Made by a program: the position numbers and the translations under genes
Part shown: in pieces, positions 1 through 50,977 of the stretch
Layout of the letters: each line of letters opens with the position of its first letter
How positions within the stretch are numbered: the stretch's first letter is position 1
Source of the DNA: an uncultured bacterium
GTDB lineage: Bacteria; Cyanobacteriota; Vampirovibrionia; Gastranaerophilales; Gastranaerophilaceae
DNA length: 50,977 nt
Direction: 5' to 3'
NCBI GenBank assembly: GCA_949286705.1
Contig: CASEDF010000009.1
Coordinates: forward strand, 1-50,977
Notes under the pieces: generated by a model
Told to the model about the DNA's origin: nothing
Database searches by the model: none
Seen by the model: only the letters and a program-made list of their open reading frames with translations

Positions 1-177
1 TGCTAAGCCAAAATATGCATCGCTGTTATTTGTTGCATAACGCCACGGGCTTGTTATATCTATAGTTTTTCTTTTCGTCATCATAGGTGCAAATGCCGCC
101 AGTACTATTGTCAATATCAACATGACAACCATCATTTCCGCCAGTGTGAAACCTGCTGATATTTTATTTCTATTCAT
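1..177 (-). CDS. Type IV pilin-like protein, N-terminal fragment
   Basis: This is the first 59 codons of a protein cut by the window edge. The start at 177 follows a GGGGGAT ribosome-binding site about eight bases upstream. The product opens with a short basic leader (MNRNKISAG), then the prepilin motif FTLAEMM and a hydrophobic helix with a basic stop after it (MMTKRK). In known type IV pilins and pseudopilins, prepilin peptidase cuts before the F and the E at +5 guides assembly; both residues are seen here. It is the only pilin-like gene besides 47338-47754 here with a normal short leader and no homopolymer tract. Its length and C-terminal domain are unknown. Confidence 0.8.
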   Translation of the reverse strand, partial: MNRNKISAGFTLAEMMVVMLILTIVLAAFAPMMTKRKTIDITSPWRYATNNSDAYFGLA

Positions 178-234
178 ACTTTCATCCCCCATAATAAAAT
201 TATTGTACCCAATTTTTTATATATTTGCAACAAG

Positions 235-254
235 GTAAAGTTAATTTACTTTAC
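235..254. promoter_or_regulatory. Perfect palindrome in the MFS promoter, likely operator
   Basis: GTAAAGT (235-241) and ACTTTAC (248-254) form a perfect 7-base inverted repeat around a six-base AT centre. It overlaps the predicted -35 box at 250-255. This is where a TetR- or MarR-type repressor would be expected to sit in front of an efflux gene; no such regulator lies in the window. Confidence 0.5.
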
Positions 255-278
255 TTAATTTAACGCAAGGGATATAAT
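250..278 (+). promoter_or_regulatory. Promoter of the MFS gene, predicted leaderless
   Basis: TTTACT at 250-255 and a perfect TATAAT at 273-278 are 17 bases apart. Only seven bases separate the -10 box from the ATG at 286, so the transcript should start at or next to the start codon. No ribosome-binding site is seen. Confidence 0.6.
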
Positions 279-285
279 CATAAAT

Positions 286-1692
286 ATGTCGACAACTAAA
301 GAGATTAAATGGACAATGTTTATAATCACGGCAATCGGTAACTTTATCGGGATGCTGGATTCAACGACCGTAAACCTTGCTCTTTATCCGATGTCACGGG
401 ACCTGGGTGTGACTTTGTCGCAAGTTCAATGGGTTGTTGTCGGTTACATGCTTACGTTAACTATTTTTCTTCCGTTTTTCGGAAAGTTAGGCGACATTTT
501 CCCTAAAAATAAACTTTATTCTTTAGGATTTACTATTTTTGCACTGGGTGCATTTTTTAGCTATATTTCGCCCAATTTTATAATGCTTGTGTCGTCAAGG
601 TGTTTTGAAGCACTCGGTGCATCAATTATGGTATCAAATGCGCAGGCGATAATTGCAACGATTTTTAAAAATGCACGACGGGGAAAGGCTCTAGGGCTTA
701 ACGGATGTTTGGTTGCAATCGGCGGCATGCTCGGACCTGCAATCGGCGGACTTCTAATCAACAAATTCGGCTGGCACTCTGTTTTTCTGCCCTGCATTCC
801 GGTTGCACTTTTCGGGGCTTATTATTCATGGAAAATTTTGCCGTCGCATGTTACAAAAATTAAAGCTTTCAAATTTGACTATAAAGGTTTTATCTACTTT
901 ACAATAAGTCTTCTTGCGCTTTTAATTGCCATATCTGAAGGCTATCAATGGGGCTGGACATCTTTAAAAATTGTAGTTCTTGGTGTTATAACGCTTATTT
1001 TCGGAAGCTTATTCTACATCAGAGATCACAGAATCCATTACCCTTTGATAAACTTTTCAATGTTCCGCATAAGACCGTTTACATTCGGAAGCATTGCCGT
1101 AATGTTTTCTTATATGGCGATGTTCACAAACAGCATTCTGTTACCGTTTTATTTGATGGAAATCTTAAAACTTGATGCATTCACGTCAGGATTATTAATT
1201 CTGCCGTATTCGGTGACATTATCGGTTGCGGCTCCAATCAGCGGGACGCTTGCCGGCAAATACGGCTCCAGATACCTGACTATGGCAGGTCCTATAGTTT
1301 ACATAATTGCGCTGATAATCTTTACGACTTTTGACAAATCAACCCAAATGTGGCAGATTGTCTTTGCCTCGGGAGTTATGGGAATAGGAAACGGGCTTTT
1401 CCAATCTCCTTCCAATAATGCGATTATGACAAGCGTTCACAAAAAAGATTTAGGCATTGCAAGCGGAATTCTGGCTTTGTCAAGAAATTTAGGGAACATT
1501 CTGGGTGTGTCCGTAACAATTACGCTGTTTGAAGAATTCAGAGAGCTTTTGCTTTCTCATTCACAAGCCTATGAGACGGCATTTTTGAATTCTTACCACA
1601 TAACAATGGGATTCGGAATACTTTTCGGGCTTTTATGCCTTACTTTTGCATATATTGCATATAAACCTAAAAAAATTGACAAAATGCAGTAA
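286..1692 (+). CDS. MFS drug/proton antiporter, DHA2 (EmrB/QacA) type
   Basis: This 468-residue membrane protein fits the 14-helix DHA2 branch of the major facilitator superfamily, which exports toxic compounds in exchange for protons. Visible family motifs are the helix 1 D (MLDSTTVNLALYP), a motif A loop (GKLGDIFPKNK, near residue 66) and a motif C-like antiporter stretch in helix 5 (GGMLGPAIGGLL, near residue 145). The ATG at 286 lies just downstream of a TATAAT box with no ribosome-binding site. A palindrome overlaps its -35 region, so it is probably repressed until a ligand appears. The substrate cannot be told from sequence. It is a single-gene unit; the next gene has its own promoter at its 3' end. 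Confidence 0.88.
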   Translation: MSTTKEIKWTMFIITAIGNFIGMLDSTTVNLALYPMSRDLGVTLSQVQWVVVGYMLTLTIFLPFFGKLGDIFPKNKLYSLGFTIFALGAFFSYISPNFIMLVSSRCFEALGASIMVSNAQAIIATIFKNARRGKALGLNGCLVAIGGMLGPAIGGLLINKFGWHSVFLPCIPVALFGAYYSWKILPSHVTKIKAFKFDYKGFIYFTISLLALLIAISEGYQWGWTSLKIVVLGVITLIFGSLFYIRDHRIHYPLINFSMFRIRPFTFGSIAVMFSYMAMFTNSILLPFYLMEILKLDAFTSGLLILPYSVTLSVAAPISGTLAGKYGSRYLTMAGPIVYIIALIIFTTFDKSTQMWQIVFASGVMGIGNGLFQSPSNNAIMTSVHKKDLGIASGILALSRNLGNILGVSVTITLFEEFRELLLSHSQAYETAFLNSYHITMGFGILFGLLCLTFAYIAYKPKKIDKMQ

Positions 1693-1705
1693 TGTCAATT
1701 ATAAT
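1676..1705 (+). promoter_or_regulatory. Candidate promoter of the pilin-like gene at 1739
   Basis: TTGACA (1676-1681) and TATAAT (1700-1705) are 18 bases apart and straddle the end of the MFS gene. The -35 hexamer is also one arm of a short inverted repeat (ATTGACA / TGTCAAT), which could be an operator. A GGAGG site follows at 1725-1729. Confidence 0.5.
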
Positions 1706-1738
1706 AAAATTGTTATAAATAATTGGAGGTAAAAACAA

Positions 1739-3055
1739 ATGGTCAAAAATACGTACTATGACTACTTTTTACTCAGGGGGGGGGGCAGTAGTTTAACCTC
1801 CGGTCATGCTGAACTGGTTTCAGCATCTCATAATAAAGAGATTCCGAAACCAGTTCGGAATGACAAATATGTGAGCGAAGCTCACATAAACAACAAACCT
1901 CACTTTACTCACGCAAAACGTGCTGCGTTTACTCTGGCGGAAGGTGCTACGCACACTCCTCGTAATGACATGAATACTTACCCTCTACCTCTGGGAGAGG
2001 GTGGCGCATTGCGCCGGGTGAGGGTTAAAGTGGCTTTCACTCTGGCTGAGGTGTTAATAACCCTCGGCATTATCGGCATTGTTGCTGCCATGACTATTCC
2101 GACACTTGCCGCTAATTACCAGAACAAAACATGGAATACTTCCGCTCAAGTCTTTGAACGGAAACTTGATGAAGCACTTAAAACCATGAACACTCAACAG
2201 GTTCTTGCAGGGTATTCCTCTACTGCGGAATTTGTCGGTGAACTGTCTAAGCACTTCAAAATTAATAAAATTTGCAACAGTGATGAGATTAATTCTTGTT
2301 TTGCAGATAAAATCCACTGGGGCAAAAATGACCTTGAAGTTAGTACCGAAAACGTAAAAACTGCCGCAGGATTAGGGCAACATGACTGGAATAGTGAAGC
2401 TGTAGGGGTGCAATTTGCCAACGGTACTTCCGGTATTATCGCTTACAATCCTGATTGCAGAGAACAACCCTTTACAAATCAATTCACTGGTACAAGCTGT
2501 ATTGCTCTTTTATATGATACCTCCGGCTTTAAGAGCCCGAACAAAGACGGCAAAGATTTGAGATATATCAATGTTACCGAAATTGACGGGCATAAGCCCT
2601 GCTCTTTTGAACTTTCTGACGGTACTTGCTTTACAATACCTTTCAATGCAGATCCGCTTTCTGTAGATGAATGTGAACAAACAAAAGATGAGCTTGGGAT
2701 TCCTCATTGTGATGTTCAAAATAGGCTTTGGGCAGGTTATGCAAAAGTATGTGGAGGTACGAATAAAATGCCCACAATCAACCAACTTGCTGCCTTGGCA
2801 AAAGATTTATACGGAGAAAATGTTGATGGAAATGGTGTGCTATACGCAACTTGGAATCAAGATATTGTTGAAAGGCTAGGTGTTAATACGTCATTAGGAG
2901 GTTTTTATATTTTTGCAGGAGAACCATGTGACACTGATAATCTAGCATACGCACGTAGTTATACTTCATTTGTAACTGGCGGTGGTTGCGTAATGCGGGA
3001 ATCAGATGTTCCTGGAGCATCAGAATCAATGTATGGAGTTTGCATTGCAGATTAA
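1739..3055 (+). CDS. Type IV pilin-like protein with tract- and repeat-filled leader (ON frame)
   Basis: The ORF codes 438 residues. The start at 1739 has a strong GGAGG site ten bases upstream. Codons 13-16 lie in a run of ten G (LLRGGG). The next 80 residues are translated repeat DNA: a 27-base-arm palindrome, a first FTLAE copy near residue 64 that leads nowhere, a CTCGTAATGACA element and a GAGAGGG palindrome. The true prepilin motif, VAFTLAEVLITL, starts near residue 98, followed by the hydrophobic helix (IIGIVAAMTIPTL) and a large Cys-containing globular domain. Its mature N-terminal part is very close to the truncated gene at 50504. A 99-residue leader is far longer than the usual 5-25, so processing is uncertain. 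The role is inferred as a secreted or pilus-tip pseudopilin-like protein; partners are not in the window. Confidence 0.7.
   Translation: MVKNTYYDYFLLRGGGSSLTSGHAELVSASHNKEIPKPVRNDKYVSEAHINNKPHFTHAKRAAFTLAEGATHTPRNDMNTYPLPLGEGGALRRVRVKVAFTLAEVLITLGIIGIVAAMTIPTLAANYQNKTWNTSAQVFERKLDEALKTMNTQQVLAGYSSTAEFVGELSKHFKINKICNSDEINSCFADKIHWGKNDLEVSTENVKTAAGLGQHDWNSEAVGVQFANGTSGIIAYNPDCREQPFTNQFTGTSCIALLYDTSGFKSPNKDGKDLRYINVTEIDGHKPCSFELSDGTCFTIPFNADPLSVDECEQTKDELGIPHCDVQNRLWAGYAKVCGGTNKMPTINQLAALAKDLYGENVDGNGVLYATWNQDIVERLGVNTSLGGFYIFAGEPCDTDNLAYARSYTSFVTGGGCVMRESDVPGASESMYGVCIAD
1776..1785 (+). repeat. G10 homopolymer tract inside the pilin-like gene
   Basis: Ten consecutive G in an AT-rich genome, 12-16 codons after the start codon. 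At this length the downstream prepilin motif is in frame. Tracts of this kind are known sites of slipped-strand mispairing. Related tracts occur at 30438-30446 and 50544-50552. Confidence 0.85.
1803..1864. repeat. Palindromic repeat element inside a coding leader
   Basis: Two 27-base arms (1803-1829 and 1838-1864) are inverted copies with four mismatches around an eight-base loop. The arms begin GTCATGCTGAAC and end GTTCGGAATGAC. It is read in frame as HAELVSASHNKEIPKPVRND. Its form resembles protein-embedded palindromic elements known from other bacteria (for example Rickettsia); the assignment to a family is inference. Confidence 0.7.
1981..2015. repeat. Compound palindrome inside the pilin leader
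   Basis: CCCTCT (1981-1986) pairs with AGAGGG (1996-2001), and GGCGC (2003-2007) pairs with GCGCC (2011-2015). The GGGTGAGGGT that follows recurs in part near 3213 after another palindrome, which suggests one dispersed repeat family. It is translated as PLPLGEGGALRRVRV. Confidence 0.6.
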
Positions 3056-3100
3056 CTTGTTTGTTGTAGTCTACATTTTCATTAAAAACGACAATTGCAG

Positions 3101-3119
3101 GTTGGGCTTTCAGCCCAAC
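3101..3119. repeat. Palindrome GTTGGGCT-TTC-AGCCCAAC
   Basis: Perfect 8-base arms with a three-base loop, flanked by TGCAG and A. No T-run follows, so it is not a clear terminator. The element at 30262-30281 has a similar frame (AGGTYGG, palindrome, CCRAC), so I treat the two as members of one dispersed repeat family. It lies in the 290-base gap between the pilin-like gene and typA. Confidence 0.55.
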
Positions 3120-3151
3120 AATAAATCCTTAATGAGATTGTCGTGTCTCAA

Positions 3152-3180
3152 ACACCCCTCTCTCAGTGGAAGAGGGGTGT
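3152..3180. repeat. Palindrome ACACCCCTCT / AGAGGGGTGT
   Basis: Perfect 10-base arms around a nine-base loop, downstream of the pilin-like gene. The sequence GGGTGAGGGT follows 33 bases later, as it does after the palindrome at 1981-2015. The strong stem could also end the upstream transcript, although no T-run follows. The rest of the gap to typA holds no gene I can support. Confidence 0.55.
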
Positions 3181-3345
3181 ATTTCTTAACAAACATCGTG
3201 AGTTTAGAAATTCGGGTGAGGGTTTTGCCGGCATAACCGGACGATATTGTCATTGTTTAAAGAATTCATTTAATTTACTATATTGCAAAATTTTTATCAC
3301 TGTTTTAATATATAAGTGTACAATATACACTCTAGGGATAAAATT

Positions 3346-5142
3346 ATGACATCAAATGAAAATATAAGAAATATCGCGATTATAGCACACGTAGACCACG
3401 GCAAAACTACCCTTGTTGATTGCCTTTTAAAACAGGCAGGCGTTTTCCGTGAAAACCAGCACGTTGAAGAACGTGTTCTTGACAGCAACGATTTGGAACG
3501 CGAAAGAGGGATTACAATTCTTTCCAAAAACATTTCAATCAACTATAAAGGCTGCAAAATCAATGTTGTTGACACTCCCGGCCACGCGGATTTTGGAGGG
3601 GAAGTTGAACGCGTTCTGGGTATGGTTGACGGAGCACTGTTAATCGTAGATGCCGCAGAAGGTCCTATGCCGCAAACCCGTTTTGTACTTTCAAAAGCGC
3701 TCGAATTGGGCTTGAAAATCATTGTTGTCATAAATAAAATAGACAAACCCGCAGCAGAACCTTTGACCGCTCTGGATAAAGTTTTTGATCTGTTTACGGA
3801 ATTGACTGACCGCGAAGACTTAATTGATTTTCCGTTTATTTTTTCAAGCAGTTTAAACGGCTTTGCGATTAAAGATTTGGACGATGAAAGAAAAGATATG
3901 GTGCCGCTGTTGGATTGTATTTTGGAAAACATTAAACCGCCTTTGGGTGACGAAAATCTGCCTTTACAATTCAGAGCAGCGTCATTGGATTACAACGAAT
4001 ATGTAGGAAGAATTGTAATAGGACGTATTGCAAACGGAAAAATCAAGTCACAGGAACAGGTTTGCGTGGTTCATGCGGACGGATGTCAGGAACGCGGCAA
4101 GATTTCAAAACTTTTCGGTTTCAAAGACCTCGGCAGAGTAGAAATTGAAGAAGCCTCCGCAGGTGACATAGTAGGTGTTGCAGGTTTTTCGGATATACAG
4201 ATCGGCGAAAGCATCTGTGATATAAATAACCCTCAGCCGCTTCCGTTAATTCACGTCGATGAACCGACACTTCAGATGAATTTTTCGGTAAATGACAGCC
4301 CGTTTGCAGGAACTGAAGGCAAATTCGTAACTTCAAGACAATTAAGAAAACGACTTTATAATGAATTAGAAAAAAATGTAAGTTTAAGGGTTGAAGATAC
4401 GGATTCAACCGATGTTTTCAGAGTTTCCGGCAGAGGCGAACTGCATTTGGGAATTTTGATTGAAACAATGCGCCGTGAAGGTTATGAATTTGCGGTATCA
4501 AAACCCGAAGTTATCTATAAAGAAATTAACGGAGAAAAATGCGAGCCGTATGAAAATTTAATTATAGATGTTCCTGAAAGCTATGCAGGAAGCTGTATTG
4601 AAAGACTTTCAGGCAGAAAAGGCGAAATGAAAGAAATGAATAATGCCAAAGGCAGAACTACAATGATTTTCCACATTCCGGCAAGAGGATTAATAGGTTT
4701 CAGAAGTGAGTTTATCCGTATGACCCGCGGCGAAGGCATTATGTATCATACGTTTTTGCACTACAGACCCTACGCGGGCGATATTCCAAGACAGAGAAAC
4801 GGTTCAATCATCGCACACGAACAGGGTGAGGCAATACCTTACGCTCTTGCGCAATACGAAGACCGCGGAGTATTTTTCATAACCCCGAAAACAAAAGTTT
4901 ACCGCGGAATGATTATCGGTGAATGCAACAAACCTCAGGATATCGTTGTAAATATCTGTAAAACCAAAAAATTAACCAATATGCGCAGCGCAACCGCAGA
5001 CGTTATGGTTACCCTTCAGGCACACAAACAAATGGCGCTTGAAGAATGCCTAGAATATATTTCTGACGATGAGCTGGTGGAAATTACGCCGGAAAATATC
5101 CGAATCAGAAAAGCTGATTTGAACAGAAAAATTTATAACTAA
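3346..5142 (+). CDS. typA: GTP-binding protein TypA/BipA
   Basis: TypA is a ribosome-binding translational GTPase of the EF-G family, linked to 50S assembly and stress growth. The 598-residue product has the G1 motif AHVDHGKT (residues 14-21), the switch I RGITI, DTPGHADF, and NKID for guanine recognition, then EF-G-like domains II, III and V and the TypA-specific C-terminal domain (HIPARGLIGFRSEF is typical). I take the ATG at 3346, preceded by AGGGA at 3334-3338, because MTSNENIRNIAIIAHVDHGKT matches family starts; a GTG at 3316 in frame has no ribosome-binding site. It stands alone between the repeat-rich gap and the mgtE control region. Confidence 0.96.
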   Translation: MTSNENIRNIAIIAHVDHGKTTLVDCLLKQAGVFRENQHVEERVLDSNDLERERGITILSKNISINYKGCKINVVDTPGHADFGGEVERVLGMVDGALLIVDAAEGPMPQTRFVLSKALELGLKIIVVINKIDKPAAEPLTALDKVFDLFTELTDREDLIDFPFIFSSSLNGFAIKDLDDERKDMVPLLDCILENIKPPLGDENLPLQFRAASLDYNEYVGRIVIGRIANGKIKSQEQVCVVHADGCQERGKISKLFGFKDLGRVEIEEASAGDIVGVAGFSDIQIGESICDINNPQPLPLIHVDEPTLQMNFSVNDSPFAGTEGKFVTSRQLRKRLYNELEKNVSLRVEDTDSTDVFRVSGRGELHLGILIETMRREGYEFAVSKPEVIYKEINGEKCEPYENLIIDVPESYAGSCIERLSGRKGEMKEMNNAKGRTTMIFHIPARGLIGFRSEFIRMTRGEGIMYHTFLHYRPYAGDIPRQRNGSIIAHEQGEAIPYALAQYEDRGVFFITPKTKVYRGMIIGECNKPQDIVVNICKTKKLTNMRSATADVMVTLQAHKQMALEECLEYISDDELVEITPENIRIRKADLNRKIYN

Positions 5143-5211
5143 AATTTGAAAAATTTTTTAACTTTTATTTATATTATTAATCCTTATATTTATTTTTATC
5201 TTTATTTTTAA

Positions 5212-5239
5212 GGGTTACCAAAGGGTTAATAAAGGGTTA
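5212..5239. promoter_or_regulatory. Three GGGTTA direct repeats at 11-base steps before mgtE
   Basis: GGGTTA occurs at 5212-5217, 5223-5228 and 5234-5239, each in an AAGGGTTA context and exactly 11 bases apart. This puts the copies on one face of the helix, 62-89 bases before the mgtE start. The spacing matches binding sites of OmpR-family response regulators, and the hexamer is close to the enterobacterial PhoP half-site GTTTA. The regulator is not in the window. Confidence 0.6.
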
Positions 5240-5288
5240 AAAATTAACACCTTCAATTTTTCTAATAGAATGAAAAATTTGTTTGTAA

Positions 5289-5294
5289 TATAAT
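5289..5294 (+). promoter_or_regulatory. -10 box of mgtE, predicted leaderless
   Basis: A perfect TATAAT ends six bases before the ATG at 5301. No ribosome-binding site exists between them. I see no good -35 box, which fits an activator-dependent promoter using the upstream direct repeats. Confidence 0.55.
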
Positions 5295-5300
5295 ATTCTT

Positions 5301-6668
5301 ATGATAAATATTCCAAACATAATTGAACGCCTCCGCGAAATCATGGAAGATGAAACGCAGGATAAGCTCAGAGAAGAACTCGACAGCTATCACAGCGCTG
5401 ATTTAGCGGACATATTTCAGGAAATGAAGCCCGAAGAAAGACTTCATTGTTTCAAGCTGCTTGATCTGGAAAAGCAGGCGGATTTGATGGAATATTTATC
5501 ACCGCAATTGCAGGTGGAATTACTCGGCGATATTGATGAAGAACTCGCTTCCAAAATTATCACAAAGCTTCCGCACGATGCTGCGGCTGACGTTTTAGGC
5601 GATATGGAAGACGATGAAAGCGAAACTTACTTAGATAAACTGCCGCATAAATTCTCCGCCGAAGTCAGAGAACTTTTGACATACAACGAAGATACCGCAG
5701 GCGGTATCATGAACCCGTCTGTTTTAACCGTAAACTGCGGAATGACTGTTCTTGACGTCTTAAACCACATACGAATTAAAGCGGAACAGGATAATATGGA
5801 ATTGTATTATGTCTACGTCGTTGATAAACAAAATCACCTGCTCGGCGTTGTGTCATTGAGAAGCCTTTTGACATCTCCCATAAACAAAAAAATTGAAGAC
5901 ATAATGATTTCCGACATTGTAAAACTTCACGTTGACGATTATCAGGACTACATCGCGGACGTGTTTATGAAATATCAATACAATGCCCTGCCGGTTGTTG
6001 ATTTATATAACCGGCTCAAAGGAATGATTACATGGGACGACGTTCAGGATATCGTTGAAGAAGAAACTACCGAAACCATCTACCAGTCATCCGGTATTTC
6101 AACAGAATTGGTTGACGAGGACGAAATTCTTTCAGGTAATATTTTTAATGCCATACGCGCAAGAACTCCATGGCTTTTTATCACGCTTATAGGTGAATTC
6201 ATTGCGGTGAATGTTGCTCACCATTTTGATGCCACATTATCAGCATTACCGATAATTGCAATATTTATGCCGCTTTTAGCAGGTCTTGGCGGTAATATCG
6301 GCACACAAAGCATTACTCTTATGGTTCGCGGACTTTCAACCGGTCAGGTTACTTTGAGTTCCGCAATGTACCATATTATGAGAGAAATGCTCATAGGACT
6401 TTGTATCGGAATATTTTTCGGAACTATGACAACCCTTGTTACCTGGGGCTGGCAGCATAATATTGAATTAGGCATTGTTGTCGGTATTGCAATGGCAATT
6501 AACATGACTATGGCAACAATTATCGGAACATTTACTCCGTTTGCACTTAAAACAGTAAATGTGGATCCTGCAGTCGCATCAGGTCCGGTGATTGCAACTA
6601 CTATTGATGTTATCGGACTTGCTGTTTATTTCACACTTGTTTCCACATTTTTATTACACGTTATTTAA
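5301..6668 (+). CDS. mgtE: Magnesium transporter MgtE
   Basis: MgtE is a Mg2+-gated channel in the inner membrane. The 455 residues show the full family layout: a helical N domain (about 1-130, rich in E/D), paired CBS domains (about 135-255; TAGGIMNP opens them), a connecting helix, and five transmembrane helices (about 285-455). The segment GLGGNIGTQSITLMVRGL is the conserved pore region. The ATG at 5301 is just downstream of TATAAT, so translation is probably leaderless. The direct repeats upstream suggest control by a response regulator, perhaps by Mg2+ level. The LCP gene follows 13 bases later, so the two may be co-transcribed. Confidence 0.95.
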   Translation: MINIPNIIERLREIMEDETQDKLREELDSYHSADLADIFQEMKPEERLHCFKLLDLEKQADLMEYLSPQLQVELLGDIDEELASKIITKLPHDAAADVLGDMEDDESETYLDKLPHKFSAEVRELLTYNEDTAGGIMNPSVLTVNCGMTVLDVLNHIRIKAEQDNMELYYVYVVDKQNHLLGVVSLRSLLTSPINKKIEDIMISDIVKLHVDDYQDYIADVFMKYQYNALPVVDLYNRLKGMITWDDVQDIVEEETTETIYQSSGISTELVDEDEILSGNIFNAIRARTPWLFITLIGEFIAVNVAHHFDATLSALPIIAIFMPLLAGLGGNIGTQSITLMVRGLSTGQVTLSSAMYHIMREMLIGLCIGIFFGTMTTLVTWGWQHNIELGIVVGIAMAINMTMATIIGTFTPFALKTVNVDPAVASGPVIATTIDVIGLAVYFTLVSTFLLHVI

Positions 6669-6681
6669 AAGGTAAGGAAGA

Positions 6682-8013
6682 ATGAATAATAATTTACAAG
6701 AAGATAGAGATCAAAACCCTATTGATACGTATTTAAAACAGGCTGAAGAAGAAAGAAAAGAACAATCATCTTTTTTGAAAATACTTGCAGTTATGCTGAT
6801 TATATTTGCAGGTGTAATATTCGCACTTTTCTTATTCGCGGATAACAAAGAATTTTTGGAGGACGAATTCGGTCAGGATTCTTTTATAACAAAATTATTT
6901 ATCAAATTAAACAGCAGCAATCATAACAAAGAAAAAGCCGAATTTTCACTTCCTTTTGGTCCGCGGAAACAAAATATTTTACTTTTGGGTGTAGATTCAA
7001 ACGGCGAAGGCGCCGATCTTTGGGAAGGAACAAGAACCGATACAATTGTACTTTTAAATATTGATCCGAAAAGTAAATCTCTTAACGCAATTTCAATTCC
7101 GCGCGACAGCAAAGTTTATCTTCCGAAAGACGCAGGTATTCAAAAAATAAATGCAGCGCACGCAATCGGCGGAATTAATATGACAATAAAAACTATTGAA
7201 GATACACTCGGCGTCAGAGTTGACCGCTATATTATGGTTCACGACGAGGCTGTCAGAAAAATAGTAGAAGCGCTCGGCGGAGTTGATATTTATATTGAAA
7301 AAAACATGCACTACAACGATTACGCAGGCAATCTTCACATAAATTTAAGCAAAGGTGATCATCATCTTGATGCGGATGAAGCTGTAGGATATTTAAGATT
7401 CAGACACGATGCAATGGGCGATATCGGAAGAACCCAACGACAGCAATGGTTTTTAAGAGGCTTATTAAAGAAAATGCAGCAGCCCGAAACTATCGCCAAA
7501 ATTCCGCAAATTCTCTCTATTGCAAAACAATACGTTAAAACCGACATGTCATTATACGAAATGTCACAATATGCAGCTCTTGCAAAACATTTTGACCTTG
7601 ATAGCATAGAAATTGCAACCCTTCCCGGAGCACCAAATAAAAAAGGCTACACAAGCTACTGGATTTTAGATCCTGAAAAGACTCAGGAAGTAGTAAACAG
7701 ACTCATCTACAGAGAACGAGTCAAAAGCGACAAAACACAATTTGCGGCAAGCGTTATGCATTCAAATGATAAAGCTGACGAAGCACAGGCACTTATTGAA
7801 ACTTTAAAAAATAATAATGTTGATGTAAAATGCACCGGGACTTCAAACGCAACACACGCACAATTTATTGCACACACAAAAGATGTTACACCCGAATATT
7901 ACAACTGGCTCAGAAAAAAAATTCCCGATATAAAATCCCGCCAATTTGTATATGATCCGGTCAATTATTACTGCTCTGATACAGATTTTACAATAATTGT
8001 TGCAGGGCAATAA
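6682..8013 (+). CDS. LytR-CpsA-Psr (LCP) family protein with LytR_C domain
   Basis: LCP proteins move lipid-linked polymers onto peptidoglycan outside the cytoplasmic membrane. The 443-residue product has a cytoplasmic N-terminus, one transmembrane helix (about 33-53), and an LCP domain (about 80-245) with the known signatures ILLLGVDS, RTDTIVLLNID, SIPRDSKVYLP and, later, GYLRFRHD. A C-terminal LytR_C domain (about 345-443) follows. The start has AAGGAAG seven bases upstream. It lies 13 bases after mgtE. LytR_C is common in cyanobacterial and actinobacterial LCP proteins. The polymer it attaches cannot be read from sequence. Confidence 0.9.
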   Translation: MNNNLQEDRDQNPIDTYLKQAEEERKEQSSFLKILAVMLIIFAGVIFALFLFADNKEFLEDEFGQDSFITKLFIKLNSSNHNKEKAEFSLPFGPRKQNILLLGVDSNGEGADLWEGTRTDTIVLLNIDPKSKSLNAISIPRDSKVYLPKDAGIQKINAAHAIGGINMTIKTIEDTLGVRVDRYIMVHDEAVRKIVEALGGVDIYIEKNMHYNDYAGNLHINLSKGDHHLDADEAVGYLRFRHDAMGDIGRTQRQQWFLRGLLKKMQQPETIAKIPQILSIAKQYVKTDMSLYEMSQYAALAKHFDLDSIEIATLPGAPNKKGYTSYWILDPEKTQEVVNRLIYRERVKSDKTQFAASVMHSNDKADEAQALIETLKNNNVDVKCTGTSNATHAQFIAHTKDVTPEYYNWLRKKIPDIKSRQFVYDPVNYYCSDTDFTIIVAGQ

Positions 8014-8075
8014 TTCTATTAGACAAAAATACAAAAATGTGCTAATATATAAATCGTGATAGTTGGAGGAAAAAT

Positions 8076-8738
8076 ATGGAACCTATAATACCTACGTCAA
8101 ATGTTGATTTTAACACACTCGTACAACAGGCTGCACAAGCTCAGGCACAGGCTCAATTCTATGGTACACTTAAAACTGTCGGAATAGTAATATGTATAAT
8201 TTTAGTGCTGCTATACATCGCTTACGTAAGATTAATCGCTAAAAAGAATAAAGTAAGAGAGGCACTTGCAAGTATTGATGTACAATTAAAGAAAAGATAC
8301 GATCTCATACCGAATATTCTTTTTATGGCAAACAAATTCATGGAACATGAACGGAGTCTTCTGGATGATATTACAAAACTGCGTACCGAAGCAGTTAAAA
8401 TGACTTCAAATTTTGATAATGTTCAACAAAAAATTTCTCTTGATAAAGAAATTCAAAATAAAATGGGACAATTGATGGTATCCGTAGAAAATTATCCTCA
8501 ATTGAAATCCGATCAGACAATGCTTCAAGCAATGTCAACATATAACGAAGTAGAAGAACATATTGCCGCAGCGCGTAGGTTCTATAACAGTGCTGTCTTT
8601 GAACTAAATAATGCAGTAGAAACAATTCCAACAAAATGGTTTGCTCAAAATTTAGGCATCAAGTCAGAACTGCCGTACTTTGAAATTACAGATGAAAAGG
8701 AACGTAAAAGTATTGATGCAAAAACGTACTTTTCATAA
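8076..8738 (+). CDS. lemA: LemA family membrane protein
   Basis: LemA proteins have an N-terminal membrane helix followed by a four-helix bundle; their function is poorly known. Here 220 residues include a Gln/Ala-rich start, a transmembrane helix at about 34-52, and the family pattern AKKNKVREALASIDVQLKKRYDLIPN cut as IDVQLKKRYDLIPN near residues 68-81. The conserved AARRFYNSAVFELNN stretch appears near 164-178. The ATG at 8076 has GGAGG nine bases upstream. It is followed by two tRNA genes, so it is probably a single-gene unit. Confidence 0.88.
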   Translation: MEPIIPTSNVDFNTLVQQAAQAQAQAQFYGTLKTVGIVICIILVLLYIAYVRLIAKKNKVREALASIDVQLKKRYDLIPNILFMANKFMEHERSLLDDITKLRTEAVKMTSNFDNVQQKISLDKEIQNKMGQLMVSVENYPQLKSDQTMLQAMSTYNEVEEHIAAARRFYNSAVFELNNAVETIPTKWFAQNLGIKSELPYFEITDEKERKSIDAKTYFS

Positions 8739-8781
8739 AGAGTTACAGGATTAAGGCTTTGTACTATCCGTGACTTAAGAA

Positions 8782-8855
8782 GTGCCTGTAGCTCAATTGA
8801 ATAGAGCGTCGGTCTCCGAAGCCGAAGGTCACGGGTTTGAATCCCGTCAGGCATA
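8782..8855 (+). tRNA. tRNA-Arg (anticodon CCG)
   Basis: A full cloverleaf is visible: acceptor GTGCCTG / CAGGCAT, D-arm GCTC/GAGC, anticodon loop CTCCGAA giving CCG, and T-arm with TTTGAAT. No CCA is encoded. The next tRNA starts two bases later, so both are likely cut from one transcript. Confidence 0.9.
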
Positions 8856-8856
8856 T

Positions 8857-8930
8857 GGGTTCGTAGCTCAGTAGGATAGAGCAACGGTTTCCTAAACCGG
8901 AGATCGCGGGTTCGACTCCCGCCGGGCCCT
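8857..8930 (+). tRNA. tRNA-Arg (anticodon CCT)
   Basis: Acceptor GGGTTCG pairs with CGGGCCC (two G-U pairs), the anticodon loop TTCCTAA gives CCT, and the T-arm GCGGG/CCCGC is perfect. The first anticodon-stem pair is A-G, a mismatch. The discriminator base is T, unusual for arginine tRNA. No CCA is encoded. Confidence 0.87.
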
Positions 8931-8969
8931 AACTTTGATAATTGTTTATATACTATATAGGAGTAAATT

Positions 8970-10433
8970 ATGTTTTTAAAAATTTTAAATGCGATAAAAA
9001 ATATCGGTTTGACAAGTATTATCAGTATAGTTGTAATACTCGGCATATTAATTTTTGCGTTAATGGTCTGGCAGACACCACGACAGATATACGCATTCCC
9101 ATCCGCGGAAGGATATGGCGCATTCACAACCGGAGGAAGAAGCGGCGTAGTATACCATGTCAGAACACTTGAAGATAAAAATGAACTCGGGTCTTTAAGA
9201 TATGCAATTAATCAAAAGGGACCAAGAACTATTGTATTTGACGTATCAGGGATAATCGAATTAAAATCACCGCTGGTAATTCAAAACGGCGACCTTACAA
9301 TAGCAGGACAAACTGCCCCGGGTGACGGCATCTGTATAAAAGACTTTCCCGTAATCGTCAATGCTGATAACATCATTATAAGATTTATCCGTTTCAGACT
9401 CGGAGATAAATCAAATGAAAGCGCGCTGGTTATTAAAAACAGGCACGATATTATAATTGACCACTGTTCTATGAGCTGGGCACCGATTGATAATGCTACA
9501 CTTTATAATAACAGAAAATTAACAATGCAATGGTGCATTTTAAGTGAAGCACTTAATAAAGGTGCAAAAAACGGTCTGGGCGCTACACTTGGCGGCTACA
9601 GCTCATCTTACCATCATAATTTATTTGCAAGTAACAAAACAAATAACCCGACATTTTATAAGTCAACACATAAAAATCTTTTAGATATTGAAACCGTAGA
9701 CTTCCGAAATAATGTACTTTACAACTGGGCGACTTCATCCATTAACGGAGCCGAAAGCGGAAACTACAACATAGTTAATAATTATTTTAAATTCGGTCCG
9801 GCAACAAATATTCCATCAAGAAGTCAAATTCTGGAAATTCCGAATGCAAACCGCCCGGGTATAGTATATGTTAACGGAAACTACGTACATACTAATCCTC
9901 TTCAAACTAACGACAACTGGATGGGGGTATATCCTAATATGGATTACATAAGGACATCAAAAAATCCTGTATTAACCCGTGCAGAATTTGATCATGAACC
10001 GGTAACCCTGCATAGTGCTTCAAGGGCATATCAACAAGTTTTAGCTTTTGCAGGTGCAGCAGACAAACGCGATTTTGTTGACAACCGTATAACCCAGGCT
10101 GTTGAAACATATATAACAGGGGCATCCGATAGCAGAGGATTAATATCATCACCTAACGACGTCGGCGGTTATCCTGAATATAAAACTGCCATACCCGAAA
10201 TAGATTCCGATGGCGACGGAATACCTGATGATTGGGAGTTCAGCCATAATCTTAACCCATATGACGGAGGCGACGGTAAAAGCATGACAGTATCAGGATA
10301 TACAAATCTGGAAATATATCTGAATGAACTTGTTGCGGATTTGGTTAAACAGCAAAATCAAAAAGCACTTCCGACATTTGATACACTAAAAATGCTGGTA
10401 CAGGCAACGACTAATAAATTTAAAAAACATTAA
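8970..10433 (+). CDS. Exported pectate lyase-like protein (PL1-type beta-helix)
   Basis: The 487-residue protein has an N-terminal membrane or signal helix (about 12-32), then FPSAEGYGAFTTGGRSG, the usual opening of PL1 pectate lyases from gut bacteria. A parallel beta-helix follows; the VIKNRHDIIIDHCSMSW region fits the calcium-site DHCS of the family. Near 405-420 there is a calcium-binding DSDGDGIPDDWE motif of the thrombospondin type 3 kind, and then a short C-terminal helix. The family cleaves polygalacturonate by beta-elimination. I infer use of plant pectin at the cell surface. The start at 8970 has AGGAG upstream, and a strong terminator follows the stop. No other pectin genes are near. 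Confidence 0.85.
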   Translation: MFLKILNAIKNIGLTSIISIVVILGILIFALMVWQTPRQIYAFPSAEGYGAFTTGGRSGVVYHVRTLEDKNELGSLRYAINQKGPRTIVFDVSGIIELKSPLVIQNGDLTIAGQTAPGDGICIKDFPVIVNADNIIIRFIRFRLGDKSNESALVIKNRHDIIIDHCSMSWAPIDNATLYNNRKLTMQWCILSEALNKGAKNGLGATLGGYSSSYHHNLFASNKTNNPTFYKSTHKNLLDIETVDFRNNVLYNWATSSINGAESGNYNIVNNYFKFGPATNIPSRSQILEIPNANRPGIVYVNGNYVHTNPLQTNDNWMGVYPNMDYIRTSKNPVLTRAEFDHEPVTLHSASRAYQQVLAFAGAADKRDFVDNRITQAVETYITGASDSRGLISSPNDVGGYPEYKTAIPEIDSDGDGIPDDWEFSHNLNPYDGGDGKSMTVSGYTNLEIYLNELVADLVKQQNQKALPTFDTLKMLVQATTNKFKKH

Positions 10434-10434
10434 T

Positions 10435-10466
10435 GAAAAAAGGCATAATTGCCTTTTTTCATTTTT
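10435..10466 (+). terminator. Rho-independent terminator after the pectate lyase gene
   Basis: GAAAAAAGGCA (10435-10445) pairs with TGCCTTTTTTC (10450-10460) around TAAT, followed by ATTTTT. It begins one base after the stop codon region. The stretch from here to the thyX stop (10467-10583) shows nothing I can name. Confidence 0.85.
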
Positions 10467-10583
10467 CTGTCATACGGTAAGCCCGATGCATTTTTAGGGT
10501 ATGACATCGGGGTTTTCAAAACTCATGCCATATCAGAATTTTTCCGTTCGCCCCATACTTTTTAACAATTCTAAGCTTATTCT

Positions 10584-11288
10584 TTAAAAACCTAATTGTT
10601 CACGTGTTTTCATTCTGCCGCAGGATTTGTCTTCGTCACAAAAACCGTATCTTTCACATTTCGGCACCAGATAAGGTTTCAGCCACGGTTCTTCCGCAAT
10701 AAGAGCATCACACATCATTTTAACCATTGTTCGAATTTCATATTGAGCACGTGTACAAAGCCTTAAATTAGCAAGGTGAATCATTTCTCGTAAATTCAAA
10801 CTTGCAACAAGCGAACTGGCTGCAGCATTAGGGAGAACAAATCTTGCATCTTCCGCAGGAATACCAGCCTCGACAAATTCCAGATATTGTTCGGAAATTT
10901 TATTCATAAAATCAACAAACTTTGCCTTCAATTCGTCATTTTTATCAATAGTAGGCGGAATTATATAATCAAATTGACCTTTTTCCTTAACATATCTTTG
11001 AGATTTCTGAGAAAATGACATGTGTCTGTGGCGTACAAGCTGATGAGTACAGGCACGGGAGACATTCGATATTGCAAAGGTAACCTGAATATGCTCAATT
11101 GTAGAATAATGTCCGGAAGAAATAACTCTGTTTATAAGCTTTAGCATTTTTTCTTCGTCATCGGTACTGTTATAAATATTAATCGGATAATCAGCACTGT
11201 AACAAGTTCTGCAAGCAGTATAAACTGTTTTTAACATATTTTCCGGTTTGGATATTAAATTCACTACCGGCTTGTTATTTCCTTCCAT
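10584..11288 (-). CDS. thyX: FAD-dependent thymidylate synthase ThyX
   Basis: ThyX makes dTMP from dUMP using FAD, NADPH and methylene-tetrahydrofolate. The 234 residues contain the ThyX signature as RHRHMSFSQKSQRY (about residues 84-97), which binds dUMP and flavin, and the STIEH segment near 56. The start has GGAG about 11 bases upstream. It lies downstream of rpmE, separated by a terminator on the same strand, so it may rely partly on read-through. The presence of ThyX suggests ThyA may be absent from the genome; this cannot be seen here. Confidence 0.95.
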   Translation of the reverse strand: MEGNNKPVVNLISKPENMLKTVYTACRTCYSADYPINIYNSTDDEEKMLKLINRVISSGHYSTIEHIQVTFAISNVSRACTHQLVRHRHMSFSQKSQRYVKEKGQFDYIIPPTIDKNDELKAKFVDFMNKISEQYLEFVEAGIPAEDARFVLPNAAASSLVASLNLREMIHLANLRLCTRAQYEIRTMVKMMCDALIAEEPWLKPYLVPKCERYGFCDEDKSCGRMKTREQLGF

Positions 11289-11307
11289 AAAATTCTCTCC
11301 TTTTCAT

Positions 11308-11344
11308 AAAAAATTGTAGCCCACTTTAAAAAAATGGGCTACAA
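11308..11344 (-). terminator. Rho-independent terminator after rpmE
   Basis: On the minus strand TTGTAGCCCA (11344-11335) pairs with TGGGCTACAA (11323-11314) and six T follow (11313-11308). It sits between rpmE and the thyX ribosome-binding site. Confidence 0.85.
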
Positions 11345-11370
11345 TGTAAATTTTTGATAACAAATCATAA

Positions 11371-11574
11371 TTATTTTTTGCTGCCGTAACGTTTATTAAA
11401 TCTTTCAACTCTACCTTCAGAGTCAAGAATTTTTTGCTGACCGGTATAGAACGGATGGCATTTGTTACAAATTTCAACAGTAATGTTGTCAACAACCGAA
11501 CCGGTTTCAATTTCGTTACCGCATACACACTTGATTGTAGTTTTTTTATAATCAGGATGTATACCTTGTTTCAT
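11371..11574 (-). CDS. rpmE: 50S ribosomal protein L31 (zinc-binding form)
   Basis: The 67-residue product [20 protein letters not shown]... is ribosomal protein bL31. It has CxC (CVCG, residues 16-18) and CNKC (37-40), the four cysteines of the zinc-containing C+ paralogue, and the HPFYTGQQK and [10 protein letters not shown] stretches of the family. The start has GAGGT eight bases upstream. A terminator and then thyX follow on the same strand. Confidence 0.97.
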
Positions 11575-11786
11575 TTTTTACCTCATTTCTTTTTTCTCAA
11601 GATTCCAAACTTGAATATTTCGACTAACAATATTTTATATTACTAAAAACCAAAACGCAAGTATTTTTTAAAATTATTTTCATGCAAACGCATGAGAAAT
11701 CCATGCCAATACAATATAAAAGGTTGATGTAATTTTTATGACGATTTGAAATAATGTACAGGTAACCCGTTTTATAGGAAAAACAA

Positions 11787-11954
11787 ATGAATCTGCACGA
11801 AGAATGTTTATTAAGATATTTAAAAACTCCTGATGAATTATCATACACTACCGATATACTAAAATTAAACAATTTTATACTTGAAAAACATTTTTTAATG
11901 AAAAATTTTGTTGCCAAATCTTTCACAATCAGCTATACTGATGACAGAAAATAA
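11787..11954 (+). CDS. Small hypothetical protein, 55 residues
   Basis: An ATG at 11787 with AGGA about nine bases upstream opens a 55-codon frame ending in TAA at 11952-11954, 17 bases before the CHASE2-GGDEF start. The product begins MNLHEECLLRYLKTPDEL and has no membrane helix or Cys pair motif. I recognise no family. Its support is the upstream site, typical codon use and its position as a possible leader gene of the following operon. The rest of the 11575-11971 gap is AT-rich DNA with no other feature I can support. Confidence 0.4.
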   Translation: MNLHEECLLRYLKTPDELSYTTDILKLNNFILEKHFLMKNFVAKSFTISYTDDRK

Positions 11955-11971
11955 GATTTGGGAACTTTATC

Positions 11972-13750
11972 ATGCTAAAAAAAATAATGTATTCGCTTTG
12001 GATAGCAGTATTCGTATTATTTGTATTTTATACAGCAAAGAGTACGAATTTTAACACATTTTTGGATGCCGTAGAAAACAAAACCTTTGATTTAAGGCAG
12101 AGTATAATTGTAAATTCAGATTATAAAAAAGCAAATAAAAACATAATAATAATTGCGATAGATGATGCCAGCTATGAATATATTCTGGAAAAATACGGAG
12201 AATGGCCGCTTCCGCGGGATATTTACGCAAAAATAATTGATTACATTGAAGCTCAGCATCCGAAAAGTATCGCATTTGATCTTATGTTTGTAAAATCCTT
12301 AAGAAGCAAACCGGGTGCAGATGCGGCACTTGCTGAGACATTCAAAAAATATAACAACATTTATACCGCAATGAATTTGGACAACCAATCCGTTGAAGTA
12401 AGAAAACCTATTGAACTTCCGACAAAACTGAGCGTTAAAGTAACAAATTATTCCAAGAATATAGATTTTGATTCTTTATCATTTTTAAATTGCAGATCAA
12501 TACTTCCCGAAATTATAAAAAACACTACTAACATAGGAATGATAAATGTTTCCCGCGCAGAAGACGGTATTTTAAGGAAAATGCCGATTTTTGTAAAATA
12601 TCAGGGCAAATTTTATCCTCAATTAGCATTCAAAGTAGGTTTGGGACTTATAAAACAGGAAGAAGGCTACAACCCGCAAGAATTTATAATTGACAGGAAT
12701 TCAAATCTTATTCTAAACAACCGAAAAATTTATATAGATAAAGACGGCGGAGCGATTCTTAACTGGTACGGACCGACAGGTACATATTTACAAATACCTC
12801 TGTACAGACTAATAAAAGCGATTGAATCAGGAGAAAAATTTTCCTATAATTTTTCAAACAAGATTGTATATTTCGGAACAACTGCGTCAAGCTTATTTGA
12901 TATAAAAACAATTCCGGTTGCCAAAATCTATCCGGGAGTTGAAGTACAGGCGACCTACGTAAACAATCTTTTAGACAATAATTTTATTGCAAAAGTTGAT
13001 AAATTAATCACAGTATTTCTCGGTATAATTTTAGCCGCGCTTATCGGATATCTTGTAATCAATATAGACTCGGCTGCAATTGTCACATTATCCTTTGTTT
13101 CAATATATTCACTTTATATTTTATTTGCTTATTTCATAATGAAATATCACAATTTATGGATAGGCATTGTATATCCGTTAATGCTCGGCATAATAATATT
13201 CATATCCGCATTTGTGGTTAAATACATTATCAAATCACGTGATTTTGAACAGCAGTATTTGTTAGCGACAACAGACGGCTTAACAGAATTGTATAATCAC
13301 AGATATTTTCAAGAACAGATGAAAATGCAGGTAGAGCAATCCAAACGCTACGATGTACCGTTTTCTCTTATAATTATAGATATAGACTTTTTCAAAAAAT
13401 TTAACGATACATTCGGACATCAAGCGGGCGATGCCGTTTTGCATCAGGTTGCGCAGCTTTTAAAACAAAGCGTACGTGCAACAGATATTGTATGCAGATA
13501 CGGCGGAGAAGAAATGAGCATAATTTTACCAAACACATCCAAAGATGTTTCGGTATCTACTGCCGAAAAAATATGCAAACGTGTTGCATCAAAAAGATTC
13601 AGACTCAATAACTATCAGGAAAGCAACGTTACAATAAGTCTTGGAGTAGCAAGTTTTCCTGAAGACGGGCAGACACCTTCCGAAATAATTGATGCCGCAG
13701 ATAAAAGATTATATCAGTCAAAACATGACGGCAGAAACAGAGTTACATAG
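11972..13750 (+). CDS. CHASE2-GGDEF diguanylate cyclase, membrane sensor
   Basis: The 592 residues run: transmembrane helix (about 5-22), extracytoplasmic CHASE2 sensor domain (about 30-335; IIIIAIDDASYEYI and WPLPRDIYAKIID are typical), three transmembrane helices (about 342-420), and a GGDEF domain (about 435-592). GGDEF enzymes make cyclic di-GMP. The active-site motif reads GGEEM rather than GGDEF or GGEEF, which may lower but need not abolish activity. An RATD five residues before it is the product-inhibition I-site (RxxD). The signal sensed is unknown. It heads a tight cluster with a secreted protein, a TPR protein and proS. Confidence 0.92.
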   Translation: MLKKIMYSLWIAVFVLFVFYTAKSTNFNTFLDAVENKTFDLRQSIIVNSDYKKANKNIIIIAIDDASYEYILEKYGEWPLPRDIYAKIIDYIEAQHPKSIAFDLMFVKSLRSKPGADAALAETFKKYNNIYTAMNLDNQSVEVRKPIELPTKLSVKVTNYSKNIDFDSLSFLNCRSILPEIIKNTTNIGMINVSRAEDGILRKMPIFVKYQGKFYPQLAFKVGLGLIKQEEGYNPQEFIIDRNSNLILNNRKIYIDKDGGAILNWYGPTGTYLQIPLYRLIKAIESGEKFSYNFSNKIVYFGTTASSLFDIKTIPVAKIYPGVEVQATYVNNLLDNNFIAKVDKLITVFLGIILAALIGYLVINIDSAAIVTLSFVSIYSLYILFAYFIMKYHNLWIGIVYPLMLGIIIFISAFVVKYIIKSRDFEQQYLLATTDGLTELYNHRYFQEQMKMQVEQSKRYDVPFSLIIIDIDFFKKFNDTFGHQAGDAVLHQVAQLLKQSVRATDIVCRYGGEEMSIILPNTSKDVSVSTAEKICKRVASKRFRLNNYQESNVTISLGVASFPEDGQTPSEIIDAADKRLYQSKHDGRNRVT

Positions 13751-13765
13751 ATGAGGATATTTATT

Positions 13766-14452
13766 ATGAAATTAAAATTATTCGCTTTATTTTTGGCACT
13801 AATCACAACATTACAAATAACTTTTGCAGGTCCGTTCAATGCCAATGCAAAAACAAAAAGAATTCCTGCGGGGACAAAGCTGGAGATGAAACTTTTGACA
13901 CCTTTATCAACATCTGCGGGGGTTGAAGGCATGGGATTTTCCGCAATGCTTATCACTGACCAGACCTCGGACAGCGATGTTATTTTGCCTATGGGTTCCG
14001 TTGTCAGAGGAACCATTAAAAAAATAGTTCCTGCCAAAAGAATGTCCAAAGGCTCTATAATTTACATGGATTTTGACCATGTTGTAACCCCGAACGGCAG
14101 ACAATTACCGCTTTCATTGAACATTACGGGCAGAACCGATTTAACTTACGACGGCGGTATTACGACAACCCGCGGCTATGGCGATGCGTTCAAATTAACC
14201 TGCCAAAAATCAGGCGAAATTGCACGAGAATCAACTCAATGGGGATTTGATGTAGGAGAAGACTACTGGAACGGTTATATGCAGATTATCACCGTCCCTG
14301 TCGGCATAATAGGCGCAGGTCTCGGCACTGCAGGATATTTTATCTATGACAGCATTGCGGATATGATAAGAAAAGGAAAAGATGTTGAACTCAACAAAGG
14401 TGAAATATTTAACGTAATCCTAACCGACCCTATTGATGTTCCGGTAATTTAA
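13766..14452 (+). CDS. Secreted protein with IPAG-type beta domain
   Basis: I choose the ATG at 13766 (AGGA seven bases upstream) over 13751; the product then starts with a clean signal peptide (MKLKLFALFLALITTLQITFA). The domain after it begins IPAGTKLEMKLLTPLST and continues with ILPMGSVVRGTI and a DFDHVVTPNGRQLPL segment. This pattern resembles the beta domain of VirB10/TrbI-like proteins, and a related stretch (IPAGSIVPVELTKYISS) forms the C-terminal half of the SLH protein at 46163. Near residues 175-200 a hydrophobic GIIGAGLGTAGYFIYDS stretch could touch a membrane. Function is unknown. It starts 15 bases after the GGDEF gene and ends one base before the TPR gene. Confidence 0.65.
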   Translation: MKLKLFALFLALITTLQITFAGPFNANAKTKRIPAGTKLEMKLLTPLSTSAGVEGMGFSAMLITDQTSDSDVILPMGSVVRGTIKKIVPAKRMSKGSIIYMDFDHVVTPNGRQLPLSLNITGRTDLTYDGGITTTRGYGDAFKLTCQKSGEIARESTQWGFDVGEDYWNGYMQIITVPVGIIGAGLGTAGYFIYDSIADMIRKGKDVELNKGEIFNVILTDPIDVPVI

Positions 14453-14453
14453 T

Positions 14454-15383
14454 ATGTCAAAACTTGATAAAATAGAAGAATTACAGAATATATTAAAAGA
14501 AGATCCCGCCAATTTTCAGGTACGCAGGCAATTGGCGGTGCTGCTTCTTGACACAGGATACCCGGAAGAAGCCCTGCAGCATTTTTTGTATCTGTCGCAA
14601 ATATTTCAACAAGATAGCGGCATCTACTATAATCTCGGAATTACATATGAAAAACTGAAAAATCTGGATAAAGCCGAAAATGCTTACTTAAAAGCATTTG
14701 AATATGCACCCGAAGAGGTTGATGCTATGTATAATCTGGGTCTTGTGTATATTGAAAAACAGGAATACAATAAAGCAATTCAATGTTTTGACAAAGTGCT
14801 TGAAACAGACGATAAAGATTCAAATTCATACTTCAATATAGGGATAGCAAACTTCAAAAAGGGCGACCTGATTCAGGCTATGGATAACTTTCAGCATACG
14901 GTTGATTTGAATGATGAAGATATCTATGCCCACTTTTATATGGGGAATATATATAAAGAATTTGGCGACAATGAATCTGCTCGCGAGAAATTTCAAAAAG
15001 TACTTGAAATTTCTCCTGATTACAGCTGGGCATATTATAACCTCGGCGTAATTGATTTTGAAGAAGGGAATATTGATTCAGCACTACACAACCTTGAAAA
15101 AACACTCGAGCTTAACCCGAAAGATGTTGAAGCGTATGAAATTTACATAAAAATAATTACGAAAAACGGCGACTTGCAAAGTGCTAATGACCTTGTCAAA
15201 ACCGCACTAAAAAATTGCGGCTCAAACGGCGACCTTTTTTATATCTACGCTCAAATTAAAAAACTTATGAACGATAATGACTCCTACATAAAATACCTTA
15301 ATAAAGCGCTTGAAAATAATGATACACTATCGGTTACCCCGAAAATTGTAAAACAGGAAATAGATAAATTTTTAGCACAATAA
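14454..15383 (+). CDS. TPR repeat protein
   Basis: The 309-residue protein is made almost wholly of tetratricopeptide repeats, about seven copies between residues 10 and 250, with the usual pattern (for example YYNLGITYEKLKNLDKAENA and MYNLGLVYIEKQEYNKAIQC). There is no signal peptide or membrane helix, so it is a cytoplasmic scaffold. Its partners are unknown. It starts one base after the stop of the secreted protein, so the two are co-translated or at least co-transcribed; proS follows 40 bases later. Confidence 0.88.
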   Translation: MSKLDKIEELQNILKEDPANFQVRRQLAVLLLDTGYPEEALQHFLYLSQIFQQDSGIYYNLGITYEKLKNLDKAENAYLKAFEYAPEEVDAMYNLGLVYIEKQEYNKAIQCFDKVLETDDKDSNSYFNIGIANFKKGDLIQAMDNFQHTVDLNDEDIYAHFYMGNIYKEFGDNESAREKFQKVLEISPDYSWAYYNLGVIDFEEGNIDSALHNLEKTLELNPKDVEAYEIYIKIITKNGDLQSANDLVKTALKNCGSNGDLFYIYAQIKKLMNDNDSYIKYLNKALENNDTLSVTPKIVKQEIDKFLAQ

Positions 15384-15422
15384 TTTTCAGCATGGTAAAA
15401 TTAGATAAAGAGGTAATATATT

Positions 15423-17159
15423 ATGAAAATGTCAAAATTATTTGTGCAAACATTAAGGGAATATCCGTCGGATGCGGAAGTGGTTTCTCATAAAATGCTT
15501 GCACGCGCAGGTTATATAAGAAAATTAACGTCAGGTGTTTATAACTTTCTGCCTTTGATGTGGAGAGTTTTGAAAAAAATCGAAACCATAGTCAGAGAAG
15601 AAATGGACGCCTCAGGCGCGCAGGAACTTTTAATGCCGTTTGTACAGCCGAAAGAACTCTGGGAAGAATCAGGCAGATGGGACGCATACGGTAAAGAACT
15701 TATGCGGTTAAAAGACCGCCACGACCGAATAATGTGTCTTGGTCCGACCCACGAAGAAGTAATTACGGCAATAGCAAGGGACGGCTTGAAATCATACAAA
15801 CAATTGCCTGTAAACCTTTATCAAATTCAATCAAAATTCCGTGACGAAGTTCGTCCCAGATACGGACTTTTAAGAGGACGTGAATTCATTATGAAAGATG
15901 CTTACAGCTTTGATACGGATGAGGCGGGGCTTGACAAAGAATATGAAAATATGGCACGTGCATATAAAAGAATTTTTGACCGCTGCGGACTTGATACAAA
16001 AATGGTTCAATCCGATTCCGGCGCAATAGGCGGTTCCGTATCGCATGAATTTATGGTAATAACTGACACAGATGCCGGCGAAAATGACGTTTTCTACTGC
16101 AACAATTGCGATTATTCGGCAAACTCCAATCACGCGGTATCCAAACTTCCGCCTGCAGTTGTTGACGGTAAAGAATATTTTTCCAAAACCGAAATCATTG
16201 ACACTCCCAATACCCATTCAATTGAAGAATTAGGCAAATTTTTAAATATTCCGTCAACTTTGATTTTAAAAACGCTTGTGTATATAGTTGACAAAAAACC
16301 AGTTCTGGCTTTAATCAGAGCTGATAGAGCAGTTGAAGAAACAAAATTAATGAACGCAGTCGGCGGAATTGAAATAAGAATTGCCTCAAGCGCAGAAATT
16401 GCAGAATTAATGGCAAGCAAAGGCTTTGATGCAGTTCCCGGTTTTATCGGTCCAAAAGGAATGGACGGAATTACAATTATTATTGATGAAACCGTACGCG
16501 ATATGAAAAATTTCGTAGTCGGGGTAAACAAAACAGACAAACACCAAGTTGGTGCAAACCTTTCTGACTTGGGAATAAAAGAGTTTAATTACCACGACAT
16601 CCGTCTTGTTGAAGAAGGCGACATCTGCCCCGAATGCGGCAAACCGCTTTTGGTCACAAAGGGTATTGAAGTCGGAAATATTTTCAAACTCGGAACTAAA
16701 TATTCAAAACCGATGAACGCAGTATACACAGATATAAACGGTGAAATGAAACCATATATTATGGGCTGCTACGGTATAGGAATTTCAAGAACGGCAGCTG
16801 CTGCCGTTGAGGCTCACCACGATGAATTCGGCATAAAATGGCCGCTTTCCATTGCGCCTTACCACGTCGTAGTCGTTCCTGTAAGTACAAATGACGAAAG
16901 CCAGATGTCGACAGCCGAAAAAATCTACGAAGATTTACTCAAATCAGGCGTAGAAGTCGTTCTTGACGACAGAGATGAACGTGCAGGCGTTAAGTTTAAA
17001 GACGCAGATTTAATCGGATTCCCTTATAGAATTACGGCGGGAAAAACTCTCACAGAAGGGCTTGTGGAATGCAAAATCCGTGAAACGGGTGAGGTTATGA
17101 AACTTACACCGGAAAAAGCCGTTGAATTTGTTAGAAATGCAGTAGCGAATATTAAATAA
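15423..17159 (+). CDS. proS: Prolyl-tRNA synthetase, bacterial type with editing domain
   Basis: ProS charges tRNA-Pro. The 578 residues have the class II core (motif 2 around SKFRDEVRPRYGLLRGREFIMKD, given in part: FRDEVRPRYGLLRGREF, near 140-156), an inserted YbaK-like editing domain (about 245-385) that hydrolyses Ala-tRNA-Pro, motif 3 (GCYGIGISRTAAA, about 441-453) and the anticodon-binding domain (about 480-578; DDRDERAGVKFKDADL). The start follows AGAGGTAATATATT, so the AGAGG site sits about nine bases upstream. It is the last gene of the run from 11972 and is followed by a strong terminator. Confidence 0.97.
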   Translation: MKMSKLFVQTLREYPSDAEVVSHKMLARAGYIRKLTSGVYNFLPLMWRVLKKIETIVREEMDASGAQELLMPFVQPKELWEESGRWDAYGKELMRLKDRHDRIMCLGPTHEEVITAIARDGLKSYKQLPVNLYQIQSKFRDEVRPRYGLLRGREFIMKDAYSFDTDEAGLDKEYENMARAYKRIFDRCGLDTKMVQSDSGAIGGSVSHEFMVITDTDAGENDVFYCNNCDYSANSNHAVSKLPPAVVDGKEYFSKTEIIDTPNTHSIEELGKFLNIPSTLILKTLVYIVDKKPVLALIRADRAVEETKLMNAVGGIEIRIASSAEIAELMASKGFDAVPGFIGPKGMDGITIIIDETVRDMKNFVVGVNKTDKHQVGANLSDLGIKEFNYHDIRLVEEGDICPECGKPLLVTKGIEVGNIFKLGTKYSKPMNAVYTDINGEMKPYIMGCYGIGISRTAAAAVEAHHDEFGIKWPLSIAPYHVVVVPVSTNDESQMSTAEKIYEDLLKSGVEVVLDDRDERAGVKFKDADLIGFPYRITAGKTLTEGLVECKIRETGEVMKLTPEKAVEFVRNAVANIK

Positions 17160-17182
17160 AATACGGCACAAAATTTTTACAC

Positions 17183-17207
17183 GCCGTCCTGACTAGGACG
17201 GCTTTTT
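17183..17207 (+). terminator. Terminator of proS, overlapping the gtrA-like stop codon
   Basis: GCCGTCCT (17183-17190) and AGGACGGC (17195-17202) form a perfect stem with loop GACT, followed by five T. The convergent gtrA-like gene ends inside this hairpin: its stop codon is at 17193-17195. Confidence 0.9.
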
Positions 17208-17600
17208 AAACGCAAAGTATTTAAATAACACATAAGTTATGACAGATACCAGAAATATTGAGATAAATTGGGCAATATAGGCGTTTTTAAACACGAATTT
17301 CATCAACAATTCAAGGATAACCGCATTTACAAGATAGCTAACAAGCCATGTAGTGCAGCATTTGAGGTATTCTTTAACATAATTACCTTTAGTACAAAAA
17401 ACAAAAAATTTCTGATTAAGATAAGAAAAAATTGACGAAATTCCCCACTGGAGCGCGACACAAACCTGGTAATAAGCTTCACCGATTAAAAAAAGAGCGG
17501 CAGCGAATATAACATAAGAAATCGCTGCATTCAAAGCGCCAATAATTAAAAATCTTATCTTATCATCAATTTTGCACCACAAAGAAAATAAATTTTTCAT
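17193..17600 (-). CDS. GtrA-like four-helix membrane protein
   Basis: The 135 residues have four transmembrane helices (about 15-37, 45-62, 78-98, 108-128) and the GtrA opening KIRFLIIGALNAAISYVIF. GtrA proteins are thought to flip lipid-linked sugars across the membrane in cell-surface glycan pathways. The start overlaps the gatD stop as TAATG, so translation is coupled. The usual partner, a GtrB-type glycosyltransferase, is not beside it. Pairing with gatD suggests a wall- or surface-linked role, but this is inference. Confidence 0.85.
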   Translation of the reverse strand: MKNLFSLWCKIDDKIRFLIIGALNAAISYVIFAAALFLIGEAYYQVCVALQWGISSIFSYLNQKFFVFCTKGNYVKEYLKCCTTWLVSYLVNAVILELLMKFVFKNAYIAQFISIFLVSVITYVLFKYFAFKKPS

Positions 17601-18334
17601 TAATAAGCCTTATCTACAAGCATTTGATGCGCTTTATTTTCGATAGTATCATCGAGCTTTGACAATTTAATTTTTTCGCCGTAGCGTTTTTCAAGCGCAA
17701 GCTCTATTAAAAAATCTGCAAAATGCGGATTTTTAGGCAAAAACGAACCGTGCAGATAAGTTCCGAAAACATTTTTATAATATGCCCCCTCGGTTTTATC
17801 TTTGCCGTTGTTGCCGTTTCCTGTTGTAACAACAGCAAGCGGTTTTGTGTCACCTTGAAGATAAGTTAAACCGCTGTGGTTTTCAAAGCCTACAAGGGTT
17901 TCCGGAGCTACAAGATCTGTCTTTGCCGTAACGTTGCCGATAAATCGCTTTTTACCTGCAACCGTATATGCATCCAATAAAGAAATCCCCTTTAATTTTT
18001 CACCGTCAAACGGCTGATAGTAATGTCCCAGAAGCTGATAACCGCCGCAGATTCCCAAAAACACCGAACCACTGTCACGCTGAGTAAGCAAATTTTCTTT
18101 ATTTTTATAAAGTTCTCTTGCAACATCCTGCTGCTGCTTATCCTGACCGCCGCCTATAAAATACAGGTCATGATCACTTATGGGATCGCCTATATCTATT
18201 TCATCGAATTCGATCTCAATTCCGCGCCATTCGCAGCGTTTTTTAAGCGTAATAACATTTCCGATATCGCCGTATAGATTGAGGAATTTCGGATAAAGAT
18301 GTGCTATGGATATTTTTAAATTTTTAGCTTCCAT
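17600..18334 (-). CDS. gatD: GatD-like glutamine amidotransferase (lipid II amidation)
   Basis: The 244-residue product is a class I-like amidotransferase of the CobB/CobQ type: LGICGGYQLLGHYY holds the nucleophile Cys and GTYLHGSFLP the catalytic His. Short members of this type are GatD, which with MurT turns D-Glu of lipid II into D-isoGln. The ATG at 18334 is six bases after TATAAT and lacks a ribosome-binding site, so I prefer it to the longer TTG start at 18352, which would lie upstream of the -10 box. MurT is not adjacent, which is unusual; a gtrA-like gene takes its place downstream. Confidence 0.82.
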   Translation of the reverse strand: MEAKNLKISIAHLYPKFLNLYGDIGNVITLKKRCEWRGIEIEFDEIDIGDPISDHDLYFIGGGQDKQQQDVARELYKNKENLLTQRDSGSVFLGICGGYQLLGHYYQPFDGEKLKGISLLDAYTVAGKKRFIGNVTAKTDLVAPETLVGFENHSGLTYLQGDTKPLAVVTTGNGNNGKDKTEGAYYKNVFGTYLHGSFLPKNPHFADFLIELALEKRYGEKIKLSKLDDTIENKAHQMLVDKAY

Positions 18335-18340
18335 AATTTT

Positions 18341-18372
18341 ATTATATAACAAAAGCAGCTTTATGTTATAAT
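18341..18372. promoter_or_regulatory. Divergent leaderless promoters of gatD and tatD
   Basis: Two perfect TATAAT boxes lie back to back: 18346-18341 on the minus strand, six bases before the gatD ATG, and 18367-18372 on the plus strand, six bases before the tatD ATG. The plus box carries an extended -10 (TGTTATAAT). The whole region between the two start codons is only 44 bases, so the promoters must overlap and may compete. Confidence 0.65.
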
Positions 18373-18378
18373 TTGCTT

Positions 18379-19140
18379 ATGACGAACTACTTAATTGATA
18401 CCCACGCGCATATTGATATGCTTGAAGATATGGAAGGAGCCGTTAAAAAAGCTGCTGACAGTGGTGTGAATAAGATTATTCTGCCCTGCGCATACCCGAA
18501 AGATCTTGAAAAAATTTACGAAATCTCAGAGAAATATCCTTACGTATACGGGCTTTTAGGAGTTCATCCAACAGAAGCCAAAGACTGGGATAATACAATT
18601 ATTGATAAAATTAAAACTCTTGCAAAATCTCCCAAAATCATCGGTATAGGTGAAATAGGGCTGGATTATTACTGGGATAAAAGTTTTAACGATATCCAAA
18701 AAGATATTTTTATAAAACAAATTAAACTTGCAAATGAATTAAATCTTCCGATATGCGTTCACGACAGAGAAGCGCATAAAGATACATTTGATATTTTAAA
18801 AGAGTATAATCAAAATTCCAACGTAGTAATGCACTGTTTTTCAGGAAGCGTTGAATTCGCGCGAGAATGTGTAAAACAAGGCTGGTACCTCGCACTCGGC
18901 GGAGTGGTAACATTTAAAAATGCAATAAAAATGAAAGAAGTTGCAAAAGATATACCGCTTGATAAATTGCTTTTGGAAACCGATTCGCCCTACTTGACAC
19001 CGGTTCCGTACAGAGGAAAAGAAAATCAGCCGGCTTACGTCAAATACGTTGCCGGAGAAATCGCTAAACTTCGCGGAATAACTTTTGACGAAATAGCAGA
19101 TATAACAACGCGCAATGCCGAAAAGGTTTATAAAATATGA
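18379..19140 (+). CDS. tatD: TatD family metal-dependent DNase
   Basis: TatD enzymes are TIM-barrel, two-metal 3'-5' nucleases with a role in DNA and RNA turnover. The 253 residues show the metal motif DTHAHID near the N-terminus, GIGEIGLDYYW (metal ligand Glu), PICVHDREAH, MHCFSG and LLETDSPYLTP near the C-terminus, all family hallmarks. The ATG at 18379 sits six bases after an extended TATAAT, so it is probably leaderless; a TTG two codons earlier is less likely. The tlyA start overlaps its stop by four bases. Confidence 0.93.
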   Translation: MTNYLIDTHAHIDMLEDMEGAVKKAADSGVNKIILPCAYPKDLEKIYEISEKYPYVYGLLGVHPTEAKDWDNTIIDKIKTLAKSPKIIGIGEIGLDYYWDKSFNDIQKDIFIKQIKLANELNLPICVHDREAHKDTFDILKEYNQNSNVVMHCFSGSVEFARECVKQGWYLALGGVVTFKNAIKMKEVAKDIPLDKLLLETDSPYLTPVPYRGKENQPAYVKYVAGEIAKLRGITFDEIADITTRNAEKVYKI

Positions 19141-19946
19141 AAAAAGAACGCTTGGACAAATACCTTACGGATTTAGGTTATTTTGACACAAAAAGCAAAG
19201 CCTCGGCCGCAATTCTTGCGGGTCAGGTAAAAATTGATGACGAATACATTACAAAAGCAGGTTTTCAAATTAATATTGAAAAAGAACACGAAATCACGGT
19301 CAAATCAATGCCATATGTATCGCGCGGAGGATTTAAACTAAAAAAAGCGCTTGATACATTTCCTGTAAAGGTCGAAGACAGGATTTGCCTTGATGCCGGA
19401 GCCTCAACCGGCGGATTTACGGATTGTCTTTTGCAAAACGGAGCAAAATTTGTTTATGCTGCAGATGTCGGATACGGTCAACTGGATTGGAAAATCCGCT
19501 CCGATAAAAGAGTTAAAACAATAGAAAAAACTAATCTCAAAATTTGTTCGTATTCGGATATTTATGATGAAAACGACCCTCCTGCGGATCTTCTGGTCAG
19601 CGATTTGTCATTTATTTCGCTCACTAAAGTTTTGCCAAACCTGAAAAAACTTCTGTCGCCCGATTTTCACGAAATGATTTGTCTTATAAAACCGCAATTT
19701 GAAGCCGGAAAAGAAAATGTTGAAAAGGGCGGAGTCGTAAAAGACAAAAAAGTCCACACTGGCGTAATCAAAAACGTAATTGACTGCGCAACCGGCTTGG
19801 GATATTCAGTAAAAGGTCTGACATACTCATCTATCAAAGGACCTTCCGGCAATATTGAATATCTTTTGTGGATTTCGACAACACCGGATCGATTTGATTA
19901 TAATATTCAACAAATTACAGACGATGCATTTCAGAACTTAAATTAA
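19137..19946 (+). CDS. tlyA: TlyA family rRNA 2'-O-methyltransferase
   Basis: TlyA methylates ribose 2'-O positions in rRNA (16S and/or 23S, depending on type). The 269 residues have an N-terminal S4 RNA-binding domain (about 1-60; RLDKYLTDLGYFDTKSKA) and an FtsJ-type methyltransferase domain. The SAM site is LDAGASTGGFTDCLLQ (about 86-101), and the catalytic region includes VSDLSFISL and LIKPQFEAG. The N-terminus begins RLDKYL directly, as in the longer TlyA type II. The start overlaps the tatD stop (ATGA), so they are co-translated. Its stop codon abuts the stop of the convergent gene at 19947 with no gap. Confidence 0.93.
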   Translation: MKKERLDKYLTDLGYFDTKSKASAAILAGQVKIDDEYITKAGFQINIEKEHEITVKSMPYVSRGGFKLKKALDTFPVKVEDRICLDAGASTGGFTDCLLQNGAKFVYAADVGYGQLDWKIRSDKRVKTIEKTNLKICSYSDIYDENDPPADLLVSDLSFISLTKVLPNLKKLLSPDFHEMICLIKPQFEAGKENVEKGGVVKDKKVHTGVIKNVIDCATGLGYSVKGLTYSSIKGPSGNIEYLLWISTTPDRFDYNIQQITDDAFQNLN

Positions 19947-20369
19947 TCACAAATTAGTTTTAATTGCCACGGGTCTTACGGAATTATTCAAATCAATATA
20001 ACGGAAAATATTCAGCACAATCCCCGGCTGGAAATAATAAACATTATTCGTAGGAGTTATCCTCAATAAAGAAGTCTTGTTGTCAAACTTCACGACAGAT
20101 GCCAAAAATTCTTTGTTCACCGCATTAAAAAGCACATACCCCGTTTTGGATTGAATTTCGTCAATTGTAAAACGGTTAGCGTTAATGCTTGCGATTGTAA
20201 GATAAAAAAGATTTTCCGCGTTCATATTAAAAACACGGGTACATTCTTCAAACGGAACATTTTGAACCGTCACAAGAGTGCTTAAGCTTACCGGCGGAGT
20301 TTGAGCTTGCACTCCTGACGGAATAAACATCAATATGAAAATAATCAATAATTTCACTATTCTTGCCAA
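19947..20369 (-). CDS. Small secreted protein of unknown function
   Basis: The 140-residue product starts with a clear signal peptide (MARIVKLLIIFILMFIPSGVQA, given in short as residues 1-22, cut after AQ). The mature part contains one Cys and a beta-rich pattern; it reads like a small periplasmic domain (FTIDEIQSKTGYVLFNAVNK). I recognise no family. The start overlaps the 3' end of polA by 13 bases, so it is the last gene of the tig-clpP-clpX-polA run. Confidence 0.7.
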   Translation of the reverse strand: MARIVKLLIIFILMFIPSGVQAQTPPVSLSTLVTVQNVPFEECTRVFNMNAENLFYLTIASINANRFTIDEIQSKTGYVLFNAVNKEFLASVVKFDNKTSLLRITPTNNVYYFQPGIVLNIFRYIDLNNSVRPVAIKTNL

Positions 20370-23212
20370 GTTTCACCTACGCTAATATCTATTATCAACG
20401 GTACCGATAACGGCTGATTTAATTCCATTGCCTCACGAACCAAATTTTGAACGATTTCAAGCTCGTCTTTATAAACTTCCAGAACAAGTTCATCATGGAC
20501 TTGAATTATAAGTTTGGATTTAAGATTATTTGCGCACATTTTTCTTTCCAGATCAACCATTGCCAATTTTATTAAATCAGCGGCCGTTCCCTGCATAGGA
20601 TGATTAATTGCCGCACGCTTGGCAAAATCTCTTACCATTCCGTTAGAACTGTTCAATTCACTTGAAAGATATCGCTTTCTGCCAAATATAGTTTCGACAT
20701 ACCCCTGCTCTGAAACCTTTTGAACCATAGCTTCCATATATTTTTTAACTTTCGGATATGTTGCAAAATATCTGCTGATAAAATTTTCCGCATCGGAAAT
20801 ATCTATATTTAAAGCCTTTGCAAGACCATATTTGCTTTGACCGTATACTATCCCGAAGTTAACAGCCTTGGACTTATAACGCATTTCCTTCGTAACTTTA
20901 TCTAAGGGCACATCAAAAACTTTTGAAGCCGTAACTTTATGAACATCTTCTCCGGATTTAAAGGCTTCAATTAAATGTTCATCACCTGAAACATGCGCAA
21001 GAAGTCTGAGTTCAATCTGAGAATAATCTGCAGAAAGAATCAGCGCATTTTTTCTGTCTTTAGGAATAAAAGCTTTCCTGATTTTATTGCCTTCTTCCGT
21101 TCTTACAGGAATATTCTGCAAATTAGGCTTTGAAGAAGATAATCTGCCCGTAGCCGTTGTGGTTTGATTATAAGTTGTATGAATACGACCGTCTACCGGA
21201 CTTATTAATTCGGGCAATGCATCCGTATAAGTCGATTTTAATTTTGCATATTTTCTTGATTCCAAAATAAGTTTTGCAATTTCATGTTCCTGCGCCAATT
21301 CTTCCAGAACTGCTGCGCTTGTTGAATATTTTGTTTTAGTACGTTTTTTTGACGGCGTTATTTGCAATTTGTCAAATAAAATTTCCGATACCTGCTTAGG
21401 CGATGCGACATTAAAAGCCTGACCTGCTATTTTATATATTTTAAATTCAGTTGACCTTAAAAGATCTGCCATAGTCCTTGATAATTGATTCAAATAGTCT
21501 ACATCTATTGAAATCCCAGCATATTCCATGTTAGCAAGAACTACAGCCAAAGGAACTTCAATTTCGTAAAGCAATTTTAATTCTTTATCATCAAGTCTGT
21601 TTATCCAGAATTTTGTTAATTCAAAAACTGTAGCAAGTACATCAGAAATAAATGTTAATGCATTATCTATTGATACATTTAAAATTGTAGTGTTTGTTTT
21701 AACAACTCTTGAAATCGGTGCAATATCACTCATTACATGTTCAACATTTTCTATAGCCTGAACGTCCAGAGCATGAGCTCTGCTTGAATCTTTAACATAA
21801 CTTGCAAGCAAAGTATCAAATATTATTCCTTTTACATCTATTCCCTGAGTCAGCAAAAAATTATGTTCTGTTTTAGCATCATGAGTAATCTTTTTAATAT
21901 TTGAATCTTCGAGCACCGGTCTTAACAAAGAAATTACATCTTCCTGCTTTAACTGATTTTCAAGATAATGAGCAATCGGAATATAAAAAGTTTTGGTAAT
22001 ATTTCCTTTATCTTCAAAAATAACTCTATCATCAGCACTGAAATTATCATTATAGCCGATAGCAATGCCGTAAAGTTTTCCGCTGACCGCACTTTTAATA
22101 TCACCTTCAGTCCTAAACGTTATAACGGATTTTGTCTTTAAAACATTAACAAGCTCGGACAAATCAGAAAAATCCGTAATTAATTTGGCATCAAAATCAA
22201 TACTGATTTTGTTGATTTCAGCTTTCACGGCTTCAGCAAACAACCCAAGCTGTTTTTGTCCTGATTGAGGCATTAACATTTCTGTCTCAGGACGCAACCC
22301 CATTTTTGCATCCTTATCAAAAGATGAAAGAATAGAATCAATATTTTTTAAAAAGCTGAAAAACTGCAATTTTTTAAGAAAAGCAGTAACTTTTACGAGA
22401 TCCGGCAATTCAATTTTTGCGCTTGCAAAATCAAAATCAATATCCAGATCTCTCACAATTGTTGCCAAAAAATAACTTAATTTAGCGACTTCAACACCGG
22501 AACAAAAACAATTTTTAATATTTTTTTCTTCAATTTCCTCGCAATGATCAATAATATTCTGCAAATGTCCGTATCTGTTAAGCAATTTTATTGCACTTTT
22601 ATCGCCAATACCTTTTATTCCTGGGATATTATCCGATGAATCACCGCGCAAAGCCTTATAATCAACAACTTGATCGGGATAAACGCCGAGTTTTTCATGC
22701 ACCATATTCCAGTCAAACTCTTTCAACTCACCCTTTGCCGGAATAATAACTTTTACACAGCCGTCTTTGTCTACAAGCTGAAAAGAATCCTGATCACCTG
22801 TTAAAATTAAAACTTTATGCCCTGCGTCACAAGCCTGTTTTGAAATAGTACCGATAACATCATCCGCTTCATATCCCTGTTTGGTATAAATCGGAATATT
22901 AAAAGCATCCAGACCTTCATATATCAAATCCATTTGAACACGCATGGCATCCGGCATAGCTTCACGATTAGCCTTGTAGTCAGGATATTTTTCAACACGA
23001 AAAGTGTCATGGCTTACATCAAACGCCACGCAAATGGCGTCCGGCTTAAAAGTTTTATTTTTTAAAAGATCAAATATAGCTTTAAAAAAACCAAAAACAG
23101 CCCATGTGGGTGTGCCGCCCGACGTTTTCATATTTGTACGTTCAAGCGCAAAAAACTGTCTGAATGCTAAGGCATGACCGTCTATCAGAATTAAAGTTTT
23201 TTGATTTTCCAT
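20357..23212 (-). CDS. polA: DNA polymerase I
   Basis: PolA fills gaps and removes RNA primers. The 951 residues contain the 5' nuclease (about 1-290; DGHALAFRQFF, YEADDVIGT and the GDSSDNIPGIKGIG helix-hairpin-helix region), a 3'-5' exonuclease-like domain (about 340-530), and the polymerase domain with motif A DYSQIELR, motif B RYKSKAVNFGIVYGQSKYG and motif C VHDELVLEV. In the exonuclease domain the DxE motif reads FRTEGD, so one metal-binding Asp is missing, and the later NLKYD-type motif reads HDAKTEHN. Proofreading is therefore probably lost. AAGGGA precedes the start. It follows clpX by 18 bases. Confidence 0.96.
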   Translation of the reverse strand: MENQKTLILIDGHALAFRQFFALERTNMKTSGGTPTWAVFGFFKAIFDLLKNKTFKPDAICVAFDVSHDTFRVEKYPDYKANREAMPDAMRVQMDLIYEGLDAFNIPIYTKQGYEADDVIGTISKQACDAGHKVLILTGDQDSFQLVDKDGCVKVIIPAKGELKEFDWNMVHEKLGVYPDQVVDYKALRGDSSDNIPGIKGIGDKSAIKLLNRYGHLQNIIDHCEEIEEKNIKNCFCSGVEVAKLSYFLATIVRDLDIDFDFASAKIELPDLVKVTAFLKKLQFFSFLKNIDSILSSFDKDAKMGLRPETEMLMPQSGQKQLGLFAEAVKAEINKISIDFDAKLITDFSDLSELVNVLKTKSVITFRTEGDIKSAVSGKLYGIAIGYNDNFSADDRVIFEDKGNITKTFYIPIAHYLENQLKQEDVISLLRPVLEDSNIKKITHDAKTEHNFLLTQGIDVKGIIFDTLLASYVKDSSRAHALDVQAIENVEHVMSDIAPISRVVKTNTTILNVSIDNALTFISDVLATVFELTKFWINRLDDKELKLLYEIEVPLAVVLANMEYAGISIDVDYLNQLSRTMADLLRSTEFKIYKIAGQAFNVASPKQVSEILFDKLQITPSKKRTKTKYSTSAAVLEELAQEHEIAKLILESRKYAKLKSTYTDALPELISPVDGRIHTTYNQTTTATGRLSSSKPNLQNIPVRTEEGNKIRKAFIPKDRKNALILSADYSQIELRLLAHVSGDEHLIEAFKSGEDVHKVTASKVFDVPLDKVTKEMRYKSKAVNFGIVYGQSKYGLAKALNIDISDAENFISRYFATYPKVKKYMEAMVQKVSEQGYVETIFGRKRYLSSELNSSNGMVRDFAKRAAINHPMQGTAADLIKLAMVDLERKMCANNLKSKLIIQVHDELVLEVYKDELEIVQNLVREAMELNQPLSVPLIIDISVGETWQE

Positions 23213-23230
23213 ACACTATCCCTTAAAGAA

Positions 23231-24541
23231 CTAAGCAATAATTTCTTCTGTGCCGTCATTTCTTTTTGTCGGCAGCTGAATTAATTCTGCTGAATTTCTA
23301 TTTTTTACGGCATCCGCTGTTACGACATATTTTTCCATATTTTCTTTAGTCGGAACATCATACATTACATCCAGCATAATTTCTTCAACAATAGATCTCA
23401 ATGCTCTTGCGCCGGTTTTACGTTTCATAGCTTCCTGAGCTATCAAATCAATTGCTTCCGGTTCGAATTCCAAATCAACACCGTCCATTTTCAACAGACA
23501 CTGATATTGTTTAACAATTGCATTTTTAGGCTCAGTTAAAATCATTTTTAACGTCTTCTCATTCAATTGATCCAATACGGCATAAGTCGGAATACGACCG
23601 ATAAATTCAGGGATTAAACCAAATTTCAACAAATCCTCAGGCTGAAGCTTTTTAAGCAGTTTATTTGCATTCGCTTCTTTTTCAGCCTGTGACATAGGAG
23701 CTTTTGCGCCAAAACCTACAGTATTGCCTTCACCTGCGCGTCGTTCAACTATTTTTTCCAATCCGACAAAAGCACCGCCGACTATGAATAATATATTACT
23801 TGTATCAATTTCAATAAACTCCTGATGCGGATGTTTTCTGCCGCCTTGAGGAGGAACATGGGCAACAGTACCCTCAATCATTTTCAACAAAGCCTGCTGA
23901 ACACCTTCACCGGAAACATCACGGGTTATTGATGTATTTTCGGATTTTCTTGAAATTTTATCAATTTCATCAATATAAATAATGCCGCGCTCAGCCTTTG
24001 CCGCATCAAATTCTGCATTTTGATACAAGCGCAAAAGAATATTCTCAACGTCATCACCTACATAACCGGCTTCGGTCAAAGTTGTTGCATCTGCGACTGC
24101 AAACGGAACATCAAGCATTTTTGCAAGCGTCTGAGCCAGCAAAGTTTTACCTGAACCTGTCGGACCTACAAGAAGAATATTCGACTTTTGAATTTCAACA
24201 TCATCTTTTGAATTAGCCGATTTGTTGTGTTTTAAACGCTTATAATGATTATAAACAGCGACGGACAGAACTTTTTTAGCCTCATCCTGACCTACGATAT
24301 ACTGATCCAGATAATCTTTGATTTCATGAGGTTTCGGTATGGGTTTTTCAGCGACAACCTCATCACCGCCGGAATTTTCTTTGTCTTTTGACTCGAAAAA
24401 TTCCTCGTCCAAAATCTCATTACAAAGTTCCACACATTCATCACAGATGTAAACCTCGGGACCCGCAATTAACTTTTTAACCTGGTCCTGTGATTTACCG
24501 CAAAATGAACATTTAAGTCTGCTGTCATCATGTTTTGGCAT
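23231..24541 (-). CDS. clpX: ClpX, ATP-binding subunit of the ClpXP protease
   Basis: ClpX unfolds proteins and feeds them to ClpP. The 436 residues have the N-terminal zinc-binding domain (CSFCGK and CDECVELC, four Cys), Walker A GPTGSGKT, pore loop GYVG, Walker [10 protein letters not shown], an IGF-like ClpP-contact region (NTVGFGAK) and the sensor 2 GARALRS. CGGAG precedes the start. It lies 17 bases after clpP. Confidence 0.97.
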
Positions 24542-24558
24542 TATTTATAATCTCCGAA

Positions 24559-25152
24559 TTAACCTTTAACAACATCTCTTGATACGACTTTATCAATCAT
24601 GCCGTATTCAAGGGCTTCCTGAGGTGTCATAATATAATCACGATCAGTATCTTTTTCTATTTTTTTCAAAGATTGACCGGTATTATTAGCAAGAATTTCA
24701 TTCAAACTTTTCTTAATTCTTACAATTTCAGCTGCCTGAATTTCGATATCTGTTGCCTGACCCTGCGCACCGCCGAGAGGCTGGTGAATCAAGACTCTTG
24801 AATGCGGCAGTGCCATTCTTTTACCTTTAGTACCGGCAGCAAGCAAAAATGCACCCATAGATGCTGCCTGTCCCAGACAAATAGTTGAAACATCAGCTCT
24901 GATATGCTGCATTGTATCATAAATTGCGAAACCTGCCGTAACACTTCCGCCCGGGCTGTTGATATATAACATAATATCTTTTTCGGGATTTTCACTGTCC
25001 AGCAAAAGCATTTGTGCAACAACCAGATTGGCGACCATATCATCAATAGGGGTTCCCAAAAAGATAATTCTCTCTCTTAATAGTCTGGAGAATATATCAA
25101 AGGAACGCTCGCCGCGGCTTGATTGTTCAATTACAACAGGTACAAAACTCAT
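24559..25152 (-). CDS. clpP: ClpP, proteolytic subunit of the Clp protease
   Basis: ClpP is the serine peptidase barrel of Clp. The 197 residues start [21 protein letters not shown], as in canonical ClpP1, and contain the catalytic Ser in GQAASMGAF and His in [10 protein letters not shown], with the Asp further on in the TDRDYIM region. It is in the order tig-clpP-clpX, common across bacteria, with 35 bases from tig. Confidence 0.97.
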
Positions 25153-25187
25153 GATTTAATTTCCTTTCTTATATTATAACTTTATAA

Positions 25188-26513
25188 TTATTTTGATTCA
25201 ACCTTTTGTTTTTTAGGGGGAACAATTTCTACAGTGTTATTTGAAACGAGAAAATCTCTGACTTTATCATTCAACGCCTGCTGAGAAATTGAACCGAGCA
25301 TTTCGGGATTTTGACCGATTTGCTTTAAAACATCTTGCTGCTGCAACCCGTACATTGCAGACAACTGAGCAAATTTTTGTTCCAAATCCTTGGGTTCAAG
25401 CTTAATATTTTCTTCTTTAGCGATTTTATCAATTACCAAAGAATTCTTAATTCTATGTTCGGCATCTGTTTTCAAAGTTTCTTCCAAATGGTCAACGCCG
25501 CCTTGAGATTTTACCAGAGTTTCCCAGTCAATCCCCTGATAAGCAAGTCTTTGCTTATAATCTGCCTTCAAAGATTCAACCTCGCGTGAAATCATACTTT
25601 CAGGGATATCAACTTTTGCAGCTTCAATAACAGTTTTGAAAAGCTCATTTTCTGTATTTTGTTTATTTGTTCTTTCTCTTTGAGATTCCAGATATTTTTT
25701 AACATCGGCTTTTAAATCATCCACAGTTTTAAACGGACCGACTTTTTGTGCGAATTCATCATTCAACTCCGGCAAAATTCTTTCTTTTATTTCATGAATC
25801 TTGATTTTGAAAACAGCCGGCTGACCTTTTAATTTTTCGTCATGATATTCTTCCGGGAATGTAACATTTATTTCAAACTCGTCATTAACATTTTTACCGA
25901 CAATTTGTTCTGCAAAGCCGGGGATGAAGTTTGAGTGCCCCAAATCTAACGGATAATTTTTACCTTCACCGCCTGCGATTTTTTCACCGTTAACGAAGCC
26001 TTCAAAATCAATAACAGCAGTATCTGTATCTTTAGCGGGTCTATCCACAACCAGCTCAAGTGTGGCATGTTGATTCAAAAGATTATCAAGAGATTTTTGT
26101 TCAGCGTCATCAGCAATTGGAGAATCTTCGACTTTCAAATTCAAGCCTTTGTATTCGCCCAATGTAACCTCAGGACGTGTCTCGACTTTTACGCTTACAG
26201 TTAAGTCCTTGCCGACTTCAAAATCATACGAAGTAATTGAAGGCTGAGTAATAACATCCAGCTTATTCTCCTGAATTGCTTGAGAAATTGTTTTAGGCAT
26301 CAAACTTTCAATTGCTTCGATTTTAATTCTTTCCGTACCTACATGTTTTTCAACAATAGCACGCGGGGCTTTGCCTTTTCTAAAACCGTCTATATTAACA
26401 TACTGCGAAATTTTTGCAGCAGCTTTATTATAAGCATCAGCAGCTTCTTTTGCCGGTATCACGATATCCAAATCAACTACATTATCTTTTCCGTTTTTCA
26501 AAGTAACTTTCAT
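25188..26513 (-). CDS. tig: Trigger factor
   Basis: Trigger factor is the ribosome-bound chaperone and peptidyl-prolyl isomerase. The 441 residues show the ribosome-binding domain (about 1-110; GFRKGKAPRAIVEKHVG is the signature loop), an FKBP-type PPIase domain (about 150-235; DFEGFVNGEKIAGG and FIPGFAEQIVG) and the C-terminal chaperone arms. It heads the cluster tig-clpP-clpX-polA. AAGGAAAGAG precedes the ATG. A TATAAT at 26554-26549 is the likely -10 box. Confidence 0.97.
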   Translation of the reverse strand: MKVTLKNGKDNVVDLDIVIPAKEAADAYNKAAAKISQYVNIDGFRKGKAPRAIVEKHVGTERIKIEAIESLMPKTISQAIQENKLDVITQPSITSYDFEVGKDLTVSVKVETRPEVTLGEYKGLNLKVEDSPIADDAEQKSLDNLLNQHATLELVVDRPAKDTDTAVIDFEGFVNGEKIAGGEGKNYPLDLGHSNFIPGFAEQIVGKNVNDEFEINVTFPEEYHDEKLKGQPAVFKIKIHEIKERILPELNDEFAQKVGPFKTVDDLKADVKKYLESQRERTNKQNTENELFKTVIEAAKVDIPESMISREVESLKADYKQRLAYQGIDWETLVKSQGGVDHLEETLKTDAEHRIKNSLVIDKIAKEENIKLEPKDLEQKFAQLSAMYGLQQQDVLKQIGQNPEMLGSISQQALNDKVRDFLVSNNTVEIVPPKKQKVESK

Positions 26514-26548
26514 TTATCTCTTTCCTTTATATAACTACATCTTTAAAA

Positions 26549-26554
26549 ATTATA
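26549..26554 (-). promoter_or_regulatory. -10 box of the tig-clpP-clpX-polA cluster
   Basis: TATAAT on the minus strand, 35 bases before the tig ATG. This leaves a leader of about 30 bases that holds a normal ribosome-binding site, unlike the leaderless promoters elsewhere in the window. I see no convincing -35 box. Confidence 0.4.
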
Positions 26555-26648
26555 CATCAAAAAAGATTAAGTGCAAGTCATTCAAAGGGATGAAATAGAA
26601 TGTTCACAAGGCAAAATGACAAAAAGGCACATAACATGAATTTTATGT

Positions 26649-26654
26649 TACAAT
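26649..26654 (+). promoter_or_regulatory. Extended -10 box of the acyltransferase gene, leaderless
   Basis: TGTTACAAT: TG one base before TACAAT, ending seven bases before the ATG at 26662. No ribosome-binding site lies between. Confidence 0.5.
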
Positions 26655-26661
26655 ATGCTGT

Positions 26662-27333
26662 ATGGTCAGATTAATTAATAAAAAAAATATAGATAAAATT
26701 TCTGATATAGTATACGCAATTCTTCGAATTCAGGAATTTTTTACACATATAATTGAAATAAACAATCCGCAAATCAAACCATGCATTTATGCAATGTGGC
26801 ATGAAAATCAATTTTGTATTCACGGAATTAAAGACAAAGCCCATTTAAATGTTTTAATAAGCAATTCCACAGACGGTGAAATTATCGCAAGAACGGTAGA
26901 AAAATGGGGGTTCAAAGTAGTCAGAGGTTCATCAGCAAGAAAAGGCTGTGTAACTTCAACTATGCAATTGATAACAAGACTGAATGAAGGTGAATGCGCC
27001 GCATTAATGGTGGACGGACCGCACGGACCACTGCATAAAGTAAAAAAAGGAGCCTTTACACTGGCTAAAGAAACAGGTGCACCCATTGTCCCCGTTCACT
27101 GGTATTCAGCAGAAAAAACTTTTATAACACTCCCTTCATGGGACAAAATGAAAACGCCTTTCGGAAACTGCAACATAATTAACTTATATGGAGAACCGAT
27201 TTATGTTAAGCCTGAAGATGACGAAAAAGAAATCGCGGAACGATTAAAATCCGCATTAGTAGACCTTGAAAGGCGGGCACCCGAAGAATTCAAAAAAGCT
27301 GAAAAATTAAAATTATGGAAGAAAAGAAAATAA
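26662..27333 (+). CDS. DUF374-type lysophospholipid acyltransferase family protein
   Basis: The 223 residues match the DUF374 branch of the LPLAT acyltransferases, which put acyl chains on lipids at the cytoplasmic membrane. Visible features are the MWHENQF segment (active-site His region), ISNSTDGEIIARTVEKWGF, VRGSSARKG, and MVDGPHGPLHKVKKGA, the most conserved family stretch. The substrate is not known from sequence. The start is leaderless. The next gene starts 19 bases inside its 3' end, so they form an operon with the amidase and the dacB-like gene. Confidence 0.85.
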   Translation: MVRLINKKNIDKISDIVYAILRIQEFFTHIIEINNPQIKPCIYAMWHENQFCIHGIKDKAHLNVLISNSTDGEIIARTVEKWGFKVVRGSSARKGCVTSTMQLITRLNEGECAALMVDGPHGPLHKVKKGAFTLAKETGAPIVPVHWYSAEKTFITLPSWDKMKTPFGNCNIINLYGEPIYVKPEDDEKEIAERLKSALVDLERRAPEEFKKAEKLKLWKKRK

Positions 27334-28127
27334 AAATTTCAGCGGTACAAATGTGTGCCGCCATAGGAAATAAAAAATCCAATTTTGAAAAAATAAAACA
27401 ACTTACATCTTCAATTCAAAAAACTGATGTAATTGTTTTGCCTGAAGTCTGGACTGCCGGCTGGTCATGCGAAGATTTTATCGGCAGTGCCGAATATCTT
27501 GAAAATTCCGAAACAATTGAGTTTTTAACAAAAATTGCAAAAGAAAAAAACAGCAATATAATCGGCGGAAGCTTCATCCGAAAACTTGACGAAAAAACTT
27601 ACTTCAACACATGTCCTGTAATAGACAGACACGGAAATTTAAAAGCTTTATATGACAAAAATCATCTGTATTCATATTACGGGTGCGATGAAGGGAAATA
27701 TATAACAAAAGGCAAAAATCCCGTTATGCTGACTCTTGACGGTATAAATTTCGGACTTACAATCTGCTATGATATACGTTTTCCTGAAATTTACCGTGCT
27801 TACAGAAAATCAGGCGCAGATATTTTTATAAATTGTGCTGCATGGGCATCGACAAAACCAATGCAATGGGAGATGATGACCCGTTCACGGGCAATCGAAA
27901 ATCAAACATTTATGGTTGCTGTAAACCAGTTCGGTCCTATGAAAAATAATGAAACAAATCTTGGACATTCAAGGATTATTGACTATAATGGGAATGTCCT
28001 TTCCGAAATTTTATCCGGTGAAGGTGTAATACAATCGGAATTAAATCTTAATGAAATGTACAAATTCAGGGAAAAGTGTACTATATTAAAAGATATTAAA
28101 GAGTCTTACGAGGTAAACATTATATGA
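27315..28127 (+). CDS. Carbon-nitrogen hydrolase (nitrilase family, omega-amidase-like)
   Basis: The 270-residue product has the Glu-Lys-Cys triad of the nitrilase superfamily: Glu in VLPEVWTAGW (near 42), Lys in YDKNHLYS (near 114) and Cys in LTICYDIRFPEIYR (near 151). It resembles omega-amidase/NIT2 enzymes, which hydrolyse alpha-keto acid amides. The start at 27315 lies within the upstream gene, so the two are translationally linked. The dacB-like gene overlaps its stop by four bases. Confidence 0.87.
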   Translation: MEEKKIKISAVQMCAAIGNKKSNFEKIKQLTSSIQKTDVIVLPEVWTAGWSCEDFIGSAEYLENSETIEFLTKIAKEKNSNIIGGSFIRKLDEKTYFNTCPVIDRHGNLKALYDKNHLYSYYGCDEGKYITKGKNPVMLTLDGINFGLTICYDIRFPEIYRAYRKSGADIFINCAAWASTKPMQWEMMTRSRAIENQTFMVAVNQFGPMKNNETNLGHSRIIDYNGNVLSEILSGEGVIQSELNLNEMYKFREKCTILKDIKESYEVNII

Positions 28128-29464
28128 AAAAATTCCTAAACCTTTTATTAACACTGGTTCTGACACTATCGGCCGCTAATGCCGCAGGTATTGACAAAGC
28201 AATCTCTGATTCAAGGATTAATAAAGGTGCTGTTTCAATTTCAGTCAGGAATATTAATACCGGCAAAATTTTATATGAACTAAACAGCGATAAGCCGGTT
28301 CCGCCGGCATCCACACTAAAATCAATAACTTTAGCGGCTGCTTTAAATGAACTCGGCAAAGACTACGCTTTTTCCACCGAATTATACAAAAATACAAATA
28401 ACGAATTAATTTTAAAACTTGGAGCAGATCCTTTTTTAAAGGCACGTGATTTAAGGACTCTTTTAAAAACGGCGTATGAAAAAAATATTATTGAACCCAA
28501 AGCTTTCTATCTGGATGATACAATTCTTGATAAGACAGAATGGGGCGAAGGCTGGCAGTGGGATGATGATTTAAATCCGCTTATGCCTAAATTCAGCGCC
28601 TACAATATTGATAATAATCTACTCAAAATAATAGTGGAACCAACAACTAAAGATGCACCGGCACAAATTAAAATGGATGTTTTTTATCCGACAACGTTTG
28701 TAAATTTAGTCACAACAGGCACTTCAAACGATATTAAAATAACAAGGAACAACAATATAGCACCTGATGTTTTAAATATAGAAGGCACGATTTCAAAACG
28801 CGAAGAAAGGGAAATACCGATAAATCATCTTAAAAGATATTTTATTTTAAGACTTGAAGATGCAATTCGTGATGAAAAAATTGAATACTACGGTAATTTT
28901 ACGAATATTAAACTTCCCGAAAAAAACGTATATGAAGTAGCTAAATTTACAACACCTATGGAAAATGCGGTTAACTCAATAATGAAAGACAGCAGCAATA
29001 TGACGGCGGAAACTGTATTTAAAATAGCGGGAGGGCATTATTCAAACAAATCGGGCAGCGCTGAAGATGCCGTTAAAATGCTTTTGGATTACTGCAAACA
29101 ACTCGGCGTAAATACCGATAAAATCAGAATTGTTGACGGAAGCGGCGTTTCAAAAAACAACCTTGTGACATCAGATTTTATGACATCATTTTTAACCGCA
29201 CAGTATAAAAATGATCAGACATATAAAGATATTTTTGCATCAGCCGGAGAAGGAACCTTAAAAAACAGAATGCTGTACTTCAGGCAATATCTTAAAGCAA
29301 AAACAGGAACTCTCTCCGACGTGAGCGCTATTACCGGTTTTCTGACAACATCCAAAGGGACCCCAGTGGCGTTCAATATAATGATAAATGACCCCAATGC
29401 AAAAACTTCAGACAAAAAAATGCTTGAAGAATATATTTTGAGAGCAGTTCATACATCATATTAA
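28124..29464 (+). CDS. dacB: D-alanyl-D-alanine carboxypeptidase/endopeptidase (PBP4, DacB type)
   Basis: The 446 residues begin with a signal peptide (KKFLNLLLTLVLTLSAANA). The penicillin-binding motifs are all visible: SxxK as STLK (near 63-66), SxN as SKN in DGSGVSKNN, and KTG in KAKTGTLSDVS. This fits class C low-mass PBPs that trim or cut peptidoglycan cross-links in the periplasm. It ends the acyltransferase-amidase-dacB operon and overlaps the stop codon of the convergent pilin-like gene by four bases. Confidence 0.9.
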   Translation: MKKFLNLLLTLVLTLSAANAAGIDKAISDSRINKGAVSISVRNINTGKILYELNSDKPVPPASTLKSITLAAALNELGKDYAFSTELYKNTNNELILKLGADPFLKARDLRTLLKTAYEKNIIEPKAFYLDDTILDKTEWGEGWQWDDDLNPLMPKFSAYNIDNNLLKIIVEPTTKDAPAQIKMDVFYPTTFVNLVTTGTSNDIKITRNNNIAPDVLNIEGTISKREEREIPINHLKRYFILRLEDAIRDEKIEYYGNFTNIKLPEKNVYEVAKFTTPMENAVNSIMKDSSNMTAETVFKIAGGHYSNKSGSAEDAVKMLLDYCKQLGVNTDKIRIVDGSGVSKNNLVTSDFMTSFLTAQYKNDQTYKDIFASAGEGTLKNRMLYFRQYLKAKTGTLSDVSAITGFLTTSKGTPVAFNIMINDPNAKTSDKKMLEEYILRAVHTSY

Positions 29465-30473
29465 TCATTACAGCTTCGTGCTTTGTCCCATCCGAGTTTT
29501 TCAGGGCAATGGAGATAATCCATATTGCCGTTATATATTACCCATGCAGCACATTTGCCGCCGCCATGCTCATATACACGGGCTCCCAGACATTGATTCT
29601 CAAACTTGTCTGTCCATATAGTCTCGTTTGCAGAACCTGCAGGCATCAAACCGTCCGTATAGACATAAAAATCAAAAGCATCTATATTCAATGTGTTTTT
29701 CCCATGGATTCCATCAATATCAATAAGAATACTCCCGCAAGAAAGTCCATAAGAGCCATACTCTATATTATTATCCGATAACGAAGTCATAGCCATATTC
29801 TGGGTGCAGTTGCCGCCTATAGGCGACACCCTGAAACTCGCCCCGTTTTTTAGAACATATGAATTATTTACTCCGTTAAAACCAGCCTGTAAATTGCTGT
29901 TATACAGGTTTTTATATTTGCTCGGCAAACATCCTTTAGCAACTTTTTCACATTTTTTTAGTAGCTGTACATATTCAGGCAAAAGCGTCTCAAATTTTGA
30001 CATACGAGCATCGTTAGAAGCTCCCCACATGTTAACATTACCTTCATTAACTATCATAAGCCTTATAGCTTCATTCAGGATACTATAAGTTTCCTTTAAC
30101 TTTGTAACGGTCTGCTTTTCGGTATAATTACCGATAAGAGTCGGCATTGTCATGGCTGCAACAATGCCGATTATTGCCAATGTTATTAGGACTTCGGCGA
30201 GCGTGAAGGCGGCTTTTTTAACGTAAATAGCTTGAGTGAAGTGAGTTGAGTAAAGCTTTCTGTCGGCATAGTAATGCCGACCTACATTTCTGTTACTTCT
30301 TAGTGCCTTAGTATCATAGTATCTTAGTATCTTTTCCCAAAATATACCGCCCAAACCCTTGTTAACTTCATGATCCGTTAAATTTTCTCCAACTTCCTGT
30401 TGGTCGGGTCCGGCGGCACGCCGGCTTAGAGGAGTCGCCCCCCCCCGAGATTCTCTTTTTTCATATTTTTCAC
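29461..30473 (-). CDS. Type IV pilin-like protein, out of frame at a G9 tract (OFF state)
   Basis: A GTG at 30473, with AAGGAG seven bases upstream, begins the peptide VKNMKKENLGGGRLL and hits TAA right after a run of nine G (30446-30438). With one more G the frame continues open through about 80 codons of repeat DNA to KKAAFTLAEVLITLAIIGIV (near 30215-30160) and on to the stop at 29461. A TTG at 30354 is the first start codon of the downstream frame but has no ribosome-binding site. The mature part has a typical pilin helix and a Cys-bearing domain that ends CPEKLGWDKARSCND. The length of 1013 bases is not a multiple of three, in line with a one-base shift. It may be a phase-variable gene, or an assembly error in the tract. 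Confidence 0.7.
30262..30281. repeat. Palindrome GTCGGCAT-AGTA-ATGCCGAC
   Basis: Perfect 8-base arms (30262-30269, 30274-30281) in the leader of the pilin-like gene, read in frame as GRHYYADR. Similar in outer bases and length to 3101-3119. Confidence 0.65.
30410..30424. repeat. GC-rich palindrome CCGGCG-GCA-CGCCGG
   Basis: Perfect 6-base arms, far richer in GC than the surroundings, in the leader 14 bases from the homopolymer tract. It looks like a REP-type element. Confidence 0.6.
30438..30446 (-). repeat. G9 (C9 on plus strand) homopolymer tract
   Basis: Nine G in the reading direction of the pilin-like gene. Flanks on the plus strand read AGTCG-tract-GAGATT, identical to those at 50544-50552 although the two host genes run in opposite directions, so the tract belongs to a movable repeat. 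Confidence 0.85.
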
Positions 30474-30574
30474 CGCGATTCTCCTTTTTAATAAAAATAA
30501 CACATTTTATAATTTATTGCAAGAAAGTTAAATTTAATAAATTTTTACAATTAGAAAATCTGAACAACTTATGC

Positions 30575-30580
30575 TAAACT
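30575..30580 (+). promoter_or_regulatory. -10 box of the glycosyltransferase gene
   Basis: TGCTAAACT: an extended -10 ending nine bases before the ATG at 30590. A start site 6-7 bases downstream would leave a leader of at most three bases. Confidence 0.35.
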
Positions 30581-30589
30581 AAATATATT

Positions 30590-31441
30590 ATGGAACCTTT
30601 AGTCAGCGTTATTACAACAACACATAATATAGTAGAAAAAGGTCAGGCGGATGACTTCAGCCTTTTAATAACCCTGCTTGACATGCAGACTTACCCGAAT
30701 ATCGAACACATTATCATTGATAATGCATCAACCGATGACACCGTTGTTTTGCTAAAAGACTACAAAAATAAAGGCTACATACAATTCTATTCAGAACCTG
30801 ATACCGGAAAATTTAATGCTTTTAACAAAGGCATTTTGAGAGCTAAAGGCAAATACATATCCTTTATCAGCTGTGATGACTTTTACCACGACATTACGGC
30901 AATTACTGATTTAGTCAATCTGATGGAAGCAGAAAACGCTGATTTTTCTTTTTCTCCATCATACTGCAGGCATTCTGAAGGTTTTGTATTTTTATTCGTG
31001 CCGGCTATGTATAACGCTTTTCAGGTCATGCCTTGCCCGCGGCAAAGCATGTTTTTCAAAAAATCCGTGCTTGAAAAAGAAAACTACTTTGACGAAAAAT
31101 TTAAACTTATGTCTGATTATGACCTTATAGTAAGATTAATGATGAAAAAGTATAAGTCTGTATTTTTTGACCAGAACTATACCACATATAAAGTCGGTGA
31201 AAAACTTACCGTAAACCCTCAGGCGGGTGATAATGAAGCAAAAGCGATTTTCTTCAAAAATTACAGAAGTCTTTATCCTCTGAATGAAGAAATATTGGAA
31301 CGAATGGTTAAGATTTCAGATTTTCCGAAAGAATTACTGGACAAACTTGCCACAAGATTTCCTGAGGAAGATAAAGATTTATTTTATGAACGGTGCGAAC
31401 AAATGCACCAATTAAGATTAAATGCGCTACAAAATCGATAA
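30590..31441 (+). CDS. Family 2 glycosyltransferase
   Basis: The 283 residues have the GT-A fold opening VSVITTTHNIV, the IDNASTDDT loop and a DxD-like CDDFYHD near residue 95. Family 2 enzymes move a sugar from a nucleotide donor to a lipid or glycan. The YSEPDTGKFNAFNKGILRAKGKYISF region is a close match to surface-glycan transferases (seen as SEPDTGKFNAFNKGI). There is no membrane helix. A Gfo/Idh oxidoreductase follows 33 bases later, which fits a sugar-modifying pathway. Confidence 0.88.
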   Translation: MEPLVSVITTTHNIVEKGQADDFSLLITLLDMQTYPNIEHIIIDNASTDDTVVLLKDYKNKGYIQFYSEPDTGKFNAFNKGILRAKGKYISFISCDDFYHDITAITDLVNLMEAENADFSFSPSYCRHSEGFVFLFVPAMYNAFQVMPCPRQSMFFKKSVLEKENYFDEKFKLMSDYDLIVRLMMKKYKSVFFDQNYTTYKVGEKLTVNPQAGDNEAKAIFFKNYRSLYPLNEEILERMVKISDFPKELLDKLATRFPEEDKDLFYERCEQMHQLRLNALQNR

Positions 31442-31474
31442 TATTGTTATATGATATAAAGGGATGATATACAA

Positions 31475-32479
31475 ATGAAAGAACAAAAAATAGCAGTTAT
31501 AGGATGCGGATTATGGGGAAGAAACATTGTAAGGAATTTTTACAACCTCAATGTTTTGGAAATGGTTTGCGATCTTGACGATGACAACATTGCAAAAATA
31601 AAAGATTTATATCCGAATGTGACAATCACAAAAGACTTTAATGACATTATTAACAATCCTGCAATCACATCAGTAGCGGTGGTAACACCAAGCCACACAC
31701 ATTATAAAATGGTTAAAGCAATGCTTGAGGCAGGAAAAAACGTTTATGTGGAAAAACCGATTTCAACAGTTGCTCAGGAAGCCAAAGACTTGAAAGAACT
31801 TGCTGACAGCAAAGGACTGGTTTTAATGGTAGGACACCTTTTATTATACCATCCTGCAGTAAACAGATTAAAAATGCTCATCGAAGAAGGAGCATTAGGC
31901 GATATTGTTTATGCCCAAAGTGACAGGCTGAATGTAAACTATTTTAAAAATGACAGAAGTGTTATGTGGGATTTAGCGCCTCATGACGTTTCAATGATGA
32001 GCTATGTAATCGGAAAAGAACCTGTCAGAATAATTTCCGCAATAGGAAGTTCAACCGACAGAAATGATATTATGGACATTACACATCTCGGAATAGAATT
32101 TGAAGACGGAGTTATAGGTCATATCACAGACAGCTGGATAACCCCGAGAAAACACGTACAATTATTGGTCAGAGGAACTAAGGCAACAGCTATTTTGGAT
32201 GATACATTACCTGAACATAAACTGACAATTTATGATAATTACGCGGAAGATAACACAAAAAATATCACGCTTGATTATCTTGAAATTGAACCATTAAAAC
32301 TTGAATGCCAGCATTTTATAAGCTGCTGTGAGTCAGGTAAAAAAGCACGCTCTGACGGTGATAACGGATTTATGGTAACAAAAATTTTAGAGCAGGCTGA
32401 AAAAATGATGCTCGGCGACAGGGCTAAAAAACTTGATGAAGTTGATTTTGGACTTTCGAGAGTAAAACAGCATTTATAA
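31475..32479 (+). CDS. Gfo/Idh/MocA family NAD(P)-dependent oxidoreductase
   Basis: The 334 residues begin with a Rossmann fold (VIGCGLWGRNIVRNF) and include the family EKP motif (VYVEKPISTVAQEA), then a C-terminal alpha/beta domain with GHLLLYHPAVNRL and DLAPHDVSMM. Such enzymes oxidise or reduce sugars, often nucleotide sugars in surface glycan synthesis. Its place after a GT2 gene suggests that role here. AAGGGATGA precedes the start. Confidence 0.88.
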   Translation: MKEQKIAVIGCGLWGRNIVRNFYNLNVLEMVCDLDDDNIAKIKDLYPNVTITKDFNDIINNPAITSVAVVTPSHTHYKMVKAMLEAGKNVYVEKPISTVAQEAKDLKELADSKGLVLMVGHLLLYHPAVNRLKMLIEEGALGDIVYAQSDRLNVNYFKNDRSVMWDLAPHDVSMMSYVIGKEPVRIISAIGSSTDRNDIMDITHLGIEFEDGVIGHITDSWITPRKHVQLLVRGTKATAILDDTLPEHKLTIYDNYAEDNTKNITLDYLEIEPLKLECQHFISCCESGKKARSDGDNGFMVTKILEQAEKMMLGDRAKKLDEVDFGLSRVKQHL

Positions 32480-32489
32480 GGAGAAAATC

Positions 32490-33089
32490 ATGGCGAATTT
32501 TGTATCAATATTCAGAATTTTCGTAGCATTTTTTGCGATATATTTACTTTTTATACCGACAACATGGTCATATTTACTTGCATTTATCTTAACGATAATT
32601 GCATTTATATTAGACGGTGTGGACGGATATCTTGCAAGAAAATTCAACGAAGCATCGCAGTTAGGCTCAGTTCTGGACATTATGGGCGACAGAATTGTAG
32701 AGGCATCCTACTGGATTATATTTGCGGTTCTCGGATGGCTTAACCCGATTTTTCCGATAATTTGTGTAACACGTGCTTTTACAACCGACAGCATAAGAAG
32801 CGTTGCTCTGGCGCAAGGCTACACAGCATTCGGCGATAAATCAATGCAATCGAGCAAAATCGGCAAATTCATCTGCGCTTCAAAATTTATGAGAATAAGC
32901 TATGCAGTTGCAAAAGTTGTGGCATTTATTCTTATAATATTTGCTCACACACCCGGCTTTGAAATTTATCCGGCTTTCGGGATAATGAACACAGTTGCGG
33001 TAATATTTGCATGGATTGCAATTATATTCTGTGTTGTGAGAGCAATTCCTGTTGTTGCAGAAAGCAAAAAACTTTTTGAGAAAAAATAA
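32490..33089 (+). CDS. CDP-alcohol phosphatidyltransferase family protein
   Basis: This 199-residue membrane enzyme has the exact family signature D-G-x2-A-R-x8-G-x3-D-x3-D (from DGYLARKF to DIMGD, about residues 49-71), which binds metals and CDP-diacylglycerol. Membrane helices lie on both sides. It could make phosphatidylglycerol phosphate or inositol phosphate; the alcohol cannot be told from sequence. GGAG precedes its ATG, and it starts ten bases after the oxidoreductase. Confidence 0.87.
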   Translation: MANFVSIFRIFVAFFAIYLLFIPTTWSYLLAFILTIIAFILDGVDGYLARKFNEASQLGSVLDIMGDRIVEASYWIIFAVLGWLNPIFPIICVTRAFTTDSIRSVALAQGYTAFGDKSMQSSKIGKFICASKFMRISYAVAKVVAFILIIFAHTPGFEIYPAFGIMNTVAVIFAWIAIIFCVVRAIPVVAESKKLFEKK

Positions 33090-33090
33090 A

Positions 33091-33534
33091 ATGTTTAATA
33101 TTGTTTTATATGAACCAGAAATCCCGCAAAATACGGGCAATATTGCAAGGCTCTGTGCATGTACGGGCGCAAAGCTCTATCTTGTAGGCAAACTTGGTTT
33201 TTCTCTCTCAAGTAAATATACAAAACGTGCGGGCTTGGACTACTGGGACAGTGTTGATATCCAAAAAATTGATACAATGGAGGAATTGCTAGAAGCCAAC
33301 AAAGATGCCAATTTTTATTATCTGACCACAAAATCAAAAAAATTATATACTGATATAAACTTCAAAGACGGTGATTTTCTTGTATTCGGGCCTGAGACAA
33401 GAGGACTTCCCGATAAATATGTCAAAGACCAGAATGCCATAACAATTCCGATGAAAGAAGGTCAAAGAAGTTTAAATTTGTCAAATTCAGTTGCCATAGT
33501 AGTTTATGAAGGGATAAGACAAAATGGAATTTAA
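33091..33534 (+). CDS. trmL: tRNA (cytidine(34)-2'-O)-methyltransferase TrmL
   Basis: TrmL is a SPOUT enzyme that methylates the wobble base of tRNA-Leu. The 147 residues begin MFNIVLYEPEIPQNTGNIAR, the standard start, so I choose the ATG at 33091, one base after the upstream stop, over 33052. The knot motifs FGPETRGLP and NLSNSVAIVVYE are present. The nnrD start overlaps its 3' end by 11 bases. Confidence 0.95.
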   Translation: MFNIVLYEPEIPQNTGNIARLCACTGAKLYLVGKLGFSLSSKYTKRAGLDYWDSVDIQKIDTMEELLEANKDANFYYLTTKSKKLYTDINFKDGDFLVFGPETRGLPDKYVKDQNAITIPMKEGQRSLNLSNSVAIVVYEGIRQNGI

Positions 33535-34327
33535 ATTACCGGAAAGAAGCCAAAATTCACATAAAGGGACATTCGGCAGAGTTCTGAACATAGCAGGTTC
33601 ACGCTACATGCCCGGCGCTGCATATCTGTCCAGCATTGCAGCATTAAAAATGGGTGCAGGATACTGTTTTTTGGCGGCAGAAAGTAATGTAATAAACGCA
33701 GTAGCCGCTCAAACGCAAAATGTTGTATTTACACCTGAATTTTCATGGATTGATAATATTGAAGATTATGATGTTATATCAATCGGCTGCGGACTCTCAA
33801 TGTCAAAGGATGCGGAGTGGAATATAAAAAAAGTTCTAAAATATTCCAAGGTACCAACTGTTATAGATGCTGACGGGTTAAATATTTTAGCCGGAATACG
33901 TCTGCCTGAGATACCGGCCAACACTATTTTAACCCCTCATCCTAAAGAAGCGGCAAGGCTTTTGAGAACTACCGTTGAAGATATTACAAGTAATTTAGAG
34001 AAAAACGCAAAAAATATATCCGAAATTTATAATTGCGTTACTGTTTTAAAATCACATAATACAGTTGTATGTTCAAAAGATTTTGAGATTTACATAAATC
34101 AAACAGGTAATAGCGCGCTTGCAAAAGCAGGCAGCGGAGATGTTTTAACAGGGATAATCGCCGGACTTCTTGCGCAAAAAATGACACCGTTTGATGCGGC
34201 GAAGCTGGGAGTTTACATTCATGGCTTATGCGGTGAAATTGCGTCTGAAACCAAAACAGAATACTGTGTAATGGCAAATGATTTAATTGAAGCTATTCCT
34301 GAAGTTATTATCCGAAATAATTTATAA
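33524..34327 (+). CDS. nnrD: ADP-dependent (S)-NAD(P)H-hydrate dehydratase
   Basis: NnrD repairs damaged NAD(P)H by removing water with ADP. The 267 residues form the ribokinase-like NnrD domain: HKGTFGRVLNIAGSRYMPGAAYLS, cut here as GRVLNIAGSRYMPGAAYLS, then VIDADGLNILAG, LTPHPKEAARLL and NSALAKAGSGDVLTGIIAGLLAQ (seen as AGSGDVLTG). There is no epimerase (NnrE) domain, so that activity must be coded elsewhere. It overlaps trmL by 11 bases and the convergent small gene by 20. Confidence 0.93.
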   Translation: MEFKLPERSQNSHKGTFGRVLNIAGSRYMPGAAYLSSIAALKMGAGYCFLAAESNVINAVAAQTQNVVFTPEFSWIDNIEDYDVISIGCGLSMSKDAEWNIKKVLKYSKVPTVIDADGLNILAGIRLPEIPANTILTPHPKEAARLLRTTVEDITSNLEKNAKNISEIYNCVTVLKSHNTVVCSKDFEIYINQTGNSALAKAGSGDVLTGIIAGLLAQKMTPFDAAKLGVYIHGLCGEIASETKTEYCVMANDLIEAIPEVIIRNNL

Positions 34328-34523
34328 TATTACCAACTAAATTTCCGACATTTTCAGCTTCTTCAGCTTTTTTGTTTTTTTCTGCGATTTTCTCCACGTT
34401 TTCAATAAGAGCCGAACCAGGGAAAAATTCATCCGTTTTTTTAGCCGCAGCTTTTTTAGCAGGTACCAAACAGGTATCTAACACTACATCCGGTAATGCT
34501 TTTGATATTGAATTAATAGCCAT
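34308..34523 (-). CDS. Small hypothetical protein, 71 residues
   Basis: The ATG at 34523 has a strong AAGGAG eight bases upstream, better than the longer frame from 34550. The product starts MAINSISKALPDVVL, has an Ala/Lys-rich centre (PAKKAAAKK) and a charged helix (EKIAEKNKKAEEAENV), and ends in NLVGNIINYFG. It may be amphipathic and bind a membrane or partner; no family is recognised. Its last 20 bases overlap the 3' end of nnrD. Confidence 0.6.
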   Translation of the reverse strand: MAINSISKALPDVVLDTCLVPAKKAAAKKTDEFFPGSALIENVEKIAEKNKKAEEAENVGNLVGNIINYFG

Positions 34524-34629
34524 TTTTATCTCCTTTATTTGTACTAACATTAAGACACGTAAATTTTCTAATTGCTAAAATATAAAAACAAAATTTACAA
34601 TCGTTAATAATATATACCCGAAAGAATAA

Positions 34630-35754
34630 TTAACAATTAGTCAGTTTACCTAGTACAACACGCCTTTCTGCGCCCGTACAAGACGGAAGATTATTAGGAA
34701 TATTATAATAAGTACAATATCCCAGAACAGCAAATGCCATAACTTCTTTAAAATTATTGGAAATACCGTAATCTTCATGAGTTTTAAGAGCAATATGTTT
34801 CGGCAAATATGCCCTCAAAAATTTCATAATCGCAGTATTATAAGCGCCTCCGCCGCCAATTATCGCTTCATCAATATCGATATCGGGATAAATAAACCTT
34901 TCATAAGCAGAAGCAATAGTTTTTGCCGTAAGAGCGGTAACGGTTGCAATAATATCTGCAGGATTTTCAGGAGCAAATTTTAAAGCGTTTTCGATATAAT
35001 TTGATGTAAAATATTCTCTGCCTGTAGATTTGGGCGGATTTTTAAAATAATATTCATCCTGCATTAAACAATCCAGCCAGCTTTCACAAACACTTCCTGA
35101 CAGGGCAATTTTGCCGTCTTTATCATAAGATTTACCGTAAAATTTATTCATACAATAATCAATCATCATGTTTCCCGGTCCGGTATCAAACCCGAAAGTT
35201 TCATGTTCTTTTGATACGACCGTAACATTTGCTATGCCGCCGATATTTTGGATTGCGGCATTTTTACCATTGAACCACTTTTCATCCGCAAAACACACAA
35301 GAGGCGCTCCCTGACCGCAGGCAGCAATATCCGCTTCTCGAAAATTTGATATAACAGGGCAGCCTGTTTCGTATGAGATAACCGAGCTGTCACCGATTTG
35401 CAAAGTACTTTTCAAAGATATATTATCCAGCTTCTCATCAAAAGGATAATGATATATCGTCTGCCCGTGGCTTGAAATAAAATCAGGCTTGCCGAATTCA
35501 GATATCAAGACTTTACATGCCTCGGCAAAACACTTGCCTATAGCAAAATTCATCTGACAAACATCTTTTATTGACGCATGATCTGAAAAAATCTGAAAAA
35601 TTTTAGCTCTTATATGTTCGGGATACCTGTAATTTATACCCGAAATCAACCGGCATGACAAATCAGGCATGACTTCACACAATCCCGCATCAATAGAGTC
35701 GCATGACGTCCCGGACATTAAAGCTATAATTTTTTTAGGCGCCAAATCTTCCAT
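34630..35754 (-). CDS. anmK: Anhydro-N-acetylmuramic acid kinase
   Basis: AnmK phosphorylates and opens anhydro-MurNAc so wall sugars can be recycled. The 374 residues open IIALMSGTSCDSIDAGLCEV (the family signature, with Ser in place of the usual Gly after Asp) and contain GQTIYH, NIGGIANVTVV, FDTGPGNMMID and IGGGGAYN. The start at 35754 lies six bases after TATTAT and lacks a ribosome-binding site. It is downstream of a candidate small RNA that ends at its own terminator. Confidence 0.94.
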   Translation of the reverse strand: MEDLAPKKIIALMSGTSCDSIDAGLCEVMPDLSCRLISGINYRYPEHIRAKIFQIFSDHASIKDVCQMNFAIGKCFAEACKVLISEFGKPDFISSHGQTIYHYPFDEKLDNISLKSTLQIGDSSVISYETGCPVISNFREADIAACGQGAPLVCFADEKWFNGKNAAIQNIGGIANVTVVSKEHETFGFDTGPGNMMIDYCMNKFYGKSYDKDGKIALSGSVCESWLDCLMQDEYYFKNPPKSTGREYFTSNYIENALKFAPENPADIIATVTALTAKTIASAYERFIYPDIDIDEAIIGGGGAYNTAIMKFLRAYLPKHIALKTHEDYGISNNFKEVMAFAVLGYCTYYNIPNNLPSCTGAERRVVLGKLTNC

Positions 35755-35760
35755 AACTTA

Positions 35761-35766
35761 ATAATA
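35761..35766 (-). promoter_or_regulatory. -10 box of anmK, leaderless
   Basis: TATTAT on the minus strand ends six bases before the anmK ATG. It starts two bases after the T-run of the small-RNA terminator. Confidence 0.45.
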
Positions 35767-35767
35767 T

Positions 35768-35922
35768 AAAAAAGCCTGTAAAGATACAAGCTTTTCAACT
35801 ACAACTAAACAAATCTTCCCAAATAATATCCCTAAATCTTGTACAGTCTATAAACTGCCTGTGCCATCACCTCTGTTTCTCTTTTTCACTATTTCTCTCA
35901 GCTTTGGTAGCCATTTCCTATT
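35768..35922 (-). ncRNA. Candidate independent small RNA, about 155 nt
   Basis: On the minus strand TTGTCA (35957-35952) and TACATT (35934-35929) are 17 bases apart and predict a start near 35922. A terminator-like hairpin ends it: AAAAGCTTGT (35795-35786) pairs with ACAGGCTTTT (35779-35770) with one G-U pair, followed by T. In between there is no ORF of note; the RNA is purine-rich (GAGAGAAATAGTGAAAAAG) with a short hairpin CAGT-TTATAG-ACTG. I could not match it to tmRNA, SRP RNA or RNase P. A 6S-like RNA is possible but unproven. The region 35755-36154 otherwise holds the small leader ORF and palindrome listed below. Confidence 0.5.
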
Positions 35923-35928
35923 GATACT

Positions 35929-35957
35929 AATGTAAAACTAAGTTAAAAGTTTGACAA
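35929..35957 (-). promoter_or_regulatory. Promoter of the candidate small RNA
   Basis: TTGTCA and TACATT with a 17-base spacer on the minus strand. Confidence 0.5.
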
Positions 35958-36050
35958 GCAAAAAAAAATTATTATTTTTTTACAATAGACCATGCCCCCA
36001 GTATTGATACGACAAAATTCAAGTTCTTAAATCTTAATGAAGGAAATTTA

Positions 36051-36083
36051 ATGAAATTACGTAAACTTTTAAGACTTTTTTAA
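36051..36083 (+). CDS. Possible 10-residue leader peptide MKLRKLLRLF
   Basis: An ATG at 36051 has AAGGAA five bases upstream and codes a short cationic, amphipathic peptide (four of ten residues basic) ending at TAA 36081-36083. A possible promoter lies upstream (TTGATA 36004-36009, TTAAAT 36027-36032, spacing 17). It could be a leader peptide for the WYL operon or chance; such short frames are common in AT-rich DNA. Confidence 0.25.
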   Translation: MKLRKLLRLF

Positions 36084-36097
36084 TTGACAATTAAAAA
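36077..36097. promoter_or_regulatory. Perfect 10-base palindrome before the WYL pair
   Basis: TTTTTAATTG (36077-36086) and CAATTAAAAA (36088-36097) are perfect inverted copies around one A. It contains a TTGACA hexamer at 36084-36089. It may be an autoregulatory operator for the WYL regulators that follow. Confidence 0.45.
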
Positions 36098-36141
36098 TTA
36101 CAAATAAATTATAAAGCATGCCTTTTATAAAAAATTTGTAG

Positions 36142-36147
36142 TAAAAT
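36142..36147 (+). promoter_or_regulatory. -10 box of the WYL operon, leaderless
   Basis: TAAAAT ends seven bases before the ATG at 36155, in the context TTTGTAGTAAAATAT, which is found identically before the rqcH gene. Confidence 0.45.
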
Positions 36148-36154
36148 ATAATGT

Positions 36155-37099
36155 ATGAAAGAATTTTTAAAAACTAAAAAAGTAACCTACAATCTTATGT
36201 CCTTTACAGGTTTTAAATCCATGCTGCTGCTTTCATATCTTTTGGAAGCACCGCACTCCTATCAGGAAATAAAGCAGTATTTTATGGAAAATGAATTTAT
36301 CCATGAATCAATTTCGATAGACACCTTAAGGGTATATATCAATTCACTTGAACGGCTCGGCTGCGAAATTGTACGAGGCAAAAAAGCGGAAGGTTCCAAA
36401 TACAAACTGGTAAAACATCCTTTTGAACTAAGGATAACGGACGAACAGGTAAAAAGTTTGATAAAAGTATTCAAAAGCATTACGAAATCGATTGATGTGG
36501 ACGATTTGCTCGCGATTACAAAATTCTTTGAAAAAATTTCAGCAGGCATAAGCAATACAGATTTAAAAATAGCATTAGAAAATATTTCACCGTTAAAAAA
36601 ACTTAACCCTGAAATACTTGAAGCATTAATAAGTGCATGCCGGAGAAATGATGAAATAACAATCTTGTATAACTCTCCTTCCTCAGGAGCAAAAGAAATT
36701 GACATATTGGCAGAAAAATTAACAATCTCCAACAATAAAGTATACTTAAAAGGCATTAGTCCGCAATACACAGATTCAACAGCAAGCCTTCTGGTATCAA
36801 GAATATTAGAACCTCCGGTAATAAAATTAACTAAAACCATTACCACTAAAATTGAACCGCTTGTTATACAATGTGAAATATACGATAAAAATTTGCCGCT
36901 TCTGGATAATGAAAAAATCATTTCCGAAGATGATGAAAAACGCCTTATTGAAATAGTATCAGATAACAAATTTCTTACCTTCCAGCGGATTTTATCAATG
37001 GGAAGCAGCTGCAAAGTATTATCACCGGAATCATTCAAAGACGAAATTCATTCGATCCTGAAAAAAATGAAGGAGGAATACATTGCAGAAAAAGTTTAA
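36155..37099 (+). CDS. WYL-domain transcriptional regulator (first of a tandem pair)
   Basis: The 314 residues have an N-terminal winged-helix-like domain (about 15-95; SLDTLRVYINSLERLGCEI seen as IDTLRVYINSLERLGCEI), a linker helix, a WYL-like ligand domain (about 165-235; VYLKGISPQ in place of the usual W-Y-L) and a WCX-type C-terminal part. WYL regulators often sense nucleic acid ligands and act in DNA damage or phage defence. The next gene codes a similar protein and overlaps this one by 17 bases, like the actinobacterial PafB-PafC pair. dnaE follows. Confidence 0.78.
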   Translation: MKEFLKTKKVTYNLMSFTGFKSMLLLSYLLEAPHSYQEIKQYFMENEFIHESISIDTLRVYINSLERLGCEIVRGKKAEGSKYKLVKHPFELRITDEQVKSLIKVFKSITKSIDVDDLLAITKFFEKISAGISNTDLKIALENISPLKKLNPEILEALISACRRNDEITILYNSPSSGAKEIDILAEKLTISNNKVYLKGISPQYTDSTASLLVSRILEPPVIKLTKTITTKIEPLVIQCEIYDKNLPLLDNEKIISEDDEKRLIEIVSDNKFLTFQRILSMGSSCKVLSPESFKDEIHSILKKMKEEYIAEKV

Positions 37100-37997
37100 A
37101 GAAAAATATAATGAAGGCTGCATAAAAATCTTTACTCTGTACAAATTACTGTATGAAGACAGAGCCTATTATGACGATGTAATGAAAATTTTTACCGAAG
37201 ACGAAAACGACAAAGAACATGTTATTTTAAATAAATACCTTAACACTCTAAAAGTTTTCGGTATTAAAGTAAAAAAAGTAAATAACAAATTTGTATTATT
37301 AAACAACTCATTCGGACTTAATTTTGATATAAACGATGTAAAATCCGTGAATATTTTTGAACAATTTGCCAAAATATTGCCCGACGGAAAAACTAAAAAA
37401 AATCTTGATGCATTTTTAGAGATGATGCTTTCACGTTTTGATGATAAAACCAACGAATTATATACAACAATAAATTCAACAAACAATTCGGATTACTCAT
37501 TTTATTACTCTGATTTGAGAGGACAAATTGAAAAATGTACACGATTTTGTCAGGATAACCATAATATAGAAATAAAATATCTTTCTAAAGGCAAAGTTTA
37601 TACAGTATATGCTAAAGCCAAACAAATGATATATGATAATAAAAATGCATATTTACAAATATATAAAATGCAGGATAACCAGCTTGAAAATATATTAGTA
37701 CCCAACATACTTTATATTGAGCAATCAAGCAATCTTGAAAACCCTATGGAGATTGTACCTACCATAACTTATAAAATAACAGGCAGGCTGGCAAAGGCAT
37801 ACAATTTAAAAGAAAGTGAATACGTAAGAGAAATACTGGATGACGGTTCCAAAGTTATAGTAAACAAAAATGAACCGACCGACCAAATTTTGCAAAGATT
37901 AATCCGATATAATACAGAATGCGTAATTCTTTCACCTAAAAGTCTGAAAAGAAAAATGATTGATATGATTAATGACACGCTCAAAAATTACGAATAA
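37083..37997 (+). CDS. WYL-domain transcriptional regulator (second of the pair)
   Basis: The 304 residues share the layout of the upstream gene: winged-helix region, WYL-like domain (about 155-215; HNIEIKYLSKGKVYTVYAK) and C-terminal domain that ends RLIRYNTECVILSPKSLKRKM. The start is TTG at 37083 with a strong AAGGAGG seven bases upstream inside the previous gene. The overlap implies equal production and perhaps a heterodimer. The core W-Y-L residues are not obvious, as in several divergent members. Confidence 0.75.
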   Translation: MQKKFKEKYNEGCIKIFTLYKLLYEDRAYYDDVMKIFTEDENDKEHVILNKYLNTLKVFGIKVKKVNNKFVLLNNSFGLNFDINDVKSVNIFEQFAKILPDGKTKKNLDAFLEMMLSRFDDKTNELYTTINSTNNSDYSFYYSDLRGQIEKCTRFCQDNHNIEIKYLSKGKVYTVYAKAKQMIYDNKNAYLQIYKMQDNQLENILVPNILYIEQSSNLENPMEIVPTITYKITGRLAKAYNLKESEYVREILDDGSKVIVNKNEPTDQILQRLIRYNTECVILSPKSLKRKMIDMINDTLKNYE

Positions 37998-38046
37998 TTT
38001 GTTGCAATTTTTTTTAACATTAAAAGTAATTTAAAATAATGCATGT

Positions 38047-38052
38047 TAACAT
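38047..38052 (+). promoter_or_regulatory. Extended -10 box of dnaE, leaderless
   Basis: TGTTAACAT: TG one base before TAACAT, which ends six bases before the ATG at 38059. No ribosome-binding site is present. Confidence 0.4.
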
Positions 38053-38058
38053 ATTTAT

Positions 38059-41000
38059 ATGAATACAGCATATGTACCATTACATTTACACAGCGAATAT
38101 TCACTGCTGGACGGTGCAATAAGGGTAAAAGAATTATGCGAATTTGCAAAAGCAAATAACATGCCTGCCGTTGCCATAACCGACCACGGAGTTATGTACT
38201 CCGCAATAGAATTTTACAGAGTTGCGAAAGAAACAGGAATAAAAGCCCTTATCGGATGTGAATTTTACGTACACGACGGCGATATTCACGAAAAAAATCC
38301 GTCCCATAATCCTTTGTATCACCTTGTCTTAATAGCAAAAGACAAAACAGGCTACATGAACCTTGTAAAACTGGTTTCTATCGCACACTGCGAAGGTATG
38401 TACTATAAACCCAGAATAAATTTTGAACTGCTTGAAAAATATCACGAAGGACTAATATGCTCATCAGCATGTCTTGCCGGAGAAGTACTGCAAAATCTTT
38501 TAAAACATAATTACGAAGGCGCAAAATCCGTTGCCCGGAAATACAAAGATTTATTCGGCGAAGATTACTATATAGAGCTTCAGGATCACGGACTTGACGA
38601 ACAAAAACGAACAAATCCCGACTTAATAAAAATAGCTCAAGAACTTGATATAAAAATGGTCATTACAAATGACTCGCACTATTTAAGAAAAGAAGATGCA
38701 GACTGGCATGATACACTGCTGTGCCTGCAGACCAACGCGCTGAAAGATGAGCCGAACAGATTTCATTTTCCTAATAATGAATTTTACTTAAAAACACCGG
38801 ATGAACTGAGAGATGCATTCCGCTGGATGGACAGCGAAATGTTTGATGAATGCATAAAAAACACGGTTGATGTAGCAGAAAAATGCCACCTGACACTTTT
38901 AGGCGACAAAAGCCCGCTTCCTCATTATGAAGTGCCGAAAGGACATACCGTTGAAAGCTATCTTGATTTAAAAGTTCACGAAGGTTTGAAAAAACGTTAC
39001 GGAGAAATACCGCCAGAGATTGAAAAACGTGTAAAGTATGAACTCGGAATAATTGAACAAATGGGATTTTCCGCATACTTTTTAATCACATGGGATTTTA
39101 TCCATTTTGCCAAAACCCACGACATACCTGTTGGTCCCGGCAGGGGGTCAGCAGCAGGGTCAGTTGTTGCTTATGCACTTGAAATAACGGATTTGGATCC
39201 GATTGAACATCACCTGTTGTTTGAAAGATTTTTGAACCCGGAAAGATACAGCATGCCCGATGTTGATATAGACTTTTGTATTGAACGCAGGGGAGAAGTT
39301 ATAGATTACGTAACCCGAAAATACGGCGAAGATAAAGTCTGCCAGATTATAACATTTGGAACATATGCTGCAAAAGCAGCTTTAAAAGGAGTTGCAAGAG
39401 TTCTTGACATACCTTTTGCACGAAGCAATTACCTTTCTTCATTAATTCCGTCGGAACCCAAAGCAAAAATTGAAGACGCACTCCAGCCCGGCATGGAGCT
39501 TAAAAAACTTTATGATGAAGATCCGGAAGTTAAAAAACTTGTGGATATGGCGCAAAAAATCGAAGGGATAAAAAACAATGTCGGCACCCACGCGGCAGGT
39601 GTAATTATCGCACACAAACCGCTAAATGAAATCGTACCTGTTCAGCCTTCAAAAGACGGAATTATCGTAACCGAATATCCGATGGCGGATTTGGAAAAAC
39701 TCGGGCTGTTGAAAATGGACTTTTTGGGATTAAGAAACCTCACAATGATTTCAAAAACCATGAAATTAATCAAAAAGCGCCGCGGCATAGAATTTGATAT
39801 AAACAAAATTCCTCTGGATGACAAACCGACCTATGAGATGCTTTCAGAAGGGGATACCGACGGAGTTTTCCAGCTTGAATCAGCCGGTATGAAACGACTT
39901 GTAAAAGATTTAAAACCGGACGTATTTGAAGATTTAGGCGCACTTGTGGCACTATTCAGACCCGGACCGCTGGAATCCGGCATGGTTGAGGATTTCGTAA
40001 AAAGGAAGCACGGTGAACAAAAAATAACATACGCACACCCGTTATTGGAACCTGTATTAAAAGATACCTACGGAACAATTGTATATCAGGAACAAATTAT
40101 GCAGGTATTTCAGGTGCTTGCGGATTATACATTGGGTCAAGCAGACATGGTACGCCGTATGATGGGTAAGAAAAAGCTTGACGAAATGGCGCAGCAGAAA
40201 GGCAAATTCATAGAAGGTGCCGCACGGCACGGGATGAATGCTAAAGATGCGGCAGCATTGTTTGAACAGATTGAAAAATTTGCATCATACTGCTTTAACA
40301 GGTCGCACTCAGCAGCTTATGCGTTTGTGGCATATCAGACGGCATACCTGAAATGCCACTATAAGGTAGAATATTTATCATGTCTTTTGTCAAGTGTTTC
40401 CGGAGATCAGGACAAAACTCAATTATACATAGAAGAAGCCCAGAAAAACGGCATAAAAGTTATGCCGCCGGATATCAACAAATCCTATGCGGAATTTGCG
40501 CCAGACGGGGATAACATAAGATTTGGACTTGCTTCCATAAAACAGGTCGGCGATATTGTTGTGGAAAGCATTATAAAAGAACGGGAAGAAAACGGCGAAT
40601 TTAAATCGATTTATGATTTTTGCAAAAGAGTTGATCCAAAATGCACCAATAAACGCGTACTTGAAGGCTTGATAAAATCCGGAGCATTTTCAAATATAGA
40701 AAAAAGCCGAAAACAGCTTCTTGAGAATATGGAATACATAGTTGCAACGGCGAATAAAGAAGCACAGGCAAAAGAACTCGGACAGGTAAGCCTTTTTGCG
40801 GGATTAGAGGATAACGAAGATTTTTCGGGTACACAATTCCAGCTTGCCGGAAGTGATGAAGAATTTGACCAGCGCCAGCTGCAAATTTTTGAAAAAGAAT
40901 TTCTGGGATTTTACGTAACCAGCCACCCGCTTTCAACAATTCGGGACAAATTACCGTTTTTAATGACGCATAAAATTTCAGAGATACCGGAATTGCCGAA

Positions 41001-41532
41001 TGACAAAGTGGTAACCATTTGCGGTCTAATAACAACAACAAGGCAAATTCCGACGAAAAAAGATCCGACAAAATTCATCAGATTTGTAACGGTTGAGGAT
41101 TTGTCCGGAAAAATTGAAACAATATGCTTTAACGGAAAAATTGCGGAATTCGGTACATTTTTAGAGCCTGAACAAAGGGTAATAATTTCAGGCAAAGTAA
41201 ACAGACGCAACGAAGAAGAAGCCCCGTCCGTCATAATTGACAGTGTTAAGCCTGTTGATAACTCAAATATTTTCACAATAGTATTAAAAGACGAGTTAAA
41301 ATACGAGGAGCTTGTATTATTAAAACAAATTTTATGCAAATATGCAGGTTCTGATCCTGTAATGTTAAAATTAAGGGATGAACTTGGCGAGGTCAAAATT
41401 CTTACAGCATCAATGTTCTGGGTAGATTCTTGCAATGATCTGGTAAATGAAATTGAGCACAGATTTAAGGACAGAATTGCAGTAAACATAAAGTCATTGG
41501 ACAACAATACGGAAGAAACGGCGGCAGCATAA
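38059..41532 (+). CDS. dnaE: DNA polymerase III alpha subunit
   Basis: DnaE is the replicative polymerase. The 1157 residues include the PHP domain (HLHSEYSLLDGAIRV at residues 8-22, ITDHG), the polymerase core with GPGRGSAAGS and the catalytic PDVDIDF (near 400), a third Asp region, the tandem helix-hairpin-helix (about 820-900), and an OB fold (about 985-1065; VVTICGLITTTR, VTVEDLSGKIE). The length fits the DnaE1 class. The start is probably leaderless. It follows the WYL pair by 61 bases but has its own -10 box. A tRNA-Gly gene follows 56 bases after its stop. Confidence 0.97.
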   Translation: MNTAYVPLHLHSEYSLLDGAIRVKELCEFAKANNMPAVAITDHGVMYSAIEFYRVAKETGIKALIGCEFYVHDGDIHEKNPSHNPLYHLVLIAKDKTGYMNLVKLVSIAHCEGMYYKPRINFELLEKYHEGLICSSACLAGEVLQNLLKHNYEGAKSVARKYKDLFGEDYYIELQDHGLDEQKRTNPDLIKIAQELDIKMVITNDSHYLRKEDADWHDTLLCLQTNALKDEPNRFHFPNNEFYLKTPDELRDAFRWMDSEMFDECIKNTVDVAEKCHLTLLGDKSPLPHYEVPKGHTVESYLDLKVHEGLKKRYGEIPPEIEKRVKYELGIIEQMGFSAYFLITWDFIHFAKTHDIPVGPGRGSAAGSVVAYALEITDLDPIEHHLLFERFLNPERYSMPDVDIDFCIERRGEVIDYVTRKYGEDKVCQIITFGTYAAKAALKGVARVLDIPFARSNYLSSLIPSEPKAKIEDALQPGMELKKLYDEDPEVKKLVDMAQKIEGIKNNVGTHAAGVIIAHKPLNEIVPVQPSKDGIIVTEYPMADLEKLGLLKMDFLGLRNLTMISKTMKLIKKRRGIEFDINKIPLDDKPTYEMLSEGDTDGVFQLESAGMKRLVKDLKPDVFEDLGALVALFRPGPLESGMVEDFVKRKHGEQKITYAHPLLEPVLKDTYGTIVYQEQIMQVFQVLADYTLGQADMVRRMMGKKKLDEMAQQKGKFIEGAARHGMNAKDAAALFEQIEKFASYCFNRSHSAAYAFVAYQTAYLKCHYKVEYLSCLLSSVSGDQDKTQLYIEEAQKNGIKVMPPDINKSYAEFAPDGDNIRFGLASIKQVGDIVVESIIKEREENGEFKSIYDFCKRVDPKCTNKRVLEGLIKSGAFSNIEKSRKQLLENMEYIVATANKEAQAKELGQVSLFAGLEDNEDFSGTQFQLAGSDEEFDQRQLQIFEKEFLGFYVTSHPLSTIRDKLPFLMTHKISEIPELPNDKVVTICGLITTTRQIPTKKDPTKFIRFVTVEDLSGKIETICFNGKIAEFGTFLEPEQRVIISGKVNRRNEEEAPSVIIDSVKPVDNSNIFTIVLKDELKYEELVLLKQILCKYAGSDPVMLKLRDELGEVKILTASMFWVDSCNDLVNEIEHRFKDRIAVNIKSLDNNTEETAAA

Positions 41533-41588
41533 AAAAAACACTTGCAAAAAAAAATTGCTCATGTATAATAAAAATACGGCAAAAAAAT

Positions 41589-41663
41589 GCGGGGGTAATT
41601 CAGTGGTAGAATGCTTCCTTGCCAAGGAAGATGTCGCGAGTTCGAGCCTCGTCTCCCGCTCCA
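41589..41663 (+). tRNA. tRNA-Gly (anticodon GCC), CCA encoded
   Basis: Acceptor GCGGGGG pairs with CTCCCGC (one G-U), the anticodon loop TTGCCAA gives GCC, and CCA follows the discriminator T at 41660. A terminator follows at once. The last 16 bases before CCA are repeated 210 bases downstream. Confidence 0.95.
41645..41660 (+). repeat. 3' end of tRNA-Gly, first copy of a 16-base direct repeat
   Basis: AGCCTCGTCTCCCGCT is the end of the T-arm and the acceptor of the tRNA gene. The exact same 16 bases are found at 41855-41870. Confidence 0.85.
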
Positions 41664-41668
41664 TAAAG

Positions 41669-41695
41669 AAGCTCCACCACAGGTGGGGCTTTTTT
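41669..41695 (+). terminator. Terminator of tRNA-Gly
   Basis: AAGCTCCACC (41669-41678) pairs with GGTGGGGCTT (41682-41691) with one G-U pair, then T-run to 41695. Confidence 0.85.
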
Positions 41696-41745
41696 ATGGA
41701 CAGAGATAATGGCAAGCACTCGCCAATTGCGCAGTTCGGCGGATT

Positions 41746-41817
41746 TCCGGACGGACGATGCACAAAGTGCGAGTCCGGATAGCGAGGAAATTGAGCGGAG
41801 TTGAGCCAAAGGCTCAA
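41746..41817. other. GC-rich stem-loop segment between tRNA-Gly copies
   Basis: The 160 bases between the terminator and the second tRNA end are richer in GC than the surroundings. They contain nested stems TCCGGAC/GTCCGGA (41746-41752, 41773-41779) with GCAC-AAA-GTGC inside, and TTGAGCC-AAA-GGCTCAA (41801-41817). No ORF is convincing. It may be the rest of a small integrated element or an RNA. Confidence 0.45.
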
Positions 41818-41854
41818 TAGCGAAACTTTCCGAGCGTGAAGGAAATCCAAGACA

Positions 41855-41870
41855 AGCCTCGTCTCCCGCT
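41855..41870 (+). repeat. Second copy of the tRNA-Gly 3' end
   Basis: AGCCTCGTCTCCCGCT repeated exactly without the rest of the tRNA. It is followed, like the real gene, by a terminator. This is the form left by integration at a tRNA 3' end. Confidence 0.8.
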
Positions 41871-41906
41871 AATAAAAAAGAGTCACATCAGTGGCTCTTT
41901 TTTATT
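41871..41906 (+). terminator. Second terminator, after the partial tRNA copy
   Basis: AATAAAAAAGAGTCAC (41871-41886) pairs with GTGGCTCTTTTTTATT (41891-41906) around ATCA, with one G-U pair. Confidence 0.8.
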
Positions 41907-41972
41907 AGCTTGATGACAATGGCGAGAATTCCAGGGGTTAAAGCACTGTCCCGAGTTCGAACGTGAGCAAAC

Positions 41973-41991
41973 TGAGGCTGGAGCGCTTTTA
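41973..41991 (+). repeat. 19-base repeat CTGAGGCTGGAGCGCTTTT, copy 1
   Basis: An exact 19-base match to 44258-44276. Both copies lie some 60-90 bases after a tRNA-associated terminator. The rest of 41907-42075 shows no gene. Confidence 0.7.
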
Positions 41992-42087
41992 CAGAGTATT
42001 GAGCTATAAAGCCTGCAAAATTTTAATAAAATTTACAAACAAGACTTTTCGCTTAAAATATTTTAAAATAAAATTTAAGGAGAGGTC

Positions 42088-43857
42088 ATGAAAAAATTCA
42101 AAAAAATAAAAAATATAAAACTCATACTTATTGCAGCCATATTAATTATTGCAATTCTTTTTGGAGCCAAATACATCAAAGATAAAAATTATATCTTTTT
42201 ATATATTTCACCCGACACTAATACAAGTATATTTCCATACATATCAAAATCATCAAAAGAGATAAATCAAATATTGTTTCAGGCGGCTAAAAATCTTAAA
42301 ACATACCGTCCCGAGGCAAAAATCATCTATACTAACGGTTATGGCTCCGGGTTTTTAAAAAATAACCGCACTGCGAGTGATTATGACTACGGAGCAGGTC
42401 TTTACCTCGGCAAATACGAATATAACGGCACAAATTCATTACAAATAGCTGAGGACATTATTAAGTCAATTTCACTTTATCAGGCAAATATATACAGTCT
42501 TGCAAAAAATTCCGAAGGAAAATTTTATATCCAGAGAATGTCTAACGAAAGAATTTACGGAATAAACGAAAATGAGAATTCTGATGCCAAATTAATGGCG
42601 GCATCAATTCAAACAGCACTCAAAGGCAAGCCATATAATATAAAAGTTGATTCTTCGACATTTTTAATGGAACCAAATGAAATAGTACTTCCGAATTACC
42701 AGTTTATCAAACTGTATAATAAGGATATTTCATACTATCCGGAATACAAAAAAATGCTCCGCGAACTAACAACAACCATTGATTATTACGTTGATATTAT
42801 TGATAAAAAGAATAATCAAATTTATCCGATGACTTTAATTGCATCTGTAGGGGACGGGAATAGATTATACCAACCTGAATTTAAATATTTTGTACCCAAT
42901 ATATACACAAGTGCGGCATCCTTCAATTATGCACGAAAAATTATACCAAATATGGACAATGAAAAATATATTGAGATAAGATTATCGAATTATTTTCATC
43001 ATTATACACTTTTATCCTACGGGAACAGCCGGAGTTACGGCAGTCCTCTGAAAGCTGTAAAACGATTACTGCAATGTACGGATATTATTGCGCCGGTACT
43101 TCCGCAAGATGTTAAACAACAGATACACAATAGCGCCTACAATATATTAAAAAGTCCAACGCTTGCGCTTTTAAATGATTATTATATAGCAAACGGAATA
43201 CTTTATAATATTACAAAAGCAACAAGCTTCTATAAAGAACTTGAAAAAAACAAAGAAGTTTCAAATCATATAATGGACATGGAGCGAATACTCAATGATA
43301 TGATTAATGACCCACAAATAAAATATACGGAATTAAAACCGTTATTTGAATATCAAAAAGCGATTAATCATTCCAAAACAGATATTACAGCATTACAAAA
43401 AGCAATTGAAGAAAAATCATTGGATGCAAATCATTATATAGAAAGTCTAATGTTTAAAAAAATGCCAGACAGCAAAAAATTAAATATCTACATAACTTAT
43501 TTAAACAAAGTTATACAAACGGCAGGTCTTTATAATATAAAATTTTATCAAGACAGTAACGAACACATTTATGTATTAAAAGATGATTTTACCAAAAATC
43601 TTAAGCTGGAAGATATAAATAAACTTGATATAGTTAATGGTTTTTACACCAAAACATATGACAGTAACACAAAATTTGAATTTATGAATCCGAATGATTT
43701 TTACGGAGACACACGAAGACTTACCAATGGCTGGGTACGCTACAATCCTAACAAACTGCAAAACGCAATATATGAAGATTTAAAAAAATATTTAATCAAG
43801 GATAAAAAGAATTATCATTTAAGAATAAGACCCGGACTCCAAAGAACAAACTCTTGA
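42088..43857 (+). CDS. Membrane-anchored protein of unknown function
   Basis: The ATG at 42088 has a strong AAGGAGAGG site. The 589 residues begin with a basic stretch and one membrane helix (about 12-28), so most of the protein should face outside. I recognise no family. Near residues 87-105 the stretch GYGSGFLKNNRTASDYDYG recalls the GS-x(8-13)-DxD active site of nucleotidyltransferases, though an exported one would be odd. The rest is Tyr/Asn/Lys-rich and helical. The gene lies alone between two tRNA regions and is more AT-rich than its neighbours, so it may have been acquired. Confidence 0.75.
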   Translation: MKKFKKIKNIKLILIAAILIIAILFGAKYIKDKNYIFLYISPDTNTSIFPYISKSSKEINQILFQAAKNLKTYRPEAKIIYTNGYGSGFLKNNRTASDYDYGAGLYLGKYEYNGTNSLQIAEDIIKSISLYQANIYSLAKNSEGKFYIQRMSNERIYGINENENSDAKLMAASIQTALKGKPYNIKVDSSTFLMEPNEIVLPNYQFIKLYNKDISYYPEYKKMLRELTTTIDYYVDIIDKKNNQIYPMTLIASVGDGNRLYQPEFKYFVPNIYTSAASFNYARKIIPNMDNEKYIEIRLSNYFHHYTLLSYGNSRSYGSPLKAVKRLLQCTDIIAPVLPQDVKQQIHNSAYNILKSPTLALLNDYYIANGILYNITKATSFYKELEKNKEVSNHIMDMERILNDMINDPQIKYTELKPLFEYQKAINHSKTDITALQKAIEEKSLDANHYIESLMFKKMPDSKKLNIYITYLNKVIQTAGLYNIKFYQDSNEHIYVLKDDFTKNLKLEDINKLDIVNGFYTKTYDSNTKFEFMNPNDFYGDTRRLTNGWVRYNPNKLQNAIYEDLKKYLIKDKKNYHLRIRPGLQRTNS

Positions 43858-43894
43858 CATAAGAGTTTGTTCTTAATAAAATAAGACATGTGAC

Positions 43895-43966
43895 GCCGGC
43901 ATAGCTCAACGGTAGAGCAACGGTTTTGTAAACCGTAGGTTGTAGGTTCGATTCCTATTGCCGGCT
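43895..43966 (+). tRNA. tRNA-Thr (anticodon TGT)
   Basis: Acceptor GCCGGCA pairs with TGCCGGC, and the anticodon loop TTTGTAA gives TGT. No CCA is encoded. It is the first of three tRNA genes read together. Confidence 0.93.
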
Positions 43967-43979
43967 ATTTGCCTAACAA

Positions 43980-44051
<72 letters not shown>

Positions 44052-44087
44052 GATTTAAAAACCTCTGAGCAAATGAAAACTAAATAC

Positions 44088-44173
<86 letters not shown>

Positions 44174-44178
44174 GTTTG

Positions 44179-44202
44179 AAAAGACCGCAAGGTCTTTTTT
44201 TT
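44179..44202 (+). terminator. Terminator of the Thr-Thr-Tyr tRNA unit
   Basis: AAAAGACC (44179-44186) pairs with GGTCTTTT (44191-44198) around GCAA, then more T. Confidence 0.88.
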
Positions 44203-44257
44203 GTGGATGAGAACAACACAAAGCAAAGCTTTGTCCCTAGGTTCGGCTACCTGCGAG

Positions 44258-44276
44258 CTGAGGCTGGAGCGCTTTT
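44258..44276 (+). repeat. 19-base repeat CTGAGGCTGGAGCGCTTTT, copy 2
   Basis: Exact match to 41973-41991, again downstream of a tRNA terminator. The surrounding 44203-44350 has no gene I support; short open frames there overlap the tRNA or are chance. Confidence 0.7.
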
Positions 44277-44350
44277 GCGATTGTGTTGACATTAGCAAAA
44301 CGCGAAATGCCGTTACATGCGAGCAAGATAATCCACCCCATAAAAATAAA

Positions 44351-44668
44351 TTAGTGCGTAATCAACTTCAGCCCTGTAATCCCGCACACAATCAATCCGA
44401 TACACAAAAGCCTTAATGCGGTAACGGGCTCTTTAAATAAAATTATTCCGAGGATTACTGTTCCAAGTGTGCCTATTCCTGTCCAAATGGCATAAGCCGT
44501 GCCGAGAGGCAGACTTTTAAGAGCAAGTGCAAGAAAATAAAAACTTGCAACCATACAAATTATTGTAATAACAGTTGCAGCAGGTTGAGTAAAACCATGC
44601 GACAGCTTCAAACCTATTGCCCAGCTTATCTCAAACAATCCTGCTATTAATAAGATAATCCATTCCAT
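44351..44668 (-). CDS. gdx: SMR family guanidinium exporter (Gdx/SugE type)
   Basis: The 105 residues have four membrane helices and read MEWIILLIAGLFEISWAIGL, with the Glu of helix 1 that binds protons and substrate, then KSLPLGTAYAIWTGIGTLG and GIILFKEP. The W and G pattern (EISWAIGLKLSHGF) fits the Gdx/SugE branch rather than the EmrE drug exporters. Gdx exports guanidinium. I prefer the ATG at 44668 (AAAGGGAAAA upstream) to the GTG five codons earlier. I see no guanidine riboswitch; the upstream hairpin is the ddh terminator. Confidence 0.88.
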   Translation of the reverse strand: MEWIILLIAGLFEISWAIGLKLSHGFTQPAATVITIICMVASFYFLALALKSLPLGTAYAIWTGIGTLGTVILGIILFKEPVTALRLLCIGLIVCGITGLKLITH

Positions 44669-44707
44669 AATTTTCCCTTTCACTCACAAAATCTAAAAGA
44701 AAAATTC

Positions 44708-44739
44708 AAAAAAGGTATTCCTTTCGGAATACCTTTTTT
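44708..44739 (-). terminator. Terminator of ddh
   Basis: AAAAAAGGTATTCC and GGAATACCTTTTTT form a perfect 14-base stem around a four-base loop just after the ddh stop on the minus strand. Confidence 0.9.
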
Positions 44740-44741
44740 TA

Positions 44742-45722
44742 TTACAACATAGTTTTTCTTAATTCTTCCGCGGATTTGGGGCTTAAGTAAGCCGGCGGAA
44801 TATCAAAAACGGTTTTGCAGCCGGTTTGACCTTCTTTATACATTCTAAACGCAGCTCTTGCATAAGCAACCAGAACACTTGAGGTAAATCCGGGATTTGA
44901 ATCAAGCTTCAAACTGTATTCTATAATATGTTTTTCTTCTTTGTTGAAGCCTGTAACGCCTGATCTGAGAACAAAACCGCCGTGCGGAATTCCGCTGTGA
45001 TTTTTCTTCAATTCTTCTTCTGAAATAAAGTGAACTGTTGTATCGTAATCAGAGAAGTAATTCGGCATTGTAACTATATCATGTTCAACCTGTTTGGGAT
45101 CAGCGCCTTCTTCCAATACTACAAAACATTCTCTGGTGTGTTTTTCGCGGGTAGAAAGAACGGGATTTTCACCGTTTTTAACAGATTGAATAGCCTTTTC
45201 AACCGGAACTGTATATTGTTTGCCGTCTTTAACGCCCTTAACACGTCTGATTGCATCAGAATGCCCCTGACTTACTCCCCTGCCCCAGAATGTGTAATCA
45301 TTACCTTCGGGTAAAATTGCGTTTGCATACATTCTGTTCAATGAGAATAAACCGGGATCCCAGCCCACGGAAATTATTGCTACCTTACCGCTTTCTTTCG
45401 CAGATTTGTCAACATTTTCAAAATGTACGGGGATGTTTGCGTGAGTGTCAAAACTGTCAATACAATTGAACATTTTTGCATATTTCGGAGTTTGTTCCGG
45501 CAAGTCAGTAGCGCTGCCGCCGCAAAGGATTAAAACATCAATTTTGTCTTTCCAGTTTTCAATCTCATCAACACTCAAAACTTTTGCGGACTCAGTTTGA
45601 ATCTTAACACTTTCAGGGTTTCTGCGTGTAAACACCGCAACAAGCTCTGTATCAGGATTTTGTCTAACTGCAGCTTCTACTCCCCTGCCTAAATTTCCGT
45701 AACCTAAAATACCAATTCTCAT
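44742..45722 (-). CDS. ddh: meso-Diaminopimelate D-dehydrogenase
   Basis: Ddh makes meso-DAP from tetrahydrodipicolinate, ammonia and NADPH in one step, for lysine and peptidoglycan. The 326 residues begin RIGILGYGNLGRGVE (NADPH fold) and contain ILCGGSATDLPEQ, CIDSFDTHANIPVH, VGWDPGLFSLNRMY, FWGRGVSQGHSDAIRR and SGIPHGGFVLRSG, all typical. GAAGGTG precedes the ATG. It supports a DAP-type cell wall. Confidence 0.95.
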   Translation of the reverse strand: MRIGILGYGNLGRGVEAAVRQNPDTELVAVFTRRNPESVKIQTESAKVLSVDEIENWKDKIDVLILCGGSATDLPEQTPKYAKMFNCIDSFDTHANIPVHFENVDKSAKESGKVAIISVGWDPGLFSLNRMYANAILPEGNDYTFWGRGVSQGHSDAIRRVKGVKDGKQYTVPVEKAIQSVKNGENPVLSTREKHTRECFVVLEEGADPKQVEHDIVTMPNYFSDYDTTVHFISEEELKKNHSGIPHGGFVLRSGVTGFNKEEKHIIEYSLKLDSNPGFTSSVLVAYARAAFRMYKEGQTGCKTVFDIPPAYLSPKSAEELRKTML

Positions 45723-45801
45723 AGTTGCACCTTCTTTCGTGTAAAAATAACACTTAAATATAACATGAAAGATATGCGCACAACAAAAATGTTAAGAAAT
45801 A

Positions 45802-46011
45802 TTATTCTTCAATCAGAATATTATCCTGAACGGATGCAAAAATACCAAGAATATGCTGTTCTTCGCCGGAAAACGGAGTATTGGGGACATATTTATTGCG
45901 GTCGCCATTTACGAACACACTGTTTATGGTTTCATTGCCTTTTACACTTTGTGTTTTAGACACTTCACCCGTACCAATCATTTTACCGATATTATTAACG
46001 TTAAATTCCAT
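45802..46011 (-). CDS. Small hypothetical protein, 69 residues
   Basis: The ATG at 46011 has AAGGATG about eight bases upstream. The product starts MEFNVNNIGKMIGTGEVSK, lacks membrane helices and ends in an acidic tail. No family is recognised. It is divergent from the SLH gene, with a 151-base region between, and sits upstream of ddh on the same strand. Confidence 0.55.
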   Translation of the reverse strand: MEFNVNNIGKMIGTGEVSKTQSVKGNETINSVFVNGDRNKYVPNTPFSGEEQHILGIFASVQDNILIEE

Positions 46012-46098
46012 AAAGGCATCCTTTCAGATAGTATATCGGAATTTTCAAACAAAAACTTTAGCCGTTCAGATGAAATATTAACTAATGTTTACAATCAA

Positions 46099-46127
46099 TT
46101 GAAAGATAGTACGGTTAACTGTATTAT
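46099..46127 (+). promoter_or_regulatory. Promoter of the SLH gene
   Basis: TTGAAA (46099-46104) and TATTAT (46122-46127) are 17 bases apart. The leader to the ATG at 46163 holds an AGGAG site. Confidence 0.5.
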
Positions 46128-46162
46128 AAATAATGTCACAGGGTTATATAGGAGTAAATTAT

Positions 46163-47308
46163 ATGAAAAAAACATTCAAAGGGTTATTATCCGTAATTGC
46201 GGTTGCATTCACAATTACTGCAGCGAACGCATTTCCGGATGTAGCAGACAATTACTGGGCAGCACCGCAGATTAAGGAACTGTCCGAACAAGGAGTAATC
46301 GTAGGTTATCCCGACGGAACATTTAAACCTGACGATAATGTAACACGTGCGGAATTTGCCTCAATGGCAATAAAAGCACTGGGGCAACAAAATACCAAAG
46401 TAGTTCAGCCGGTTAATTTTTCAGACATAACTACTGAATACTGGGCATATGACGCAATACAAAAGGCAATTTATTTTGACCTCGTATCAGTGCCTGAAAA
46501 AGACGAACTTTTCAGACCCGATGACAGTGTTTCGAGAGCCGAATCCTTGTCAGTAGCAGTCAATGCACTTACAACAGAACAGATTAGCGAACAAAAAGCT
46601 AAAGAAGTTCTTGAAAAAGTATACATTGACACACATACCATTCCTGAATGGTTCTTAATTCCTGCAGGAAAGGCGGAAATTTTGGGAATGATGGTAATTA
46701 TGCCGAGCTCTGATAAGGCAAAAGTCGAAGCAGAACGTCCTGCAACACGTGCGGAAGTTGCCGCAATATTATTCAAAATGATGGAGCAGGCAAAATTAAA
46801 TCCGAATGCAAAACTTGCAGAAGCAATGAGGAAGAAAACAGGCGACGGATTTGTAATTGAAAATGCAACAGTACAGGGGAGTATCGGTACAATTCCTGCA
46901 GGTTCAATTGTTCCCGTTGAATTAACCAAATACATAAGTTCACAAACTTCTGAACCCGGCGATTTATTTGCCGGAGTTGCAGCTCAAAATTACGTAACAA
47001 AAGAAAAATTCATCCTTGTAAATAAAGGCGCAACCCTTAAAGGTCAATTGATTGATGTCAGACCGGGAAGATGGTTTGTAAGAAACGGTGTACTTGTTCT
47101 GGATAATTCACTTATCACAACAAATAACGACCAGACGACAAATTTCAACGCAGTTGCTAATATCAAAAAAGACCGTAACTGGTTTATGAAATTTGTAAGA
47201 TTCTGTTTCAAGGGCGAAAAACTTGAAGTTCCGGCACAGGGAACAGTCAATCTGAAACTTTTAAAACCGGTTCAGGTAGACTTAACAAACGGCTGGATTC
47301 TTGAATAA
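46163..47308 (+). CDS. SLH-domain surface protein with IPAG-type C-terminal domain
   Basis: I take the ATG at 46163 (AGGAG nine bases upstream) over 46133. The 381-residue product has a signal peptide (about 1-23), two clear SLH repeats (FPDVADNYWAAPQI...DGTFKPDDNVTRAEFA, about 24-75, and FSDITTEYWAYDAI...FRPDDSVSRAES, about 85-140), a weaker third (about 150-215) and a C-terminal domain. SLH repeats bind wall polymers and hold proteins at the cell envelope. The C-terminal half (IPAGSIVPVELTKYISS, ILVNKGATLKGQLIDV) resembles the secreted protein at 13766. It may link outer envelope and wall. Confidence 0.85.
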   Translation: MKKTFKGLLSVIAVAFTITAANAFPDVADNYWAAPQIKELSEQGVIVGYPDGTFKPDDNVTRAEFASMAIKALGQQNTKVVQPVNFSDITTEYWAYDAIQKAIYFDLVSVPEKDELFRPDDSVSRAESLSVAVNALTTEQISEQKAKEVLEKVYIDTHTIPEWFLIPAGKAEILGMMVIMPSSDKAKVEAERPATRAEVAAILFKMMEQAKLNPNAKLAEAMRKKTGDGFVIENATVQGSIGTIPAGSIVPVELTKYISSQTSEPGDLFAGVAAQNYVTKEKFILVNKGATLKGQLIDVRPGRWFVRNGVLVLDNSLITTNNDQTTNFNAVANIKKDRNWFMKFVRFCFKGEKLEVPAQGTVNLKLLKPVQVDLTNGWILE

Positions 47309-47309
47309 T

Positions 47310-47339
47310 AAAAAGAGCCTCTTTTAAGAGGCTCTTTTT
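47310..47339. terminator. Bidirectional terminator between the SLH and pilin-like genes
   Basis: AAAAAGAGCCTC and GAGGCTCTTTTT form a perfect 12-base stem around TTTTAA. The stop codon of the convergent pilin-like gene (47338-47340) overlaps its edge. Confidence 0.88.
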
Positions 47340-47754
47340 AATAAGCAGTAAAATTACCTCCTGCAGTACCGCTTTGAGACTGCGAATCTCTTGCATTATC
47401 AATATATTGAGTACACTGATCCTCAGTCACGTTTTTATAAGTTTTTTCATTACAACCGGAATTTGCCCACTCACATTGATAAACATAACAATCACCATAA
47501 ACCACTTCAGACTCACCAGAGTTCCCATCACCCTGTCCGGGGGTGGAATCAGGAACTTCATAGGTAACTTCTGGCTGCAAGTTTTCTGAAACATTTGCCC
47601 ATATATCTACCGCTGTATCGTAACCCATATAATATGCATCATTTTCCACGCGTTTCATCTTATTCAAAGTTATGGGCAATGTCACAAGAACCACTAACGT
47701 TATAATTATTAAGGTTATTGTTAACTCTCCCAGTGTAAAGCCATTACTTTTCAT
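47338..47754 (-). CDS. Type IV pilin-like protein, short leader
   Basis: The 138-residue product starts MKSNGFTLGELTITLIII: a five-residue leader, cut site G-F, Glu at +5 and a hydrophobic helix. The globular part carries Cys residues (DCYVYQCEWANSGC) and a Gly/Ser-rich end. GGGGG lies upstream of the start on the minus strand. There is no homopolymer tract between start and motif, so it is probably stably expressed, in contrast to the three tract-bearing genes. Confidence 0.82.
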   Translation of the reverse strand: MKSNGFTLGELTITLIIITLVVLVTLPITLNKMKRVENDAYYMGYDTAVDIWANVSENLQPEVTYEVPDSTPGQGDGNSGESEVVYGDCYVYQCEWANSGCNEKTYKNVTEDQCTQYIDNARDSQSQSGTAGGNFTAY

Positions 47755-47814
47755 TTATAACCCCCGTTCATATTACCTTTCAAAATTATACCAAATTTAA
47801 CAACTTTCGGCAAG

Positions 47815-48984
47815 TTATTTTTCTTTTACAAAACCTATTTGCACAATATCTTTGCCGAATTTTGCCTCCAGTTTATCAAAACATTTTGACAGCTTTTCTT
47901 TTTTGGAATCCAAAACATCATCAGAGAATAAGAACAGCTGTTCTTCACTATTTGAGCATAAATTATCAAGAATGATTCCGGTACTGCGGTAAACAACAGA
48001 CGGCGAATAAATCTTTTGCAGTAATTCAAAAGCTATATCAGAAATTTCCATCTCAAATGACGTCGGTGCAGAGAGCATTTTTTTCTCATAAACAACCCTG
48101 AAATCTTTTGTTCTCAGCATAACACCGATTGTTTGAGCTTTGCAGTCGATTTTCCGTAACTTACGGCATGCCGAATGTATATGATAGTTCAACTGATTTT
48201 TAATAAAATCCAAATCAGACGTAAAAATTCCAAACGCGCTTGTTTTTTGGATTGATTTCGGGAGTTTTTCTTCGTTCACAACAGGTGACACAACTTCACC
48301 CAATAATTCATGTTTCATCTCTAAAGCTCTGATACCAACTTTTTTATCAAGCCAGACATCCTCTTTTGCGACTAAATCTGCTGCCGATAGGATTCCGGCT
48401 TTTTTAAACAAAACAGTTAAGTTTTTGCCTATTCCCCAGATTTCCTCAATTTTTGTATTTTGAAGCTCAGGCATAATTTTCTTATTCGCAATCATATAAA
48501 CACCGGTATCCGTCTTTTTAGCCTTGTCAGAAGCAAGTTTTGCAAGCGTTTTGGTGGAACTTACGCCTATTGATACGGGGATATCAATCTTTTCTTTTAT
48601 CTGTTCTCTTATAAACTGCGCAAGTTCAAGGTAATTTTTCTTATAAAGCCTCTTTAATCCGGTCAGTTCAACAAATGCCTCATCAACGGAATACACCTGA
48701 ACATTCGGGCTGAATTCCCTTAAAACCGCCATTACATCCTCCGAAATTTCACCGTACAAATCGTGATGACAGGATACGTAAATTGCGTCGGGAAATTCAT
48801 CTTTTGCAAGAAAATACGGCTGTCCCATTCTGACACCCATTTTTTTTGCCTCTTTTGAACGCGAAATTACACACCCGTCTTTATTTGACAACACACAAAC
48901 GGGTTTTCCTTTCAACTCCGGATTGACCTTCTGTTCACAAGATACAAAAAATGAATCACAATCCACAAGCGCAATAACTTTCAT
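47815..48984 (-). CDS. umuC: Y-family DNA polymerase, UmuC type
   Basis: Y-family enzymes copy past damaged bases. The 389 residues have ALVDCDSFFVSCEQ (first metal Asp), SNKDGCVISRSKEAKKMGVR (UmuC-type region) and YSVDEAFVEL (catalytic Asp-Glu). The C-terminus carries a QLFLF beta-clamp motif near 348. TATAAT lies six bases before the ATG, in the 15-base gap after rqcH, so it has its own leaderless start. There is no UmuD next to it and no clear SOS box is seen. Confidence 0.92.
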   Translation of the reverse strand: MKVIALVDCDSFFVSCEQKVNPELKGKPVCVLSNKDGCVISRSKEAKKMGVRMGQPYFLAKDEFPDAIYVSCHHDLYGEISEDVMAVLREFSPNVQVYSVDEAFVELTGLKRLYKKNYLELAQFIREQIKEKIDIPVSIGVSSTKTLAKLASDKAKKTDTGVYMIANKKIMPELQNTKIEEIWGIGKNLTVLFKKAGILSAADLVAKEDVWLDKKVGIRALEMKHELLGEVVSPVVNEEKLPKSIQKTSAFGIFTSDLDFIKNQLNYHIHSACRKLRKIDCKAQTIGVMLRTKDFRVVYEKKMLSAPTSFEMEISDIAFELLQKIYSPSVVYRSTGIILDNLCSNSEEQLFLFSDDVLDSKKEKLSKCFDKLEAKFGKDIVQIGFVKEK

Positions 48985-48990
48985 ACTAAA

Positions 48991-48996
48991 ATTATA
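48991..48996 (-). promoter_or_regulatory. Extended -10 box of the umuC gene, leaderless
   Basis: TGGTATAAT on the minus strand: TG one base before TATAAT, which ends six bases before the ATG at 48984. The box sits between two genes only 15 bases apart. Confidence 0.6.
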
Positions 48997-48999
48997 CCA

Positions 49000-50418
49000 C
49001 TAATCTATTACAATTTCTTTTTCATGAGAATACGTAACATAACCCAAGTTAGCTTTTGGCGGCTTTTTAAGATATTTGGCATAAGTATAGATTACGCCTA
49101 TTTTAGAAGACTTTGCACCGCTTGAATTTTCTTTTGCAAGTTTTGCACATTCTAAAATCAATTTATCCGTCACATTTTGACTGCGCAAAAGCACATGAGA
49201 TCCCGCACAATCTCGCGTATGAAACCATAAATCATCATCTTTTGCCAATTTTGAAACTATGTAATCATTTTGCTTATTATTTTTGCCGATAAAAATTGTA
49301 TAATCGTCCGTTTTAATTTCTTTTGGCATAATCGCGGACTTTTTGTCAGCTTTAACATTTTTTTCATCAGGCTCAATTTCAGAAGAAATTTCCAGTAAAT
49401 CCGCAATATTTTCTGCATTTTCAACAGAATACAAAAGCTGTTCCAGATAAATTTTTTCCGCTGTTAATTCCTCGGAAAATTCCACAAGTTTTTGGTTGGA
49501 AACCTTTGCTTTATTATAAAGTCTGTAAAAATTGTTCGCGTTATCTTTAAGAGTTTTTGTTTCATCCAGCTCTATTGAAATATTTTTATTGTTTTCATAA
49601 TCAAAAACTGTAATCACAGGTACCAAATCCTGATTATTATAGAGATTTGCCATAATCAAATCGCCGTAAAGTCTGTATTTTTCGGCTTTTTCCTTTGAAA
49701 CGCTTTGTTTTTCAACCTTATTCAATGAATTTTTAACCTTTTTAAGGCGTCTTTGAACAAGCAGTTTGTATTTTTCACAAAGCTTTTTAAACTTATCTGT
49801 ATAAATCGCCTCTGCAAAACAGTTGTCAATATTAATATTTACGCTGCCTGACAAATTTAAAAGAGAATTTTCACAAGAATACCAGAAATTGTTTTGCCTT
49901 GGCGGATACACATACGGAAGCCCGCCTGCCATTTCGCGTTCGCGACTTTTTTCGGCGCCGACATTATGGGCACATCCTATAATAACATTTGTATCATGGT
50001 TATACAAAATCACATTTGAATGTTTTCCCATAAGTTCAATCGCAAGACAGAGATAAATTTTTTCGGATAACTCGTTGTAAGTTTCAATATAAAATTCCAA
50101 AATCCGCTCGAATTCCGGCTGATTAACCTTTGAAATCCGCGAATTTTCAAGATATTTACGCAGAAGCATACAAAACATCGGCGGCTTTTGCGGAATTTCA
50201 ATCAAACGTTTTTCCTCATTTTCTTTTGACATAAAACATATATGGAAAAACTGAGGATTAATATTCACATAAAATTTACGTACATCCCCGCTGTTGCGCA
50301 GAGTAAAAACAAATTCACGCCGCGTCGGCTGTTGAATTTTTTGAATTCTTGCACCATTGAGATATGCGGCATTTTCCTCAAGCCACGATTTTAATGTAAC
50401 ACTATCTAACGTAATCAT
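49000..50418 (-). CDS. rqcH: NFACT family protein, RqcH-like (ribosome quality control)
   Basis: The 472 residues show the NFACT-N domain (about 1-190; MITLDSVTLKSWLEE, IELMGKHSNVILYN), paired coiled coils (about 225-340) and the NFACT-R domain (about 365-472; IGKNNKQNDYIV, DLWFHTRDCAGSHVLLR). RqcH binds split 50S subunits with peptidyl-tRNA and adds alanine tails. At the site where the family often has Asp-Arg the protein reads ER (PEFERILEF). The start is leaderless, six bases after TAAAAT. A pilin-like gene diverges upstream. Confidence 0.9.
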   Translation of the reverse strand: MITLDSVTLKSWLEENAAYLNGARIQKIQQPTRREFVFTLRNSGDVRKFYVNINPQFFHICFMSKENEEKRLIEIPQKPPMFCMLLRKYLENSRISKVNQPEFERILEFYIETYNELSEKIYLCLAIELMGKHSNVILYNHDTNVIIGCAHNVGAEKSREREMAGGLPYVYPPRQNNFWYSCENSLLNLSGSVNINIDNCFAEAIYTDKFKKLCEKYKLLVQRRLKKVKNSLNKVEKQSVSKEKAEKYRLYGDLIMANLYNNQDLVPVITVFDYENNKNISIELDETKTLKDNANNFYRLYNKAKVSNQKLVEFSEELTAEKIYLEQLLYSVENAENIADLLEISSEIEPDEKNVKADKKSAIMPKEIKTDDYTIFIGKNNKQNDYIVSKLAKDDDLWFHTRDCAGSHVLLRSQNVTDKLILECAKLAKENSSGAKSSKIGVIYTYAKYLKKPPKANLGYVTYSHEKEIVID

Positions 50419-50424
50419 AAAAAT

Positions 50425-50430
50425 ATTTTA
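50425..50430 (-). promoter_or_regulatory. -10 box of rqcH, leaderless
   Basis: TAAAAT on the minus strand ends six bases before the rqcH ATG. The context TTTGTAGTAAAATAT is the same as before the WYL operon. Confidence 0.5.
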
Positions 50431-50452
50431 CTACAAAATGGATTTTTTAGCC

Positions 50453-50481
50453 TTGACAAAATATGCAAAATAATATTTAAT
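50453..50481 (+). promoter_or_regulatory. Promoter of the pilin-like gene at 50504
   Basis: A perfect TTGACA (50453-50458) and TTTAAT (50476-50481) are 17 bases apart. AAGGAG at 50491-50496 follows, seven bases before the ATG. This gene therefore has complete signals for transcription and translation despite its frame break. Confidence 0.6.
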
Positions 50482-50503
50482 AAAAGAAAAAAGGAGATTA
50501 GAT

Positions 50504-50977
50504 ATGTTGAAAAAGGTTGTGCAAAAAGCGGTTCAGATAGTCGCCCCCCCCCGAGATTATCACTATATAAGGGTTTCATCTTAACAAAAAGTGCTGCACG
50601 CACTCCTCGTAATGACAAACCTCACGCTACTCACTTCACTCACTTGACTCACGCAAAACGTGCTGCCTTTACTCTTGCAGAAGTCTTAATTACCCTCGCA
50701 ATTATCGGCATTGTGGCGGCTATGACCATTCCAACGCTTGTCGCTAATTACCAGAATAAAGCCTGGAATACTTCTGCTCAAGTCTTTGAAAGAAAACTTG
50801 AAGAAGCTCTCAAAACTATGAATACTCAACAGGTTCTTGCTGGTTACTCCTCTACTGCCGATTTCGTCGGGGCGTTAGGCAAATATTTCAAAATTACTAA
50901 AATCTGCTCCAATGATGATATCATGTCCTGTTTTGAAGACAAAGTTCGTTGGGGGAAAAATGAACTCGAAGTCAGTA
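50504..50977 (+). CDS. Type IV pilin-like protein, out of frame at a C9 tract (OFF state), cut by window end
   Basis: The ATG at 50504 (AAGGAG upstream) begins MLKKVVQKAVQIVAPP. After nine C the frame turns into RDYHYIRVSS and stops at 50582-50584. With one more C the frame is open with no stop from the tract through 38 codons to THAKRAAFTLAEVLITLAI and to the end of the window. The mature part is very close to that of 1739-3055 (both have QVFERKL-EALKTMNTQQVL and LAGYSSTA). The leader between tract and motif carries the same TPRND and THAKRAAFTLAE blocks as 1739. The complete gene lies beyond the window. Confidence 0.72.
50544..50552 (+). repeat. C9 homopolymer tract inside the pilin-like gene
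   Basis: Nine C, 13 codons after the start codon. Flanks AGTCG and GAGATT are identical to the plus-strand flanks at 30438-30446. One extra base would restore the frame. Confidence 0.85.

Follow-up and report, generated by a model that had tools for sequence, protein, structure and literature searches.

The window, by which we mean the whole 50,977-nt stretch of DNA analysed here, carries on its minus strand a pilin-like gene whose reading frame is broken, shortly after its start codon, by a run of nine G. Two further tract-bearing loci lie on the plus strand. The features that the analysis refers to are:

30481–30486, minus strand: Shine-Dalgarno sequence AAGGAG (from the sequence), 7 nt before the GTG
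30471–30473, minus strand: start codon GTG, 27 nt before the tract and followed by eight further codons
30438–30446, minus strand: homopolymer of nine G (G9), which is the proposed switch and needs one more G to be in frame
30426–30437, minus strand: conserved sequence flanking the tract, CGACTCCTCTAA, containing the stop of the OFF frame (15-aa peptide)
30208–30437, minus strand: leader, stop-free in the pilin frame only and built of repeats common to other leaders
29461–30207, minus strand: body of the pilin-like gene, from FTLAEVLITL to the stop, with a TIGR02532 match
28124–29464: carboxypeptidase-like gene, named from its sequence by eye
30590–31441: glycosyltransferase-like gene, named from its sequence by eye
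1739–3055, plus strand: sister locus, ON, with a start, G10 at 1776–1785, an open leader and FTLAEVLITL at 2036
50504–50977, plus strand: third locus, of the C-tract class, OFF, with a start near 50504, C9 at 50544–50552 and FTLAEVL at 50668; it is one C short and is cut by the contig end

The original prediction had placed here a pilin-like gene in the OFF state at a G9 tract, behind a GTG with a good ribosome-binding site. Both points were confirmed, OFF being the state of the assembly consensus; all ON and OFF calls given here are consensus states of assemblies. The 27-nt spacing between start and tract is the commonest in the genus (71 loci). Past the G9 the sequence reads CGA CTC CTC TAA, and the stop that had been called immediate is present, although the word is slightly loose, as the TAA is the fourth codon past the tract (30428–30426). 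Adding one G gives 79 stop-free codons reaching FTLAEVLITL at 30207, where about 80 had been announced, and the protein, of 249 residues counted from the A of AFTLAEVLITLAIIGIVAAMTMPTL, ends at 29461. The locus had thus been read correctly, but its scale had been missed: it is one of about fifty copies.

In the genome, of 1.85 Mb in 41 contigs, we found 63 G or C runs of at least nine bases, while simple base composition at the 37% GC of the window would by arithmetic give less than about one G9+ run in a whole genome. The FTLAEVLI motif occurs in 68 copies, and about 53 of the 63 tracts sit 31–700 nt upstream of it. We distinguished three switch classes, each with one locus inside the window: C-G9-CGACTCYYCYAR, to which the focal locus belongs and whose OFF frame terminates as M(N8)GGGRL(L/S)-stop; C9 after AAAAGCGGTTCAGATAGTCG; and an A-flanked G10–11 followed by CAGTAGCTTAAC. 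All 47 open-leader loci have a Shine-Dalgarno sequence and a start upstream of the tract, a criterion also used to select them, and the start statistics are partly so by construction, given that starts were picked by a Shine-Dalgarno rule. The arrangement is that of contingency loci, in which the frame is set by the length of a pure simple repeat inside the 5' coding region. Of the named genomes in which the tract-plus-flank element occurs, nearly all belong to Candidatus Gastranaerophilales MAGs, and the pattern had no match in viral contigs.

Some genes depart from this arrangement. The window itself holds a short pilin-like gene that has no tract (47338–47754, minus strand; MKSNGFTLGELTITLI) and whose GFTLGEL-type relatives have G9 switches in genomes G002 and G001. 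A different G9–10 element, followed by TACCATACTTTA or TGCCATACTTTA, lies about 270 nt ahead of pilins with their own ATG (MTKRFG) at L011 and L012 (G000 C1:95112 and C1:102529) and at L082 and L088 (G011), and its frames never join the pilin. At L049 (G000 C16:19587–19624) a G13 and a C-rich run face each other within an inverted repeat, which sets this locus apart from the pilin switches.

Among the open-leader loci of five species of the genus, tract lengths of 8, 9, 10 and 11 occurred at 8, 128, 17 and 5 loci, respectively. One register is common to 149 of these 158 loci, with nine G or C off by one and ten in frame. At length 9, 126 of the 128 loci are one base short, and 15 of the 17 with length 10 are in frame; two bases are missing to the next in-frame length at half of the eight length-8 loci and at four of the five with length 11. 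Length nine makes up 81% in the genus, and in-frame loci about 11% in the assemblies. The modal length varies by genus while the default stays one short (9 in g1, 10 in g9). Nearly all tracts of G055 (g9) are G10 or C10, one base short, with a few G11 in frame, and the G10 tracts of G132 (g27) are also one base short; G135 (g10), which has FTMAEILLSL pilins, shows lengths of 10–15 in mixed states. G and C tracts share their modal length within a genus (9/9 in the focal genus, 10/10 in g9), as expected of a process acting on DNA. A programmed frameshift would have a fixed slippery site and a fixed offset in all homologues; here the offset varies with length among orthologues, and one offset dominates.

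Single genomes of the family hold as many as 176 G9+ tracts and as many as 192 pilin motifs. G155 and G068 have about 115–142 pilin motifs with just 4–7 G9+ tracts, and the 30 pilins sampled from G155 were without a tract, mostly behind ordinary short leaders and in a few cases behind long repeat-filled ones. Since G155 is pilin-rich yet tract-poor, pilin expansion and tracts are separable. At five loci of G132 (L161, L162, L165, L173 and L177) there are stops past the tract and the pilin has its own ATG, so the tract cannot gate those pilins by frame. In G135, more than ten contigs start at most about 65 bases from a G-tract, as if the assembly had broken there through length mixtures, repeats or sequencing dropout.

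The leader had been expected to be open beyond chance and to lack stops in the corrected frame only. Leaders of at least 20 codons were open in the pilin frame at 41 of 49 loci of this genome and in the other two forward frames at none (0/49 each), with 42 stops in the pilin frame against 338 and 453, a depletion confined to the corrected frame. Stops common in that frame in relatives would have spoken against the prediction; they are rare in G011 (13, against 325 and 353) and absent in G004 (0, against 84 and 134). As for the leader being kept open by selection, openness and frame bear this out, whereas its amino-acid sequence is just weakly constrained, with dN/dS of about 0.3–1, that is, nearly neutral. 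Stop-free leaders reach up to 184 codons. Most leader DNA (88%) is common to other leaders, and 1121 of 1197 same-strand matches keep the frame. We rejected the idea that these are repeats scattered over the genome: the rest of the window had no match, and another 332 kb of DNA had matches at 28 places, including some decayed switch loci. In G004 and G012 most leaders have about 33 codons, which suggests that the long leaders of this genome grew from a short one by gaining in-frame repeats. Judged from sequence, the leader behaves as if openness and frame alone matter, which fits its removal by prepilin peptidase at the predicted cleavage site.

The pilin body has the marks of a prepilin, namely the motif A/FTLAEVLITL with E at +5 and a hydrophobic segment. 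The focal pilin scored 19.1 bits with TIGR02532 IV_pilin_GFxxxE (cut-off 16.3) and 18.2 with Pfam N_methyl, under the cut-off of 21.2, and FTLAE was invariant across 32 aligned sequences. A structure model (pLDDT 75) gave a helix at 4–56 followed by strands. The structure search returned no clear PDB pilin match, with a best Foldseek E of 1.9 and, on a second look, a best Z of 4.5 to an unrelated protein; the Neisseria pilus 8p3b matched the model weakly (Z 2.7, rmsd 4.8, 120 aligned over 1–232). A melainabacterium from the termite gut has been reported to carry pilA-D and pilT (PMC5877343). For orthologue pairs, dN/dS of the pilin body was 0.06–0.33, both-OFF pairs included, with dS saturated in some pairs. 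The bodies are under purifying selection even when both orthologues are OFF, and OFF genes are thus probably expressed at least some of the time, because a dead gene would not keep such a body.

Tract length differed between orthologues, with a predicted change of ON/OFF state, between species rather than strains. Comparisons were syntenic, with 1.3 kb of upstream DNA aligned, and three assemblies stood under two labels (G004 is E08_bin114, G011 is BRZ_BN_bin58 and G012 is the SI.B5 bin). One syntenic trio has G9 OFF in G011, G10 ON in E21_bin158 and G11 OFF in E08_bin114, with pilins 74–82% identical. G10 ON in G000 stands against G9 OFF in G011 (upstream 93% identical over 1.3 kb, pilins 74%), G9 OFF in G012 against G10 ON in BRZ_LN_bin14 (pilins 85% identical), and G10 ON in G011 against G9 OFF in E08_bin45, whose pilin is incomplete at the end of the DNA compared. 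Of the pairs compared, G000 L013 and E08b45 L364 have the most similar flanks, but they were discarded as a pure one-G switch, since a two-base indel at the tract edge separates them and both are OFF. The G004 orthologue of the window's pilin has a C9-class switch where the focal locus has G9, and it too lacks one base.

The site of the focal gene, between the carboxypeptidase-like and glycosyltransferase-like genes (29461–30590; L384–L396), holds different, unrelated pilin-like genes in relatives. Those with G9 or G11 tracts encode 422 aa in G002, 343 aa in G045, 110 aa in G001 and 255 aa in G007. In G010 the tract, read by eye, is interrupted; G011 has about 1.5 kb in which no tract was detected, and G009, G012 and G006 have a spacer of 56–141 bp alone. 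Different switches and pilins at one site indicate turnover of both switch and pilin in an unchanging location, and suggest that this interval is a pilin cassette exchange site.

We consider it quite probable that these loci form a large, default-OFF pilin repertoire governed by slipped-strand phase variation, with a disposable leader cut by prepilin peptidase; slippage in living populations, expression, leader cleavage and biological role are what we infer from the loci. Each of the about fifty contingency loci would run from promoter, Shine-Dalgarno sequence and start through a short 5' peptide to a pure G or C tract, and only one tract length, modulo three, would leave the prepilin readable. 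At the modal G9 or C9 the ribosome would halt just past the tract, leaving the gene OFF. Slipped-strand mispairing at replication would insert one base (G10) and join start, leader and prepilin, turning it ON; single-base slips can thus probably turn individual pilins on and off. The leader, N-terminal to the prepilin cleavage site, would be removed by the peptidase, would merely have to stay open and in frame, and could tolerate in-frame repeats. Each cell would then express a small, changing subset of the large repertoire.

Campylobacter G-tracts show an insertion bias at 8–9 and a deletion bias at 10–11, with a peak at 9 (PMC8224891). The stationary state that we computed from those published rates has 43% at nine and 24% at ten, and the off-by-one uniformity found here (81% at nine; nearly all at ten in G055) is tighter than this neutral, Campylobacter-like model, perhaps also through selection for the OFF state or through slower slippage. 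MutS1 was found in G000 and in most tract-rich genomes, which means that slippage may be slow. For this reason, and since the weak-MutS1 genera g24 and g25 are almost tract-free, we rejected the idea that the tracts arose because mismatch repair had been lost. MutS1 matches were much weaker in g24, g25 and g29, and G149 (g29) still has 55 G9+ tracts.

The uniform offset is well accounted for by programmed recoding, in which RNA polymerase slippage or -1 ribosomal frameshifting would draw a steady, low amount of prepilin from every gene and the length would be held one short on purpose. Nearly every tract being exactly one short across genera of different modal length, the conservation of OFF genes and the presence of MutS1 all agree with it. 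Yet lengths of 8–11 occur in the same register, in-frame ones included, orthologues differ in ON/OFF state, and g10 has lengths of 10–15 with mixed states; moreover, in any one genus glycine (GGG) and proline (CCC) runs are equally long, an equality that decoding does not call for. We therefore regard recoding as the sole explanation as rather improbable, although slippage and recoding could operate together. A wider version is unlikely too: a lineage-wide default-OFF library in which the tracts are both slow DNA switches and sites of RNA-level slippage, giving a low basal dose of every pilin, and in which species swap entire cassettes of switch, leader and pilin at fixed positions of the chromosome.

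On another reading, translation of the pilin would begin internally, for instance at the TTG at 30354, and the tract and upstream start would be irrelevant. That TTG is in the pilin frame, and a minority of loci (L011 and L012 of G000, several of G132) do have a pilin ATG after stops. However, the TTG has no proper Shine-Dalgarno sequence, and internal Shine-Dalgarno sequences with a start fall in the pilin frame at 8 of 47 loci, compared with 14 and 4 for the two other frames, which is chance level; stop-free leaders of such length would also be left unexplained. Translation from 30354, which would have overturned the original prediction, is hence very improbable. Homopolymer errors of the assemblies are likewise very improbable. 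A systematic one-base undercall would give an identical pattern, and some contigs do end at tracts, but contig names of the relatives (k127, NODE) point to short-read assemblers, with which nine-base runs are usually right, G10, G11 and G12–15 were called too, and the modes differ between genera.

Homopolymer phase variation is known already. In the gut commensal Bifidobacterium breve, as here, the frame of a pilin gene is interrupted by a G-tract whose usual length is out of frame, and slippage brings the two halves together; the in-frame form of its sortase-dependent pili was enriched about tenfold in mice (PMC9187656). B. breve has one or two sortase-type pilus clusters, in contrast with the about fifty type IV pilin-like genes found here, each with one tract. 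Campylobacter jejuni also switches frame, with tracts of 7–13 in 12–29 genes per genome and modal lengths of 9–10 (PMC4965091, PMC8224891), strain NCTC11168 having 29 poly-G/C loci (PMC4965091); its genes are mostly unrelated surface or modification genes with varied ON lengths, unlike the one family and one register described here. Mycoplasma gallisepticum vlhA resembles our set as a large surface-protein family with a repeat per member and one favoured ON number (PMC6258824). The vlhA repeats are promoter GAA repeats acting on transcription, whereas ours are intragenic homopolymers acting on the reading frame. Neisseria opa and pilC share independent slippage switches on paralogous surface proteins and poly-G switching of pilus biogenesis, but the opa repeats are pentanucleotides in about a dozen genes, and pilC is a tip adhesin outside the pilin family. 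Poly-G phase variation in Neisseria is documented (PMC5953494). In the open-access literature, with most subscription papers and preprints outside the search, we found no report of phase variation in Gastranaerophilales or Melainabacteria; as far as we found, such a pilin switch set is undescribed in Gastranaerophilales.

For annotation pipelines, these loci mean that dozens of real genes will be called truncated or wrongly started. They also suggest that repeats can land with little penalty in a prepilin leader that is cleaved off. If our reading is true, an uncultured and widespread gut lineage gains a large combinatorial repertoire of surface filaments, in which the density of switches in one gene family stands out, and mixtures of tract lengths within each host are predicted in ordinary gut metagenomes. 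This would bear on the ways in which these bacteria, relatives of cyanobacteria that do not photosynthesise, deal with host immunity, phages or niches.

Follow-up and report, generated by a model that had tools for sequence, protein, structure and literature searches.

In Neisseria, pilin sequence is varied at a single expressed locus, pilE, that copies from silent partial genes (pilS), and the repeats of opa and pilC are placed in the signal-peptide region. In Campylobacter and Bordetella, poly-G/C tracts are spread over many unrelated surface genes or promoters. In the Neisseria literature drawn on here, opa comprises about 11 genes for phase-variable outer membrane proteins, with repeats in the coding sequence, while pilC carries a poly-G/C tract within its reading frame (PMC5953494, PMC11868660), and one of these sources gives averages of 15-19 poly-G tracts per genome for N. 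meningitidis, N. gonorrhoeae and N. lactamica (PMC5953494). Two further reports describe the Rickettsia palindromic elements (RPE), short palindromic repeats lying in frame inside protein genes (PMC2229807), and prepilin leaders of 6-26 residues (PMC4471445). In a literature search for which most subscription journals and preprints were outside reach, we found no report of phase variation or pilin expansion in the Gastranaerophilales.

The stretch of DNA analysed here (the window; 50,977 nt) is an entire contig, C9, of a 1.85 Mb genome in 41 contigs that is probably a MAG. Its prolyl-tRNA synthetase shares 99% identity with that of the Candidatus Gastranaerophilales bacterium BRZ_BN bin58 MAG (G011 below, matched to it by tract coordinates) and 88% with that of Candidatus Scatousia excrementipullorum, and by sequence the host appears to be a gut member of the non-photosynthetic Gastranaerophilales; the named relatives compared are themselves MAGs. 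A sequence-only reading of the window had drawn attention to the 20-mer AGTCG-C9-GAGATT as a movable repeat, present in both orientations, that would hand phase variation to any gene it entered. The 20-mer does occur exactly, with nine C's each time, at 30433-30452 and 50539-50558 (two matches in the window versus none in 100 of 100 dinucleotide shuffles), and the host genes do run in opposite directions, so that one run reads as poly-G on the minus strand (30438..30446) and the other as poly-C on the plus strand (50544..50552). The flank common to the pair is short, extension of the repeat stopping at 23 nt with 96% identity. At the window pilin, the copy inspected, neither terminal inverted repeats nor a target duplication bounding the tract was seen. 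Both tracts sit in the first codons of genes with the prepilin motif FTLAEVLITL farther downstream, and the pair consists of one class A gene and one class B gene in the scheme given below. A third tract, absent from that reading, is the G10 run at 1776-1785 in ORF 1739-3055, which has another flank. The features of the window are as follows, ON and OFF giving the frame as assembled.

30438..30446, minus strand: class A tract, G9 as read in the gene; OFF, needing one more base for the pilin frame
30447..30487, minus strand: class A pilin start region, with Shine-Dalgarno AAGGAG at about 30481-30487 and two starts, GTG 30473 (27 nt before the tract) and ATG 30464 (18 nt before it)
30208..30437, minus strand: class A leader from tract to prepilin motif, a mosaic with the pilin frame open and with parts that recur at other pilin loci
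29461..30207, minus strand: class A pilin body, FTLAEVLITL..., 248 aa plus stop, with N-terminal N_methyl and IV_pilin_GFxxxE motifs
50544..50552, plus strand: class B tract, C9 as read in the gene; OFF, needing one more base for the pilin frame
50490..50543, plus strand: class B start region, with Shine-Dalgarno AAAGGAG and ATG 50504, 40 nt before the tract; MLKKVVQKAVQIV
50553..50667, plus strand: class B leader from tract to motif, pilin frame open
50668..50977, plus strand: class B pilin body, cut by the contig end (50977)
1776..1785, plus strand: class C tract, G10, in frame, ON
1739..3055, plus strand: class C putatively phase-variable pilin gene, with ATG 37 nt before the tract and the prepilin motif from 2036
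1809..1823, plus strand: palindromic repeat CTGAAN3GTTTCAG within the class C leader, one of 33 copies in the genome

Over 103 aa, the class B body (50668..50977) shares 99% identity with a pilin that stands behind a class C leader on contig C13, and gene 1739..3055 has 80% DNA identity over 313 nt to the gene at 50665. A search of named genomes with the window pilin found no relative.

Across the genome, the relaxed motif GTCG-C(n)-GAGA has eight copies (reversed control, none), so it is not confined to the two window loci. All eight lie near gene starts, in the translated leaders of type IV prepilin-like genes, five reading as G and three as C, and they belong to a set of about 60 pilin-leader tracts. 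We fetched the surroundings of all 67 runs of G or C of at least 8 bases; 55 have one of the 85 prepilin motifs less than 900 nt downstream in the sense direction, and the zone so defined makes up 4.1% of the genome (enrichment P 3e-64). Both senses relative to the gene, as the sequence-only reading had it, are represented among these 55 pairs (49 G-sense, 6 C-sense). The other 12 tracts comprise two in pilins without the motif segment (L075 and L082, which have lost FTLAEVLI), two class A flanks cut by contig ends, two in polysaccharide pyruvyl transferases, one in a GT-D glycosyltransferase, three with no clear gene around them and two that together make up a single low-complexity stretch. 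The three non-pilin genes (L051, C2:94825; L084, C12:7159; L073, C6:46596) carry flanks that differ from those of the pilin tracts, and their tracts suggest that surface sugars may be phase-variable too. Prepilin-like genes are cut by ends of contigs C5, C8, C13, C15, C18 and C21, and of the window (1-159 and 50668-50977). The N-terminal stretch that these genes have in common is the probable cause of the assembly breaks, and the pilin count is therefore likely to be too low.

The products have the class III signal motif with Glu5 and the hydrophobic stretch of type IV prepilins, with 85 N_methyl matches in the genome (70 over the cut-off) and 82 matches to TIGR02532; a profile search against PDB structures matched the pilin N-terminal part only. 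Their bodies are full-length; an alignment of 26 of them has 18 invariant columns at the N-terminus, and 7 of the 26 match Pfam DUF6613. A single-sequence structure prediction for the window pilin was of low confidence (mean pLDDT 42.7) and was not used. Position -1, usually Gly in type IV prepilins, is Ala in 52 of 56 cases and Gly in 4, and 40 of the 46 tract-bearing leaders measured exceed 26 aa (median 99, maximum 189). Because of these long leaders and the Ala at -1 we word the family "prepilin-like", and both features count against the switch model set out below. The genome has one prepilin peptidase gene (PF06750 match, E 3.2e-35), whose product may remove the long leader; cleavage, assembly into filaments and a role at the cell surface would be expected of such pilins.

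The leaders fall into classes with fixed distances between start and tract. Class A consists of the Shine-Dalgarno sequence AAGGAG, a start, a spacer of in most cases 27 nt (32 loci) or 18 nt (6 loci), G9 and CGACTCYYCTA, an ATG lying at one or other distance at 38 of 42 loci. Class B has a start, then 40 or 37 nt, and TTCAGATAGTCG-C9-GA, with an ATG at one of these distances at all seven loci; class C has its start about 37 nt ahead of G10-CAGTAGCTTAACCTCC. A fourth form, class D, is present at two loci (L041, L042) and has no open path to the pilin. Classes of opposite sense share about 11 flanking bases. At some loci (L066, L067, L068, L060, L099; window 1915-2060) the leader contains a second AFTLAE motif, for example AFTLAECATHVDMSDNIRRVAFTLAEVLI, a pattern that would suit the joining of two leaders at that motif. 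An inverted copy, TTAACCTCC, of the class C Shine-Dalgarno stretch (GGAGGTTAA at several loci) follows directly 3' of the tract (L039, L068, L085, L088; window 1725-1805). A comparable Shine-Dalgarno hairpin, suggested in class A by CTCTCCT after the tract, was rejected at 42 loci (predicted pairing 0.40 vs 0.40), as was one in class B at seven loci (0.54 vs 0.53).

From tract to motif the distance varies from 22 to 691 nt. In the 50 of 56 leaders that could be tested (those below 60 nt were left out), the pilin frame is stop-free in 42 and either other frame in none; counted by frame, there are 42 stops in 4767 codons of the pilin frame versus 340 in 4752 and 457 in 4762 (P 7e-94). The tract is a homopolymer of the hypermutable type inside a reading frame and near its start, and a one-unit change toggles, by translation, between a full-length and a truncated product. 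For 48 of the 56 tract-pilin pairs, translation joins start and pilin at a tract length within one base of that assembled; the other eight, class D included, have no open path to the pilin and count against the switch model. As assembled, 8 of the 48 are ON and 40 OFF, mostly at nine bases (binomial P 0.008, a figure that treats the loci as independent, which they are not). The predominance of nine bases, OFF, is stranger for free switching than a spread of lengths would be. The position of the tract, its fixed spacing, the single open frame, the differences in length and the replacement of the payload described below can all be read from the assembled sequences.

Our favoured interpretation, in which we have considerable confidence, is that the tract switches translation ON or OFF from within the leaders of a type IV prepilin-like family that has expanded greatly and whose bodies are subject to replacement, and the tract data would fit the phase variation that the sequence-only reading proposed. 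Translation would begin 18-40 nt ahead of some nine consecutive G or C bases, and replication slippage in this run would decide whether the prepilin behind it is read in frame. The tract would remain at a fixed chromosomal site together with the promoter and the start codon, the remaining leader and pilin body would be replaced by recombination between strains, and now and then a whole promoter-leader unit or a whole gene would be replaced, gained or lost. Such replacement of bodies, leaders and genes would be the reason that related bodies stand behind different leader classes (G-sense A and C, C-sense B). We infer replication slippage as the cause, heritable switching in cells as the outcome and recombination as the route.

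Some slipping of polymerase or ribosome is expected at homopolymer runs such as G9 and C9. If RNA polymerase or the ribosome slipped there steadily, the result would be a low, constant level of pilin with no heritable switch, and the 36 of 48 tracts that have nine bases and are one short of frame (30 class A, 6 class B) look as if this were a preferred length. Against steady slippage, the length of the tract is not constant: it differs at 7 of the 19 sites syntenic with G011, is G10, G9 and G11 in three other species whose class C leaders at the site next to the NFACT gene are otherwise almost the same, and ranges from 7 to 14 in pilin leaders across relatives. We regard steady slippage as unlikely.

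The association of tracts with pilins extends well beyond this genome. This genome has 63 tracts of G9 or longer. Across 36 genomes of the GTDB family the count ranges from 0 to 115, with a median of 36.5, and 23 relatives from other families have between 0 and 6 (median 2). The number of tracts follows that of prepilin motifs within the family (rho 0.82 for the 36 genomes; 0.85 with one genome per genus, n=21), and outside it rho is -0.41. In G039, from another GTDB family, the pilins are expanded but lack the switch (87 prepilin motifs, no G9 tract). The class A flank occurs in 10 of the 16 genomes of the genus and in none of the 43 others. Individual loci in relatives were sampled: 20 class B places, and 10 G9 places each, of the many counted, in G024 and G029. 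Seven of the 10 tracts sampled in G024, from another genus, are in pilin leaders, which have a distinct form and G12-G14. Six loci of G029 (L321, L322, L324, L325, L326, L328), from a sister genus, show the tract GGACAA-G9/10-TAAACCGCTCA hundreds of nt before a pilin, with the tract frame ending earlier; the pilin has its own downstream start, and the simple leader model therefore fails there. Taken over these genomes, a large and putatively phase-variable pilin repertoire appears to be common to the GTDB family.

The downstream start in G029 raises the possibility that pilins here also begin near FTLAEVLI, the long leaders being untranslated and the tract affecting only transcription or mRNA folding. 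Leaders longer than known prepilin leaders would be in keeping with this arrangement, as would class C, where the Shine-Dalgarno sequence is predicted to pair with the stretch after the tract (0.96 versus 0.71 with a shuffled flank; P<0.05 at 4 of 5 loci) and so to be hidden. Against an internal start, which we judge improbable, stand the strong frame-specific depletion of stops through leaders of up to 189 aa and the absence of this pairing effect from the 42 class A and 7 class B loci.

Comparison of syntenic sites provides a view of which parts stay and which are exchanged. With G011, 30 of its 48 tract loci plus L243 and L262 were compared, giving 19 syntenic pairs. The tract class, judged by eye on the flanking sequence, is the same at all 19. 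Upstream identity is 80-99% and reaches the tract or passes through it, ending about 30 nt before the tract at two sites and at least 11 nt past it elsewhere. At 14 of the 17 sites where the body could be judged it has been replaced, with 30-59% identity over the aligned part; the remaining two bodies (L065, L098) are cut by contig ends and were excluded. At many of these sites identity resumes around the stop codon. In 18 further pairs from other species of the genus (G011 left out, and drawn from loci already collected rather than from every tract of those genomes), class is kept at 17 of 18 and the body, by a similar measure, replaced at 10 of 15. The exception in class, L088 compared with G004, keeps its body (84%) and upstream gene and differs in its whole promoter and leader: about 340 nt have been replaced, giving class C with G10 in one genome and class B with C9 in the other. 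Opposite tract orientation would thus appear to arise by exchange of a promoter-leader unit. Few G011 bodies (4 of 29) have a match of at least 85% among the 63 compared, and this scarcity of close matches indicates a donor pool wider than this genome.

Two individual sites illustrate the same turnover. Between dacB and a glycosyltransferase, no pilin is present in G009, G006 and G012, and other pilins occupy the place in three further genomes, a G9 tract being present in two of the three. At the NFACT site, compared across 14 other genomes of the genus, class B leaders have a full tract in G012, an interrupted one in G004 and none in G011; class C leaders are present in G009, G010, G002 and G006; G013 has a plain short-leader pilin without a tract; and in the remaining genomes the pilin was not found or the contig ended. 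The site comparisons indicate that the units coming and going are genes, bodies and promoter-leaders, and that the tract itself does not hop.

These comparisons bear directly on the proposal that a small mobile repeat carries the tract, inserts either way round and makes any gene it enters phase-variable. Such a repeat could account for the eight GTCG-C(n)-GAGA copies in both senses and for the many leaders that hold repeats in both orientations: sequence in common with another leader is found in 49 of 51 leaders directly and in 34 of 51 inverted, as compared with 17 of 56 and 0 of 56 for upstream regions and 4 of 49 and 0 of 49 for downstream regions. It could also account for the resemblance of the antisense class B flank to G-sense flanks (P 0.013-0.020 over 12, 16 and 20 nt against a profile of 85; best single match 13/16, P 0.0014). 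On the side before the tract that flank scores above all 2000 shuffles, a score that we think is driven by the C next to the run. These values hint at a remote inverted kinship of the class A and B flanks; we do not claim that the C-sense class arose when a tract was inverted, flank support for this being weak, and among the syntenic pairs no inverted tract was found.

Several observations run against a discrete movable repeat. The spacing from start to tract is fixed and class persists at syntenic sites; the one gene with opposite senses has exchanged promoter plus leader; and the empty sites in relatives are gene-sized, none being tract-sized with insert-like bounds. Nor is phase variation handed to just any gene, nearly all tracts lying within one gene family and the two pyruvyl transferases and the GT-D glycosyltransferase having flanks of their own. 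None of the eight GTCG-C(n)-GAGA copies is inserted in an unrelated gene or intergenic site. We regard a mobile tract as very improbable. What holds of the idea is that repeats of both orientations do occupy the leaders beside the tract; the repeat is simply not the tract. Its true core is the palindrome CTGAAN3GTTTCAG, with 33 genome copies (reversed control, none), 16 of them, eight per direction, in 49 leaders that make up 0.75% of the genome, a distribution suggesting that the palindrome may be mobile. Similarly remote is the view that the tract genes are decaying copies with fixed frameshifts and leaders made of repeat debris, which would suit the 40 of 48 OFF, the 8 of 56 without an open path and the loss of FTLAEVLI in L075 and L082, but would not keep 42 of 50 leaders open in the one useful frame and none in another, full-length bodies with 18 invariant columns, or sites that persist across species.

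Returning to the translational switch, we offer tentatively, with nearly as much belief as doubt, a wider reading in which the family as a whole runs a two-layer diversity machine. Dozens of mostly-OFF, stationary switches would serve as landing sites for pilin bodies exchanged between strains, each cell would display a different small subset of a repertoire common to the population, and the leader would be both a refuge for palindromes and homology for exchange; because it would be cut off, it would be free of structural constraint. If so, the Gastranaerophilales, an uncultured gut group related to cyanobacteria, carry one of the larger phase-variable surface repertoires known to us and provide a natural system for the separate evolution of switch and payload. 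There is also a warning for annotation: in an assembly most tract pilin genes give the impression of being broken or undersized, and contigs come to an end in them.

As far as the sources drawn on describe them, the known systems each share part of this arrangement. Like Neisseria opa, it is a scattered family of surface protein genes, each putatively switched by an in-frame repeat tract, and like pilC it is pilus-linked with a G/C tract. Unlike either, the tract is in the leader of the pilin-like subunit itself, in an uncultured gut bacterium of a different phylum, with a mosaic leader and exchange of payload at stationary sites; and in place of the Neisseria averages of 15-19, there are 63 tracts of at least 9 bases here and up to 115 in a family member. 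As in pilE/pilS, pilin sequence would be varied by recombination behind a fixed expression start, but here there are dozens of full genes, every one with its own start and switch, exchange appears to be between genomes at the same site, and loci share little 3' homology (4/49). The in-frame palindrome in pilin leaders resembles RPE and other MITE-like in-frame repeats, with the difference that CTGAAN3GTTTCAG gathers in one kind of place, the pilin leader. Finally, the switch by homopolymer slippage would be that of the poly-G/C contingency loci of Campylobacter and Bordetella, except that the tracts here are nearly all in one paralogous family.
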